Part shown: one piece after another, positions 1-43,810 of the stretch
Layout: every line of letters starts with the position of its first letter
How positions within the stretch are numbered: the stretch's first letter is position 1
Origin: Bacillota bacterium
GTDB lineage: Bacteria > Bacillota > Sulfobacillia > Fermentithermobacillales > Fermentithermobacillaceae
Assembly (NCBI GenBank): GCA_012841065.1
Contig: DUVI01000053.1
Location: forward strand, 1 to 43,810
Direction: 5' to 3'
DNA: 43,810 bases
Translations under genes and position numbers: made by a program
The notes under the pieces: generated by a model
Told to the model about the DNA's origin: nothing
Seen by the model: the letters and a program-made list of their open reading frames with translations, nothing else
Database searches by the model: none

Positions 1-973
1 CGAACTCAACCCACTTGTCGTCAATGTGATGGGGTGCATGATCTGTGGCGATTGCGTCGATTGTGCCGTCAGCTAAAGCTTCCCTTAGCGCATCCAGGTC
101 TTCCTGGGTCCTCAGGGGCGGATTCACCTTTGTATTGGTATCGTATCCCGATTCAAGCACGATTTCATCGGTGAGTATCAGGTGATGAGGGGTGACTTCG
201 CACGTTACATCGATTCCTTTGGCTTTGGCCTGTCTTGCCAGCTCCACAGCCCCTTTGGTGGAGATATGGGCCAAGTGGAGCCGCCCGCCTGTAAGCTTGG
301 CAACCAGCAAGTCCCTGGCTACCGCAATTTCCTCTGATTCCCGGGGAATGCCGCGCAACCCGGATACAGTGGAAACCAGCCCGTAGTTGATTTGTCCTCC
401 GGCAGAAAGGGACATATCTTCAGCATGATCGATGAGCACCGCATCAAATGACTTGAGGTATTCCAGGGCACAGCGCAGGATTTCGGCACTTGCTACAGGT
501 GAACCGTCGTCTGAAAACGCGACTGCGCCCGCAGCCCTCATTTCACCCATTTCAGCAAGTTCCTTGCCGGCCCTGCCCTTGGTGACCGCACCAATGGGGT
601 ATACCCTTACGCACGCAGTTTTCTTTGCCCTGTCCAGGATACTAGTGACTACCGTATCAGTATCGCAAGCAGGTTCGGTATTGGGCATGCACGCCACAGC
701 CGTGAAACCGCCCATGGCAGCTGCCCTAGTGCCTGTTTCGATGGTCTCTTTATATTCAAGCCCGGGCTCTCTCAGGTGGACGTGCATATCAATGAGCCCC
801 GGCATGACAATCTTCCCAGTGGCGTCAAGAACTGTCATGGCGCTGTTTCCAGGCTCAATGCCTTCTGACAGCCTTGCAATTTTCCCGTCAACGGCCAATA
901 CATCAAGCACCTGGTCTGTCTTTGAGGAAGGATCAATAACCCGCCCTCCTTTTATCAATAGTTCGTTTGCCAT
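1..973 (-). CDS. pyrC: Dihydroorotase PyrC, 3' end cut by window edge
   Basis: Zinc amidohydrolase that closes carbamoyl-aspartate to dihydroorotate, step three of UMP synthesis. About 324 N-terminal codons are visible out of the usual ~430. Motifs in order: the metal-binding DMHVHLREPG (His64 and His66), CMPNTEP, LAHISTKGAVEL, EVTPHHL, KVNPPLR and DAIATDHAPH near the window edge, which carries the catalytic Asp. The start is ATG at 973, preceded by GGAGG about nine bases away. Its A is shared with the TGA stop of pyrB (TGATG), so the two are probably translationally coupled. It is the third gene of the pyrR-pyrB-pyrC operon and should share the PyrR attenuator upstream. Identity is certain; the C-terminus lies outside the window. 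Confidence 0.95.
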   Translation of the reverse strand, partial: MANELLIKGGRVIDPSSKTDQVLDVLAVDGKIARLSEGIEPGNSAMTVLDATGKIVMPGLIDMHVHLREPGLEYKETIETGTRAAAMGGFTAVACMPNTEPACDTDTVVTSILDRAKKTACVRVYPIGAVTKGRAGKELAEMGEMRAAGAVAFSDDGSPVASAEILRCALEYLKSFDAVLIDHAEDMSLSAGGQINYGLVSTVSGLRGIPRESEEIAVARDLLVAKLTGGRLHLAHISTKGAVELARQAKAKGIDVTCEVTPHHLILTDEIVLESGYDTNTKVNPPLRTQEDLDALREALADGTIDAIATDHAPHHIDDKWVEF

Positions 974-1896
974 CAGTCTCTGCCTCCCAGGATAAGATAA
1001 AGAATCGCCATCCTTACAGCTACCCCGCTGGTTACTTGATCCAGAATCACTGACCTGGGCGAATCTGCAATGTCTGTGGTTATTTCAACACCCCGGTTCA
1101 TGGGCCCCGGATGCATTATTATGGCGTCTTCGTTGGCGTAACTGAGTTTGTGCCTGTCAATGCCGAAGAAATCCCGGTATTCCCTCTCGGAGGGGAATAG
1201 GCTCTTGGTTTGCCTCTCCAACTGCAACCGGAGCACATATACCACATCTGCCCCTTCAATAGTTTCTTCAGGCCTGGTGTACGCTTTAACCCCCAGTTTT
1301 TCGATCTCGGGCGGAAGCAATGTTGAAGGGCCTGCAACCGAGACTTCAGCGCCCATTCTGGTGAGTCCGAAAATGTTCGACCTGGCTACACGGGAATGCA
1401 GGATATCGCCTATTATAGCCACTTTTAGACCTCTGATCCGTGACTTGTAATCGAGTATGGTGAGAATGTCCAAGAGCGCCTGGGTGGGATGTTCGTTCAT
1501 ACCGTCGCCGGCGTTTACAACTGGGATATCCAGTACCTTTGCGAGAAAATGGCATGAGCCCGAAACGCTATGCCGCATCACCACCAGATCAACTCCCATC
1601 ACTGATAGGTTGCGTGCAGTATCTGCAAGGGTTTCCCCTTTCTTCACTGCAGAGGTAGCACTTGAAAACGAAACCGCATCAGCGGACATATACCTGGCAG
1701 CCAGTTCAAAAGATGTCCTGGTTCTGGTGGAAGGCTCATAAAACAGATTGCAAACCACCTTCCCCCGCAAAGTAGGGACTTTCTTGATAGGCCTGGAAAG
1801 GATCTCTTTCAGGGAACGGGCTGTGGACAGCACCAGTTCCATATCTTCTGCGCTCATCTCCCGTAGGGACAAAAGGTCGTTTCCGCGAAGTGACAC
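973..1896 (-). CDS. pyrB: Aspartate carbamoyltransferase catalytic chain PyrB
   Basis: Condenses carbamoyl phosphate with aspartate in de novo pyrimidine synthesis. The 307 residues match the usual length of a stand-alone catalytic chain. The carbamoyl-phosphate loop [13 protein letters not shown] lies near residues 52-64, HPTQALLD near 135 and [11 protein letters not shown] near 260. The start is GTG at 1896, behind the ribosome-binding site GGGAGGG. It lies 47 bases downstream of pyrR and overlaps pyrC by one base. No pyrI regulatory chain is present, as expected in Firmicutes, where control is through PyrR. Confidence 0.96.
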
Positions 1897-1943
1897 AATA
1901 TTGACCCTCCCTGTGTCTGAGATATTTCCCTAGAACGTGCCCG

Positions 1944-2640
<697 letters not shown>

Positions 2641-2675
2641 CGGCCTTGGTTTCCTTTATTAACTTGTTCTAAAGA

Positions 2676-2705
2676 ATCTTAATTCAAAACCCGATTCAGG
2701 GTCAA
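2676..2705 (-). promoter_or_regulatory. Putative sigma-A promoter of pyrR-pyrB-pyrC
   Basis: Minus-strand TTGACC (2700-2705) and TAAGAT (2676-2681) are separated by 18 bases. They lie about 35 bases upstream of the PyrR binding loop, the expected geometry for an attenuated leader. Called by eye from hexamers only. Confidence 0.55.
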
Positions 2706-2732
2706 GCCTTTCTTGGACAACCCATGGTTGAA

Positions 2733-2758
2733 CTGTAGAGAGCCGGAGCTCTCTACAG
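2733..2758. terminator. Perfect inverted repeat at the end of ileS
   Basis: CTGTAGAGAGC and GCTCTCTACAG (11 bp) flank a four-base loop. The TAG stop of ileS lies inside the stem. A run of five T follows on the plus strand but only TTCAA on the minus strand. It may terminate or stabilise the ileS transcript, but it lacks a good minus-strand U-tract. Its position just upstream of the pyr promoter fits an operon boundary. Confidence 0.5.
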
Positions 2759-5700
2759 TTTTTCAACCCTGATTGTAGCCTTGTACCCGTTAATATCCCA
2801 GTCCTCACCTTGGATGGAGTCATGGGTGAGTTCCAGGTCGTCGCACAGGGTTTCTGCTTGAATGTAGTCCATGTGCTTACTGACAGCCTCCAGAATCACA
2901 TCGTCGCTTGAGATTACAATGGCAATATGGTCAACCACGTCAAACCCTGCGTGTTTCCTCATTGTCTGCACTTTGGATACGATTTCCCTGGCATGCCCTT
3001 CCGAAGCCAGTTCTTGATCAATCTCAGTATCCAAAACCACGAAGGTGTCGTTTTCAACTTCAACGGCAAACCCTTCCCTGGCGCTCATCCTAATGTCTAT
3101 GTCTTCCCTGTCCAGGGTGAGTTCCCGTCCATCCACGGTGACTGTGATTGTTCCGTCCCGCTCAACAGCGGTAACTGCTTGCCTGGCGTCTAATTGGGCC
3201 AAGGCCGCAATTATCCCCCTGAGGTCTTTGCCGTACTTAGGCCCGGCCACAGGCAGGTTGGCCCTCACCTCGTAATCCACGTACTCAGTGAGGCTACTCA
3301 CATATTCTATCTGCTTGATGTTAAGCTCTTCCTTGACCAGATCTTCCACGTCTTCTAGGATGTGCTGGTGCTTTCCGTTGACCATCATCTTACGCAGAGG
3401 CTGCCTTACCTTTATCTGCATCTTGTTTCTAACAGCCCTGCCCAAAGACACCAGGGTAATGACCAGCCCCATCCTTTCCTCAAGGGCGGAGTCAATGAGC
3501 GTTTGGTCAGCCGTTGGATAGTCTTCAAGATGCACTGATTCCATGGCTTTTCCACCGGTAAGATTGAGGTAGAGATCCTCCGCCAGGAATGGCGCAAACG
3601 GCGCCATAACCTTGGACAAAGCTATAAGCACCTCGTACAGGGTGCGGTATGCAGACTTCTTGTCTAAGTCGAATTCATTGGACCAGAACCGTTCCCGGCT
3701 CCTACGCACATACCAGTTGCTCACGTCATCTACCAGGAAGGACTCTATGCCTCTGAGCACCCTGGACAGTTCGTATCCTTTCATATCCTCCTCAATCTGC
3801 TTTAACAGCGTGTTAAGGCGGGATATAATCCACCGGTCAATTTCAGGCCTCTCCTCTACAGGGATATCCAGTGTCCCAGGGTCAAGTACATCAATGTTCG
3901 CATACAGGGTGAAGAAAGAGTACACGTTTACCAGGGTACCGAAGAACCTGGAAGACGTTTCCCGCACACCGTCCTCGTCAAACCGGGTGGGCACCCATGG
4001 GGGCGATACAGCCAACAGGTACCACCTCAACGTATCAGCGCCGTATTTGTCTAGTACCTTCCAAGGGTCTACAGTGTTGCCCCTTGACTTAGACATTTTC
4101 TGCCCGTGCTTATCGAGGATGAGGTCGTTAACCAACACCTGCTTAAATGAAGGCTCGCCGCACAATAGCGTGGAGATAGCCAGAAGCGAATAGAACCAGC
4201 CCCTGGTCTGGTCCAGCCCTTCACAGATGAAATCAGCAGGGAAATGTTCCTTGAACTTATCCTCGTTTTCGAAAGGATAATGCCACTGGCCGAAGGGCAT
4301 TGATCCTGAGTCGAACCAGCAGTCTATAACCTCAGGGGTTCTTGTCATCTTCCCGCCGCACGAACATCTAAGGTGGATGCGGTCTACATATGGCCTGTGA
4401 AGGTCCAGAGTCTCTATGTCAACCGGTTCTATGGCCTTTTCAGCCAACTCACTCCTGGAGCCTACAGACTCAAGCCGGTCACACTGTTCACATCTCCAGA
4501 TGTTAAGAGGAGTGCCCCAGTACCTGTTTCTCGACAATGACCAGTCAACCAGGTTCTCCAGCCAGTTGCCGAACCGCCCTGAGCCCACATGCTCAGGAAA
4601 CCATTGTATCTTCTTGTTGTTGGCGATAAGCCGGTCTTTCATCTTGGTGGTCTCGATGTACCACGACTTCCTGGCATAGTAAAGCAACGGAGTGTCGCAC
4701 CGCCAGCAGTCGGGATACGAGTGCACCATCTGCTCGGCCTTGAACAGCTTGCCTTCTTTACGTAGCCTTCTGATGATCTCCCTGTCGGCATCTTTGACGA
4801 ACATCCCTGCCCAATCTGTCACCTGTTCAACGAATCTTCCCGTCTCGTCAACCAGATGGAGCATAGGCAAGTCGTACTGCCTGCATACATGGTAATCATC
4901 CTCACCGTATGCAGCAGCCATGTGCACCAAGCCGGTTCCGTCGTCGGTAGAAACATAGTCGGCGCACGTGACGATAAACGCTTTAGACCCAGGGATTACA
5001 AAGGGAAACGGCTGTTCGTACTCCATGTATTCCATTTGCTTTCCGGGGAATTCTTCAAGAACCTCGGCTTCCTCACCGAAAAGCGCTTCTACCCTTGCTT
5101 TTGCAACGTAATAGACTTCTTCTTCGTGCAACACCTTAACATACGTGCTTTCAGGATTAACTGCCACGCCCACGTTGGAAGGAAGGGTCCAAGGCGTAGT
5201 CGTCCAGATGAGCAGGTGCTCGTTTTGCGTACCTTTGACCTTCAGCTTGACATAGATGGAGGTTACCTGTTCATCCTTGTAGCCTTGGGCCACCTCATGG
5301 GATGCAAGGGGGGTCCCGCACCTGGGACAATAGGGCAACACCTTATGCCCTTCATAGATGAGCCCCCTGTCAAACAAGCTCTTGAGAATCCACCAGACTG
5401 TCTCAATGTAGTCGTTGTTGAGTGTGACATACGGGTCGTCCATGTCTACCCAATATGCAATGCGTTCAGTAAGCAGCCTCCACTCTTTCTCGTAGGCGAA
5501 AACCGACTCGCGGCACTTCTTGTTGAACGCCTCAATTCCGTACTCTTCTATTTCCTGCTTTGAAGACAATCCCAGCTGCCGCTCAACTTCGATTTCAACC
5601 GGCAGCCCGTGGGTATCCCATCCTGCCTTCCTCGGAACCTGATAACCTTGCATGGTCTTGTAGCGGCAAACCACATCCTTGAGGGTCCTGGCAAGCACAT

Positions 5701-5878
5701 GGTGAATTCCCGGCCTGCCGTTCGCCGTAGGTGGCCCCTCGTAAAACACAAACTTGGGCCTGCCTTCACGGTTAGATACGCTCTTCATGAAAATATCGTT
5801 TTGCTTCCAGTAATCCAGAACAGTCTCTTCTACTTGGTTTACATCCCTCTTGGGATCAACCCGCTCAAAAAGTGCCAT
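2753..5878 (-). CDS. ileS: Isoleucyl-tRNA synthetase, long eukaryote-like (type 2) form
   Basis: Charges tRNA-Ile and edits mischarged valine. 1041 residues. The class I HIGH motif appears as GIHH (residues 57-60) and KMSKS is at 594-598. The CP1 editing domain shows WTTTPWTLPSN near 225-235 and DDGTGLVHMAAAYGEDD near 312-328. The long C-terminal region without an evident terminal zinc finger, together with PTANGRPGIHH, resembles the type 2 family that includes mupirocin-insensitive enzymes. The start is ATG at 5878 behind TAGGAGTG; the open frame continues upstream into the T-box leader and that part is rejected. Expression should be controlled by the adjacent T-box. Confidence 0.95.
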   Translation of the reverse strand: MALFERVDPKRDVNQVEETVLDYWKQNDIFMKSVSNREGRPKFVFYEGPPTANGRPGIHHVLARTLKDVVCRYKTMQGYQVPRKAGWDTHGLPVEIEVERQLGLSSKQEIEEYGIEAFNKKCRESVFAYEKEWRLLTERIAYWVDMDDPYVTLNNDYIETVWWILKSLFDRGLIYEGHKVLPYCPRCGTPLASHEVAQGYKDEQVTSIYVKLKVKGTQNEHLLIWTTTPWTLPSNVGVAVNPESTYVKVLHEEEVYYVAKARVEALFGEEAEVLEEFPGKQMEYMEYEQPFPFVIPGSKAFIVTCADYVSTDDGTGLVHMAAAYGEDDYHVCRQYDLPMLHLVDETGRFVEQVTDWAGMFVKDADREIIRRLRKEGKLFKAEQMVHSYPDCWRCDTPLLYYARKSWYIETTKMKDRLIANNKKIQWFPEHVGSGRFGNWLENLVDWSLSRNRYWGTPLNIWRCEQCDRLESVGSRSELAEKAIEPVDIETLDLHRPYVDRIHLRCSCGGKMTRTPEVIDCWFDSGSMPFGQWHYPFENEDKFKEHFPADFICEGLDQTRGWFYSLLAISTLLCGEPSFKQVLVNDLILDKHGQKMSKSRGNTVDPWKVLDKYGADTLRWYLLAVSPPWVPTRFDEDGVRETSSRFFGTLVNVYSFFTLYANIDVLDPGTLDIPVEERPEIDRWIISRLNTLLKQIEEDMKGYELSRVLRGIESFLVDDVSNWYVRRSRERFWSNEFDLDKKSAYRTLYEVLIALSKVMAPFAPFLAEDLYLNLTGGKAMESVHLEDYPTADQTLIDSALEERMGLVITLVSLGRAVRNKMQIKVRQPLRKMMVNGKHQHILEDVEDLVKEELNIKQIEYVSSLTEYVDYEVRANLPVAGPKYGKDLRGIIAALAQLDARQAVTAVERDGTITVTVDGRELTLDREDIDIRMSAREGFAVEVENDTFVVLDTEIDQELASEGHAREIVSKVQTMRKHAGFDVVDHIAIVISSDDVILEAVSKHMDYIQAETLCDDLELTHDSIQGEDWDINGYKATIRVEKL

Positions 5879-5932
5879 AGCGTTCACTCCTAACCTATAC
5901 CATAGACAATCCTGTTTTCGTTTCGTCACCAC

Positions 5933-6172
5933 AAACAAAAAATCGTCCGTAAGGGACGATTGTAACCGCGGTACCACCCAGTTTAGCTGCTTACCTGACG
6001 GCTTAAGCAGCTCACTTCGTGCCTTGTAACGCTGGCAAGGCGGATCAGCTTACTGTACCTTCAGCCACCGGCTCGGAGGTGATATTCAGATGGGCGTGGC
6101 ACCGGCTTCCCACCAGCCGCCGGCTCTCTTGAGCCCGGTTCCATCCTACTCGTCCTCGTCATAGCCTTTGCT
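5933..6172 (-). promoter_or_regulatory. T-box leader of ileS (Ile specifier ATC)
   Basis: The minus strand carries the conserved T-box core TGGGTGGTACCGCGG within 5961-5980. The terminator arms AATCGTCC and GGACGATT (5954-5961 and 5941-5948) are followed by a T-rich run at 5933-5940. A Stem I GA-rich start lies near 6165. The specifier region reads GAAT-ATC-ACC, with ATC at 6083-6081, matching isoleucine and the downstream ileS. Uncharged tRNA-Ile would stabilise the antiterminator and switch ileS on. A weak promoter candidate (TTGCAC, 17 bases, TACATA) lies just upstream, about 6210-6240. Confidence 0.93.
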
Positions 6173-6260
6173 CCATAGGGTATTTGTCATTATTGTTTCC
6201 TATAACAAAGTATGTACCAGAAGATCTGCCTTAGTGCAAGTAAGTTGGGCAAAAACAAAA

Positions 6261-6345
6261 TGGTGTCGGGAGCGGGAATCGAACCCGCACGGGGATACCC
6301 ATACGCCCCTCAAACGTACGCGTCTGCCTGTTCCGCCATCCCGAC
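6261..6345 (-). tRNA. tRNA-Leu (anticodon GAG)
   Basis: Acceptor GTCGGGA pairs with TCCCGAC, followed by discriminator A and an encoded CCA. The D-arm GGCGGAACAGGCAGACGC is typical of leucine tRNA. The anticodon stem TACGT/GCGTA encloses loop TTGAGGG with anticodon GAG (complement at 6309-6311). There is a long class II variable arm, and the T-arm is GCGGG-TTCGATT-CCCGC. It reads CUC and CUU codons. It lies upstream of the ileS T-box leader on the same strand. Confidence 0.95.
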
Positions 6346-6373
6346 ACGTTATGGGGTCTAATCAGCATTTACT

Positions 6374-6402
6374 ACTATATCTTGCCCATTTCCATGTGTC
6401 AA
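6374..6402 (-). promoter_or_regulatory. Strong sigma-A promoter for tRNA-Leu(GAG)
   Basis: Minus-strand TTGACA (6397-6402), a 17-base spacer and TATAGT (6374-6379): a perfect -35 and a -10 with five of six consensus bases. It is placed about 29 bases before the tRNA 5' end. No clear terminator is seen between the tRNA and the T-box leader, so some transcripts could run on into ileS. Confidence 0.8.
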
Positions 6403-6479
6403 TCTGTTTTGGTGTGACTGCTGCTATCGGACAGTTGTCCCGTCACCGGGCGGAGAAAGCGATAAGACATCAAACAGTC

Positions 6480-6653
6480 CTATTGTTCCTGCTCCCTTCT
6501 GTTCAAGTACGATGCCAGCGCAGAAGAAACGGCCAGAATAGTGAGCACGTTGGCAATTTCCCGGGGCAAAATCCCGGTCCGGCCAAGGTAGCTTGCGCCT
6601 AGGGCCAGGAGAGCTAATATAGGGCCTACCCACGGTTTGAAGAAGAACTCCAT
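6480..6653 (-). CDS. Small predicted membrane protein, 57 residues
   Basis: I do not recognise a family. The ORF starts at ATG 6653 (MEFFFKPWVG) and ends NRREQEQ. It has two hydrophobic stretches, about residues 8-23 (WVGPILALLALGASYL) and 33-51, joined by a short polar turn GRTGILPRE, so it could be a two-span membrane hairpin. The upstream AAAGGGGA is a modest ribosome-binding site about ten bases away. It lies 81 bases downstream of the patatin-like gene on the same strand and could be cotranscribed with it. The regular alternation of hydrophobic and polar residues argues for a real gene, but length alone cannot prove it. Confidence 0.5.
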   Translation of the reverse strand: MEFFFKPWVGPILALLALGASYLGRTGILPREIANVLTILAVSSALASYLNRREQEQ

Positions 6654-6734
6654 AGGCTCACTGTCCCCTTTCGTCAGTACGTGGATTTCAGTATCATCTA
6701 ATGATCTGTCACTTGATGAACCTTTCCCTCCAGG

Positions 6735-7634
6735 TCAACCAATTTCCTGCCAGCCGATTACCGCCAACCATTCCTCCATATGTTTTTTTGCGCATCTCCT
6801 GCCTGAATCCACCAAAGACTTGATTTTGTAAGGGGTAGGAAGTCCGGGTTCCCACACCCGGGGCCGTAGCGTCATTGAACTGTACTGCTTGAGGTGGTCA
6901 AAGGTCGCCCTGCGTGTAGCTAAATTGAAACTCCTTGAGAGCACAGAATACAGCCCCTTAACGTCCTGGGGCCGGTCGATATATGAACCGAGATCGATTG
7001 ACAGGACTTCCTCTGCCCCCAGCCGTCTGACCTCATAGGCAGGCACCATTTCCCTGACCCCGCCGTCGACTAGTTGATTGTTGAAGAGGTTTTTCGGGAC
7101 AAACACTCCGGGTAAAGCAGAACTTGCCATGATGGCAGTGGCAAGGGGTACCTTGGTGATATATCTTCTCTTTATTCCCGGACACGGTTCAGGCCCCGTG
7201 CCGGGCAAGACCCTCGTCCCGGGCAAGTGATTGGTGAAAACCACAATATCCCCGGTGTGCAAATCGCAAGATACGATGGAAAGCGGGAGCTCAACATCGG
7301 ATATCATCTTGTTGCCTGTAAGGCGGCTGAGGATCAGCTCAATCCAACCGGTATCCAAAAGCCCTTGGAGGGCCATGGCGGATCCATCTTGGCCTGCAAG
7401 TTGGGCTTCCGCTTGCAGGATCCGGACCGGTTCGTCCAGGACTAAGCTTTCCATCTGGAGCTTTATCGAGCTTAACTTAAGGCCTGACGCCCAAAGCCCG
7501 GCTACTATCGCACCGGCACTGGTTCCTGCGATAAAACCAGGCCTTAGCCCTCTTGCCTCAAGTGCCTCAAGTACGCCTATATGTGCAAAACCTAGGATTC
7601 CCCCTGCACCGAGGGCCACGCCCCATTGTTTCAT
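6735..7634 (-). CDS. Patatin-like phospholipase / serine hydrolase (RssA-type)
   Basis: 299 residues with the patatin Ser-Asp dyad: an oxyanion glycine loop GAGGILGFAHIG near residue 9, nucleophile elbow GTSAG (Ser39) and DGG (Asp190). This matches small bacterial patatin proteins of the RssA/YlbK type. The expected activity is lipid acyl hydrolysis; substrate unknown. No signal peptide is seen, so it should act in the cytosol or at the inner membrane face. I choose ATG at 7634 because AGGGGTGG sits about seven bases upstream; an in-frame GTG at 7643 falls inside that site. It is divergent from the DUF3048 gene across a 142-bp gap. Confidence 0.88.
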   Translation of the reverse strand: MKQWGVALGAGGILGFAHIGVLEALEARGLRPGFIAGTSAGAIVAGLWASGLKLSSIKLQMESLVLDEPVRILQAEAQLAGQDGSAMALQGLLDTGWIELILSRLTGNKMISDVELPLSIVSCDLHTGDIVVFTNHLPGTRVLPGTGPEPCPGIKRRYITKVPLATAIMASSALPGVFVPKNLFNNQLVDGGVREMVPAYEVRRLGAEEVLSIDLGSYIDRPQDVKGLYSVLSRSFNLATRRATFDHLKQYSSMTLRPRVWEPGLPTPYKIKSLVDSGRRCAKKHMEEWLAVIGWQEIG

Positions 7635-7682
7635 GATAACCACCCCTGTTACTTTATGTATGGCCCGGTTGCGTTGACAGTT

Positions 7683-7694
7683 TGAAAGCTTTCA
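7683..7694. repeat. 12-bp perfect palindrome between divergent genes
   Basis: TGAAAGCTTTCA lies in the divergent intergenic region between the patatin-like gene and the DUF3048 lipoprotein gene. A TTGACA hexamer is just upstream at 7675-7680, without a good -10 at the right distance. It could be an operator, but a 12-bp palindrome can also arise by chance. Confidence 0.25.
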
Positions 7695-7776
7695 TGGGGC
7701 ATCATTGAAGGATAAATGGTTGTAGGAACCAAATAGGTATTCTGTTCAAATCTAATAGTTAGGGGAGAATGCTCCA

Positions 7777-8820
7777 ATGGATCTAAACGCTAAACGCCCC
7801 TGTCTAAACACAAGGCGCCGTACATTACTTATTTTCATTACCCTTATCATAACCCTGGCAATCCTGTGCATGTGTGCCGGCTGCCGCAAAGAGCCTCAGG
7901 CCACGGTCGGCCCTGAGCCCGACCCCGGGGCCTTTGAGCCACAAGCGCCTGAAGCACCGGAAGAGCCGGCCGAATCCGTGCCGGAGCGTCTGGACGGCAT
8001 GATCTTCGTGAGCATCGGCAATAACGACAGCGCCAGGCCCCAGACCGGCCTGTCACAGGCATCGGTAGTATTTGAGGTGCCTGCTGAAGGCGGCATCACC
8101 CGGCTTTTGGCCGGATTTGAGATTGAGCTGGACAAGATTGGGCCTGTAAGAAGCGTAAGGAAGCCGATGGTGCAAATCGCCGTAGGCTTCGACATTCCAT
8201 TTGCCCACTGCGGGGGTTCCGAAGACAGTTTTGAGATAATCCGCAACCACCAAACCAAGAGCTTATGTGCCATATACTCAGCAGGTGAGTGTTTCTGGAG
8301 AAGCGACGACAGGGTTGCCCCTGACAACCTGTACACTTCTACGGCTGAGATAGTCCAGGGGGCAGGGTCAAGAGGGTTCTCCCTCTCCAAAGCGGACTTT
8401 TACCCAAAAGGTACCCTTAAAGGGGCTTCGGCGCCGGAAATCTCCTATGCCTTCTCAAAGGTGGCCGGCTATCCAAACGTGGTGAAATACAAATATCAAG
8501 ACGGGCAGTACTACCGTTATATGAACGATAAGCAACACCTGGACCAAGACGATGAGCCGATTGCTCCTAACGCCTTGGCGTTTCTCCAGATAAAGACCAC
8601 CTATCCCACGGGTAAACTCATAGAAGTGGACATGGACGTCACCGGCGAGGGCAAAGCCTTGTTCTTTTCTGACGGAGTGGTGTGCCAAGGTACATGGAAA
8701 AAACCGTCACTCAAAGAACCCCTGCGATTCTACCTTGATGAACCCGGTGCAGGTTTGGCAGATGGGCTGCTATGGGTCCATCTGGTTCCCGACCTTGAAG
8801 GAGTGGCAGTGGGCGATTAA
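7777..8820 (+). CDS. DUF3048 (YerB-like) putative lipoprotein
   Basis: 347 residues. An N-terminal hydrophobic segment (about 16-35) ends in CAGC, with Cys36 as the likely lipidation site; cysteine at -3 is unusual for a lipobox. A Pro/Glu-rich linker (about 38-70) precedes the DUF3048 core: NNDSARPQTGL, a VPAEGGITRLLAGF stretch, and IGPVRSVRKP. These match the YerB family of exported Gram-positive proteins of unknown biochemical role. The start is ATG at 7777 behind AGGGGAG. Probably monocistronic, since an inverted repeat separates it from ddh. Function is not assigned. Confidence 0.85.
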   Translation: MDLNAKRPCLNTRRRTLLIFITLIITLAILCMCAGCRKEPQATVGPEPDPGAFEPQAPEAPEEPAESVPERLDGMIFVSIGNNDSARPQTGLSQASVVFEVPAEGGITRLLAGFEIELDKIGPVRSVRKPMVQIAVGFDIPFAHCGGSEDSFEIIRNHQTKSLCAIYSAGECFWRSDDRVAPDNLYTSTAEIVQGAGSRGFSLSKADFYPKGTLKGASAPEISYAFSKVAGYPNVVKYKYQDGQYYRYMNDKQHLDQDDEPIAPNALAFLQIKTTYPTGKLIEVDMDVTGEGKALFFSDGVVCQGTWKKPSLKEPLRFYLDEPGAGLADGLLWVHLVPDLEGVAVGD

Positions 8821-8856
8821 CCCAATCCCCGGCGCAGCTAAGTTACATAAGAAGGA

Positions 8857-8912
8857 AGCTGCCACCGGAATATAGAAGTAGTGGTTTTGAGGTTATACCT
8901 ATATTGGCAGCT
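8857..8912 (+). repeat. Long bulged hairpin upstream of ddh
   Basis: AGCTGCC (8857-8863) and AATATAG (8869-8875), separated by the bulge ACCGG, pair with CTATATT (8899-8905) and GGCAGCT (8906-8912), giving 14 base pairs around a 23-base loop. It ends 45 bases before the ddh start and no T-run follows, so it looks more like a leader structure or mRNA end than an intrinsic terminator. Confidence 0.45.
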
Positions 8913-8957
8913 CAGAATCAAACATCAAACAACTGACCCAACTGGAGGGGTTTGGCC

Positions 8958-9845
8958 ATGAAGCGAATCAGAGTATGCGTAGTAGGCTACGGCAACGTGG
9001 GACAAGAAGCGGTGGAGTGTATCAAGCATGCACCGGATATGGACCTGGCAGGTGTAGTGGAAATCGTGGATGTAGACGATCCTAAGGTGCCTGTGGTCAA
9101 GCACGTCGATTGCCTGGAAGATGTAGATGTAGCAATCCTGGCTATCCCTTCACGCGCAGTTCCCAAGGTAGCACCGGAGTACTTGGCGAAGGGAATCAAC
9201 ACGGTAGACGGATTTGACATCCACGGTGATTCAATGGTGTCCCTCCGGAAACAACTGGACGAATGTGCCAAGCAAAGCGGACGCACCGCCGTTATCGGAG
9301 CGGGATGGGATCCTGGAACCGACTCGGTAATCCGCATGTTGTTTATGGCCATCGCGCCGCAGGGTATTACCTACACTAACTTCGGCCCGGGGATGAGCAT
9401 GGGGCACAGCGTTGCAGCAAGGGCCATTCCAGGGATGAAAGATGCCATTTCCCTTACGTTGCCTGTAGGATACGGACAACACAAACGGGACGTCTACGTG
9501 GAAGTTGAAGACCCGGCCCAGTTTGACGAGATAGCTCAAAAAATCAAGGAAGACCCGTACTTCGTGAACGACAGCACCAGGGTTACACTGGTAGACGATG
9601 TGGGGAAACTGAAGGTCATGGGCCACGGTGTCTTGATAGAGCGTATGGGAGCATCAGGCAGCGCCCACAACCAACGCTTGGAACTCAAGATGATCCTGAG
9701 CAATCCTTCGGCTACTGCCCAAGTCATGGTATCTGCAGCCCGCGCTTCAACACGGCTTGAGCCTGGCTGTTATGCGCTTGCAGAAATCCCGCCCATCGAT
9801 CTTCTGCCCGGTGACAGGGAGAACCTCATCCACGATCTGGTGTAA
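8958..9845 (+). CDS. ddh: meso-Diaminopimelate D-dehydrogenase
   Basis: NADPH-dependent reductive amination of tetrahydrodipicolinate directly to meso-DAP, the one-step branch of lysine and peptidoglycan precursor synthesis. 295 residues. The N-terminal Rossmann motif is VVGYGNVG (about 8-15). Family segments IGAGWDPGTDS (near 113) and NFGPGMSMGHS (near 141) follow, the latter in the region that contacts substrate. I choose ATG at 8958, seven bases after GGAGGGG, over the in-frame TTG at 8952. The nearby D-Ala-D-Ala carboxypeptidase fits a DAP-type cell wall. Ddh is restricted to a subset of bacteria, including many Clostridia and Bacilli. Confidence 0.92.
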   Translation: MKRIRVCVVGYGNVGQEAVECIKHAPDMDLAGVVEIVDVDDPKVPVVKHVDCLEDVDVAILAIPSRAVPKVAPEYLAKGINTVDGFDIHGDSMVSLRKQLDECAKQSGRTAVIGAGWDPGTDSVIRMLFMAIAPQGITYTNFGPGMSMGHSVAARAIPGMKDAISLTLPVGYGQHKRDVYVEVEDPAQFDEIAQKIKEDPYFVNDSTRVTLVDDVGKLKVMGHGVLIERMGASGSAHNQRLELKMILSNPSATAQVMVSAARASTRLEPGCYALAEIPPIDLLPGDRENLIHDLV

Positions 9846-9857
9846 CCAAAACACAAA

Positions 9858-9890
9858 GCCGGTGAGCTCTTCCTCATCGAGCTTACCGGC
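9858..9890 (-). terminator. Terminator hairpin between convergent ddh and arcC
   Basis: GCCGGTGAGCTC (9858-9869) pairs with GAGCTTACCGGC (9879-9890), 12 bp with one G-T pair. On the minus strand it is followed by TTTGTGTTTT, a fair U-rich tail, so it most likely terminates arcC. It may also protect the 3' end of the ddh message. Confidence 0.6.
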
Positions 9891-9960
9891 GCGATTGCTT
9901 CCCCAGTACCTTGTAACGTGGCTGCCTCAGAGGACACACCGGTCAATCAACCGCATTCAA

Positions 9961-10899
9961 TTAACCTAAGATCCTGGTACCCGTCTGTCCCAACGCTGCT
10001 TCCCTGGCCTTGTCCAAAGCTGCGATAACGGCTATCTTTCCGCTGTGTTCAATAAACCTCATTATTGCCTTTACCTTGGGCCTCATGCTTCCCTCGAAGA
10101 AATGGGATTCATGATAGTACTCAGCCAGCTTGGACAGGGTTACTTCTCCCAACCAAGTTTCATCAGCACCCCGATAGTTCAAGGCTGCACCGTTTACGTC
10201 GGTGAGGATTATCAGACTTGTGGCTTTGACTGATGAAGCCAGTCTTTCAGCACTGAGATCTTTTTCGATGACGGCCTCCACGCCGGCCAGACTTCCGTCT
10301 TCCGATTCAACTACGGGGATGCCACCGCCGCCTGAACAGATCACAATGTGCCCCTGGTCCACCAGACTCTTAATTGACGGTGTCTCGATTATTGCCTTCG
10401 GTTCAGGCGAGGGCACCACCCTTCGCCAACCCCGCCCCGCGTCTTCAATCCACGTTTCCCCGTACCTTTCCATTCTCTCCTGCGCCCACTCCTCAGAATA
10501 AAACGGGCCCACGGGCTTCGTGGGGTGACTGAATGCAGGGTCATTCTTGTCCACCAAAGCCTGGGTGATCACCGTTGATATAGGCATGTCCAAACCAAGT
10601 TTCCTCAAAGCGTTGCGCAAGCACATTTGCAGCATATACCCAATCATACCCTGGCTTTGGGCGCCGCATATGTCCATGGGCATCTCAGGCACCTTTCCCC
10701 TGCCTGCTTCGTTTTGGATTAATATGTTACCTACCTGGGGACCGTTGCCGTGGGTGATAACCAACCTGTATCCTTCTTTGATCAGGCCCGCAAGCTGTGC
10801 GGCAGTGTTTTGAATGTTCCGCCTTTGGTCCTCAGCCGTACCCTTTTCGCCTTTTTGCAGAATCGCATTTCCGCCAAGCGCTACTACGATTGTATCCAT
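9961..10899 (-). CDS. arcC: Carbamate kinase
   Basis: Makes ATP and carbamate from carbamoyl phosphate and ADP, usually the last step of arginine or purine-ring catabolism. 312 residues of the amino-acid-kinase fold. The N-terminus has VVALGGNAI, then ITHGNGPQVGN near 50, ICSGGGGIPV near 210, and a C-terminal GSMRPKVKA segment, all typical of ArcC. ATG at 10899 is preferred to the in-frame GTG one codon upstream (GGGGAGG is eight bases from the ATG). No arcA, arcB or other catabolic partner lies beside it, so the source of carbamoyl phosphate is not shown here. It is separated from dacF by only 27 bases. Confidence 0.94.
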   Translation of the reverse strand: MDTIVVALGGNAILQKGEKGTAEDQRRNIQNTAAQLAGLIKEGYRLVITHGNGPQVGNILIQNEAGRGKVPEMPMDICGAQSQGMIGYMLQMCLRNALRKLGLDMPISTVITQALVDKNDPAFSHPTKPVGPFYSEEWAQERMERYGETWIEDAGRGWRRVVPSPEPKAIIETPSIKSLVDQGHIVICSGGGGIPVVESEDGSLAGVEAVIEKDLSAERLASSVKATSLIILTDVNGAALNYRGADETWLGEVTLSKLAEYYHESHFFEGSMRPKVKAIMRFIEHSGKIAVIAALDKAREAALGQTGTRILG

Positions 10900-10926
10900 C
10901 ACTGTTGCCTCCCCGGGGACAGGAAA

Positions 10927-12147
10927 TTATGCTTTGCCAAGAGCCTTCAATATGGCACGTGCTATGGAATCCCAAATCACCCGGAAAACATTACCCCTGG
11001 GGACTTCATCTTTTGCAACCAGCTCCATCCTCCCTACTTCCTCACCGTCACAAGTGAAAATCACTTCGCCGATTTTCTCGCCTTTGTGAACCGGTGCCTC
11101 CAGTTGATTATCGAAAACTACTTCATAGGATAAGCTATCTTCCTTGCGCTTTTCAATGGTTGCACCAAGGCCCACAGGAGCTATCCCTTCGGCCCATTTA
11201 CCTTTGCCCTTCCAAACCCTGGCCCTCCCCATGTTTGCGTGTGGTTCAGCCACCTCAACATAAGAGAAATTCCTGTACACATAATCAAGCATGGAAGTGG
11301 CTATCTCTGTCCTTTCTCTTTCACCGTCGTCAATAGACTTGCCCCTGGCGGAACCAAGGATTATGGCAATGGCGGAAAGCCCGTCCCTTTCGGCGAGAGC
11401 AACCAGGTTAAAGCCTGCGCGGGTGGTAAACCCTGTCTTCAGGCCATAAGCGCCTGGATATGACCAAAGCAGCCGGTTTCTGTTGAACTGGGTAATTGGA
11501 TGGTCACCCGGCGGGGCATATGTAAATTCTTTGAGTGCATGGAACTGGAGAGCTTCCGGATACCGTTTAACGTATTCATTAACCAGGGTGAACAGGTCTT
11601 GTGCCGATATCCTGTTGTCATCGGAAATCCCATGGGGGTCCACGAAATGGGCAGTTGTAAGGCCAAGTTCCCGCGCCTGGCGGTTCATCCTGTCGACGAA
11701 GGAAGTGACGCTGCCTGAAACTTGTTCCGCCAAAGCGACGCACGCATCGTTGCCTGACACAACAGTGATGCCTTGGATCAGTTCGTCTACCCTGGCAGTG
11801 GTTCCCACAAGCAGGAACATCTTGGAACCGCCGGTGCGCCAGGCTTCCTCAGAGATACTCACTTCATCGTCGTAAGATAGCTTGCCCTGGGTTATTTCAT
11901 CAAACACAATAAATAAGGTCATGATTTTTGTAAGGCTGGCAGGTACTTGGGGAGTGTCCACGTCCTTAGACATGAATACCCTGCCTGTCTTAAGGTCAGC
12001 AAGCAGGTAGCTGTCGGCTGCTATCTCGGGAGGTTCGGGCGCCGCGTAAACCATCCCGTGGCCAAGAAATGAAGGAAAAAGCAACTGACACACAAAAACA
12101 GTCAAGAAGGTAAGAATCAAGGTTGATGCTGGTTTCAATTTTGACAT
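10927..12147 (-). CDS. dacF: D-alanyl-D-alanine carboxypeptidase (PBP5/DacF-type)
   Basis: Low-molecular-mass penicillin-binding protein that trims the terminal D-Ala from peptidoglycan stem peptides outside the membrane. 406 residues: a signal peptide (about 1-36, cleaving near VYA-APE), peptidase S11 domain with SLTK (Ser71, Lys74), SGN (131-133) and KTG (237-239), then a PBP5 C-terminal beta domain (about 300-375) and a C-terminal amphipathic stretch that may anchor it. The start is ATG at 12147, nine bases after GGAGG. Whether it is the sporulation-type DacF or the vegetative DacA cannot be decided from sequence alone. Confidence 0.92.
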   Translation of the reverse strand: MSKLKPASTLILTFLTVFVCQLLFPSFLGHGMVYAAPEPPEIAADSYLLADLKTGRVFMSKDVDTPQVPASLTKIMTLFIVFDEITQGKLSYDDEVSISEEAWRTGGSKMFLLVGTTARVDELIQGITVVSGNDACVALAEQVSGSVTSFVDRMNRQARELGLTTAHFVDPHGISDDNRISAQDLFTLVNEYVKRYPEALQFHALKEFTYAPPGDHPITQFNRNRLLWSYPGAYGLKTGFTTRAGFNLVALAERDGLSAIAIILGSARGKSIDDGERERTEIATSMLDYVYRNFSYVEVAEPHANMGRARVWKGKGKWAEGIAPVGLGATIEKRKEDSLSYEVVFDNQLEAPVHKGEKIGEVIFTCDGEEVGRMELVAKDEVPRGNVFRVIWDSIARAILKALGKA

Positions 12148-12196
12148 AGTCCTCTACCTCCGTACTTCTTATATCATATCGAAGGAGGTTTCAAAA

Positions 12197-12649
12197 ATGT
12201 ATATGGTGTCATCCTGTCTGTGTGGAAATCCTTGCCGGTATGACGGCTCAGCAGGCCAAACAGATAGATACCCCGGCATCAGCGAGCTCTTGGCCCGAGG
12301 CCTGGCAGTGCCGATATGCCCTGAAGTTCTGGGTAGCCTGCCTGTCCCCCGCCCTCCTGCAGAGATAACAGGCGGAACTGGAAGGGATGTACTTGAAGGT
12401 AATGCCAGGGTACTGAATATATACGGCGATGATATAACCCGGAATTACGTAGAAGGAGCCAAAAAAACTCTTCATATCGCCCTCCAAGCCGGTTGCACCA
12501 AGGCAATCCTCAAAGATCGAAGCCCTGCATGCGGGGTGCATGCGGTATATGACGGAACGTTCAGCAGCAATCGCATTCCCGGCGAGGGAGTGTTGGCTGC
12601 CTTGCTGAGAGCTCATGGACTTACGGTAATCAGCGATGAGGACCTATGA
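12197..12649 (+). CDS. DUF523 family protein (TudS-like)
   Basis: 150 residues covering a whole DUF523 domain. It keeps the family cysteines: Cys7 in SSCLCG (with CRYDG following), Cys41 in CPEVLG, and Cys112 in SPACGVH, plus PRPPAEI. The characterised member TudS is a thiouracil desulfidase that uses three cysteines to hold a [4Fe-4S] cluster; whether this protein has that activity is inference. The start is ATG at 12197 behind GAAGGAGG. Divergent from dacF with a 49-bp gap, convergent with tRNA-Leu(CAG). Confidence 0.88.
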   Translation: MYMVSSCLCGNPCRYDGSAGQTDRYPGISELLARGLAVPICPEVLGSLPVPRPPAEITGGTGRDVLEGNARVLNIYGDDITRNYVEGAKKTLHIALQAGCTKAILKDRSPACGVHAVYDGTFSSNRIPGEGVLAALLRAHGLTVISDEDL

Positions 12650-12707
12650 TTCTTCTCGGTGGTGAGCGTGGCCAAGATGCACCGTTGTGTTTGGGTCCAA
12701 ACAAAAA

Positions 12708-12794
12708 TGGTGCCGAAGGTGGGATTTGAACCCACACAGGCGTACGCCTACGGCGCCCTGAACACCGCGTGTCTGCCTATTCCACCACTTCGGC
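12708..12794 (-). tRNA. tRNA-Leu (anticodon CAG)
   Basis: Acceptor GCCGAAG/CTTCGGC with discriminator A and encoded CCA. Leucine-type D-arm GGTGGAATAGGCAGACACGC. The anticodon stem CGGTG/CGCCG closes loop TTCAGGG, anticodon CAG (complement 12758-12760). Long variable arm; T-arm GTGGG-TTCAAAT-CCCAC. Reads CUG, which is common in this window. A TGTTTG/CAAACA hairpin lies just downstream at 12688-12703, without a T-run after it. Confidence 0.95.
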
Positions 12795-12806
12795 ACGTCA
12801 AAAAAT

Positions 12807-12835
12807 AGTTTAGCATAGGAACTTACTGTTTACAA
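12807..12835 (-). promoter_or_regulatory. Putative promoter of tRNA-Leu(CAG)
   Basis: Minus-strand TTGTAA (12830-12835), a 17-base spacer and TAAACT (12807-12812), ending 13 bases before the tRNA 5' end. Spacing is ideal and each hexamer matches the consensus at four of six positions. Confidence 0.6.
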
Positions 12836-12935
12836 CCGCTTCTTAGCCATGCACCGAAAAAACAGCTTGCATCTCACCGGGTATTTGAAGTGAACAAATA
12901 AAGAGGACTTAGGTGCACATGGTAGAGGCTTACTC

Positions 12936-13113
12936 AAACCCCGCCATGCCGTGAATCCGGAAGGCATTGAACCTGCTCTCAGCAGGTGGGTGCCCTCCTG
13001 TGAGCTTCTGTGCTTTCGCTCGGAGCGACCTGCACTCAGCTCATCAGAGCCCAGGCTCCCTAGGTCACGGTGTTGGCTCAATCTTCACCGTGATTCACGC
13101 ACACAGCAGGGTG
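12936..13113 (-). ncRNA. Structured noncoding RNA candidate, possibly 6S RNA
   Basis: No credible gene lies in 12795-13319, but this part folds as one long irregular hairpin. Using plus-strand coordinates, AAACCCCGC (12936) pairs with GCAGGGTGTTT (about 13107) with small bulges. GTGAATC (12951-12957) pairs with GATTCAC (13092-13098). After a large central bubble, GGGTGCC-CTC pairs with GAG-GGCTCCC, TGAGCT with AGCTCA, GTGC with GCAC and CGCT with AGCG near the tip. A small hairpin ACCTGCT/AGCAGGT sits in one strand of the bubble. Size (~180 nt), closing stem, central bubble and terminal arm resemble 6S RNA. In the minus reading the small hairpin falls on the 3' side, as in E. coli 6S, and a promoter lies upstream on that strand. 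I could not test covariance; strand and family are inference. Confidence 0.4.
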
Positions 13114-13143
13114 TTTTGTCATTCTGTTGCCATCGGCATTTTG

Positions 13144-13173
13144 ATTCTATCACCGGTACAAGCTCGAATGCAA
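13144..13173 (-). promoter_or_regulatory. Putative promoter for the minus-strand structured RNA
   Basis: Minus-strand TTGCAT (13168-13173), 18-base spacer and TAGAAT (13144-13149). It would start a transcript near 13137, about 25 bases upstream of the hairpin element and reading toward tRNA-Leu(CAG). Hexamer match only. Confidence 0.4.
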
Positions 13174-13240
13174 GAATCCAGATGGTATCCCCGTTGTAAT
13201 TTGATGGAACTTTGTCTGTCTACCGAATGACTCGAGCATG

Positions 13241-13271
13241 TGGACATGCCTCAGGGTGATTCTGATATACT
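13241..13271 (+). promoter_or_regulatory. Putative extended -10 promoter of folT
   Basis: TGATATACT at 13263-13271 is an extended -10 element. TGGACA (13241-13246) sits 19 bases upstream of TATACT as an imperfect -35. The start site would fall near 13278, about 40 bases before the folT ATG. I found no match to a THF riboswitch in this leader. Confidence 0.45.
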
Positions 13272-13319
13272 TGTGTTGTAGACTCCACATTTTCAATCAA
13301 GTGCCTAAGGAGTGGAAAC

Positions 13320-13862
13320 ATGAAACGTACCCGGGCCATGGCTGTTACAGGGTTCCTGATAGCACTGTCTGTGATTCTCACCAGATTCGCATCTTTCCGC
13401 GTTGCCATCGGAGGTATAGAAGGAATCCGGGTGGGGATCGGCAGCTTGCCCAATATGATGGCAGGTATTCTCCTGGGCCCCTGGTACGGGTTCATCGCAG
13501 GCGCTTTCTCGGACATCTTGGGCTTCGTAATCAGCCCTATGGGCGGCTACATGCCCCACTTTACACTGACCTCGGCTCTTTTTGCCACGCTCCCGAGTGT
13601 GGTATTCCGGATTCTGAGCAGGGGCAGGAAGCAGTCTGAACCCTCCCTGTTCCAGCTTGCTGTATCCGTGGCATGTGCGGTGGTAGTAGTGTCGTGGGGG
13701 CTTACCCCATACTTCCTCAATTCTCTGTTTGGGCTTGACTACCGGGTGATCATGCCCGTGAGGATTGTTGAAGGCATTATCACAATAGCTGCTTACCCTG
13801 CAGTACTCAAAGCGATATACAGCCCTGTAACCAAAATCGCCTTGAAAGCACAAACCACCTAG
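13320..13862 (+). CDS. folT: ECF transporter substrate-binding component, folate (FolT) family
   Basis: Membrane S component that captures a vitamin and pairs with a shared EcfA-EcfA'-EcfT energising module, which is not encoded here. 180 residues with about six hydrophobic segments. The folate-family signature is clear: IRVGIGSLPNMMAGILLGPW followed by a GAFSDILG stretch and PMGGYMPHFTLTSAL. The N-terminus MKRTRAMAVTGFLIALSVIL fits the family start. ATG at 13320 follows AAGGAG. Single gene, convergent with polC. Folate as substrate is inferred from family resemblance. Confidence 0.85.
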   Translation: MKRTRAMAVTGFLIALSVILTRFASFRVAIGGIEGIRVGIGSLPNMMAGILLGPWYGFIAGAFSDILGFVISPMGGYMPHFTLTSALFATLPSVVFRILSRGRKQSEPSLFQLAVSVACAVVVVSWGLTPYFLNSLFGLDYRVIMPVRIVEGIITIAAYPAVLKAIYSPVTKIALKAQTT

Positions 13863-13915
13863 GGATAACACTCATGGGGGCGCCTCACATGCGCCATGCA
13901 CACCCTGTGCTGGTG

Positions 13916-16900
13916 TTAGAAGAGGGCGAGCTGCGCAGTTTCAGGCAATCCTTCAAACAATCCGTGCTCCCTCAACACTTCGCACAACTTCTTTCCGAGC
14001 CCTGTCCTTCTCCTGAAGTCTTCAACAGATTCAAATTTCCCTTGTTCCCGCGCCTTGACGATTGCAGCTGCAGCCCGGTTGCCAAGCCCCGGAATCGCCG
14101 TAAACGGCGGAATCAGCCGGTCGCCTTCAGGTATGTACCTGGTAGCATGGGACAGGTACAGGTCGTGTCGTCCGAAGGAAAACCCTCTCTCCACCATCTC
14201 AAACGCCACTTCCAGCGCAGTCGCAATATCTTGTTCCCTTGCAGTCGATGCCGGGTTGGAGTCTACTTGGTCGATGTACTTCCTCCATTCGCTTGGTTCT
14301 AGGTACATGAAGTCTGTGGTAAGCGCACTGCCTGTAAACGAGAAGTAGGTCGAGTAGAACGCCAAAGGATGATGTACCTTGAAATAGGCAATCCGGAAAG
14401 AGTTTGTGACATAAGCAGCAGCGTGAGCTTTGGGAAACAAGTAACTTATCTTCTTGCAGGACTCTATGTACCAATCGGGGACTGAGAACTGCTTCATTTG
14501 CTCGGTATCTGTATCAGACAGGGGCCGGCCTTTTCTCACCTTTTCTGCTATGCCGAAAGCTGACGCCGGGTCCAACCCCCTCTTCATCAAGTACAAGAAT
14601 ATGTCTTCACGTGTAGCGATAACTTGCTCCAGGGTTGCAATGCCGTCTCTGATAAGGTCTCTCGCGTTGTTCGCCCACACATCAGTACCGTGGGAAAGCC
14701 CTGAAATTCTCACCAGATCGGCGAAACACTTGGGTTTGGTCGCAGTAAGCATGTTCCTTACAAACTTTGTGCCGAATTCAGGTATTCCCACTGAACTGTC
14801 GGGGTTTTCACCGGAAAAGAGTCTGAGGGTCTCGGGATCATCCATGGGTATTTTCGTAGGGTCAACCCCTGTAAGCTCATGGAGGATCTTGAGCACAGTA
14901 GGATCGTCATGGCCAAGGATATCGATCTTGACCAGATGCCCTGACAATGAATCATAGTCAAAATGGGTGGTTATTGCACCTGAGCTCCGGTCATCTGCCG
15001 GGTATTGAAGGGGTGTGAACTCGAGCACATCCATGCCTTTGGGGATAACCATAACCCCGCCTGGATGTTGCCCTGTTGTACGCTTCACTCCCTCAATTCC
15101 CTTGGCAAGCCTGGTTGTTTCGGCCCGCCTGAACACCTTGCCTCTGGATTCTTCGTAGTGCTTCACAAACCCAAATGCGGTCTTCTTGGCAACCGTGGCT
15201 ATGGTGCCCGCCCTATACACATTGTCCTTCCCCAAAAGGGTCGAAGCAAACTTGAGTATCTTGCCTTGCTCTTCCCCGGAGAAGTTCAAGTCAATGTCAG
15301 GCACTTTTTCCCCTGTAAAGCCCATGAACGTTTCAAACGGTATACCCTGTCCGTCGCGCTTGAGTTCGTTGCCGCACTCAGGGCATTGCATAGCGGGCAA
15401 GTCGAATCCTGAACCGTACGACCCATCCATAAAGAACTTGTTCCAGTGGCACTTGAGGCACACATAATGAGGTGGCAACGGGTTGACCTCCGTGATCCCT
15501 GTGAGCATCGCTACCAGCGATGAACCGACTGAGCCCCGCGAGCCCACCAAATACCCGTCTTCCAGGGATTTTTCCACCATCTTAACGGCTATTAAGTATA
15601 GCGAAGCAAAATTGCCGCCTATGATGGCCGAAAGCTCCTTGTCTATCCTCTGGCGGACGATTTCAGGCCATTCCTTACCGAACAGCCGGTTGGCCCCTTC
15701 TTCAGTAAGTTTCCTCAGGATGTCGTCTGCGTCCGGAAGGTGCGGGAAATACGAACCCTGCGGAATCGGAGCCAGGTCTTCAATGGAAGCCGCAATAGCC
15801 CTGGTGTTTGCCACCACAACCTCTCTTGCCGCGTCCTCACCCAGGTAGGTCGACACTTCTTCCAGCAATTCATCTGTGGTGCGGAAATACAAAGGAGCCG
15901 GCTTCTCACCGTTATCTGTCATGCCTTTTCCCGACAACAGCAATGTCCTGAATATTTCATCTTCGGGGTTGAGGTAGTGGACGTCGCTTGTAACCACGCA
16001 CGGCTTGCCCAATGATTTGCTGAGTTCGTAGATTCTCGTGTTTATCTTGATCAGGTCTGCTTCGCCGGAAACACGGCCGCTCTCTATAAGAAACCCGTTA
16101 TTGCCTAACGGCTGGATTTCCAGGTAATCATAGAAACCCGCTATCTCCTTGAGTTGCTCATCGTCCATGCCTGCAAGCACAGCCCGATACACTTCTCCTG
16201 CTTCACAAGCTGAACCCACAAGCAAGCCTTCTCTCCTATCAACCAGTTCGGCCCTGGGTATCCTAGGCGTTCTGTAAAAATGCTCAAGGTGGGACAGGGT
16301 AACAAGCTCATAAAGGTTTCTTAAGCCTTGTTTGTTTTTCGCCAAGAGCACTATGTGGAATGCTTGTCCCTTCTCATCATCTTCTACCAGGTATGCCTCA
16401 ATCCCGTATATGATCTTTATTCCGTATTGCTTTCCTAGCCTGAACGCCTCTGGGAAAGCCTGCACTACTCCGTGGTCTGTAATTGCGATTGCAGGATGGC
16501 CCCACGAAGCTGCCAGGGCAACCGCATCTTCCAAATCCAGGACCGAATCAAGGGAACTCATCTTCGTATGCAGGTGGAGTTCAGCCCGTCTTTCGGCAGC
16601 GGTATCTTGTCTCACCTTCGGGTCAATCAGACACAAATCGTTGCATATGAGCACGGGCTCTGAATCAAGGCGGTCCAGCCGGGCACGGCCCCTCACGATC
16701 ACCCATGCACCTTCCTGAATCTCGTCAATCTTGCCTTCCTTGGGAAAAACCCGCACTGTTATTGAATCTTCATCGTCGGTGAGTACAAAAGTGCCATAAA
16801 CATCTCCGGACTGGGCCTGCCTCCATGTTACTTCCACCACCCGGCCTGCCACGGTCACATTCTCGCGCTCCCCGCCCGTTGCCTCCCGTACAGGCATTGG

Positions 16901-17284
16901 CTGGGTACGGATTGGCCTGCCAAGGAGTGCGCCGTCTTGCGGCGCCTTCTCCCCGCTATTGGGCCCGTTGCCGAAGCTGTTCTGATATTGCTCAGGGAGT
17001 TCCCAGCGTACTGTCTCAAGCTCAGGGATCCGATTTCTCAATGACTGCCCGATCTCGGTGAGCCGCAGTTCAACCTCGGTCCGTGTCAACGATTCACAGT
17101 GCTTTTTCCATAATCCAGGGTCAATTACGTCAAGGCATATGGACCATGTCGCATCATCTATGGCAACGCCTATTGAGATAACCTTGAGACACTCCAAAAT
17201 AGGATCTTCTTCTGCCCCGAGAACCTTGGCTATCTGGCTTAGGCGGAAATCATCACACGACGGTCTAACGGTAACAAGACTCAA
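13916..17284 (-). CDS. polC: DNA polymerase III PolC, exonuclease-less form
   Basis: Gram-positive replicative polymerase alpha subunit. 1122 residues against roughly 1430 for B. subtilis PolC. Order: N-terminal domain (1-130), OB fold (about 143-222), PHP (AELHLHTKMSS at 234, AIAITDHG at 265, SDVHYL at 433), polymerase core with GSRGSVGSSL (581), zinc knuckle CLKCHW/CPECG (609-638), PDIDLNF (Asp663, Asp665), KIDILGHDDPT (Asp788), and SRIAYFKVHHP-like NSFRIAYFKV (961). The 3'-5' exonuclease that normally splits PHP after AYLV is absent: AYLVEDDEKGQ (297-307) joins directly to HIVLLAKN, and no DxE exonuclease motif is seen. The start is TTG at 17284, six bases after GGAGGG, overlapping the ispG stop; the frame continues upstream inside ispG and that is rejected. 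Last gene of the rpsB operon. Confidence 0.94.
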   Translation of the reverse strand: MSLVTVRPSCDDFRLSQIAKVLGAEEDPILECLKVISIGVAIDDATWSICLDVIDPGLWKKHCESLTRTEVELRLTEIGQSLRNRIPELETVRWELPEQYQNSFGNGPNSGEKAPQDGALLGRPIRTQPMPVREATGGERENVTVAGRVVEVTWRQAQSGDVYGTFVLTDDEDSITVRVFPKEGKIDEIQEGAWVIVRGRARLDRLDSEPVLICNDLCLIDPKVRQDTAAERRAELHLHTKMSSLDSVLDLEDAVALAASWGHPAIAITDHGVVQAFPEAFRLGKQYGIKIIYGIEAYLVEDDEKGQAFHIVLLAKNKQGLRNLYELVTLSHLEHFYRTPRIPRAELVDRREGLLVGSACEAGEVYRAVLAGMDDEQLKEIAGFYDYLEIQPLGNNGFLIESGRVSGEADLIKINTRIYELSKSLGKPCVVTSDVHYLNPEDEIFRTLLLSGKGMTDNGEKPAPLYFRTTDELLEEVSTYLGEDAAREVVVANTRAIAASIEDLAPIPQGSYFPHLPDADDILRKLTEEGANRLFGKEWPEIVRQRIDKELSAIIGGNFASLYLIAVKMVEKSLEDGYLVGSRGSVGSSLVAMLTGITEVNPLPPHYVCLKCHWNKFFMDGSYGSGFDLPAMQCPECGNELKRDGQGIPFETFMGFTGEKVPDIDLNFSGEEQGKILKFASTLLGKDNVYRAGTIATVAKKTAFGFVKHYEESRGKVFRRAETTRLAKGIEGVKRTTGQHPGGVMVIPKGMDVLEFTPLQYPADDRSSGAITTHFDYDSLSGHLVKIDILGHDDPTVLKILHELTGVDPTKIPMDDPETLRLFSGENPDSSVGIPEFGTKFVRNMLTATKPKCFADLVRISGLSHGTDVWANNARDLIRDGIATLEQVIATREDIFLYLMKRGLDPASAFGIAEKVRKGRPLSDTDTEQMKQFSVPDWYIESCKKISYLFPKAHAAAYVTNSFRIAYFKVHHPLAFYSTYFSFTGSALTTDFMYLEPSEWRKYIDQVDSNPASTAREQDIATALEVAFEMVERGFSFGRHDLYLSHATRYIPEGDRLIPPFTAIPGLGNRAAAAIVKAREQGKFESVEDFRRRTGLGKKLCEVLREHGLFEGLPETAQLALF

Positions 17285-18372
17285 TTCTTTCCCTCCGGAG
17301 ATTCTGCATATTGTTGTGCGAGTCTTACCAGTGCAGGCACAATTTGTTCGCTTGCAACCCTGCCTAATACTTTGCCGCGGGCAAACAGGATTCCTCCATC
17401 CCTGCCACACGCAACTCCGATGTCAGCTTCCCGTGCCTCTCCGGGGCCGTTGACAGGACAACCCATGACAGCGACCTTCAAAGGTAAACTCACGTCCTTC
17501 AACGCATCTGACACTTGCCTGGCAACGGACACTACGTCCACCTGGGTCCGCCCGCATGTAGGGCATGAGATTATGTCGGGACCATAGAAGCCCAGTCCCA
17601 CTGACTGGAGAATCTGCTTGGCCACTTCAACCTCTTCAGAGGAAGGCCCGGTCAAAGACACCCTTACAGTATCTCCCAGGCCGAGGGCAAGCAGGGTGCC
17701 TATCCCGGCTGCCGACTTGATCACGCCGTGATTTCCAGGACCTGCTTCGGTAATGCCTATGTGAAAGGGCCACTTGGTGAATCCGGCCATCATCATATAA
17801 GCCTCTATGGTATGCTTGACGCTTGATGACTTAAGGGACAGCACGACGTTGTCTACGCCCGCATCTTCCAAATGCTTGAGGTGCCGCCTGGCACTTTCCA
17901 CCATCGCTCCGGGAGTCGGGGCACCGTAAGTTTCCAGAATGTCCCTTTCCAAAGAACCCGAGTTGATGCCGAGCCTGATCGCCGCTCCCTTTGACCGGGC
18001 CTTTTGCGCCACTTTGAGCAGTGGCTCTTTACCCCCCAGGTTGCCAGGGTTAACTCTTACCTTGTCGGCCCCCGCTTCAAGTGACAAAAGGGCCAAGTTG
18101 TAATCGAAATGTATGTCCGCAACAACAGGACATGACACTTGGTTCTTAATCGACTCAATGGCCCTGGCTGCGTCTTTGTCGACTACAGCTACCCTGACGA
18201 TTTGCGCCCCGTGGGAAACGGCTTGGCGGATCTCACTCACTGTGGACTCTACGTCTCTGGTATCGCACTTGGTCATAGTCTGAATGGATACAGGAGCTTC
18301 TCCGCCAATAATGACATCGCCACACCGCACAGGTGTGGTCATTCTTCGCTCGAATAAACGACGATAAACCAT
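17281..18372 (-). CDS. ispG: 4-hydroxy-3-methylbut-2-enyl diphosphate synthase IspG
   Basis: [4Fe-4S] enzyme of the MEP isoprenoid pathway that converts MEcPP to HMBPP. 363 residues: TIM barrel (PVSIQTMTKCDTRD, VRVAVVDKDAA, VADIHFDYNLAL, VRVNPGNLG) and the C-terminal cluster domain with CPTCG and MGCPVNGPGE, which supply the three cysteines and the glutamate ligand. ATG at 18372 with AGGTGAT upstream. It sits between rseP (50-base gap) and polC (four-base overlap), with dxr two genes upstream, so two MEP enzymes share one transcript. Confidence 0.96.
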   Translation of the reverse strand: MVYRRLFERRMTTPVRCGDVIIGGEAPVSIQTMTKCDTRDVESTVSEIRQAVSHGAQIVRVAVVDKDAARAIESIKNQVSCPVVADIHFDYNLALLSLEAGADKVRVNPGNLGGKEPLLKVAQKARSKGAAIRLGINSGSLERDILETYGAPTPGAMVESARRHLKHLEDAGVDNVVLSLKSSSVKHTIEAYMMMAGFTKWPFHIGITEAGPGNHGVIKSAAGIGTLLALGLGDTVRVSLTGPSSEEVEVAKQILQSVGLGFYGPDIISCPTCGRTQVDVVSVARQVSDALKDVSLPLKVAVMGCPVNGPGEAREADIGVACGRDGGILFARGKVLGRVASEQIVPALVRLAQQYAESPEGKN

Positions 18373-18422
18373 ATTATCACCTAAGAGAGCTAGTAGTGTT
18401 TGGTGTTGGCCTGGTGGCAGCC

Positions 18423-19454
18423 CTATTGCATTAGTCTTAAAATGTCTTTGTATGTGACCACCACGAACACGATCATGAGGAGGAAAAACCCCACAAGGTG
18501 CACAAGACTTTCCTTTTCAGGGTCAATGGGTCTACCCCTGACAGCCTCGATTCCCGCAAACAAAAGCCTGCTTCCGTCAAGGGCGGGTATGGGAAGCAAG
18601 TTTATCAAGGCAAGGTTAGCTGAAATAGCTCCTGCCAGGTAGAGAAGGGAGCCCAAGCCATGCCGGGCAGCCTCACCCAAGACTTGGCTTATCCCCAGAG
18701 GGCCTGTAACTTCGGGGGCCACTTTTCCAACGATCATGCCGACCACACCTGTAATCCACATAGCTGATACGTAGAAAGTCTCCTTAAGGCCTTCCTTAAC
18801 CCCATCAAGCACACCTAATCGCACAAACTCCACACCTGATCTTACTCCTATTACGCCTACCCCTTCTGACTCCACCGGAACCAGTGTAAACGTCAATTCC
18901 TGGCCGTCTCTTTCCACGGCAATCTCGGTAGGTATCCCTGGCCTGGACTGTATTACGCTGACCATGTCTTCCCATTCAGCCACTTCCACATCTTCAACGC
19001 GGAGTACCCTGTCGCCGGGGAGTATCCCGCTTTCATGGGCGGGATATCCGGGAACCACTTCGCCGAACTCGGTAGTGGGACGGCCAAACCCCACTATGGA
19101 GAACACTAAGAAAAACGCCAGGGTCGCCACGAACAGGTTCATCAGTGGCCCTGCAAACAGGATCATGGACCTCTTCCCGGGACTAAGCGAATACAGCAGC
19201 CGTTCTTTCGGGATATGGGTGTCTTCTCCATCCTTTTCGCCTGCCTCACCTGCAAAACGTACAAACCCGCCTAAGGGGATCATCCTGACGGAAAACTCGG
19301 TTTCTTCTGAATCCCTTGAAAGCAACTTGGGGCCAAAGCCAATGCTAAACTCGTGGATGTAGACCCCCAGTCTCTTACCTGCCAAGAAATGTCCCAGTTC
19401 ATGGAAGAGTATCAGGACTCCCAAAGTCAGCAAAGCCACAATTGTTTCGCTCAA
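18423..19454 (-). CDS. rseP: Site-2 intramembrane metalloprotease RseP/RasP
   Basis: Cuts transmembrane anti-sigma factors and signal-peptide remnants within the membrane. 343 residues: the zinc motif HELGHF lies in the first membrane span (about 18-23), a PDZ domain around GILPGDRVLRV (near 120-200) is in the middle, and LINLLPIPALDGSRL carries the third metal ligand near 283-297. The start is TTG at 19454 with AAGGTGA upstream, four bases after the dxr stop. The dxr-rseP order is the usual one in Firmicutes. Confidence 0.95.
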   Translation of the reverse strand: MSETIVALLTLGVLILFHELGHFLAGKRLGVYIHEFSIGFGPKLLSRDSEETEFSVRMIPLGGFVRFAGEAGEKDGEDTHIPKERLLYSLSPGKRSMILFAGPLMNLFVATLAFFLVFSIVGFGRPTTEFGEVVPGYPAHESGILPGDRVLRVEDVEVAEWEDMVSVIQSRPGIPTEIAVERDGQELTFTLVPVESEGVGVIGVRSGVEFVRLGVLDGVKEGLKETFYVSAMWITGVVGMIVGKVAPEVTGPLGISQVLGEAARHGLGSLLYLAGAISANLALINLLPIPALDGSRLLFAGIEAVRGRPIDPEKESLVHLVGFFLLMIVFVVVTYKDILRLMQ

Positions 19455-19458
19455 GATG

Positions 19459-20619
19459 TCACCTTCTCGCTAACTTGCTTATCACTTCTCTGGTTTCCCG
19501 GGCCGCCCACTCTGCTTCCTGCTCCAGAATGTCTACTGAAGTAACGGGTTTAGGTTGGCACCTGTCAAGCACCGCCTTCAGTATTTTATGTATGTCAGTA
19601 AACTTAACTTCACCTGAAACAAAAGCTTCTACCACGACTTCGTCTGCAGCTGACAGCACACACGGGACTGTTCCGCCCAGCCGTCCTGCCTCATATCCTA
19701 TGCTAAGACAGGGGAATCGTTCAAGGTCCGGTTCTTCGAAGGTAAGTGTACCCAGGAAAGGGCCTGCACTCTCTACAATGCTTATCTTACGTTCCGGATA
19801 ATTTAAGGCGTAAGCTATGGGCAACCGCATATCAGGAGGGGCAAGTTGTGCTATGGTGCTTCCATCTTTGAACGTAACCATTGAATGTATAATGCTTTCC
19901 CTGTGTATGGCCACTTTGATCTTGTCATAGGGTAAGCCAAACAGGTAATGGGCTTCCATCACCTCAAGAGCTTTGTTGAACAAAGTGGCTGAATCGACGG
20001 TAATCTTGCGGCCCATACGCCATGTCGGATGTTCAAGGGCTTGCGCCGGCGTGACCCGGCTGAGTTCATCTTTTGACAGGTCGCGGAACGCTCCCCCTGA
20101 AGCGGTTAAGGTAATATAATCCACAGCCTCAGGGTCTTCTCCCTGCATACATTGGAATATGGCCGAATGTTCAGAATCTACAGGGAGAATCATGTTTTTC
20201 TCAATAAAGGGGCCGATAAGTTCTCCTGCAGAAACCAAGGCCTCCTTGCCTGCAAGAGCCACCCGTTTTCCGCTTTCCAGCGATCTAAGGAGCAGCTTGA
20301 CACCCAAGAATCCCGGAACTGCGTGGAGCACGGTGTCAGCGCTTGATAGCGATGCAAGCTGTTGGACACCTTCCTGCCCTGATAAAACCTCCAAATCCTC
20401 AAGATTCATGCAACCTTTGTTCCGGTCTGCATTCAGAGCAGCCTGGGCATCCCACAAAGCAACCTTGCGTACATCAAGCATTCTGGCTTGTTCGAGCACT
20501 CTTTGCCAATTCCTACCCGCAGCCAAGCCCACAACTTCGAGCCCCGGCGTACGCTTTATGACTTCAACAGTTTGCATGCCCACAGAACCAGTTGAACCCA
20601 AAATGACTATGTGCTTCAG
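19459..20619 (-). CDS. dxr: 1-deoxy-D-xylulose 5-phosphate reductoisomerase, probable CTG start
   Basis: First committed step of the MEP pathway, NADPH-dependent. The N-terminal Rossmann strand should read KHIVILGSTGSVG. That sequence is present, but after the in-frame TAA upstream the codons are CGG AGG CGG TGG GAA CTG CTG AAG CAC and no ATG, GTG or TTG precedes the strand. The only canonical choice, TTG at 20601, would delete it. I therefore place the start at CTG 20619, which overlaps the TGA of the preceding gene (CTGA) with GGTGGG just upstream; 386 residues. Other motifs: SGGAFRD near 155, LEHPTWRMG, and a SIIHSMV segment near 228. Catalytic identity is certain; the start is inference. 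Confidence 0.93.
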   Translation of the reverse strand: MKHIVILGSTGSVGMQTVEVIKRTPGLEVVGLAAGRNWQRVLEQARMLDVRKVALWDAQAALNADRNKGCMNLEDLEVLSGQEGVQQLASLSSADTVLHAVPGFLGVKLLLRSLESGKRVALAGKEALVSAGELIGPFIEKNMILPVDSEHSAIFQCMQGEDPEAVDYITLTASGGAFRDLSKDELSRVTPAQALEHPTWRMGRKITVDSATLFNKALEVMEAHYLFGLPYDKIKVAIHRESIIHSMVTFKDGSTIAQLAPPDMRLPIAYALNYPERKISIVESAGPFLGTLTFEEPDLERFPCLSIGYEAGRLGGTVPCVLSAADEVVVEAFVSGEVKFTDIHKILKAVLDRCQPKPVTSVDILEQEAEWAARETREVISKLARR

Positions 20620-21653
20620 CAGTTCCCACCGCCTCCGTTAGGTATAACCCCTGCAGCCCACAAGCCAATAATCAAAATGACAACTAAAGGTCCGTAGATT
20701 ATGCCGATCGGCCCGAACAGCCGATAGCCCAAGTACAATGAAAACAAGGTCGCGAGGGGGTGCAGCCCCATCTCTTTTCCTATTAAGTGGGTCTGGACAA
20801 CCTGCCTGAAAAACGACACGCCTCCGTACAAGACGAGCAGCCCTATACCCACTGAAGGGTTGCCCCACACAAAATGATACAACACCCAAGGTATGTAAAC
20901 GAGGCCAGGACCCACTACGGGCAGTATATCAAGCACTGCAAGCAGCGCTCCAAGGCCAACTTGGTACCTGATGTTCAGGAGGCTGAGCCCGGCGATGTTC
21001 ACAAGCATACTAAGAAGGACCAATACCAACTGGGCCCTTATGACCGCGACAATTCCAGATACAATATTGCTTTCCAGGTTCTTGTAACTGGCAAAACTCT
21101 TTTCCGGTAGCACCCGCCCCAGGAACTCTGACACGAGCTTCCTGTCCCTGATCAAGAAATACGAACTCATGACGGTGAAAAACATGGATACCGAAAATCC
21201 TGGAAGTCTTCTTACAACCTCACCGGCACCTGTAACGACGTTTGATACCAAGGCGTACAAATTGTTCCACTGATCCTGGGCGAGCCTCGCCAGAGGATCG
21301 GGCAACCTCTGGGAAAACTCACCTACCATTTTGAGTACATCCCCGAGGATCTTGTTGAACTCCCCGTAATATTGAGGCAGGTACCCGTATAGATCAGCTA
21401 CTTCCTGGGCTACCCTGGTTATGGCCCACGAAACGAAAAGCCCTAGCACGGTTACCAACACCAAAATACACATAAATGCCGCCCACGCCCGTGTGATCCG
21501 GGTACGCTTTACCAGGAACACTACAAATGGTTCGAGAAGGAACGCCAGAAAAGCGCCTAGCACAAACGGGAACACATAGGGCATGGCATACTTCAGAAAC
21601 AAATATGTGCCTATAAGCCATATAACTGTATAGAATATGCTTCTCCGGGTCAA
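20616..21653 (-). CDS. AI-2E family (YtvI/TqsA-like) membrane transporter
   Basis: 345-residue polytopic membrane protein: paired N-terminal spans (TVIWLIGTYLFLKY and VFPFVLGAFLAFLLEP), another near 55-75, a soluble helical part around 85-150, and C-terminal spans including GLGALLAVLDILPVVGPG (the family DxLP-type signature) and LGYRLFGPIGIIYGPL. Members are uncharacterised permeases or peptidoglycan- and sporulation-linked proteins; the substrate is unknown. TTG at 21653 has AGGAG nine bases upstream and sits 17 bases after the cdsA stop; an in-frame ATG at 21695 lies inside cdsA and lacks a ribosome-binding site. Its insertion between cdsA and dxr is not the standard order. Confidence 0.82.
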   Translation of the reverse strand: MTRRSIFYTVIWLIGTYLFLKYAMPYVFPFVLGAFLAFLLEPFVVFLVKRTRITRAWAAFMCILVLVTVLGLFVSWAITRVAQEVADLYGYLPQYYGEFNKILGDVLKMVGEFSQRLPDPLARLAQDQWNNLYALVSNVVTGAGEVVRRLPGFSVSMFFTVMSSYFLIRDRKLVSEFLGRVLPEKSFASYKNLESNIVSGIVAVIRAQLVLVLLSMLVNIAGLSLLNIRYQVGLGALLAVLDILPVVGPGLVYIPWVLYHFVWGNPSVGIGLLVLYGGVSFFRQVVQTHLIGKEMGLHPLATLFSLYLGYRLFGPIGIIYGPLVVILIIGLWAAGVIPNGGGGNC

Positions 21654-21670
21654 AACAATCCGCTCCTGCG

Positions 21671-22453
21671 TCAGGGATAAAGCAACAACCCGCAAATGCT
21701 TTTGATTAATAATCCTCCGGCACCGGTAAACAACAAGCTGTCAAACCTGTCGAGAAAGCCCCCGTGTCCGGGTATAGCCTTACCTGAGTCCTTAACCTGG
21801 CAGTACCGCTTTAGCTTAGACTCGACAAGATCCCCCACCTGCGCCATCACCGCAAGCAAAGCACCAACCACAGCGCCTTCAGCTACAGCAAACCCTGTCC
21901 ATGAACTTAAACACGCGCCTGTTAAAACACCTGCTCCCAGCCCAAAACACGCACCTTCCCATGACTTACCGGGACTGATTGTAGGCGCAAGTTTACGCTT
22001 GCCGAAAGCCCTTCCGCCAAAGTAAGCTCCCATATCGTTGGCCCAAGTAACAAACAGCACAACAAAGCACCACTCCCGACCATCGGGCTGCACCCTGAGC
22101 AAGCCCAGACAACCCAACAGCCCGCCGATGTATACGGCACCGCTTACTCCAAACACACTTGCCAATGTACCTTGCTTTATCGACGTCGCCAGTAATATGA
22201 GCGAGCCTCCGATGATCGACGCAATAAAATAGTCGAGCCGGTTTGAAACACCCGACACAGCAATTGCCATACATAACGGTATGAAGATGGGACTTAACTC
22301 AATGCTTACCCCGGCCATCATGTTCCGGTATTCCCAGGCGCAGAATGCGCCGGTTAGAAGGATGAACCCCAAGAAAACCCCGCGGCCCAAGAAAAAGGCT
22401 CCCGTCACCAGGGGTGCAAACACAAGCGCCGATAAGGTCCGCTGCTTCAGCAA
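21671..22453 (-). CDS. cdsA: Phosphatidate cytidylyltransferase
   Basis: Makes CDP-diacylglycerol, the precursor of phosphatidylglycerol and related lipids, in the membrane. 260 residues with about eight hydrophobic segments. The C-terminal signature VKDSGKAIPGHGGFLDRFDS is complete. Other family segments are WANDMGAYFGGRAFGKRKL and SPGKSWEGACFG. TTG at 22453 follows AGAGGATG; the uppS stop is six bases upstream. Part of the uppS-cdsA pair conserved across bacteria. Confidence 0.95.
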   Translation of the reverse strand: MLKQRTLSALVFAPLVTGAFFLGRGVFLGFILLTGAFCAWEYRNMMAGVSIELSPIFIPLCMAIAVSGVSNRLDYFIASIIGGSLILLATSIKQGTLASVFGVSGAVYIGGLLGCLGLLRVQPDGREWCFVVLFVTWANDMGAYFGGRAFGKRKLAPTISPGKSWEGACFGLGAGVLTGACLSSWTGFAVAEGAVVGALLAVMAQVGDLVESKLKRYCQVKDSGKAIPGHGGFLDRFDSLLFTGAGGLLIKSICGLLLYP

Positions 22454-22459
22454 TATGTC

Positions 22460-23227
22460 TCATCCTCTTTTCTCGGTTACATCACCGAACCTGCGACTGC
22501 GCGAAGAATACTCTACAACCGATTTGTAAAGGTCCACAGGGCCAAAATCAGGCCACAGTACATCTGTAAACACCAATTCCGCGTACGCGCCTTGCCACAA
22601 AAGGAAATTGGACAGCCTTTTCTCGCCTGAAGTCCGGATGATCAAGTCAGGATCCGGGACTCCCTTTGTGTAAAGGCATCCGGCAAAATCCTCCTGGGTA
22701 ACGTGCTCAAAATCAACCTGGCCTGCTGAAACCAGCCGTTTAGCCAGTTCGACGGCAGCATCAAGGATTTCCTGCCTGCCGCCGTAGTTGATGGCCAGGT
22801 GCAATTGGAGCCGGGAACCGTCCGTAGTATCCCTTACTACCGATTCAACTGCGCGCACCACTGAAGCGGGCAGTTCCCTCCACCTGCCAATTGGGACCAC
22901 CTGTACCCCGTTCTCTATAAGCTCGTCTTTGTGATCCCGGCAGTAGTCAAGTATAAGTTTGAAAAGGAACTGTATTTCTTCCTGGGGCCTTTTCCAGTTC
23001 TCAGTTGAAAATACAAACAGCGTGCAGTGCCGGATCCCAAGCTCTAGCACAGCAGGAATGCACCGTCGTATGGTTTGCACCCCAGCTCTGTGCCCCTCAT
23101 GTCGTTTAAGCCCTCTGCTTTGAGCCCAACGCCCATTGCCGTCCATAATGATTCCCACATGAACCGGGATACGGCCTGCACGCGCCTTGGCAAGCCAATA
23201 CTCTTCGCTACGGTTTCTCTCGTTCAA
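22460..23227 (-). CDS. uppS: Undecaprenyl diphosphate synthase UppS
   Basis: cis-Prenyltransferase that builds the C55 lipid carrier for cell-wall synthesis. 255 residues: IIMDGNGRWAQ near 29-39 (catalytic Asp), HEGHRAG, TLFVFSTENWKRP and DPDLIIRTSGEKRLSNFLLW. The TTG at 23227 overlaps the frr stop (TTGA), but GGAGG ends only one or two bases before it, which is unusually close. No better in-frame start with a ribosome-binding site was found before the conserved core, so the exact N-terminus is uncertain. Confidence 0.94.
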   Translation of the reverse strand: MNERNRSEEYWLAKARAGRIPVHVGIIMDGNGRWAQSRGLKRHEGHRAGVQTIRRCIPAVLELGIRHCTLFVFSTENWKRPQEEIQFLFKLILDYCRDHKDELIENGVQVVPIGRWRELPASVVRAVESVVRDTTDGSRLQLHLAINYGGRQEILDAAVELAKRLVSAGQVDFEHVTQEDFAGCLYTKGVPDPDLIIRTSGEKRLSNFLLWQGAYAELVFTDVLWPDFGPVDLYKSVVEYSSRSRRFGDVTEKRG

Positions 23228-23784
23228 ACCTCCATTACCTCTGCCTCTTTTGCAGATGTAATCTCGTCCACGAGCTTTATGTAGTCATCGGTGAGTCTCT
23301 GCACCTGCTCCTGGATTCGCCTGGACATATCTTCTGAAATTTCCTTGTCCTTTTCAGCCTGTTTGATTTCATCCATGGCTGAACGCCTTATGTTACGTAT
23401 AAGCACTTTTTGTGCTTCTGCGTCTTTTTTCAGAGTCTTAATAAGATCACGGCGCCTTTCGCCCGACAAAGGCGGGATGGTGACCCTTATCACGGTGCCG
23501 TCGCTCACAGGCATGGCACCCAAGTTTGATTTCTGGATTGCCTTCTCTATGTTCCCTAAAAGGTTCTTGTCCCAGGGCTGAATGACCAGAGTCCTTGGAG
23601 GAGCAACACCTATCGATGCTACCTGATTTATCGGTGTCGGAACTCCATAGTAGTCCACTACCACCCTTTCAAGGAGCAAAGGTGTTGCACGCCCAGCCCT
23701 CATTGAAGCCAGATCTTTCTTGTACGACTCGATTACTTTCTTCATCCTATTTTCGACTTGGGTCATCAGGGTTTTCTGGTCCAT
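23224..23784 (-). CDS. frr: Ribosome recycling factor
   Basis: Splits post-termination ribosomes together with EF-G. 186 residues, the normal length. [19 protein letters not shown] near 30-48, [14 protein letters not shown] and [13 protein letters not shown], and a terminal EVMEV as in B. subtilis Frr. ATG at 23784 has GGGAGGG six bases upstream and lies inside the 3' end of pyrH, giving a 38-base overlap. The alignment of the N-terminus with known RRFs supports this start. Confidence 0.97.
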
Positions 23785-24526
23785 CTTCTTCCCTCCCCAC
23801 GATGGTTCCGACTTTCTCTCCCTTTACGGCTCTCTCTATGTTACCATATACATCCAGGTCAAACACAACAAGAGGGATGCAGTTATCCATGCATAGGGTG
23901 GTGGCGGTTGCATCCATCACCCGGAGCCCTTTGTTAATCACTTCAAGGTAATCCAGCTGCTCATATTTCTTAGCATCCGGATTCTTATTCGGATCGGAAT
24001 CGTAGACACCATCAGTGCCCTGTTTCCCCATAAGAATCGCTTCGGCGCCGATTTCGGCAGCCCTGAGCGCAGCAGTAGTATCAGTTGAGAAATAGGGGTT
24101 GCCGGAACCAGCCCCAAAAATCACGATCCTGCCATTATTGAGGTGATGGATGGCTTTTCGCCTGATGTAAGGTTCGGCAACCTCCCTCATGTCGATTGCA
24201 GTCATAAGCCGGGTCTCCAACCCGAGCCTTTCCAACCTCTCTTGAAGGGCCATAGCGTTGATAACAGTGGCAAGCATACCCATGTAGTCTGAAGTGGCCC
24301 TGTCCATTCCTTCTTTTTCACCCTTGGCCCCTCGCCAGAAGTTGCCGCCTCCCACGACTATCGACATTTGCACACCCATTCCGGCAACGTCCCGTATCTG
24401 CCTGGCTATTGAATCCACAACATTGAGATCCAGTCCGAAACCTTTGGGGCCTGCGAAAGCTTCTCCCGAGAGCTTCAGAACGACTCTTTTGTACTTACAC
24501 TGTGAACGATTATTGTGCTGTTTCAC
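23747..24526 (-). CDS. pyrH: Uridylate kinase (UMP kinase)
   Basis: Hexameric bacterial UMP kinase of the amino-acid-kinase fold; UMP to UDP. 259 residues: [23 protein letters not shown] near 57, [18 protein letters not shown], and [18 protein letters not shown] near 140. The tail after [10 protein letters not shown] is about 15 residues longer than usual (ENPDDPSRK end), and this extension is what overlaps frr. GTG start at 24526 with GAGG five bases away. Links pyrimidine supply to the translation operon. Confidence 0.96.
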
Positions 24527-24532
24527 AAAACC

Positions 24533-25132
24533 TCACTGTCCCCCCAGTTCAAACCTGGCAAACCGCCCGATTACGATGTTCTCTCCCAACCGTGCGATTG
24601 TTTCGTTGATAAGGTCTGTAATTTTCTTAGAGTCGTCTTTGATGAAAGGCTGATCCATCAAAGATACGCTTTCATAAAACTTAGCCATCCTGCCCTGGAC
24701 TATTTTGTCCAGCACAGCTTCAGGCCTGCCTTCAGCCTGGGCTTTTTCTTTCTCAATGCTCATCTCATGTTCAATGACATCTTGAGGAATCTGATCCTTG
24801 GATACATACTGGGGATTAGCCATGGCAATGTGCATGGCAATGCTCCTCGCCAACTCCTGAAACTCATCGGTCCTGGCCACAAAATCGGTTTCGCACTTGA
24901 GCTCAAGAAGCACTCCAACCCGGTTGTTGTGATGGATATATGAAACAACCAGCCCTTCTTCGGCAGCGCGGCTTGCCTTCTTTGCAGCCTGGGCAAGACC
25001 CTTCTTTCTCAGAAGGTCCACTGCCTTATCCATGTCTCCTCCGGTCTCTTCGAGTGCCCGCTTGCAATCCATCATACCTGCGCCTGTCCTGGCACGCAGT
25101 TCTTTGATCATGTCAACGGTTATCTCAGCCAC
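24533..25132 (-). CDS. tsf: Elongation factor Ts, short form
   Basis: Guanine nucleotide exchange factor for EF-Tu. 199 residues, against about 290 in B. subtilis or E. coli, so one of the core subdomains is reduced, as in the short EF-Ts of many Clostridia and Thermus. The N-terminal UBA-like segment has ELRARTGAGMMDCKRAL; the core has ELKCETDFVAR, which carries the Asp-Phe pair that contacts EF-Tu. GTG at 25132 is chosen because AGGAG is ten bases away; an in-frame GTG three codons upstream abuts that site. Confidence 0.95.
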   Translation of the reverse strand: MAEITVDMIKELRARTGAGMMDCKRALEETGGDMDKAVDLLRKKGLAQAAKKASRAAEEGLVVSYIHHNNRVGVLLELKCETDFVARTDEFQELARSIAMHIAMANPQYVSKDQIPQDVIEHEMSIEKEKAQAEGRPEAVLDKIVQGRMAKFYESVSLMDQPFIKDDSKKITDLINETIARLGENIVIGRFARFELGGQ

Positions 25133-25137
25133 AAATA

Positions 25138-25839
25138 TCACTCTCCTTGTACCTGGACTCCTTGCTTGCCCTCAAGTATTGCATCAGCCATCTTGGAACA
25201 AATAAGCCGTACCGAACGTATAGCATCGTCATTTCCGGGTATGACGTAGTCAACTTCGTCAGGATCGCAGTTTGTGTCAACTATAGCTGCCACAGGAATG
25301 CCAAGCCGCCTGGCTTCAAGGGTTGCTATCCTTTCCTTTCGGGGGTCTACCACAAACAACGCATCCGGAAGTTCCCGCATTCCCTTAATTCCGCTGAAAT
25401 GCTTCTCAAGCCTTTCCTTCTCCTTGAGAAGAGCTGCCACTTCCTTCTTGGGAAGCCTGTCGAGATAGCCGGTGCTCTCCCACTCCTCAAGTTCCAAGAG
25501 TTTTTCGATCCGTTTATGAATGGTGCTGAAATTAGTCAGGGTACCTCCCAGCCACCTTTTTTTCACATAGAACTCGCCGCATCTGGTTGCTTCGTTCTGC
25601 ACAGCTTCCTGGGCCTGCTTCTTGGTGCCTACAAACAGTACGCGGCCCTTGTTCATAGCTACGCTCCTTAGAAAATCGTAAGCCTCTTCGATCATGCGGA
25701 CGGTTTTTTGCAAGTCGATAATGTAGATGCCATTGCGCTCAATGAAGATATAAGGTTTCATCTTGGGGTTCCATCTACGGGTCTGATGTCCGAAATGCAC
25801 GCCGGCTTCAAGTAGCTGTTTCATAGTAACGACTGACAA
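25138..25839 (-). CDS. rpsB: 30S ribosomal protein S2
   Basis: 233 residues. [22 protein letters not shown] opens the family core (shown here only as the recognised start), with [14 protein letters not shown] near 60, [10 protein letters not shown] near 90 and [27 protein letters not shown]-type S2 motif near 180. TTG at 25839 gives the N-terminus MSVVTMKQ, matching B. subtilis S2; GGAGG is eleven bases upstream. First gene of the eleven-gene operon ending with polC, overlapping no neighbour. Confidence 0.96.
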
Positions 25840-25945
25840 TGTGATATACACCTCCGTGGTTTTTCCTCCGCCATCACCCAGGGGGCTTTCCTAGAGTAAG
25901 CACCACGGTACCATGATGGCGTGTGTTTTGATTTTAACCTCAGGT

Positions 25946-25954
25946 AGTATATCA
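25946..25954 (-). promoter_or_regulatory. Extended -10 element upstream of rpsB
   Basis: Minus-strand TGATATACT, the same extended -10 sequence as upstream of folT. No convincing -35 is seen 17 bases away. The start site would give a leader of about 100 bases for rpsB, long enough for autoregulation by S2, which is known in other bacteria but not shown here. Confidence 0.4.
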
Positions 25955-25966
25955 CATTCTGAGAGA

Positions 25967-26284
25967 CTATGCGCCATGTATATCTATAATTTGTCCCTTA
26001 GAGGGATGAGGGGATTGTTTAAGATTGCCGTCATCGCCCTTACGTTGCCGGCCTTTCCGGGGCATGCCGCCGTAGAACGATCCGCCTTCCTGAGAACCGG
26101 GGCCAATAGTCGCCTTCTCAGCCTTATCGCTCTGAGACACGCTCCTGGCCCGCTCGGACACTTCGTCGGAAAATGACACCGACTGGAGGTGGAACTTGAT
26201 GTCCCCTTGCCTAGCAGCCGTATCAGCTAACTTGGCTACATCAGCCGATCTTGGCAAACTCGTCACAGCATCAATCGGTTTCAC
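25967..26284 (-). CDS. Small hydrophilic protein ending the flagellar operon (orf105)
   Basis: I cannot assign a family. 105 residues beginning MKPIDAVTSLPRSADVAKLAD and ending in a basic, glycine-rich tail (GGMPRKGRQRKGDDG) with no membrane segment. It resembles in position, size and composition the small unnamed proteins often found after the flagellar sigma factor in Clostridia, but that is recollection of layout, not a family match. GTG at 26284 sits seven bases after GGAGGG and overlaps the end of fapA by 14 bases, so it should be cotranslated. Last gene before the rpsB operon. Confidence 0.65.
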   Translation of the reverse strand: MKPIDAVTSLPRSADVAKLADTAARQGDIKFHLQSVSFSDEVSERARSVSQSDKAEKATIGPGSQEGGSFYGGMPRKGRQRKGDDGNLKQSPHPSKGQIIDIHGA

Positions 26285-27611
26285 CAAGGTTCCCTCCAAT
26301 ATGTACGGCCTGTTCAGGATAATCGAAACTTATCTCCCTAAGTCCCATCAGAACCTTGGTCCCTGGCAACACACGTTGTGCCATAAAGTACCCCCGCTTC
26401 GACTTGGCGATGGCATCTCTCACGTTTGCCAGCAGGTCACCAAGCTCCTTTTCCCTATCTTCGTAATAGCTCCTCATTCTTTGAAGACGCAGGTTATCAA
26501 GCTGGTGTCCATCCTGGGCAGTGCGCCGGATGCCGGCATGTTTAATCCTTTGCAGTTCCGCCTTGACTGAAGCTATCTGTTTCTTGAGCATTTCGTACCG
26601 CTTCCGCAGTTTAGGGCTGACGCCTATTTCAAACGCAGTTGGGTTCCCCATGACCGAACCTGCAGAGTAAGTCGACACCCCCGCTTTGGCGATCGCCAAC
26701 CCGCCTACAATCCGCCCGCTGTCCTGGCTGGTTACAAGCGTTTGCTCAGTTTCAATGATGCTGTGCATTACAGCATCTGCTATCACAACATTACCCAAAG
26801 CCCTTACCACAGAATTCTCGCAATACCTTGCAGATATAGTGCCTCCCGATGCCACGATTTCGCCTGGAGCATTTATGCCACCGTCAACCGTGATACTTCC
26901 GGCACTGGTAGCCGAACCGTACAAGTTGCCTACAATTGAGAGCGAACCCCAGGTAGCAACTTTGAACCCCTGGAGTACATCCCCTTGTATCGTAAGGTCT
27001 CCCGGAAACGTTATATCGCCGGTGTCAGGCCCGATGTCTCCGTGTATCGTAAGGGAACACAGAAGCCCCACCCTGCGGCCTTCCACATACGGAATGCCAG
27101 GCTTGGTTGCTAAGACATACCTGCCGTCTTCAGATAATTGGGTGTTGTTGCAGCACATAAGCAGCGGCTCATCGCCAAAACAGGGTACCTTTTCGCCTGT
27201 AACGGTTATACCGAAGTTGCATCTACCGGCGTTTCGTACAAACGCCAGGATCCCCTTTTGCCGTACGAAGCCCCTAGACGTGAGTTTACTCCATTCAATC
27301 CTGAAGTCTGGCCCGGCGACGAGTGTCTCAGGAGGTTTTCCCCTTGAATGGCTGAAGTTGAACACCAGTTTGGGCTTGGCCGAATCTTTGCCGCGAGGGG
27401 GAGAAAGGCCCCAAGCCACCTGATAAGGTTGATTCCTCTTACCGGAAATGCACGACCGTATTGCCGCATCAGAAACCCCAAACACAACACCCTTGGCGTT
27501 GAGGGCTTGCTTTATTTCAGCCAGGTTCCAGTCACCGCCCTGCGGCAGGGATAGGAAAGCGGCCATTTTGTCTCCGGAAATGGAGATTTCCATGCGATTT
27601 GCATTTTTCAT
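26271..27611 (-). CDS. FapA / DUF342 family protein
   Basis: 446 residues. An N-terminal domain (1-155) precedes a repetitive beta-helix region (about 185-320) whose turns read GDIGPDTGDITFPGDL, IQGDVLQGFKV, GSLSIVGNLYGSA, GSITVDGGINAPGEI and ISARYCENSVVRALGNV. A C-terminal coiled coil (about 335-420) follows. This is the FapA layout (polymer-forming, flagellar assembly-associated), and the position next to the flagellar sigma gene is usual in Firmicutes. Exact role unknown. ATG at 27611 behind GGGGGGA; 23 bases after the sigma gene. Confidence 0.85.
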   Translation of the reverse strand: MKNANRMEISISGDKMAAFLSLPQGGDWNLAEIKQALNAKGVVFGVSDAAIRSCISGKRNQPYQVAWGLSPPRGKDSAKPKLVFNFSHSRGKPPETLVAGPDFRIEWSKLTSRGFVRQKGILAFVRNAGRCNFGITVTGEKVPCFGDEPLLMCCNNTQLSEDGRYVLATKPGIPYVEGRRVGLLCSLTIHGDIGPDTGDITFPGDLTIQGDVLQGFKVATWGSLSIVGNLYGSATSAGSITVDGGINAPGEIVASGGTISARYCENSVVRALGNVVIADAVMHSIIETEQTLVTSQDSGRIVGGLAIAKAGVSTYSAGSVMGNPTAFEIGVSPKLRKRYEMLKKQIASVKAELQRIKHAGIRRTAQDGHQLDNLRLQRMRSYYEDREKELGDLLANVRDAIAKSKRGYFMAQRVLPGTKVLMGLREISFDYPEQAVHIGGNLGETD

Positions 27612-27634
27612 TTTGAGTCCCCCCGCTAAGAGAC

Positions 27635-28420
27635 CTAATCCAGATTGCCGCTAGCAAATACACCTCTCAGCCTGGCCACAGCTTTCGTATGTAGCTGGGA
27701 GATTCTAGATGGGGACACTCCCATGATTTTCGCAATTTCTTTAACTGTGAGGCCTTCGTAATAGTAGAGTGTGACTACCAACCTCTCGCGCTCAGGTAAC
27801 CTTGCGATTGACTTGGCAAGAGATTCCTTCCTGAGGGTCCATTGTGCTTCGTCGAGAGGATCGCGGGCTTTGTCGTCCCTGATTTCAGGAGTGCGGACGG
27901 AGGTTTCCGCATCTTCCGGCCTGGCCCAAAGATCTTCCAAAGACAGTATTGCAGTTGAAGCCATATCCTGAACGCGTTTATTATATTCTTCGATCGTTAT
28001 GCCAAGCTCATCAGCTACTTCAGCATCTGTGGCTGACCGTCCCAAACGATTCTCAAGTTCCCTTATTGTTTCTTCAATCCGCCTGTTTCTATGACGCACT
28101 GACACAGGCACCCAATCCATTGACCGGAGCCCGTCTATCATAGAGCCACGTATTCTGGCAATGGCATAGGTCTCGAATTTGACTCCCCGTTGCGGGTCAA
28201 ATCTTTCCATTGCATCCAGCAACCCCAGGCTACCGTAACCTATCAAATCTCCTTCTTCAACATTCTTCGGCAAGTTGATGGCAACTCTGCCCGCCACGTA
28301 CTTCACCAGTGGCGCGTAATGCCTGATTAGAGCGTCCCTTGCATGCTTGTCCTTAAATGCTTTGTAATCGCGCCAAAGGGCTTCAATTTTATCTGCTTCA
28401 GTCCTTTTTGTGTTTCCCAT
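27635..28420 (-). CDS. fliA: Flagellar sigma factor FliA/WhiG (sigma-28, SigD)
   Basis: Directs RNA polymerase to late flagellar and chemotaxis genes. 261 residues: region 2 with EEGDLIGYGSLGLLDAMERF and KFETYAIARIRGSMIDGLR, WVPVSVRHRNRR at region 3, and a region 4 helix-turn-helix VKEIAKIMGVSPSRISQLHTKA. ATG at 28420 follows TTGGAGA and lies within the 3' end of pilZ (23-base overlap), so the two are coupled. In Firmicutes it is usually preceded by flhF, flhG and other genes; here pilZ follows flhA directly. The anti-sigma FlgM is not in the window. Confidence 0.94.
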   Translation of the reverse strand: MGNTKRTEADKIEALWRDYKAFKDKHARDALIRHYAPLVKYVAGRVAINLPKNVEEGDLIGYGSLGLLDAMERFDPQRGVKFETYAIARIRGSMIDGLRSMDWVPVSVRHRNRRIEETIRELENRLGRSATDAEVADELGITIEEYNKRVQDMASTAILSLEDLWARPEDAETSVRTPEIRDDKARDPLDEAQWTLRKESLAKSIARLPERERLVVTLYYYEGLTVKEIAKIMGVSPSRISQLHTKAVARLRGVFASGNLD

Positions 28421-28781
28421 GGCGATTCTCCAATCCGTCGGTAAGCACAACTCTCGCTATTTTATCTTTGTCCCTTGGGGCCATTGAAACAAAACTTACT
28501 CCAACAGCATCTGACAGTCCTTGGGAGTCAAGAATTCTCACAACCTCTGCAATGCCGAACACCGGACCTCCAGGTATTACCAGTTGAAACTCTAAAAGGT
28601 CCCCGGGTGCTAGTTTTTCATCTTCTGCGAAAACGGCAGCACCTCCTGCAGAGAGGTTCAAGGTCATGGTTTTATGCCACTTATGGGACCCGTCAGGCTT
28701 TTCACCCTGGAGCTTTCTGTACAAGAACGCGTAACTTGAATGGCTCCGGAACTCGCGTCTCTTCTGATTGTATTCAGTCAA
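28398..28781 (-). CDS. PilZ domain protein, c-di-GMP receptor
   Basis: 127 residues, a single PilZ barrel with both ligand motifs intact: RREFR (RxxxR, residues 8-12) and NLSAGG (NxSxxG, near 42-47). It lacks the N-terminal YcgR domain of B. subtilis YpfA-type flagellar brakes. TTG at 28781 overlaps the flhA stop and has AAGGTGA upstream. Its place between flhA and the sigma factor suggests that cyclic di-GMP acts on flagellar export, motor or sigma function, which is inference from context. Confidence 0.88.
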   Translation of the reverse strand: MTEYNQKRREFRSHSSYAFLYRKLQGEKPDGSHKWHKTMTLNLSAGGAAVFAEDEKLAPGDLLEFQLVIPGGPVFGIAEVVRILDSQGLSDAVGVSFVSMAPRDKDKIARVVLTDGLENRHGKHKKD

Positions 28782-30819
28782 CGCTAATCACCTTAACTGC
28801 TTCAATATTGGCCCTATTATCCAATTCTTCATAAGCCACTACACTAATCTCAGGCACCACCCGGGATGCAATCTCATACATTTGACTACGGCAAGCAGCA
28901 GATGAGAGAAGCACTGGTCTGGGTGCCTTTGAAGCAATCTCATTCATCCCCTGAGAAACTGCTTGCATGATTTGAGTAAGGCGTTGTGCGGGCACGGCCA
29001 CATAAGACCCCCTGTCACTTGTCCTTGTGGCCTGAAGCAACTCTTGCTCCAACGCCGGGTCCAGTGTGGCCACTGGGAAAGGCCCTTTGTCAAGCCCTAC
29101 AGTTTGGGTTATAAGACGGGAAAGGCTTTCTCTGACACGCATGGTCAGATAATCTGTGTCTTTGGATATCCTTGCTGCATCTGCTATGGTTTCCATTATT
29201 GTAACAAGGTCTCTGATTGGCACGCCTTCCCTCAAAAGATTCTGAAGTACTTTTTGAACGTCTCCTATTGACACAAGGTCGGGAATAGCTTCTTCAACAC
29301 ACGAGGCATCTTCTGCTTTGACCAGTTCTACGAGCCGGTGTGTCTCTTGGCGCGTAAGCAGCAAGTGGGCGTTCCTCCTCAACATTTCAGTCAGATGGGT
29401 AGCTAGTACTGCCGAAGCTTCGATTACTGTGTAGCCTCGTGTTTCCGCTTCTTCCCTTTGATCTTTGACTACCCACACCACATCCAGGCCAAAGGCGGGC
29501 TCTTTGCCCGGAATACCTTCCAGTTCTACATCTGCGGGCGCACCTTCAATCGCCATTAGCCTGTCGGGATAAACCTCTCCTGTGCCAATTTCCACCCCCC
29601 TCAGGTTAATCCGGTATTCATTAGGGCCCAACCCGGCAAAGTTGTCCCTGACTCTTACCGCAGGTATGACAATGCCTAACTCAGATGCAAGCTGTCTCCT
29701 CACCATGACGATCCGGTCCATCAAGTCGCCGCCCTGGTACGGATCTGCAATAGGCAGCAAAGCCAGCCCAAACTCGATCTCAAGTGGATCTACCTTTATC
29801 AGGTTTAGCGCGGCTTCCGGCCGTTTCTGCTCTTCCAGTTCCTTCTTGTACAATTCTTCGCGTGCCGCGGCTTCCCGTGCCACTTGCGCTCCACTGGCCG
29901 ACCTGCTCAAAAACAGCCAGGCGCCGCCCAGCGCCAGAAATGCCACCTTCGGCAGGCCTGGCACCAGCCCCAGGGCAATAAGCGCCCAACCAGTAATCCC
30001 CAGCACCCTGGGTGACTGGGTCATTTGCCTGAAAACATCTACGCCTAGGTTTTCCCGGGACGCACTCCGGGTAACGATGATTCCTGTGGCGGTGGAGATA
30101 ATGAGCGCGGGCAACTGGTTCACCAATCCGTTTCCAACGGTGAGCAGCGCGTATTTGTGCCACGCCTCAGCCGCCGGCAACCCATGCTGTAACATACCGA
30201 CGCCGAACCCGCCTAGGAGGTTGACAACGGTGATTATGAGCCCCGCTATAGCGTCACCCTTGACAAACTTGGAAGCACCGTCCATGGCCCCGTAGAAATC
30301 AGCTTCTCGTTCTACTGCCCGTCTGCGTTCCCGGGCCTCTTCTTCGGTTATGAGGCCTGCATTGAGGTCAGCATCGATTGACATCTGCTTCCCGGGCATT
30401 GCGTCCAGGGTAAACCTTGCGGCCACCTCGGCAACCCTTTCAGAACCCCGTGTGATCACCACAAACTGGATGATCACAAGGATTAGAAACACTACAAGCC
30501 CTACAACTTCGTTGCCGCCGACCACAAATTGACCGAAAGATTCGATAATCCGACCTGCGTTATACTGCAACAAGATGAGCCTGGTTGAAGATACGTTGAT
30601 TGCAAGGCGGAACAAAGTCATGATAAGCAGCAAAGACGGGAAAACCGAGAACTCAAGAGGCTCCTTTGTATACATGGTCAGCAGAAGTATAGCTATGGAG
30701 ATGCTGAAATTAGCTGCAATCAGGATATCCAGCACTCCCGGGGGAAGCGGCACGATCATCATTGCCACTACCAATACCACTAAGACAGATACTATACTGC
30801 TCTTGGCCTTACCAAACAT
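28774..30819 (-). CDS. flhA: Flagellar export gate protein FlhA
   Basis: Large export-gate component that couples proton flow to type III export and docks chaperone-substrate complexes. 681 residues: about eight membrane spans in 1-310, with the conserved cytosolic loop containing DAMPGKQMSIDADLNAGLI near 150 (FHIPEP region), then a linker and the C-terminal nonamer-ring domain (about 350-681). ATG at 30819 shares a base with the flhB stop (TGATG) and has GGAGGG six bases upstream; a TTG one codon earlier is rejected. Confidence 0.96.
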   Translation of the reverse strand: MFGKAKSSIVSVLVVLVVAMMIVPLPPGVLDILIAANFSISIAILLLTMYTKEPLEFSVFPSLLLIMTLFRLAINVSSTRLILLQYNAGRIIESFGQFVVGGNEVVGLVVFLILVIIQFVVITRGSERVAEVAARFTLDAMPGKQMSIDADLNAGLITEEEARERRRAVEREADFYGAMDGASKFVKGDAIAGLIITVVNLLGGFGVGMLQHGLPAAEAWHKYALLTVGNGLVNQLPALIISTATGIIVTRSASRENLGVDVFRQMTQSPRVLGITGWALIALGLVPGLPKVAFLALGGAWLFLSRSASGAQVAREAAAREELYKKELEEQKRPEAALNLIKVDPLEIEFGLALLPIADPYQGGDLMDRIVMVRRQLASELGIVIPAVRVRDNFAGLGPNEYRINLRGVEIGTGEVYPDRLMAIEGAPADVELEGIPGKEPAFGLDVVWVVKDQREEAETRGYTVIEASAVLATHLTEMLRRNAHLLLTRQETHRLVELVKAEDASCVEEAIPDLVSIGDVQKVLQNLLREGVPIRDLVTIMETIADAARISKDTDYLTMRVRESLSRLITQTVGLDKGPFPVATLDPALEQELLQATRTSDRGSYVAVPAQRLTQIMQAVSQGMNEIASKAPRPVLLSSAACRSQMYEIASRVVPEISVVAYEELDNRANIEAVKVISVD

Positions 30820-31919
30820 CAAGTTCCCTCCAAAGGCATCCTGCCGGATAGTCGATATACATACGCTAAGACCTGCGCTACAGCCTGATACAACTCTTCA
30901 GGTATCTCTTCCCCTACATCAACTGCACGGTAGAGTGCCTGGGCCAATGGAGGATCTTCGACGATATGCACCTTGTTTTCCTCTGCAAGGGCCCGTATTC
31001 TCAAGGCTAGTTCATCAAGTCCCTTCGCAACCACTTTGGGCGCGTTGTCCTCCTCCATGTTGTACTTGAGCGCAACAGCATAGTGAGTGGGGTTAGTCAA
31101 GACTACGTCCGCTGTAGGAACGTCCTGCATCATCCGCCTCATGGATATTTGCCGCTGCCTCCGGCGGATGGCCTGCCGGACCTCAGGTTTGCCCTCAGTA
31201 TCCTTAACTTCCTCTTTTATTTCCTGGAGGGTCATCCTGAGGCTCTTTTCATGCTCCCACCACTGATATACATAATCCGCAACGCCGATAGCTACCAGCA
31301 TTACACTGGAGTTAAGCAATATCTTCTCCACCAACTGCTTCACTGTTGATACTGAGTGGGTCAAATCGGTAATCATCAGGGCAGAGAGCTGCGCCCACTC
31401 AGACTTGACCGTGTTCCATACTACCAAGCCTATCAGCAGAACCTTTGCAAGCGACTTGAGCAATGCCTGAAGGGATCTCCTCGAAAAGATCCGCTTAAAG
31501 CCTTCTATTGGGTTAAGCCGCTTCAGGTCGGGAGCCAACAACTGAGGCCTTACCATAAACCCTACTTGTAACATAGATGTACCTGCGCCGAAAACCAACG
31601 CTGCAGCCATGACCGGAAATATGGCCAGAATCCAAGCGATTAGCATATCTTTCATGGCGGCTGAGGCCCACCCTATGGTAGGAGCCCCTGTGGGCTTAGA
31701 CGCCCAAATCTGGGAGGCCTTTTCCGCCACAACTCTTGTGCTGAATGTCATCGTATACTTGAGGGTTAGCACGGCAAAAAGGATACTCACAGCCGAGGTA
31801 AGGTCCTGGCTTGAGAATACCTGGCCTCTTTCCCTGGCAAGCTGGCGCCGCCTTGGGGTGGCCGGATGCTCCTTTTCCTCAGCAAACAGCTGAAGGTCGA
31901 TTTCCCAATACAAAATCAT
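30819..31919 (-). CDS. flhB: Flagellar export switch protein FlhB
   Basis: Controls the change from hook to filament export. 366 residues with four membrane spans (about 43-220) and the autocleavage motif NPTH at 276-279, intact. The N-terminal EEKEHPATPRRRQLARERGQ is characteristic. ATG at 31919 overlaps the fliR stop (ATGA). The open frame extends a further 73 codons upstream into fliR, and that extension is rejected. Followed directly by flhA. Confidence 0.96.
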   Translation of the reverse strand: MILYWEIDLQLFAEEKEHPATPRRRQLARERGQVFSSQDLTSAVSILFAVLTLKYTMTFSTRVVAEKASQIWASKPTGAPTIGWASAAMKDMLIAWILAIFPVMAAALVFGAGTSMLQVGFMVRPQLLAPDLKRLNPIEGFKRIFSRRSLQALLKSLAKVLLIGLVVWNTVKSEWAQLSALMITDLTHSVSTVKQLVEKILLNSSVMLVAIGVADYVYQWWEHEKSLRMTLQEIKEEVKDTEGKPEVRQAIRRRQRQISMRRMMQDVPTADVVLTNPTHYAVALKYNMEEDNAPKVVAKGLDELALRIRALAEENKVHIVEDPPLAQALYRAVDVGEEIPEELYQAVAQVLAYVYRLSGRMPLEGT

Positions 31920-32683
31920 CTGCTTAAGACTCCTAAAAGACTTCCCATAAGCCCCCGTATGGAAAGGGTAATCTGTCTTGCAAACGCTCCATAAAAGGTA
32001 ACTGACCCTAACATGATTGCCAGACCTACAAGGGTCTTCATGGGAATCCCCACAACAAACACATTTAGCTGGGGTACGGTCCGGGCAATTACCCCTAGGC
32101 CGAAATCTACAATCATCGTAGCTGCCCATACAGGACACGACAACACCAGTGCAATCTTGACCATCTCGGCAGCTGCCTTTAGCCCTATTTCAGCCCACTC
32201 TGCCGGAATGACAGCAGTTCCTGCAGGGACCAACTCAAAAGAGCGGAACAACGCCTTGATGAGCATGTGATGGCCGTCGATTCCAAGAAAAATCAACATT
32301 ATGAGCAAGTACTTAAAGATTCCAAGGATCGGGGATGCTTGACCGTAGTGCGGATCGACCACGTTTGCCATTCCAAACCCGATTTTCATATCTACAAGAT
32401 ATCCGGCCGTCTCGATGGCAGCTATCAAAACAGTCCCGCAAAATCCCAGAAGCAGGCCGAAAGACACCTCGCTTACGGCTGAGACTGCAAATCCTCCCAG
32501 GGTAGGCGGAACAGGCCCTATCCGTACCACCGGCAAGAGGATATATCCCAAAAGCAGTGATACCGTTCCCTTTATCAGGCCTGGGATGTATCTGGTCCCT
32601 GTAATCGGAGCCGCGATTATAAACCCTGCGACGCGAAGGGTAATCCAGAGCAACGGTATAATTGTCTCTAGCCAAGCCTCCAC
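31916..32683 (-). CDS. fliR: Flagellar export gate protein FliR
   Basis: 255 residues, about six membrane spans, part of the FliPQR core complex. N-terminal LWITLRVAGFIIAAPITGTRYIPGLIK-type start and C-terminal PQLNVFVVGIPMKTLVG are family hallmarks. GTG at 32683 with GGGAGG eight bases upstream, 18 bases after fliQ. Separate from flhB, unlike the FliR-FlhB fusions known in some Clostridia. Confidence 0.95.
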   Translation of the reverse strand: MEAWLETIIPLLWITLRVAGFIIAAPITGTRYIPGLIKGTVSLLLGYILLPVVRIGPVPPTLGGFAVSAVSEVSFGLLLGFCGTVLIAAIETAGYLVDMKIGFGMANVVDPHYGQASPILGIFKYLLIMLIFLGIDGHHMLIKALFRSFELVPAGTAVIPAEWAEIGLKAAAEMVKIALVLSCPVWAATMIVDFGLGVIARTVPQLNVFVVGIPMKTLVGLAIMLGSVTFYGAFARQITLSIRGLMGSLLGVLSR

Positions 32684-32701
32684 CGTTCAGCCTCCCAATT
32701 G

Positions 32702-32968
32702 TCAGATAAGCCCGGGCAACTGCTCTAAGAGCCTCATAGTGAAGTCCACCATCGTCTTCAGCATCCATCCACCAAACAACATGAGGGTGACCATAACCGC
32801 AAGTATCTTGGGTACAAAACTCAATGTCTGGTCATGTATCTGAGTGGTTGCCTGAAATATGGACACAAGCAAGCCAACGGTAATGGAAACAGCCAGGCAG
32901 GGCATGGCCACCAGTAGGGTCACTCCCAAAGTTTCCTTTCCTATTGAGATCACTTGATCGAGAGTCAC
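32702..32968 (-). CDS. fliQ: Flagellar export gate protein FliQ
   Basis: 88 residues, two membrane spans, FliPQR core component: TLDQVISIGKETL, then VGLLVSIFQATTQI and LSFVPKILAVMVTL. I place the start at GTG 32968 (MTLDQ), seven bases after GGAGG. The in-frame ATG at 32974 abuts the ribosome-binding site with about one base between and is less likely. Confidence 0.94.
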   Translation of the reverse strand: MTLDQVISIGKETLGVTLLVAMPCLAVSITVGLLVSIFQATTQIHDQTLSFVPKILAVMVTLMLFGGWMLKTMVDFTMRLLEQLPGLI

Positions 32969-33016
32969 AGCCATTCCTCCTAACCAACTTGATTGTCATA
33001 AGTTGCCGCCTTTACC

Positions 33017-34147
33017 CTACCTGAAACTGCCTATCAAAGACCTTGTAACCAGCCCCCAACCATCCACCAACACAAACAGCAGGAGCTTAAAGGGCATAGA
33101 GATCAGCACGGGCGGGAGCATTAACATTCCCATTGACATCAGAGTCGAAGCTACCACCATATCGATCACCAGAAACGGCAGGTACAGAATAAACCCCATT
33201 TCAAAGGCAGTCTTAAGCTCGGACATCGCAAACGCAGGAACAACCTGAACCAAAGGCAGTTGTTCAGGAGAATCAACCTCCTCGTCCTGCCCCAGTTCAA
33301 CAAAAAGCGCAAGGTCCTTTTCCCTCGTCTGCCGCAACATGAACTGCTTGATAGGTTCCTGGGCCAGGGAAATCGCCTCCTGGGCACTTATGCTGCCCTC
33401 CATGTATGGTGCAATGGCAACCTCATTCACCTGGTTCCACGTGGGGGCCATCACAAAGAACGTGAGCAACAAGGCCAGCCCTATAAGTACCTGATTGGGC
33501 GGGGTTTGTTGGGTTCCCAAGCCTGTGCGCAAGAATGAAAACACTATGACTATCCGGGTAAATGACGTAGTCAAAATAAGTATAGCCGGCGCAAGGGATA
33601 GTACTGTGAGCACCGCCAAAATCCCAATCGTATTTAGCAACCCGCCATGTCCCGTTTCACCATCGATCCTGATGTCTATGTTGGGAACAATGGTCTCAGG
33701 AGCTGCCAAAGCATATCCCGGCAAACAGGTAGTGAGCACTGCTGCCAGGAGCAAACCGGTAATGATCTTGGTTGAACTGAACCGCTTGGAACGCTCCGAA
33801 AGCCGCCTCTTGAGCTCAGCCCGAAAACTGCCTGTGATGTTAGGCGCAGGCTCGTCCCGGACCTGTGAAGCAGAGATGTCGTCAAATTCAGACTGAGAGA
33901 TCTCTTTCAGAAGTGAGACATTGTGGCCGGTCAAGCCCAAAACCAGGATTGACCTGCCTGCCCTGACCATGCAGACCATGCATTCCCTGCCTAGCGCCAC
34001 ACAATCTATTACCTGGAGATAAGCCATTGGGCCGCCTGGCCTAAAGCGGCGGTTCCTCAAACGGACGGCTATAATCGCGCATGCGATAAGAAAGCCTAGA
34101 AACGCAGCTATTTTGAGGAAGTCAGAAGCCAAAGAATACGAATTCAT
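33017..34147 (-). CDS. fliP: FliO-FliP fusion, flagellar export gate
   Basis: 376 residues in one frame. Residues 1-85 look like FliO: a membrane span (about 9-30), basic RLRNRRFR, then a small domain YLQVIDCVALGRECMVCMV-GRSILVLGLT. Residues 86-117 are a linker. From about 118 the sequence is FliP with its own signal-like segment (SERSKRFSSTK, hydrophobic 128-143, ALA-APE near 145-150) followed by four spans, including IGILAVLTVLSLAPAILILTTSFTRIVIVFSFLRTGLGTQQTPPNQ-type FliP core (motif at about 173-218) and a C-terminal LLPPVLISMPFKLLLFV-like end. No ATG, GTG or TTG occurs in frame between residues 73 and 131, so FliP cannot easily be started separately. Signal peptidase could still split the product after Ala147. 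FliO normally aids FliPQR assembly. Confidence 0.9.
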   Translation of the reverse strand: MNSYSLASDFLKIAAFLGFLIACAIIAVRLRNRRFRPGGPMAYLQVIDCVALGRECMVCMVRAGRSILVLGLTGHNVSLLKEISQSEFDDISASQVRDEPAPNITGSFRAELKRRLSERSKRFSSTKIITGLLLAAVLTTCLPGYALAAPETIVPNIDIRIDGETGHGGLLNTIGILAVLTVLSLAPAILILTTSFTRIVIVFSFLRTGLGTQQTPPNQVLIGLALLLTFFVMAPTWNQVNEVAIAPYMEGSISAQEAISLAQEPIKQFMLRQTREKDLALFVELGQDEEVDSPEQLPLVQVVPAFAMSELKTAFEMGFILYLPFLVIDMVVASTLMSMGMLMLPPVLISMPFKLLLFVLVDGWGLVTRSLIGSFR

Positions 34148-34153
34148 ATAAGT

Positions 34154-34177
34154 GCCGGAAATCCCGGCGGCCCCCCC
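34154..34177 (-). promoter_or_regulatory. Hairpin between the G-rich ribosome-binding site and the fliO/P start
   Basis: On the minus strand a run of seven G (34171-34177) is followed by the stem GCCGG/CCGGC (34154-34168) and then ACTTATATG. In linear distance the G-run is too far from the ATG at 34147; if the hairpin folds, the spacing shrinks to about eight bases. The 92-base gap after fliN holds nothing else convincing. Confidence 0.35.
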
Positions 34178-34239
34178 TTATCTGTGTCTGTCTATATACC
34201 TTACCGCCTGGTTGCCTGTCTGAGTCCTGGATTCATGTA

Positions 34240-34755
34240 CTAACGGCGTTTGTCTTGCCCCAAGACTTCCTGGATTCTTACACCGAAGTTTTCATCGATT
34301 ACGACAACTTCACCTTTCGCAAACAGTTTGCCGTTGACAAGGATATCTACAGGATCACCAGCAAGCCTGTCCAACTCAACTATTGAGCCGACAGTGAGAT
34401 TTAACAGGTCTCTTACGTAACATTTGGATCTTCCAAGCTCAACGCTGATTGACAGCGGGATGTCCATGAGTACACCCATATCGGAAACGGGTTTTTCAGG
34501 CCCGGGCTCCATCTTGAATTCTTCAAACTCTGCTACGCGAATCGAAGGTTGAACATGTTCCGGTATTTCAACGGGCTCATCGGGCTTCTCATCATCAACA
34601 GCAAGCATATCTTCGTGCTCGTCTGAAACGCTTGAAACCATCTCTTTCTCTGGTACACCTTCTTCCGCCGCGGTGCTGTGCTCTTCCTGAATTGCTTGCT
34701 CAGCTTCCCGCAACAACTTTTCAATTTCTTCTTGGCTGAGATTCTCATGTCTCAT
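34240..34755 (-). CDS. fliN: Flagellar motor switch protein FliN with CheY-docking-like N-terminus
   Basis: 171 residues. The C-terminal SpoA domain (about 95-165: [54 protein letters not shown]) is standard FliN. The N-terminus carries [10 protein letters not shown] (6-15), which resembles the CheY-P binding peptide of FliM and FliY. It is joined by an acidic, likely disordered linker rich in Glu and Asp (16-90). No CheC phosphatase domain is present, so it is not a full FliY. ATG at 34755 overlaps the fliM stop (ATGA). Confidence 0.92.
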
Positions 34756-35750
34756 AACTCGATCAACTCCTCACCTGGGTCTTCCCTTCGCGAAACTATT
34801 TTCACTGCCAGCCTCGAACCTATGCGTCCGATTTCTACGTTGAACTTGGGCTTCCCCAAGAGGTGCAACGTAGCGCAATCGGTGGTACGCACGTTGAGTT
34901 CGATAACGTCTCCTGGCTTGAGCGACATCACGTCCTTCATCGTCAGGGTGCTTTCTCCAAGCCGGCAGGAGATGGGGATTTCGATGTTCTGAATGGCAGA
35001 CACAACGTTGTCACTGCTCTTCTCAGTGCCGGGAGCTTCTTTCTTGGAAAACCACCTATGAGCTGACAGCGCCGGCAAGACAGGTTCGAGCAATACGTAT
35101 GGAAGACAGAATTCAACTCTCCCTGATTGAGAGCCGAATTTCATGTCTATTGCCACTGACATCACAATGTCATTAGGTGCCATTGCTTGTTGGACGAACA
35201 GAGGATTCACCTCTATTGACGCCACAGAGAGTCTGTACCCTGCTATATTGAACTCCTTCAACGCCGTAGTCAGGATGTCAGCCATGGTTTCAGCTATTCG
35301 CCTCAGTACGGCGGTTTCGATTTCCGTTAGAGCCCTTGACACTACTGTGGTGTTCCCTGGCCCTCCGCACAGCCTGTCCACCATCTGAAGTGCAATTTGA
35401 GGGCTGAAGTTGACAAGCAAGTTGGAGCGCAGGGGCTCCCAGTCCACCACTGCTACCGAACATGGGCTGGACAGACCCGCTGAGAACTCCTCATAAGTCA
35501 CCTGATCGACAGATACGACATTGGAATGAATTGCAAGCCTGAAAAGCCCCGAGAAATACGAAGTGATCAGCCTGCAAAAATTGTCGAACAAGAGTTGGAC
35601 GCCACGCAAGTGATCTTTTGAAAACTTGTCGGGCCGCTTGAAATCGTACACACGCAGCCTTGGTTTAACCACTTTAGCCCTATCGTCGTCTGCGCCCTTT
35701 CCAATCATTGAATCGATAAGTTCTTCTATCTCTTTCTGCGTAAGGGCCAA
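34752..35750 (-). CDS. fliM: Flagellar motor switch protein FliM
   Basis: 332 residues. The N-terminal [14 protein letters not shown] is the CheY-P docking peptide. A CheC-like middle domain (about 35-230) contains [18 protein letters not shown] and the SGLFR stretch. The C-terminal SpoA domain (about 245-325) includes [28 protein letters not shown]-type motif. TTG at 35750 follows AGAGGGGTGG by six bases. The frame extends to 35831 inside fliL, but those 27 codons lack a site and lie before the docking peptide. Confidence 0.95.
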
Positions 35751-35779
35751 ATTAGACCACCCCTCTTCCCAAGCTACAC

Positions 35780-36202
35780 TTACTGAATGATGAACTCGGT
35801 GAAAAACACCGCCCTGACCATACCGGGGCACTTGGCGTCTATCCTTTCGAGAACATCCTTTTGCAGATTGCGCAGCCCTTCCTCACCGACCAATTCCTCA
35901 TACTGTTTAGACCGTAGTAAGGCATAGATGTCTGTCTTAAGTTCGGAACTCCTGTTGGTCAATTGCTTGTGGCTTTCGCTATCTAATGCCTGCAGATCAA
36001 GAGTTACCCTTATGTACCTGCCAGAATCCTTCAGGTTGGTTATGAATTGTCCCAAGGAACAGGTCAGAGTTGTGTCAATGTCTTTCTCCTGCTGACCGCT
36101 GCCCAGCTGCACCCCGGGAAGTCCCCAGGCCCTTGCAGCTACCGTATACCCCACGGCCAGAGATGCTACCACGATTACGGCTACCCATATCCATCTTTTC
36201 AT
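35780..36202 (-). CDS. fliL: Flagellar basal body-associated protein FliL
   Basis: 140 residues: a single N-terminal membrane span (about 3-24) and a periplasm-facing stomatin-like domain with LGQFITNLKDSGRYIRVTLDLQ and a C-terminal AVFFTEFIIQ, both typical. It surrounds stator units and supports torque. ATG at 36202 is chosen, eight bases after GGAGGAG, over the GTG three codons upstream. Placed between motB and fliM. Confidence 0.92.
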   Translation of the reverse strand: MKRWIWVAVIVVASLAVGYTVAARAWGLPGVQLGSGQQEKDIDTTLTCSLGQFITNLKDSGRYIRVTLDLQALDSESHKQLTNRSSELKTDIYALLRSKQYEELVGEEGLRNLQKDVLERIDAKCPGMVRAVFFTEFIIQ

Positions 36203-36227
36203 GTTCAACACTCCTCCAACTGCTTTC

Positions 36228-36974
36228 CTACTGCGGCTCAGCCAAGGAAAGGGACGGCCTTAGAATAATCACGTCCACTCTGCGGTTGCTTTGTCTGCCT
36301 TCAGGTGTGTCATTATCGGCGATGGGATGATATTCCCCATACCCGGCTGCCTGAAGCTGTTTGGGATCCATACCAGCTTCTTCGATCAGGAACCTCACGA
36401 CGCTTGTAGCACGCCCTGTTGACAACTCCCAGTTCGAGGGGAACCTTGGAGTACTGATAGGCCAGTTGTCGGTATGGCCTTCGACCCGGATGGGGTTATC
36501 AAGGTCACTTAGAAGCTCGCCCACCTTGAGAAGCACTTCCCTGGCCTCAGGGCGCAACTCATCTTTCCCGATATCGAACAACACAGTATCCGCCAACCTA
36601 AATACTATTCCTCGTTCTTCAAGTTCAACGGTTACCTTTTCGCTCAACCCCATGCCTGCCAGCTCTTGTTCAAACTCCGCAGCCATGGCCCTCATCATCT
36701 GCATCTCTTGTGCCAAGAGCTGCGCTTGCAAATCCCCAGGCTCGAAGATGTCGTTAGACGGAGGAAGTGCAGGAGGAGTAGTAGAACCTTCCAGGATCCC
36801 TAATGCTCCCTGTAATGAAGACATGGCCGCTTTGAACTTATCCATCTCCACTATTGACATGGAGAACAGCAGTACAAAGAAACACAGGATCAAAGTCACC
36901 ATATCGGCATAGGTAGTCAGCCAGCGAGCCCCGCCTTGGGGTTCATCATCATCTTGCATCCAACGGTATTTCAC
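36228..36974 (-). CDS. motB: Stator protein MotB
   Basis: 248 residues. A single membrane span has the ion-channel Asp at 24 (TYADMVTLILCFFVLLFSM). A plug/linker and OmpA-like peptidoglycan-binding domain (about 125-240) follow, with VEGHTDNWPI and RATSVVRFLIEEAG and an NRRVDVIIL end. GTG at 36974 has GGGAGG about nine bases upstream, giving MKYRWMQDDDEPQGG; it overlaps the end of motA by 26 bases. The longer open frame to 37103 is rejected because it lies within motA. Confidence 0.94.
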   Translation of the reverse strand: MKYRWMQDDDEPQGGARWLTTYADMVTLILCFFVLLFSMSIVEMDKFKAAMSSLQGALGILEGSTTPPALPPSNDIFEPGDLQAQLLAQEMQMMRAMAAEFEQELAGMGLSEKVTVELEERGIVFRLADTVLFDIGKDELRPEAREVLLKVGELLSDLDNPIRVEGHTDNWPISTPRFPSNWELSTGRATSVVRFLIEEAGMDPKQLQAAGYGEYHPIADNDTPEGRQSNRRVDVIILRPSLSLAEPQ

Positions 36975-37764
36975 CGCCTGACACCTCCCTTGACCGATAC
37001 GGCATACGTATCTCCGCCCGCTTCTTCGGTGCCACAAACGACATGAGTTTCTCTTGAACAATCCTCGGGTTGTCTCCGGCCTGGATAGACAACACGCCTT
37101 CAATTATTGCTTCCTTCCGGAAGATCTCCTCAGCACTCTTACTCTTCAGTTTGTTGGCTATGGGCAGACACACCAAATTGGCCAGAACCGATCCGTAGAA
37201 AGTAGTCACCAGGGCTGTAGCCATACCCGGGCCAATCGAGTCTGGGGAGTCCAACCTGACAAGCATGTGAATAAGTCCTATTAGAGTGCCAATCATTCCA
37301 AAAGCAGGGGCAAAGGCGCCCATTGTCTCAAACAAGCTCTGTCCCGTCTTATGCCGCTGGGCAATGAATGCCAATTCAGTTTCGAGAATGTTCCGTACCA
37401 GTTCAGGCGTAGTACCGTCAACCACAAGCCTGATTCCCTTTTGCAGAAACGGATCATCGAGGGCGTCTGCATCTGCATCAAGCGCCAGGAGTCCCTCGCG
37501 TCTTGCTTTGTCGGCAAATCGGACTATCGTGTTTATGGTCTCAGAAATATCCTGTTCTTGTGATGCGAAGGCGTTCTTTGCAACCGACATGACTTCCAGA
37601 AAAGTGCCCAGACGATAGCTGATAAGGGTGGCGGTAAGGGTACCTCCAATCGTGATCAACACAGAGGCAAAATCCCAGAATATCCTGAGTTCCCCACCAT
37701 CTGCCATCCCCCACAGCAGGAGGATAAAACCCGACACTATACCGACTACAGACGCCCTATCCAT
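36949..37764 (-). CDS. motA: Stator protein MotA
   Basis: 271 residues with four membrane spans (about 5-20, 30-50, 155-175, 188-210). The cytoplasmic loop carries RREGLLALDADADALDDPFLQKGIRLVVDG, the region that touches FliG. PAFGMIGTLIGLIHML and ATALVTTFYGSVLANLVCLPIANKL are the family ion-channel helices. ATG at 37764 follows GAGGTGA. It lies 18 bases after flgE; flbD, often present here in Firmicutes, is missing. Confidence 0.95.
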   Translation of the reverse strand: MDRASVVGIVSGFILLLWGMADGGELRIFWDFASVLITIGGTLTATLISYRLGTFLEVMSVAKNAFASQEQDISETINTIVRFADKARREGLLALDADADALDDPFLQKGIRLVVDGTTPELVRNILETELAFIAQRHKTGQSLFETMGAFAPAFGMIGTLIGLIHMLVRLDSPDSIGPGMATALVTTFYGSVLANLVCLPIANKLKSKSAEEIFRKEAIIEGVLSIQAGDNPRIVQEKLMSFVAPKKRAEIRMPYRSREVSGGEIPLDAR

Positions 37765-37782
37765 CTAGCTTCACCTCGTAAA

Positions 37783-39015
37783 CTATCTCTTTAGATTCAC
37801 AAGTTCCTGAAGCAACTCATCTGACACGGTAATAACCCTTGAGTTTGCCTGGAACCCTCTCTGTGTGATGATCATCTGGGTAAACTCTTCAGCCAAATCT
37901 ACGTTGGACATCTCAAGTGCCGAAGGTGCAATGGTGCCCCTTCCACTCATTCCTGCAGGCCCTATGTCAGCCTCTCCTGAGTTATTGGACTCGATATAGA
38001 GATTGTTGCCTGTTTTAATCAGGCCGGCGGGGTTTGCAAATCCTGCAATGGCAATCTGACCTAGTACCTGGTTTCTTCCGTTAGAGTAGAACCCTGAGAT
38101 GACCCCGTTAGCGTCAACACTGTACGATTCCAGAGTGCCTCCGGGCCACCCGTCAGTGGAGCCTGATTCAACTGATGTATCCCCTGCAACCTGAGTCAGT
38201 TTGCTGAAGTCCATCGTAACTGTCACAGTATCAGCCCCAAGAGGGGTAAAACTGAACTCGGCCACATCGACATCGACAAAACGGCCCTCGGTGTTGAAAG
38301 TAATGGTCCCTGGACCTGCAGTGCTGCCGTCTGGAAGATAGGCTTGCCAAGTCCATGTATTTGTGCCGGTTTTTTCGAAATCCACTTGTATGCTATAGGT
38401 CTTTCCCTGAGAGTCGTAGACTGTAACGGAAGCCGTCTTTACGAAGCCCACCTCAGCTTCTGCGTCCAAGTTCTTGATCCATTCCATCTGGGTTGTTGCC
38501 CTTGCATCCATGTAAGTACCTATGCGGATAGGCAATGGGCTTAGGTTCCCAGCTGTCTTATTAGTAGGAAGAGTGCCATTTTGGCCCGCAACCCATCCCA
38601 TCACCTTTCGCCCTTCAGAGTCCACAAGTATGCCATCGCCATCAATTGAGAAGTTGCCAACCCGGGTATACGTATAGCCCCCACCGTCCCTTACCACGAA
38701 GAACCCGTTGCCCTCTATGGCCAGGTCAGTCGGGCGCGACGTAGGCTGCAGGTTTCCTGGCGTGTGAATGGTATCAATGCTGGCAATGCTTACGCCGAGC
38801 CCCACCTGCATAGGGTTAGTGCCTCCCCGTTCAGTCATCGATGTTCCTGAAGGAGAGCCAGCTCCCCTGATCGTCTGGCTGAACACTTCTTGAAACGTCA
38901 CCCGGCTCGATTTGTACCCGGGAGTATTCACGTTAGCAATGTTGTTCCCGATTACGTCCATGCGCGTCTGGTGAGTCCTGAGTCCAGACACAGCGCTGAA
39001 CAACGACCGCATCAT
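37783..39015 (-). CDS. flgE: Flagellar hook protein FlgE
   Basis: 410 residues. The N-terminal rod motif SLFSAVSGLRTHQTRMDVIGNNIANVNTPGYK (start region) and PTDLAIEGNGFFVV near 88 are followed by central hook domains (about 150-300) and the C-terminal ALEMSNVDLAEEFTQMI-type helix with FQANSRVITVSDELLQELVNL. Either of two adjacent ATGs (39015 or 39012) may be used; AAAGGGG lies about twelve bases upstream. Immediately downstream of a 22-codon ORF whose stop overlaps this start. Confidence 0.95.
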   Translation of the reverse strand: MMRSLFSAVSGLRTHQTRMDVIGNNIANVNTPGYKSSRVTFQEVFSQTIRGAGSPSGTSMTERGGTNPMQVGLGVSIASIDTIHTPGNLQPTSRPTDLAIEGNGFFVVRDGGGYTYTRVGNFSIDGDGILVDSEGRKVMGWVAGQNGTLPTNKTAGNLSPLPIRIGTYMDARATTQMEWIKNLDAEAEVGFVKTASVTVYDSQGKTYSIQVDFEKTGTNTWTWQAYLPDGSTAGPGTITFNTEGRFVDVDVAEFSFTPLGADTVTVTMDFSKLTQVAGDTSVESGSTDGWPGGTLESYSVDANGVISGFYSNGRNQVLGQIAIAGFANPAGLIKTGNNLYIESNNSGEADIGPAGMSGRGTIAPSALEMSNVDLAEEFTQMIITQRGFQANSRVITVSDELLQELVNLKR

Positions 39016-39080
39016 AGTTCAGATGCACCCCTTTCACATTGATTGCGTTCCGGCGCTTTCTCCGTCGTTCGAAAACGCAT
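39012..39080 (-). CDS. Possible 22-residue leader peptide before flgE
   Basis: ATG at 39080, directly after CAGGGAGGCC, opens a 22-codon frame (MRFRTTEKAPERNQCERGAS, then EL) that stops at TGA 39012-39014, overlapping the two ATG codons of flgE. It occupies most of the 98-base gap between flgE and the upstream operon gene. The ribosome-binding site is two bases from the ATG, rather close. It may couple flgE translation to that of the gene before it, or be chance. Confidence 0.25.
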   Translation of the reverse strand: MRFRTTEKAPERNQCERGASEL

Positions 39081-39113
39081 GGCCTCCCTGAAAGGGTCCG
39101 GCCCGGAACTTCA

Positions 39114-39488
39114 CTACTTGTCCATCAGTACTGCACTGTCAATCGAAGTAAACAGGTTTTGTTTCATCCTGCCTTCCGGAATCACGGTAACAACCGTCCG
39201 GGTCTGCGGTGCTACCACAAAGGCTGCGCCTTTCATGAGTACCAGGGTCGACCTGGCGCCCTTGGCTTGGGCGATATCCATGGCGGCGTTGAGTTCTCCG
39301 ATAAGGCCGTCTTTATCGACCTCTTTCCATGCGTTAAGCCTTTGCTCTGCATGTTTCGAGAAGACTACGCCGGCTTGCCTGAGTGTTTCCAGAAAAGCCC
39401 CCTTATTGCCGGAAGGTTTCTGGCTTCTCCGCTCAACGGCCGGTTGTATGCCAGAGGGGTTTATCCTGTTGTAGTTACTCAGTTTCAT
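39114..39488 (-). CDS. TIGR02530-like flagellar operon protein
   Basis: 124 residues with no membrane segment. The core AGVVFSKHAEQRLNAWKEVDKDGLIGELNAAMDIAQAKGARSTLVLMKG (about 39-88) followed by AFVVAPQTRTVVTVIPE matches the small protein found between flgD and flgE in Firmicutes and spirochaetes (TIGR02530), whose function is not established to my knowledge. ATG at 39488 sits about six bases after GGAGGGG and overlaps flgD by 14 bases. Confidence 0.85.
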   Translation of the reverse strand: MKLSNYNRINPSGIQPAVERRSQKPSGNKGAFLETLRQAGVVFSKHAEQRLNAWKEVDKDGLIGELNAAMDIAQAKGARSTLVLMKGAAFVVAPQTRTVVTVIPEGRMKQNLFTSIDSAVLMDK

Positions 39489-39921
39489 CATTAGCCCCTC
39501 CAACCCAGATCAGGCTGTCAACCGGGTACTCCTGCCCTTCGCAGTAAATCACCAACCTACCGGAAGAAAACCCTACGCTTTCAATTACCCCGGTAGCTGT
39601 GCCGTCCTCAACCACTGCTTCAAACTGTTTTCCGATAAGGCTGGCTGCTTGCAGGAAGGCGTTTCCCAGGTGGCTGTCTACCAGGTAGCCGCATAGCCAG
39701 GAAATAGTGTTGTTTAGGTTTTGCATTTGACTTGCGGTGGTGAACTGTGCCATTTGAGCGAAGAACTCACGCTCATTTACAGGTTCCATAGGATCCTGAT
39801 ACTGTAGCTGGGTGATCAGGATTTTCATGAACTGATCCCCAAGGGAACCTAGATGTCCCAGGGTCTGATTGGTCCAAGTGCCGCCGGTTGCACCTTGAGT
39901 TGCTCCAACGCTTGACGGCAT
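39475..39921 (-). CDS. flgD: Hook-capping protein FlgD
   Basis: 148 residues, scaffold at the tip of the growing hook. The N-terminal signature is LGDQFMKILITQLQYQDPMEPVNEREFFAQMAQFTTASQM-type (about 27-66). The C-terminal part is short (VIESVGFSSGRLVIYCEGQEYPVDSLIWV) and lacks the Ig-like domain of longer homologues. ATG at 39921 follows GGTGAGG. Directly after fliK. Confidence 0.93.
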   Translation of the reverse strand: MPSSVGATQGATGGTWTNQTLGHLGSLGDQFMKILITQLQYQDPMEPVNEREFFAQMAQFTTASQMQNLNNTISWLCGYLVDSHLGNAFLQAASLIGKQFEAVVEDGTATGVIESVGFSSGRLVIYCEGQEYPVDSLIWVGGANDETE

Positions 39922-39939
39922 ACTACCTCACCTCCATCT

Positions 39940-41229
39940 CTATACCCAGTAATCCAATACACTGGAACTAAGTATCGTTTCTCCACCTATGGACTGCTCT
40001 TGAATCTCCTCGTAGGCGGCAGATCTACCGGCCCTGCCCGGCGAGGCAGATTCATAGCGCGGCTGATTGCTCTCACCGGCCATACCGTGGTCAACAAAGA
40101 AGCCTGCAAGAGACAACCCTCTTTGTGACAGGGCGTGCGCCAACGCGTCTTGCGAGTTGACCAATGCGTTGTGGGATCCGTAAGAAGAGGCTATGAATTT
40201 CACGCATACCTCTTCACCCCTTGAGGACACCACAACCGTCATTTTGCCCAACCCAGGGGGATCCAGCCTGAATTCTACAGTCTTGGGAAGGCCGTCCTTA
40301 ATTTGTTCAACCAGAGTGTCGGCCACTTTCTGAGGTTCCTGTATGGCTGCTTTGAACTGTACGCCCTGGACCGGTTCCGCTTGCACTTTGAGCGAGATCA
40401 CAGGCAGAGGTTGCTCTGAAGTATGATCCTTTTGAAGTCTCTCGGGACGTTCAACCTTCTGCGCAAATGCTCTGGGTTCTACCTGTTTGATTGCCAGATC
40501 GCCAACCTCTGGCTGAGCTTGCCCAGTTACGGCCTCGGCTGCTTCAGGTTCTGCTTGTTGGGCTGTCCTCTGTATAACCTCAACGTCAGCCTCCTCCTTA
40601 GGCACGTTGGCTGTCTCGAAAGCAACCGGTTGCTCCAGTGGAGCCCGTTCCGCACCTGACAGGATCTCCACCTGCCTTAAGTTGACCAAACCAGGCTGAA
40701 CAGCAGGCCCTTCCCACAGGGCCTTGTCCGTGTGGTTGGCAGGCCGGCCAGAGCTCTCAAGGTCTTTCTCAATGTCTAAGGTTTCTGCCACGTTATCTAC
40801 AACCGGGAGCCCCGGCGATGACTTATCGCCTTCCACCATCATATGGCCGTGGGAAAGCGCAACTCCGATTTCAACGAGTTCCACACTTGGCATTGTGCCA
40901 TCGGGAACCCGTGCCTTCATTTCAGGCTGTTCAAACAGCCCGGCCGCATTCTCTGACGTCACCGGCACATGCGTCCCGAACAGCCCTCGGGGTACGAGAC
41001 TTGCCTCAACTGCCGATATCAGGGAGCCCTCCAAACCCTCCATAGCATTCTGACTCACAGGCGTACCTTCCGGGCTTGCCTGGAGAAGCACACCGGCAAG
41101 TTCGGCCAACACCGCGCTAAACCCGCTTATTGCAAGGGCTGTAGTTTGGTTTCTTGTGTGCTTCTTAGCAGCTCCGGGCGAATCTGCCCCTTGGACTTTC
41201 GGATTGCAGGCACCCACATACATTTCCAT
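39940..41229 (-). CDS. fliK: Hook-length control protein FliK
   Basis: 429 residues. The N-terminal two thirds are low in complexity and rich in Glu, Pro, Ala and Val (about 60-290), as in the secreted ruler part. The C-terminal Flg_hook domain (about 290-400) contains LPKTVEFRLDPPGLGKMTV and SQDALAHALSQRGLSLAGF, which signal FlhB to switch specificity. The start is uncertain: ATG at 41229 is about 13 bases from AAGGAGG; an in-frame GTG at 41244 abuts that site. Confidence 0.88.
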   Translation of the reverse strand: MEMYVGACNPKVQGADSPGAAKKHTRNQTTALAISGFSAVLAELAGVLLQASPEGTPVSQNAMEGLEGSLISAVEASLVPRGLFGTHVPVTSENAAGLFEQPEMKARVPDGTMPSVELVEIGVALSHGHMMVEGDKSSPGLPVVDNVAETLDIEKDLESSGRPANHTDKALWEGPAVQPGLVNLRQVEILSGAERAPLEQPVAFETANVPKEEADVEVIQRTAQQAEPEAAEAVTGQAQPEVGDLAIKQVEPRAFAQKVERPERLQKDHTSEQPLPVISLKVQAEPVQGVQFKAAIQEPQKVADTLVEQIKDGLPKTVEFRLDPPGLGKMTVVVSSRGEEVCVKFIASSYGSHNALVNSQDALAHALSQRGLSLAGFFVDHGMAGESNQPRYESASPGRAGRSAAYEEIQEQSIGGETILSSSVLDYWV

Positions 41230-41248
41230 TGGCCTAAATATCACCTCC

Positions 41249-41701
41249 TTATCTCCTTTCTGTTTCCCTGTTGAACCTCATCGTTCCAATCTCATCCATT
41301 TGCTTGCTGTGTTCCCACCAGTACATGGCCTTGTAGTTGGCCAGCTGCTTTTCCTTGAGACCCTGGAGCGCCTTCATCTCCTGGTTTCTCTCCACCACCT
41401 CCTGTTGAGCCTGTCTGACCTCAACCGCCTTTCGGGAAAGCGCATCTTCGATCTCTGTGATTTTGATGTCTATCGCCGTCCTGAACATAAGTGCATCCTG
41501 CACCCTGGCCAGGTTCAAACGTCCCGAAAGGTGTTGTCTTAGGTACATCTGGTTCCCGGCAGCTACTGCCCGGGTATCCTCCAGTGCCTTCTCAATCTCG
41601 TACATCTCGCCGAGTAGCAAGGCGAGTTTCTCCTCGGCAATGAGTTTCCTAAGTTCCCTTACCTCCAGCACTTTTTCCAGAGGAAACCTGAACTTCCTCA
41701 A
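41249..41701 (-). CDS. fliJ: Flagellar export chaperone FliJ
   Basis: 150 residues, almost entirely alpha-helical coiled coil: RFPLEKVLEVRELRKLIAEEKLA at the N-terminus (family start), long heptads through LSRKAVEVRQAQQEVVERNQEMKAL. FliJ sits in the FliI ring and helps energise export. TTG at 41701 is five bases after GGGAGG. Lies between fliI and fliK, its usual place. Confidence 0.88.
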   Translation of the reverse strand: MRKFRFPLEKVLEVRELRKLIAEEKLALLLGEMYEIEKALEDTRAVAAGNQMYLRQHLSGRLNLARVQDALMFRTAIDIKITEIEDALSRKAVEVRQAQQEVVERNQEMKALQGLKEKQLANYKAMYWWEHSKQMDEIGTMRFNRETERR

Positions 41702-41748
41702 TTGTCCTCCCTCAGTCTTATCGATAGATCGGGTCTAGTTGAACAGCC

Positions 41749-43068
41749 TCACTGGTCTTCCTCGAAAATCCGCCTAAGATCTGCCACTGACGCATCAAAG
41801 GTCACCGATTCGTATATTCCCTGCCGCACGAACGAGTTCACTTTGTCGATATATTTCAATGCATGATCAATACTTGGATTTGAGCCTTCAACATAAGCAC
41901 CGATGTTGACCAGGTCTTCAGCTTTCTTGTAAGTTGCGAGCACACTCCGGACTTTGCTTGCGTAATCCAAGTGCTCAGGCGAAACCACGTCTTTCATAAG
42001 CCTCGACACCGAGCCCAGTACATCCACCGCAGGAAAATGCCCGATCTGGGCGAGGTCCCTGGACAACACTATGTGACCGTCGAGTATTCCCCTGGCCGCA
42101 TCGGCTATGGGCTCGTCCATGTCGTCTCCTTCGACAAGTACGGTATAGATGCCGGTGATGCTGCCCCTGTTGCCCCTGCCTGCCCGCTCAAGCAGCTTTG
42201 GCAGGTTGGCAAACACTGAAGGAGTATATCCCCTGGTGGTCGGCGGTTCTCCGATTGCAAGCCCTACTTCCCTCAGGGCCAAGCACCACCTGGTTATTGA
42301 ATCCATCATCAACAACACGCTCAGGCCCTGGTCCCGGAAATACTCTGCGATGGCGGTGGCAACCCACGGAGCTTTTATGCGCAACAAAGCAGGTTCGTCG
42401 GAAGTAGCGACGACTACCACTGAACGCTTGAGCCCGTCTTCGCCCATGTCCTTCTCAATGAACTCCCTTACTTCCCTGCCCCGTTCGCCTATGAGCGCTA
42501 TGACGTTGACGTCGCTTGAAGTATTCCTGGCAATCATACCCATGAGCGTGGATTTGCCTACGCCTGAGCCTGAAAAAATACCAATCCTCTGGCCTTCTCC
42601 CAGGGTGAGCAGCATGTCTATCGACCTTACTCCTGTAGCAATCGGTCTTTCGATGAGCGTCCGCTCGAGGGGAGCGGGAGGCTTTTCCATCACAGGATAA
42701 TAGGACTCCACCGGCCATGTAGGCTTTCCGTCGATTGGAAACCCCAACGCATCTGTAATCCTGCCAAGCATTTGTTCACCTACAGGAACCTCCAGTTCAC
42801 GCCCTGTGGCAATAATCAAGGCTCCAGGCGATATACCGTTTGCATCACCGAAAGGCATCAAGAGTACTCTGTTTCCCCTGAACCCCACAACTTCGCCAAG
42901 AATAGGCACACCGCTGTCCGGAATCAGTTTGCAGATCTCGCCCATTCTCGCCCGGGGTCCTGCAGCTTCAATCAGCAGCCCAATAATGTTTTGCACGGTC
43001 CCACGGTAGGTGAGAGTTCTGGCCAGCCGGATAGCTTCAACATATGGTGAAGGCCGAAGTTGCATCAT
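41749..43068 (-). CDS. fliI: Flagellum-specific ATPase FliI
   Basis: 439 residues, F1-beta-like ATPase of the export apparatus. Walker A SGSGVGKST at 166-174, VIALIGERGREV near 190, Walker B LLMMDSITRW near 250, and EPPTTRGYTPSVF near 273. ATG at 43068 overlaps the fliH stop (ATGA). Full length. Confidence 0.97.
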   Translation of the reverse strand: MMQLRPSPYVEAIRLARTLTYRGTVQNIIGLLIEAAGPRARMGEICKLIPDSGVPILGEVVGFRGNRVLLMPFGDANGISPGALIIATGRELEVPVGEQMLGRITDALGFPIDGKPTWPVESYYPVMEKPPAPLERTLIERPIATGVRSIDMLLTLGEGQRIGIFSGSGVGKSTLMGMIARNTSSDVNVIALIGERGREVREFIEKDMGEDGLKRSVVVVATSDEPALLRIKAPWVATAIAEYFRDQGLSVLLMMDSITRWCLALREVGLAIGEPPTTRGYTPSVFANLPKLLERAGRGNRGSITGIYTVLVEGDDMDEPIADAARGILDGHIVLSRDLAQIGHFPAVDVLGSVSRLMKDVVSPEHLDYASKVRSVLATYKKAEDLVNIGAYVEGSNPSIDHALKYIDKVNSFVRQGIYESVTFDASVADLRRIFEEDQ

Positions 43069-43790
43069 GACGCCTGTTCCCCCACACGATTCCTTGCCTC
43101 TGCGATTGCTCTGGCAAGGTTCTCAATTTGGGTTTCAACTGTAGCGTCAATCTGCCCGGAAGGCGTTTCGACTATAGCCCCGGCAGAGATTGCCGGGTCG
43201 CCTATCACTTCGGTGATCTCAACGCCGAATTCGCTCTCAAGCCCTTGTTTTGTGCCTTCAACAAATGCCAGCAACCTGGGATTAACCCGCAGCACAAACC
43301 GGCGTTCGTCTCCCATCGCCTCTATGCCCTGCCTTAACATCGAAATGATGAGTTCGGGATCGTGAGCAAGAGCTTCGCCCACAATTTTCCTGGCAACCTC
43401 CAGCACAAGGGCGAGCAGTTTTGGCTCTGACTCTTGTATGTACTTGCCGTAAGCTTGTTTTGATCCCTCCAGCACCTCTTTGGCCTGGTCCACAAACCTC
43501 TGGGCTTCGTCAAGCCCTTGGGTGAGCCCGAACTTGTAACCGTTATCGAAACCTTCTATCTCCGCCTGCTTGCGGCATTCGAGCGCCTCCTGCCTCGCCC
43601 TCTGCAAAATGAAGTTGGCATCTTCCTCAGCTTGCTGCCTTATGGCCGCAGCTTCGCGCCTGGCCTGTTGGAGGAGTGCCTCAAGGGAAACTTCAATATC
43701 GATAGGTTCGTGTTCTACCTCTACGACCTCTGGTTCAAAAGCCGGAATCCACACAGAACCGCCTGCTGCTACCCGAAACACCCTAGACAA
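43065..43790 (-). CDS. fliH: Flagellar assembly protein FliH
   Basis: 241 residues, the FliI regulator and peripheral-stalk homologue. An N-terminal tail is followed by a long Ala/Glu/Gln-rich coiled coil (about 33-120, with GYKFGLTQGLDEAQ GxxxG-like spacing) and a C-terminal globular domain (about 125-235) with LALVLEVARKIVGEAL and IGDPAISAGAIVETPSGQID. TTG at 43790 follows AGGAG by about nine bases and overlaps the end of fliG by eight bases. Confidence 0.92.
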   Translation of the reverse strand: MSRVFRVAAGGSVWIPAFEPEVVEVEHEPIDIEVSLEALLQQARREAAAIRQQAEEDANFILQRARQEALECRKQAEIEGFDNGYKFGLTQGLDEAQRFVDQAKEVLEGSKQAYGKYIQESEPKLLALVLEVARKIVGEALAHDPELIISMLRQGIEAMGDERRFVLRVNPRLLAFVEGTKQGLESEFGVEITEVIGDPAISAGAIVETPSGQIDATVETQIENLARAIAEARNRVGEQAS

Positions 43791-43810
43791 TGATCTCGTC
43801 TCCTCCTCCC
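43783..43810 (-). CDS. fliG: Flagellar motor switch protein FliG, last codons only
   Basis: Only eight full codons and a TAG stop (43783-43785) are inside the window, encoding GGGDEIIV. FliG proteins of Firmicutes commonly end in a Gly/Glu-rich tail and a hydrophobic VIV, and fliG is the gene normally just upstream of fliH. The call depends on position plus that short tail. Confidence 0.65.

Follow-up and report, generated by a model that had tools for sequence, protein, structure and literature searches.

PolC-type DNA polymerases that lack the inserted 3'-5' exonuclease have been known since 2013. The survey of Timinskas et al. (NAR, dated 2013; PMC3919608) reports that 6% of PolCs have no Exo domain, that nearly all of these come from Clostridia and Negativicutes and are paired with DnaE1, and that one extra PolC copy in Thermotogae is also without the Exo insertion. 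Similar proteins have been engineered: 3f2b is a crystal construct of Geobacillus PolC with the exonuclease engineered out, and an S. aureus PolC construct stripped of both N-domain and Exo has a polymerisation rate of 330 per s (PMC3656037). PHP activity has been shown for a DnaE-type enzyme, Mycobacterium tuberculosis DnaE1, in which a nine-residue centre acts as a trinuclear-zinc proofreading exonuclease whose activity is abolished by D226N, while Geobacillus PolC, in which one of the nine PHP residues is changed, is inactive (PMC5636811). Our literature search found no reports on exo-less PolC beyond two surveys (PMC3919608 and PMC12926913), and no measured PHP activity for any such enzyme. 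Here we describe a further member of this group, with an added N-terminal reduction, encoded in a 43,810-nucleotide stretch of DNA from a Candidatus Fermentithermobacillaceae bacterium (the window), and we trace the exonuclease across Bacillota. As far as the literature was searched, the prevalence in an even sample, the repeated origin, a series running from dead to excised exonuclease, and genomes free of any RNase_T domain appear to be new.

A PolC without exonuclease and with a shortened N-terminus

The gene lies at 13916..17284 on the minus strand and encodes a 1122-aa PolC-type DNA polymerase III alpha subunit. It starts with a TTG at 17284, preceded by a GGAGGG site, and overlaps by 4 bases with ispG (GcpE; 17281..18372, minus strand; Pfam PF04551), the ispG stop and the polC start sharing bases as TTGA; the neighbourhood dxr-rseP-ispG-polC is typical for PolC. 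Against the NCBIfam PolC models, the protein scores 1340 bits for NF001688 (cut-off 873) and 1242 bits for TIGR01405 (cut-off 1043). Its Pfam matches place OB (143-216) before PHP (235-385), followed by Pol3 (522-704), the finger domain (796-921) and, at the C-terminus, HhH (1041-1114). In a fold search with the predicted AlphaFold structure (mean pLDDT 85.9), the top PDB match is 3f2b, with a TM of 0.89 by target, and the top five are all PolC chains, whereas DnaE chains reach at most 0.70. The best explanation of the locus is thus a genuine and, judging by its preserved features, functional polC.

On the minus strand, the OB domain (about residues 134-226; PF01336) occupies 16607..16885, and the PHP domain (about residues 235-460) occupies 15905..16582, PF02811 covering 235-385 and the outer boundary being estimated from the structural model and the alignment. 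The polymerase core of palm, thumb and fingers (PF07733 and PF17657) spans 14165..15904 and contains PDIDLNF (D663, D665) and D788, which are invariant alignment columns and which we take, from knowledge of C-family polymerases, to be the catalytic residues. The helix-hairpin-helix region (residues 1041-1114; PF14579) follows at 13943..14164, and the protein ends in QLALF (13919..13933), presumably a motif of the beta-clamp-binding type known from PolC.

Within the PHP domain, EAYLVEDDEKGQ runs straight into AFHIVLLAKNKQGLRNLYEL. The span between the metal ligands E296 and H310 (codons 16355..16399, minus strand), the site of the roughly 200-aa DEDDh exonuclease of other PolCs, measures 15 residues here, compared with 200-221 in complete exo-containing PolCs, and a Pfam search of the protein gave no RNase_T (PF00929) match. 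In the AlphaFold model, loop 301-308 sits between the adjacent PHP strands 290-300 and 309-315. The original prediction of a PolC without exonuclease and with a direct PHP junction is therefore borne out. It had further put the shortfall at about 310 residues with all other domains intact, and this holds in part: about 200 residues correspond to the exonuclease, and about 100 belong instead to the N-terminus, where the second subdomain is absent. The window protein has 236 residues ahead of the first PHP ligand, against a median of 346 in exo-containing PolCs; PF11490 (N-terminal subdomain II) was not detected in it, while the same model matches a Clostridium PolC N-terminus; and the predicted model of this region holds only one subdomain-sized fold. 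The shortened N-terminal domain (about residues 1-106; 16967..17284, minus strand) is a single subdomain throughout the family, and it is short in several other exo-less families too.

Compared with the orthologous PolCs of B. subtilis and S. aureus, the window protein shares the OB-PHP-Pol-HhH order, the clamp-type tail and the dxr-rseP neighbourhood, but has neither of the two hallmarks of canonical exo-containing PolC, the inserted DEDDh exonuclease and an N-terminus made up of both NI and NII. Its PHP site is complete, with all nine metal ligands present (H237, H239, D246, H271, E296, H310, C360, D434 and H436), whereas most sampled Bacilli PolCs have D changed to N at the eighth. The engineered constructs 3f2b (G. 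kaustophilus) and Sau-PolC-dN-dExo (PMC3656037) have nearly the same architecture; the window PolC differs from them in being natural, and in its 15-residue loop, intact PHP metal site and one N-terminal subdomain. With M. tuberculosis DnaE1 (PMC5636811) it shares the HHDHEHCDH site, and in both proteins the loop from ligand 5 to ligand 6 is short, although that enzyme is DnaE-type with a demonstrated PHP activity and the window protein is PolC-type with a putative one. In make-up it agrees with the exo-less PolCs of Timinskas et al. (PMC3919608), which likewise combine OB, PHP, Pol3 and HhH, no exonuclease in PHP, and a co-occurring DnaE1; Ca. Fermentithermobacillia are not named in the sections of that survey consulted, and the window PolC additionally lacks N-terminal subdomain II.

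The junction is conserved among relatives

The window genome is a fragmented Ca. Fermentithermobacillaceae MAG (88 contigs, 80.7% complete), and one might ask whether the exonuclease segment was simply dropped from the contig by an assembly or binning fault. This is hardly credible. All genomes of the family and order with a readable PolC show the exo-less junction, at 15-16 residues (in G013 it was read from a fragment only, which spans it), and the same in-frame junction recurs, far more often than chance would allow, in differently assembled relatives, including the complete chromosome of Ca. Fermentithermobacillus carboniphilus (L009). Exo-less junctions also occur in many other families. 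An assembly deletion is ruled out by these conserved junctions; the clean joint and intact frame in the window had already been taken to argue against one. PHP and Pol codons evolve at a dN/dS of 0.04-0.10 (Pol 0.04-0.07), indicating strong purifying selection.

A complete second polC, which would have undermined the original prediction, was not found in the window genome at its 80.7% completeness. The genome holds two further C-family polymerases, both DnaE-type. One, on contig C45, is a DnaE1 (NF005298, 1391 bits; NF004226, 1301 bits) with a complete nine-residue PHP metal site. The third C-family polymerase (G000:C11:15327-16412; L122), of 1045 aa, has N in place of D as its eighth PHP ligand.

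Exo-less PolCs are widespread in Bacillota

We drew an even sample of 199 Bacillota genomes, each at least 95% complete except the window's own. A PolC could be classified in 145 of these, of which 79 were exo-less (two of the calls resting on an alignment that crosses the junction in a fragment) and 66 carried the insert, a share far above the 6% given by Timinskas et al. Spans between ligands 5 and 6 form two separate groups, of 14-41 and 200-221 residues, and only three incomplete ORFs fall outside them. On a tree of 173 PolCs the exonuclease state changes at least 14 times, compared with 48-59 times in the shuffles listed. Several sister pairs mixed for this state have strong tree support, and a single clade of exo-containing PolCs is rejected by a 33-row AU test (p 0.0005), the grouping having been chosen with an initial tree already in view.

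Near-identical exo-less PolCs were also seen on contigs assigned to the candidate phyla Firestonebacteria and FCPU426 (L017 and L025), a likeness that may reflect recent transfer or mis-binning. Six genomes of the same class (G038, G057, G040, G042, G044 and G060; 97-100% complete) gave DnaE-type matches but neither a PolC nor any RNase_T domain.

Stepwise loss in genus g125

The direction of change can be read in genus g125 of family f55, a family in which the PolC exonuclease is the sole RNase_T domain in nearly every genome. In G174 and G260 (loci L180 and L242) the PolC exonuclease is still in place, but eroded, with all five catalytic positions replaced: DEDhD has become AAGGE or AGGGE, whereas it is kept in 115 of 115 other inserts. 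These dead domains evolve at a dN/dS of 0.39, against 0.09-0.13 for active ones, while PHP and Pol in the same proteins stay at about 0.1. In G147 (L179) the exonuclease has been excised, leaving a span of 41 residues, the ends of which remain similar to the flanking sequence in G174 and G260. None of the three genomes has a recognisable RNase_T domain. The series demonstrates that, on at least one occasion, the domain was inactivated, drifted and was then excised.

These observations bear on whether the exo-less PolC could instead be the primitive form, with the exonuclease inserted later on one or more occasions. The scatter of exo-less PolCs over many deep branches of a tree that cannot be confidently rooted from these data would fit such a history. 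Every insert, however, occupies the same position within the PHP loop, as a single insertion event would produce; one exo-containing clade is rejected (p 0.0005); and genus g125 displays loss directly. We therefore regard primitive absence as decidedly improbable. Loss in the window's own lineage is what we infer from this, the direction of change being shown for genus g125 only.

Who proofreads?

Loss of the exonuclease raises the question of how mispaired ends are removed, for which the original prediction had offered a separate DnaQ-like protein, PHP activity or simply a higher error rate. A natural mutator arising through lost mismatch repair was rejected as a candidate: MutS_I occurs in the window genome, as it does in every exo-less relative searched.

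A DEDDh exonuclease acting in trans, either a DinG-like protein or an unrecognised DnaQ, might bind the replisome and edit for PolC. No dedicated dnaQ was found in the window genome or in most of the family. The sole RNase_T domain of the window genome lies in an 839-aa DinG-like ORF (G000:C11:55932-56384; L001, L127), keeps the DEDDh motifs DVETTG, HNPEFD and HRACDD, and may yet have a role at forks; in most genomes of the family there is a single ORF of this kind, about 840-980 aa long. The first 666 aa of the window's ORF gave no Pfam helicase match, and its helicase portion is possibly degenerate. In B. subtilis, DinG acts as a 3'-5' exonuclease, but its loss lowers mutagenesis, the opposite of what is expected of a proofreader (PMC12525004). 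Nor is the domain always there to be recruited: no RNase_T domain was found in G007, a 92%-complete member of the same family, or in G025 and G034, all three with an exo-less PolC, and across the phylum 22 of the 79 sampled exo-less genomes lack any RNase_T (DEDDh) domain, a second model (TIGR00573, DnaQ) returning nearly the same set. In those 22 genomes PHP is thus the only known candidate proofreader. Editing in trans is accordingly quite unlikely, and the suggested DnaQ-like protein finds little support.

The PHP site fares better. After removal of duplicates there were 94 exo-less PolCs, two of them fragments, and all nine ligands are intact in each of the 92 with a fully readable site. 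Among exo-containing PolCs the site is intact in 84 of 116 and changed in the other 32, mostly by D to N at ligand 8. Striking as these raw counts are, correcting for phylogeny leaves the association non-significant: the tree holds only 5 PHP changes, and the 10 independent exo pairs are mostly without a PHP difference. Since most exo-containing PolCs also keep an intact site, PHP integrity is necessary but insufficient evidence for PHP proofreading. With the nine-residue site complete in both PolC and DnaE1 of the window genome, PHP activity is nonetheless the best supported of the options first raised, and the best remaining mechanism for what we infer to be an active site in the window PolC.

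One could also speculate that PolC needs no proofreading at all, the bulk of replication falling to DnaE1, whose own PHP is intact, and PolC having turned into an accessory polymerase. Timinskas et al. raise this for clostridial systems with PolC and DnaE1 (PMC3919608), and the window genome does have a DnaE1 with nine of nine PHP ligands. A non-proofreading accessory enzyme would, however, not require the PHP ligands that are never lost in the 92 readable cases, and the typical gene neighbourhood, the strong selection on Pol and the retained QLALF tail also speak against such a role, which we consider rather unlikely.

Discussion

We find it reasonably probable that the exonuclease was lost in an ancestor and that proofreading falls to the PHP sites of PolC and of its partner DnaE1, the PHP activity being deduced from the conserved metal centre. 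According to this model, an ancestor of the window's order, or an earlier one, would have lost the DEDDh 3'-5' exonuclease that is found inside the PHP domain of most described PolCs, and since its excision a short loop has connected the two PHP strands. The loss was likely stepwise, as in the unrelated genus g125, with catalytic death followed by relaxed drift and in-frame excision. The exo-less PolC should still synthesise DNA, given its intact catalytic residues and the activity of engineered exo-deleted PolCs. Mispaired 3' ends would most likely be cleared by PolC's own trinuclear-zinc PHP site, the DnaE1 PHP site serving as a possible second proofreader, as in M. tuberculosis DnaE1.

For the phylum at large, the chances seem about even that the PolC replisome of much of Bacillota has repeatedly shed its DEDDh proofreader in this stepwise manner, and that some lineages, DEDDh-free genome-wide, rely solely on PHP, in PolC and in DnaE1. 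The finding bears on the question of why a Clostridia-type PolC would bear two potential proofreaders, PHP and DEDDh. Natural DEDDh-less PolCs permit a direct test of whether the PHP site of PolC proofreads, and the best material for such a test is genus g125, where dead and excised versions stand beside active ones of the same family.
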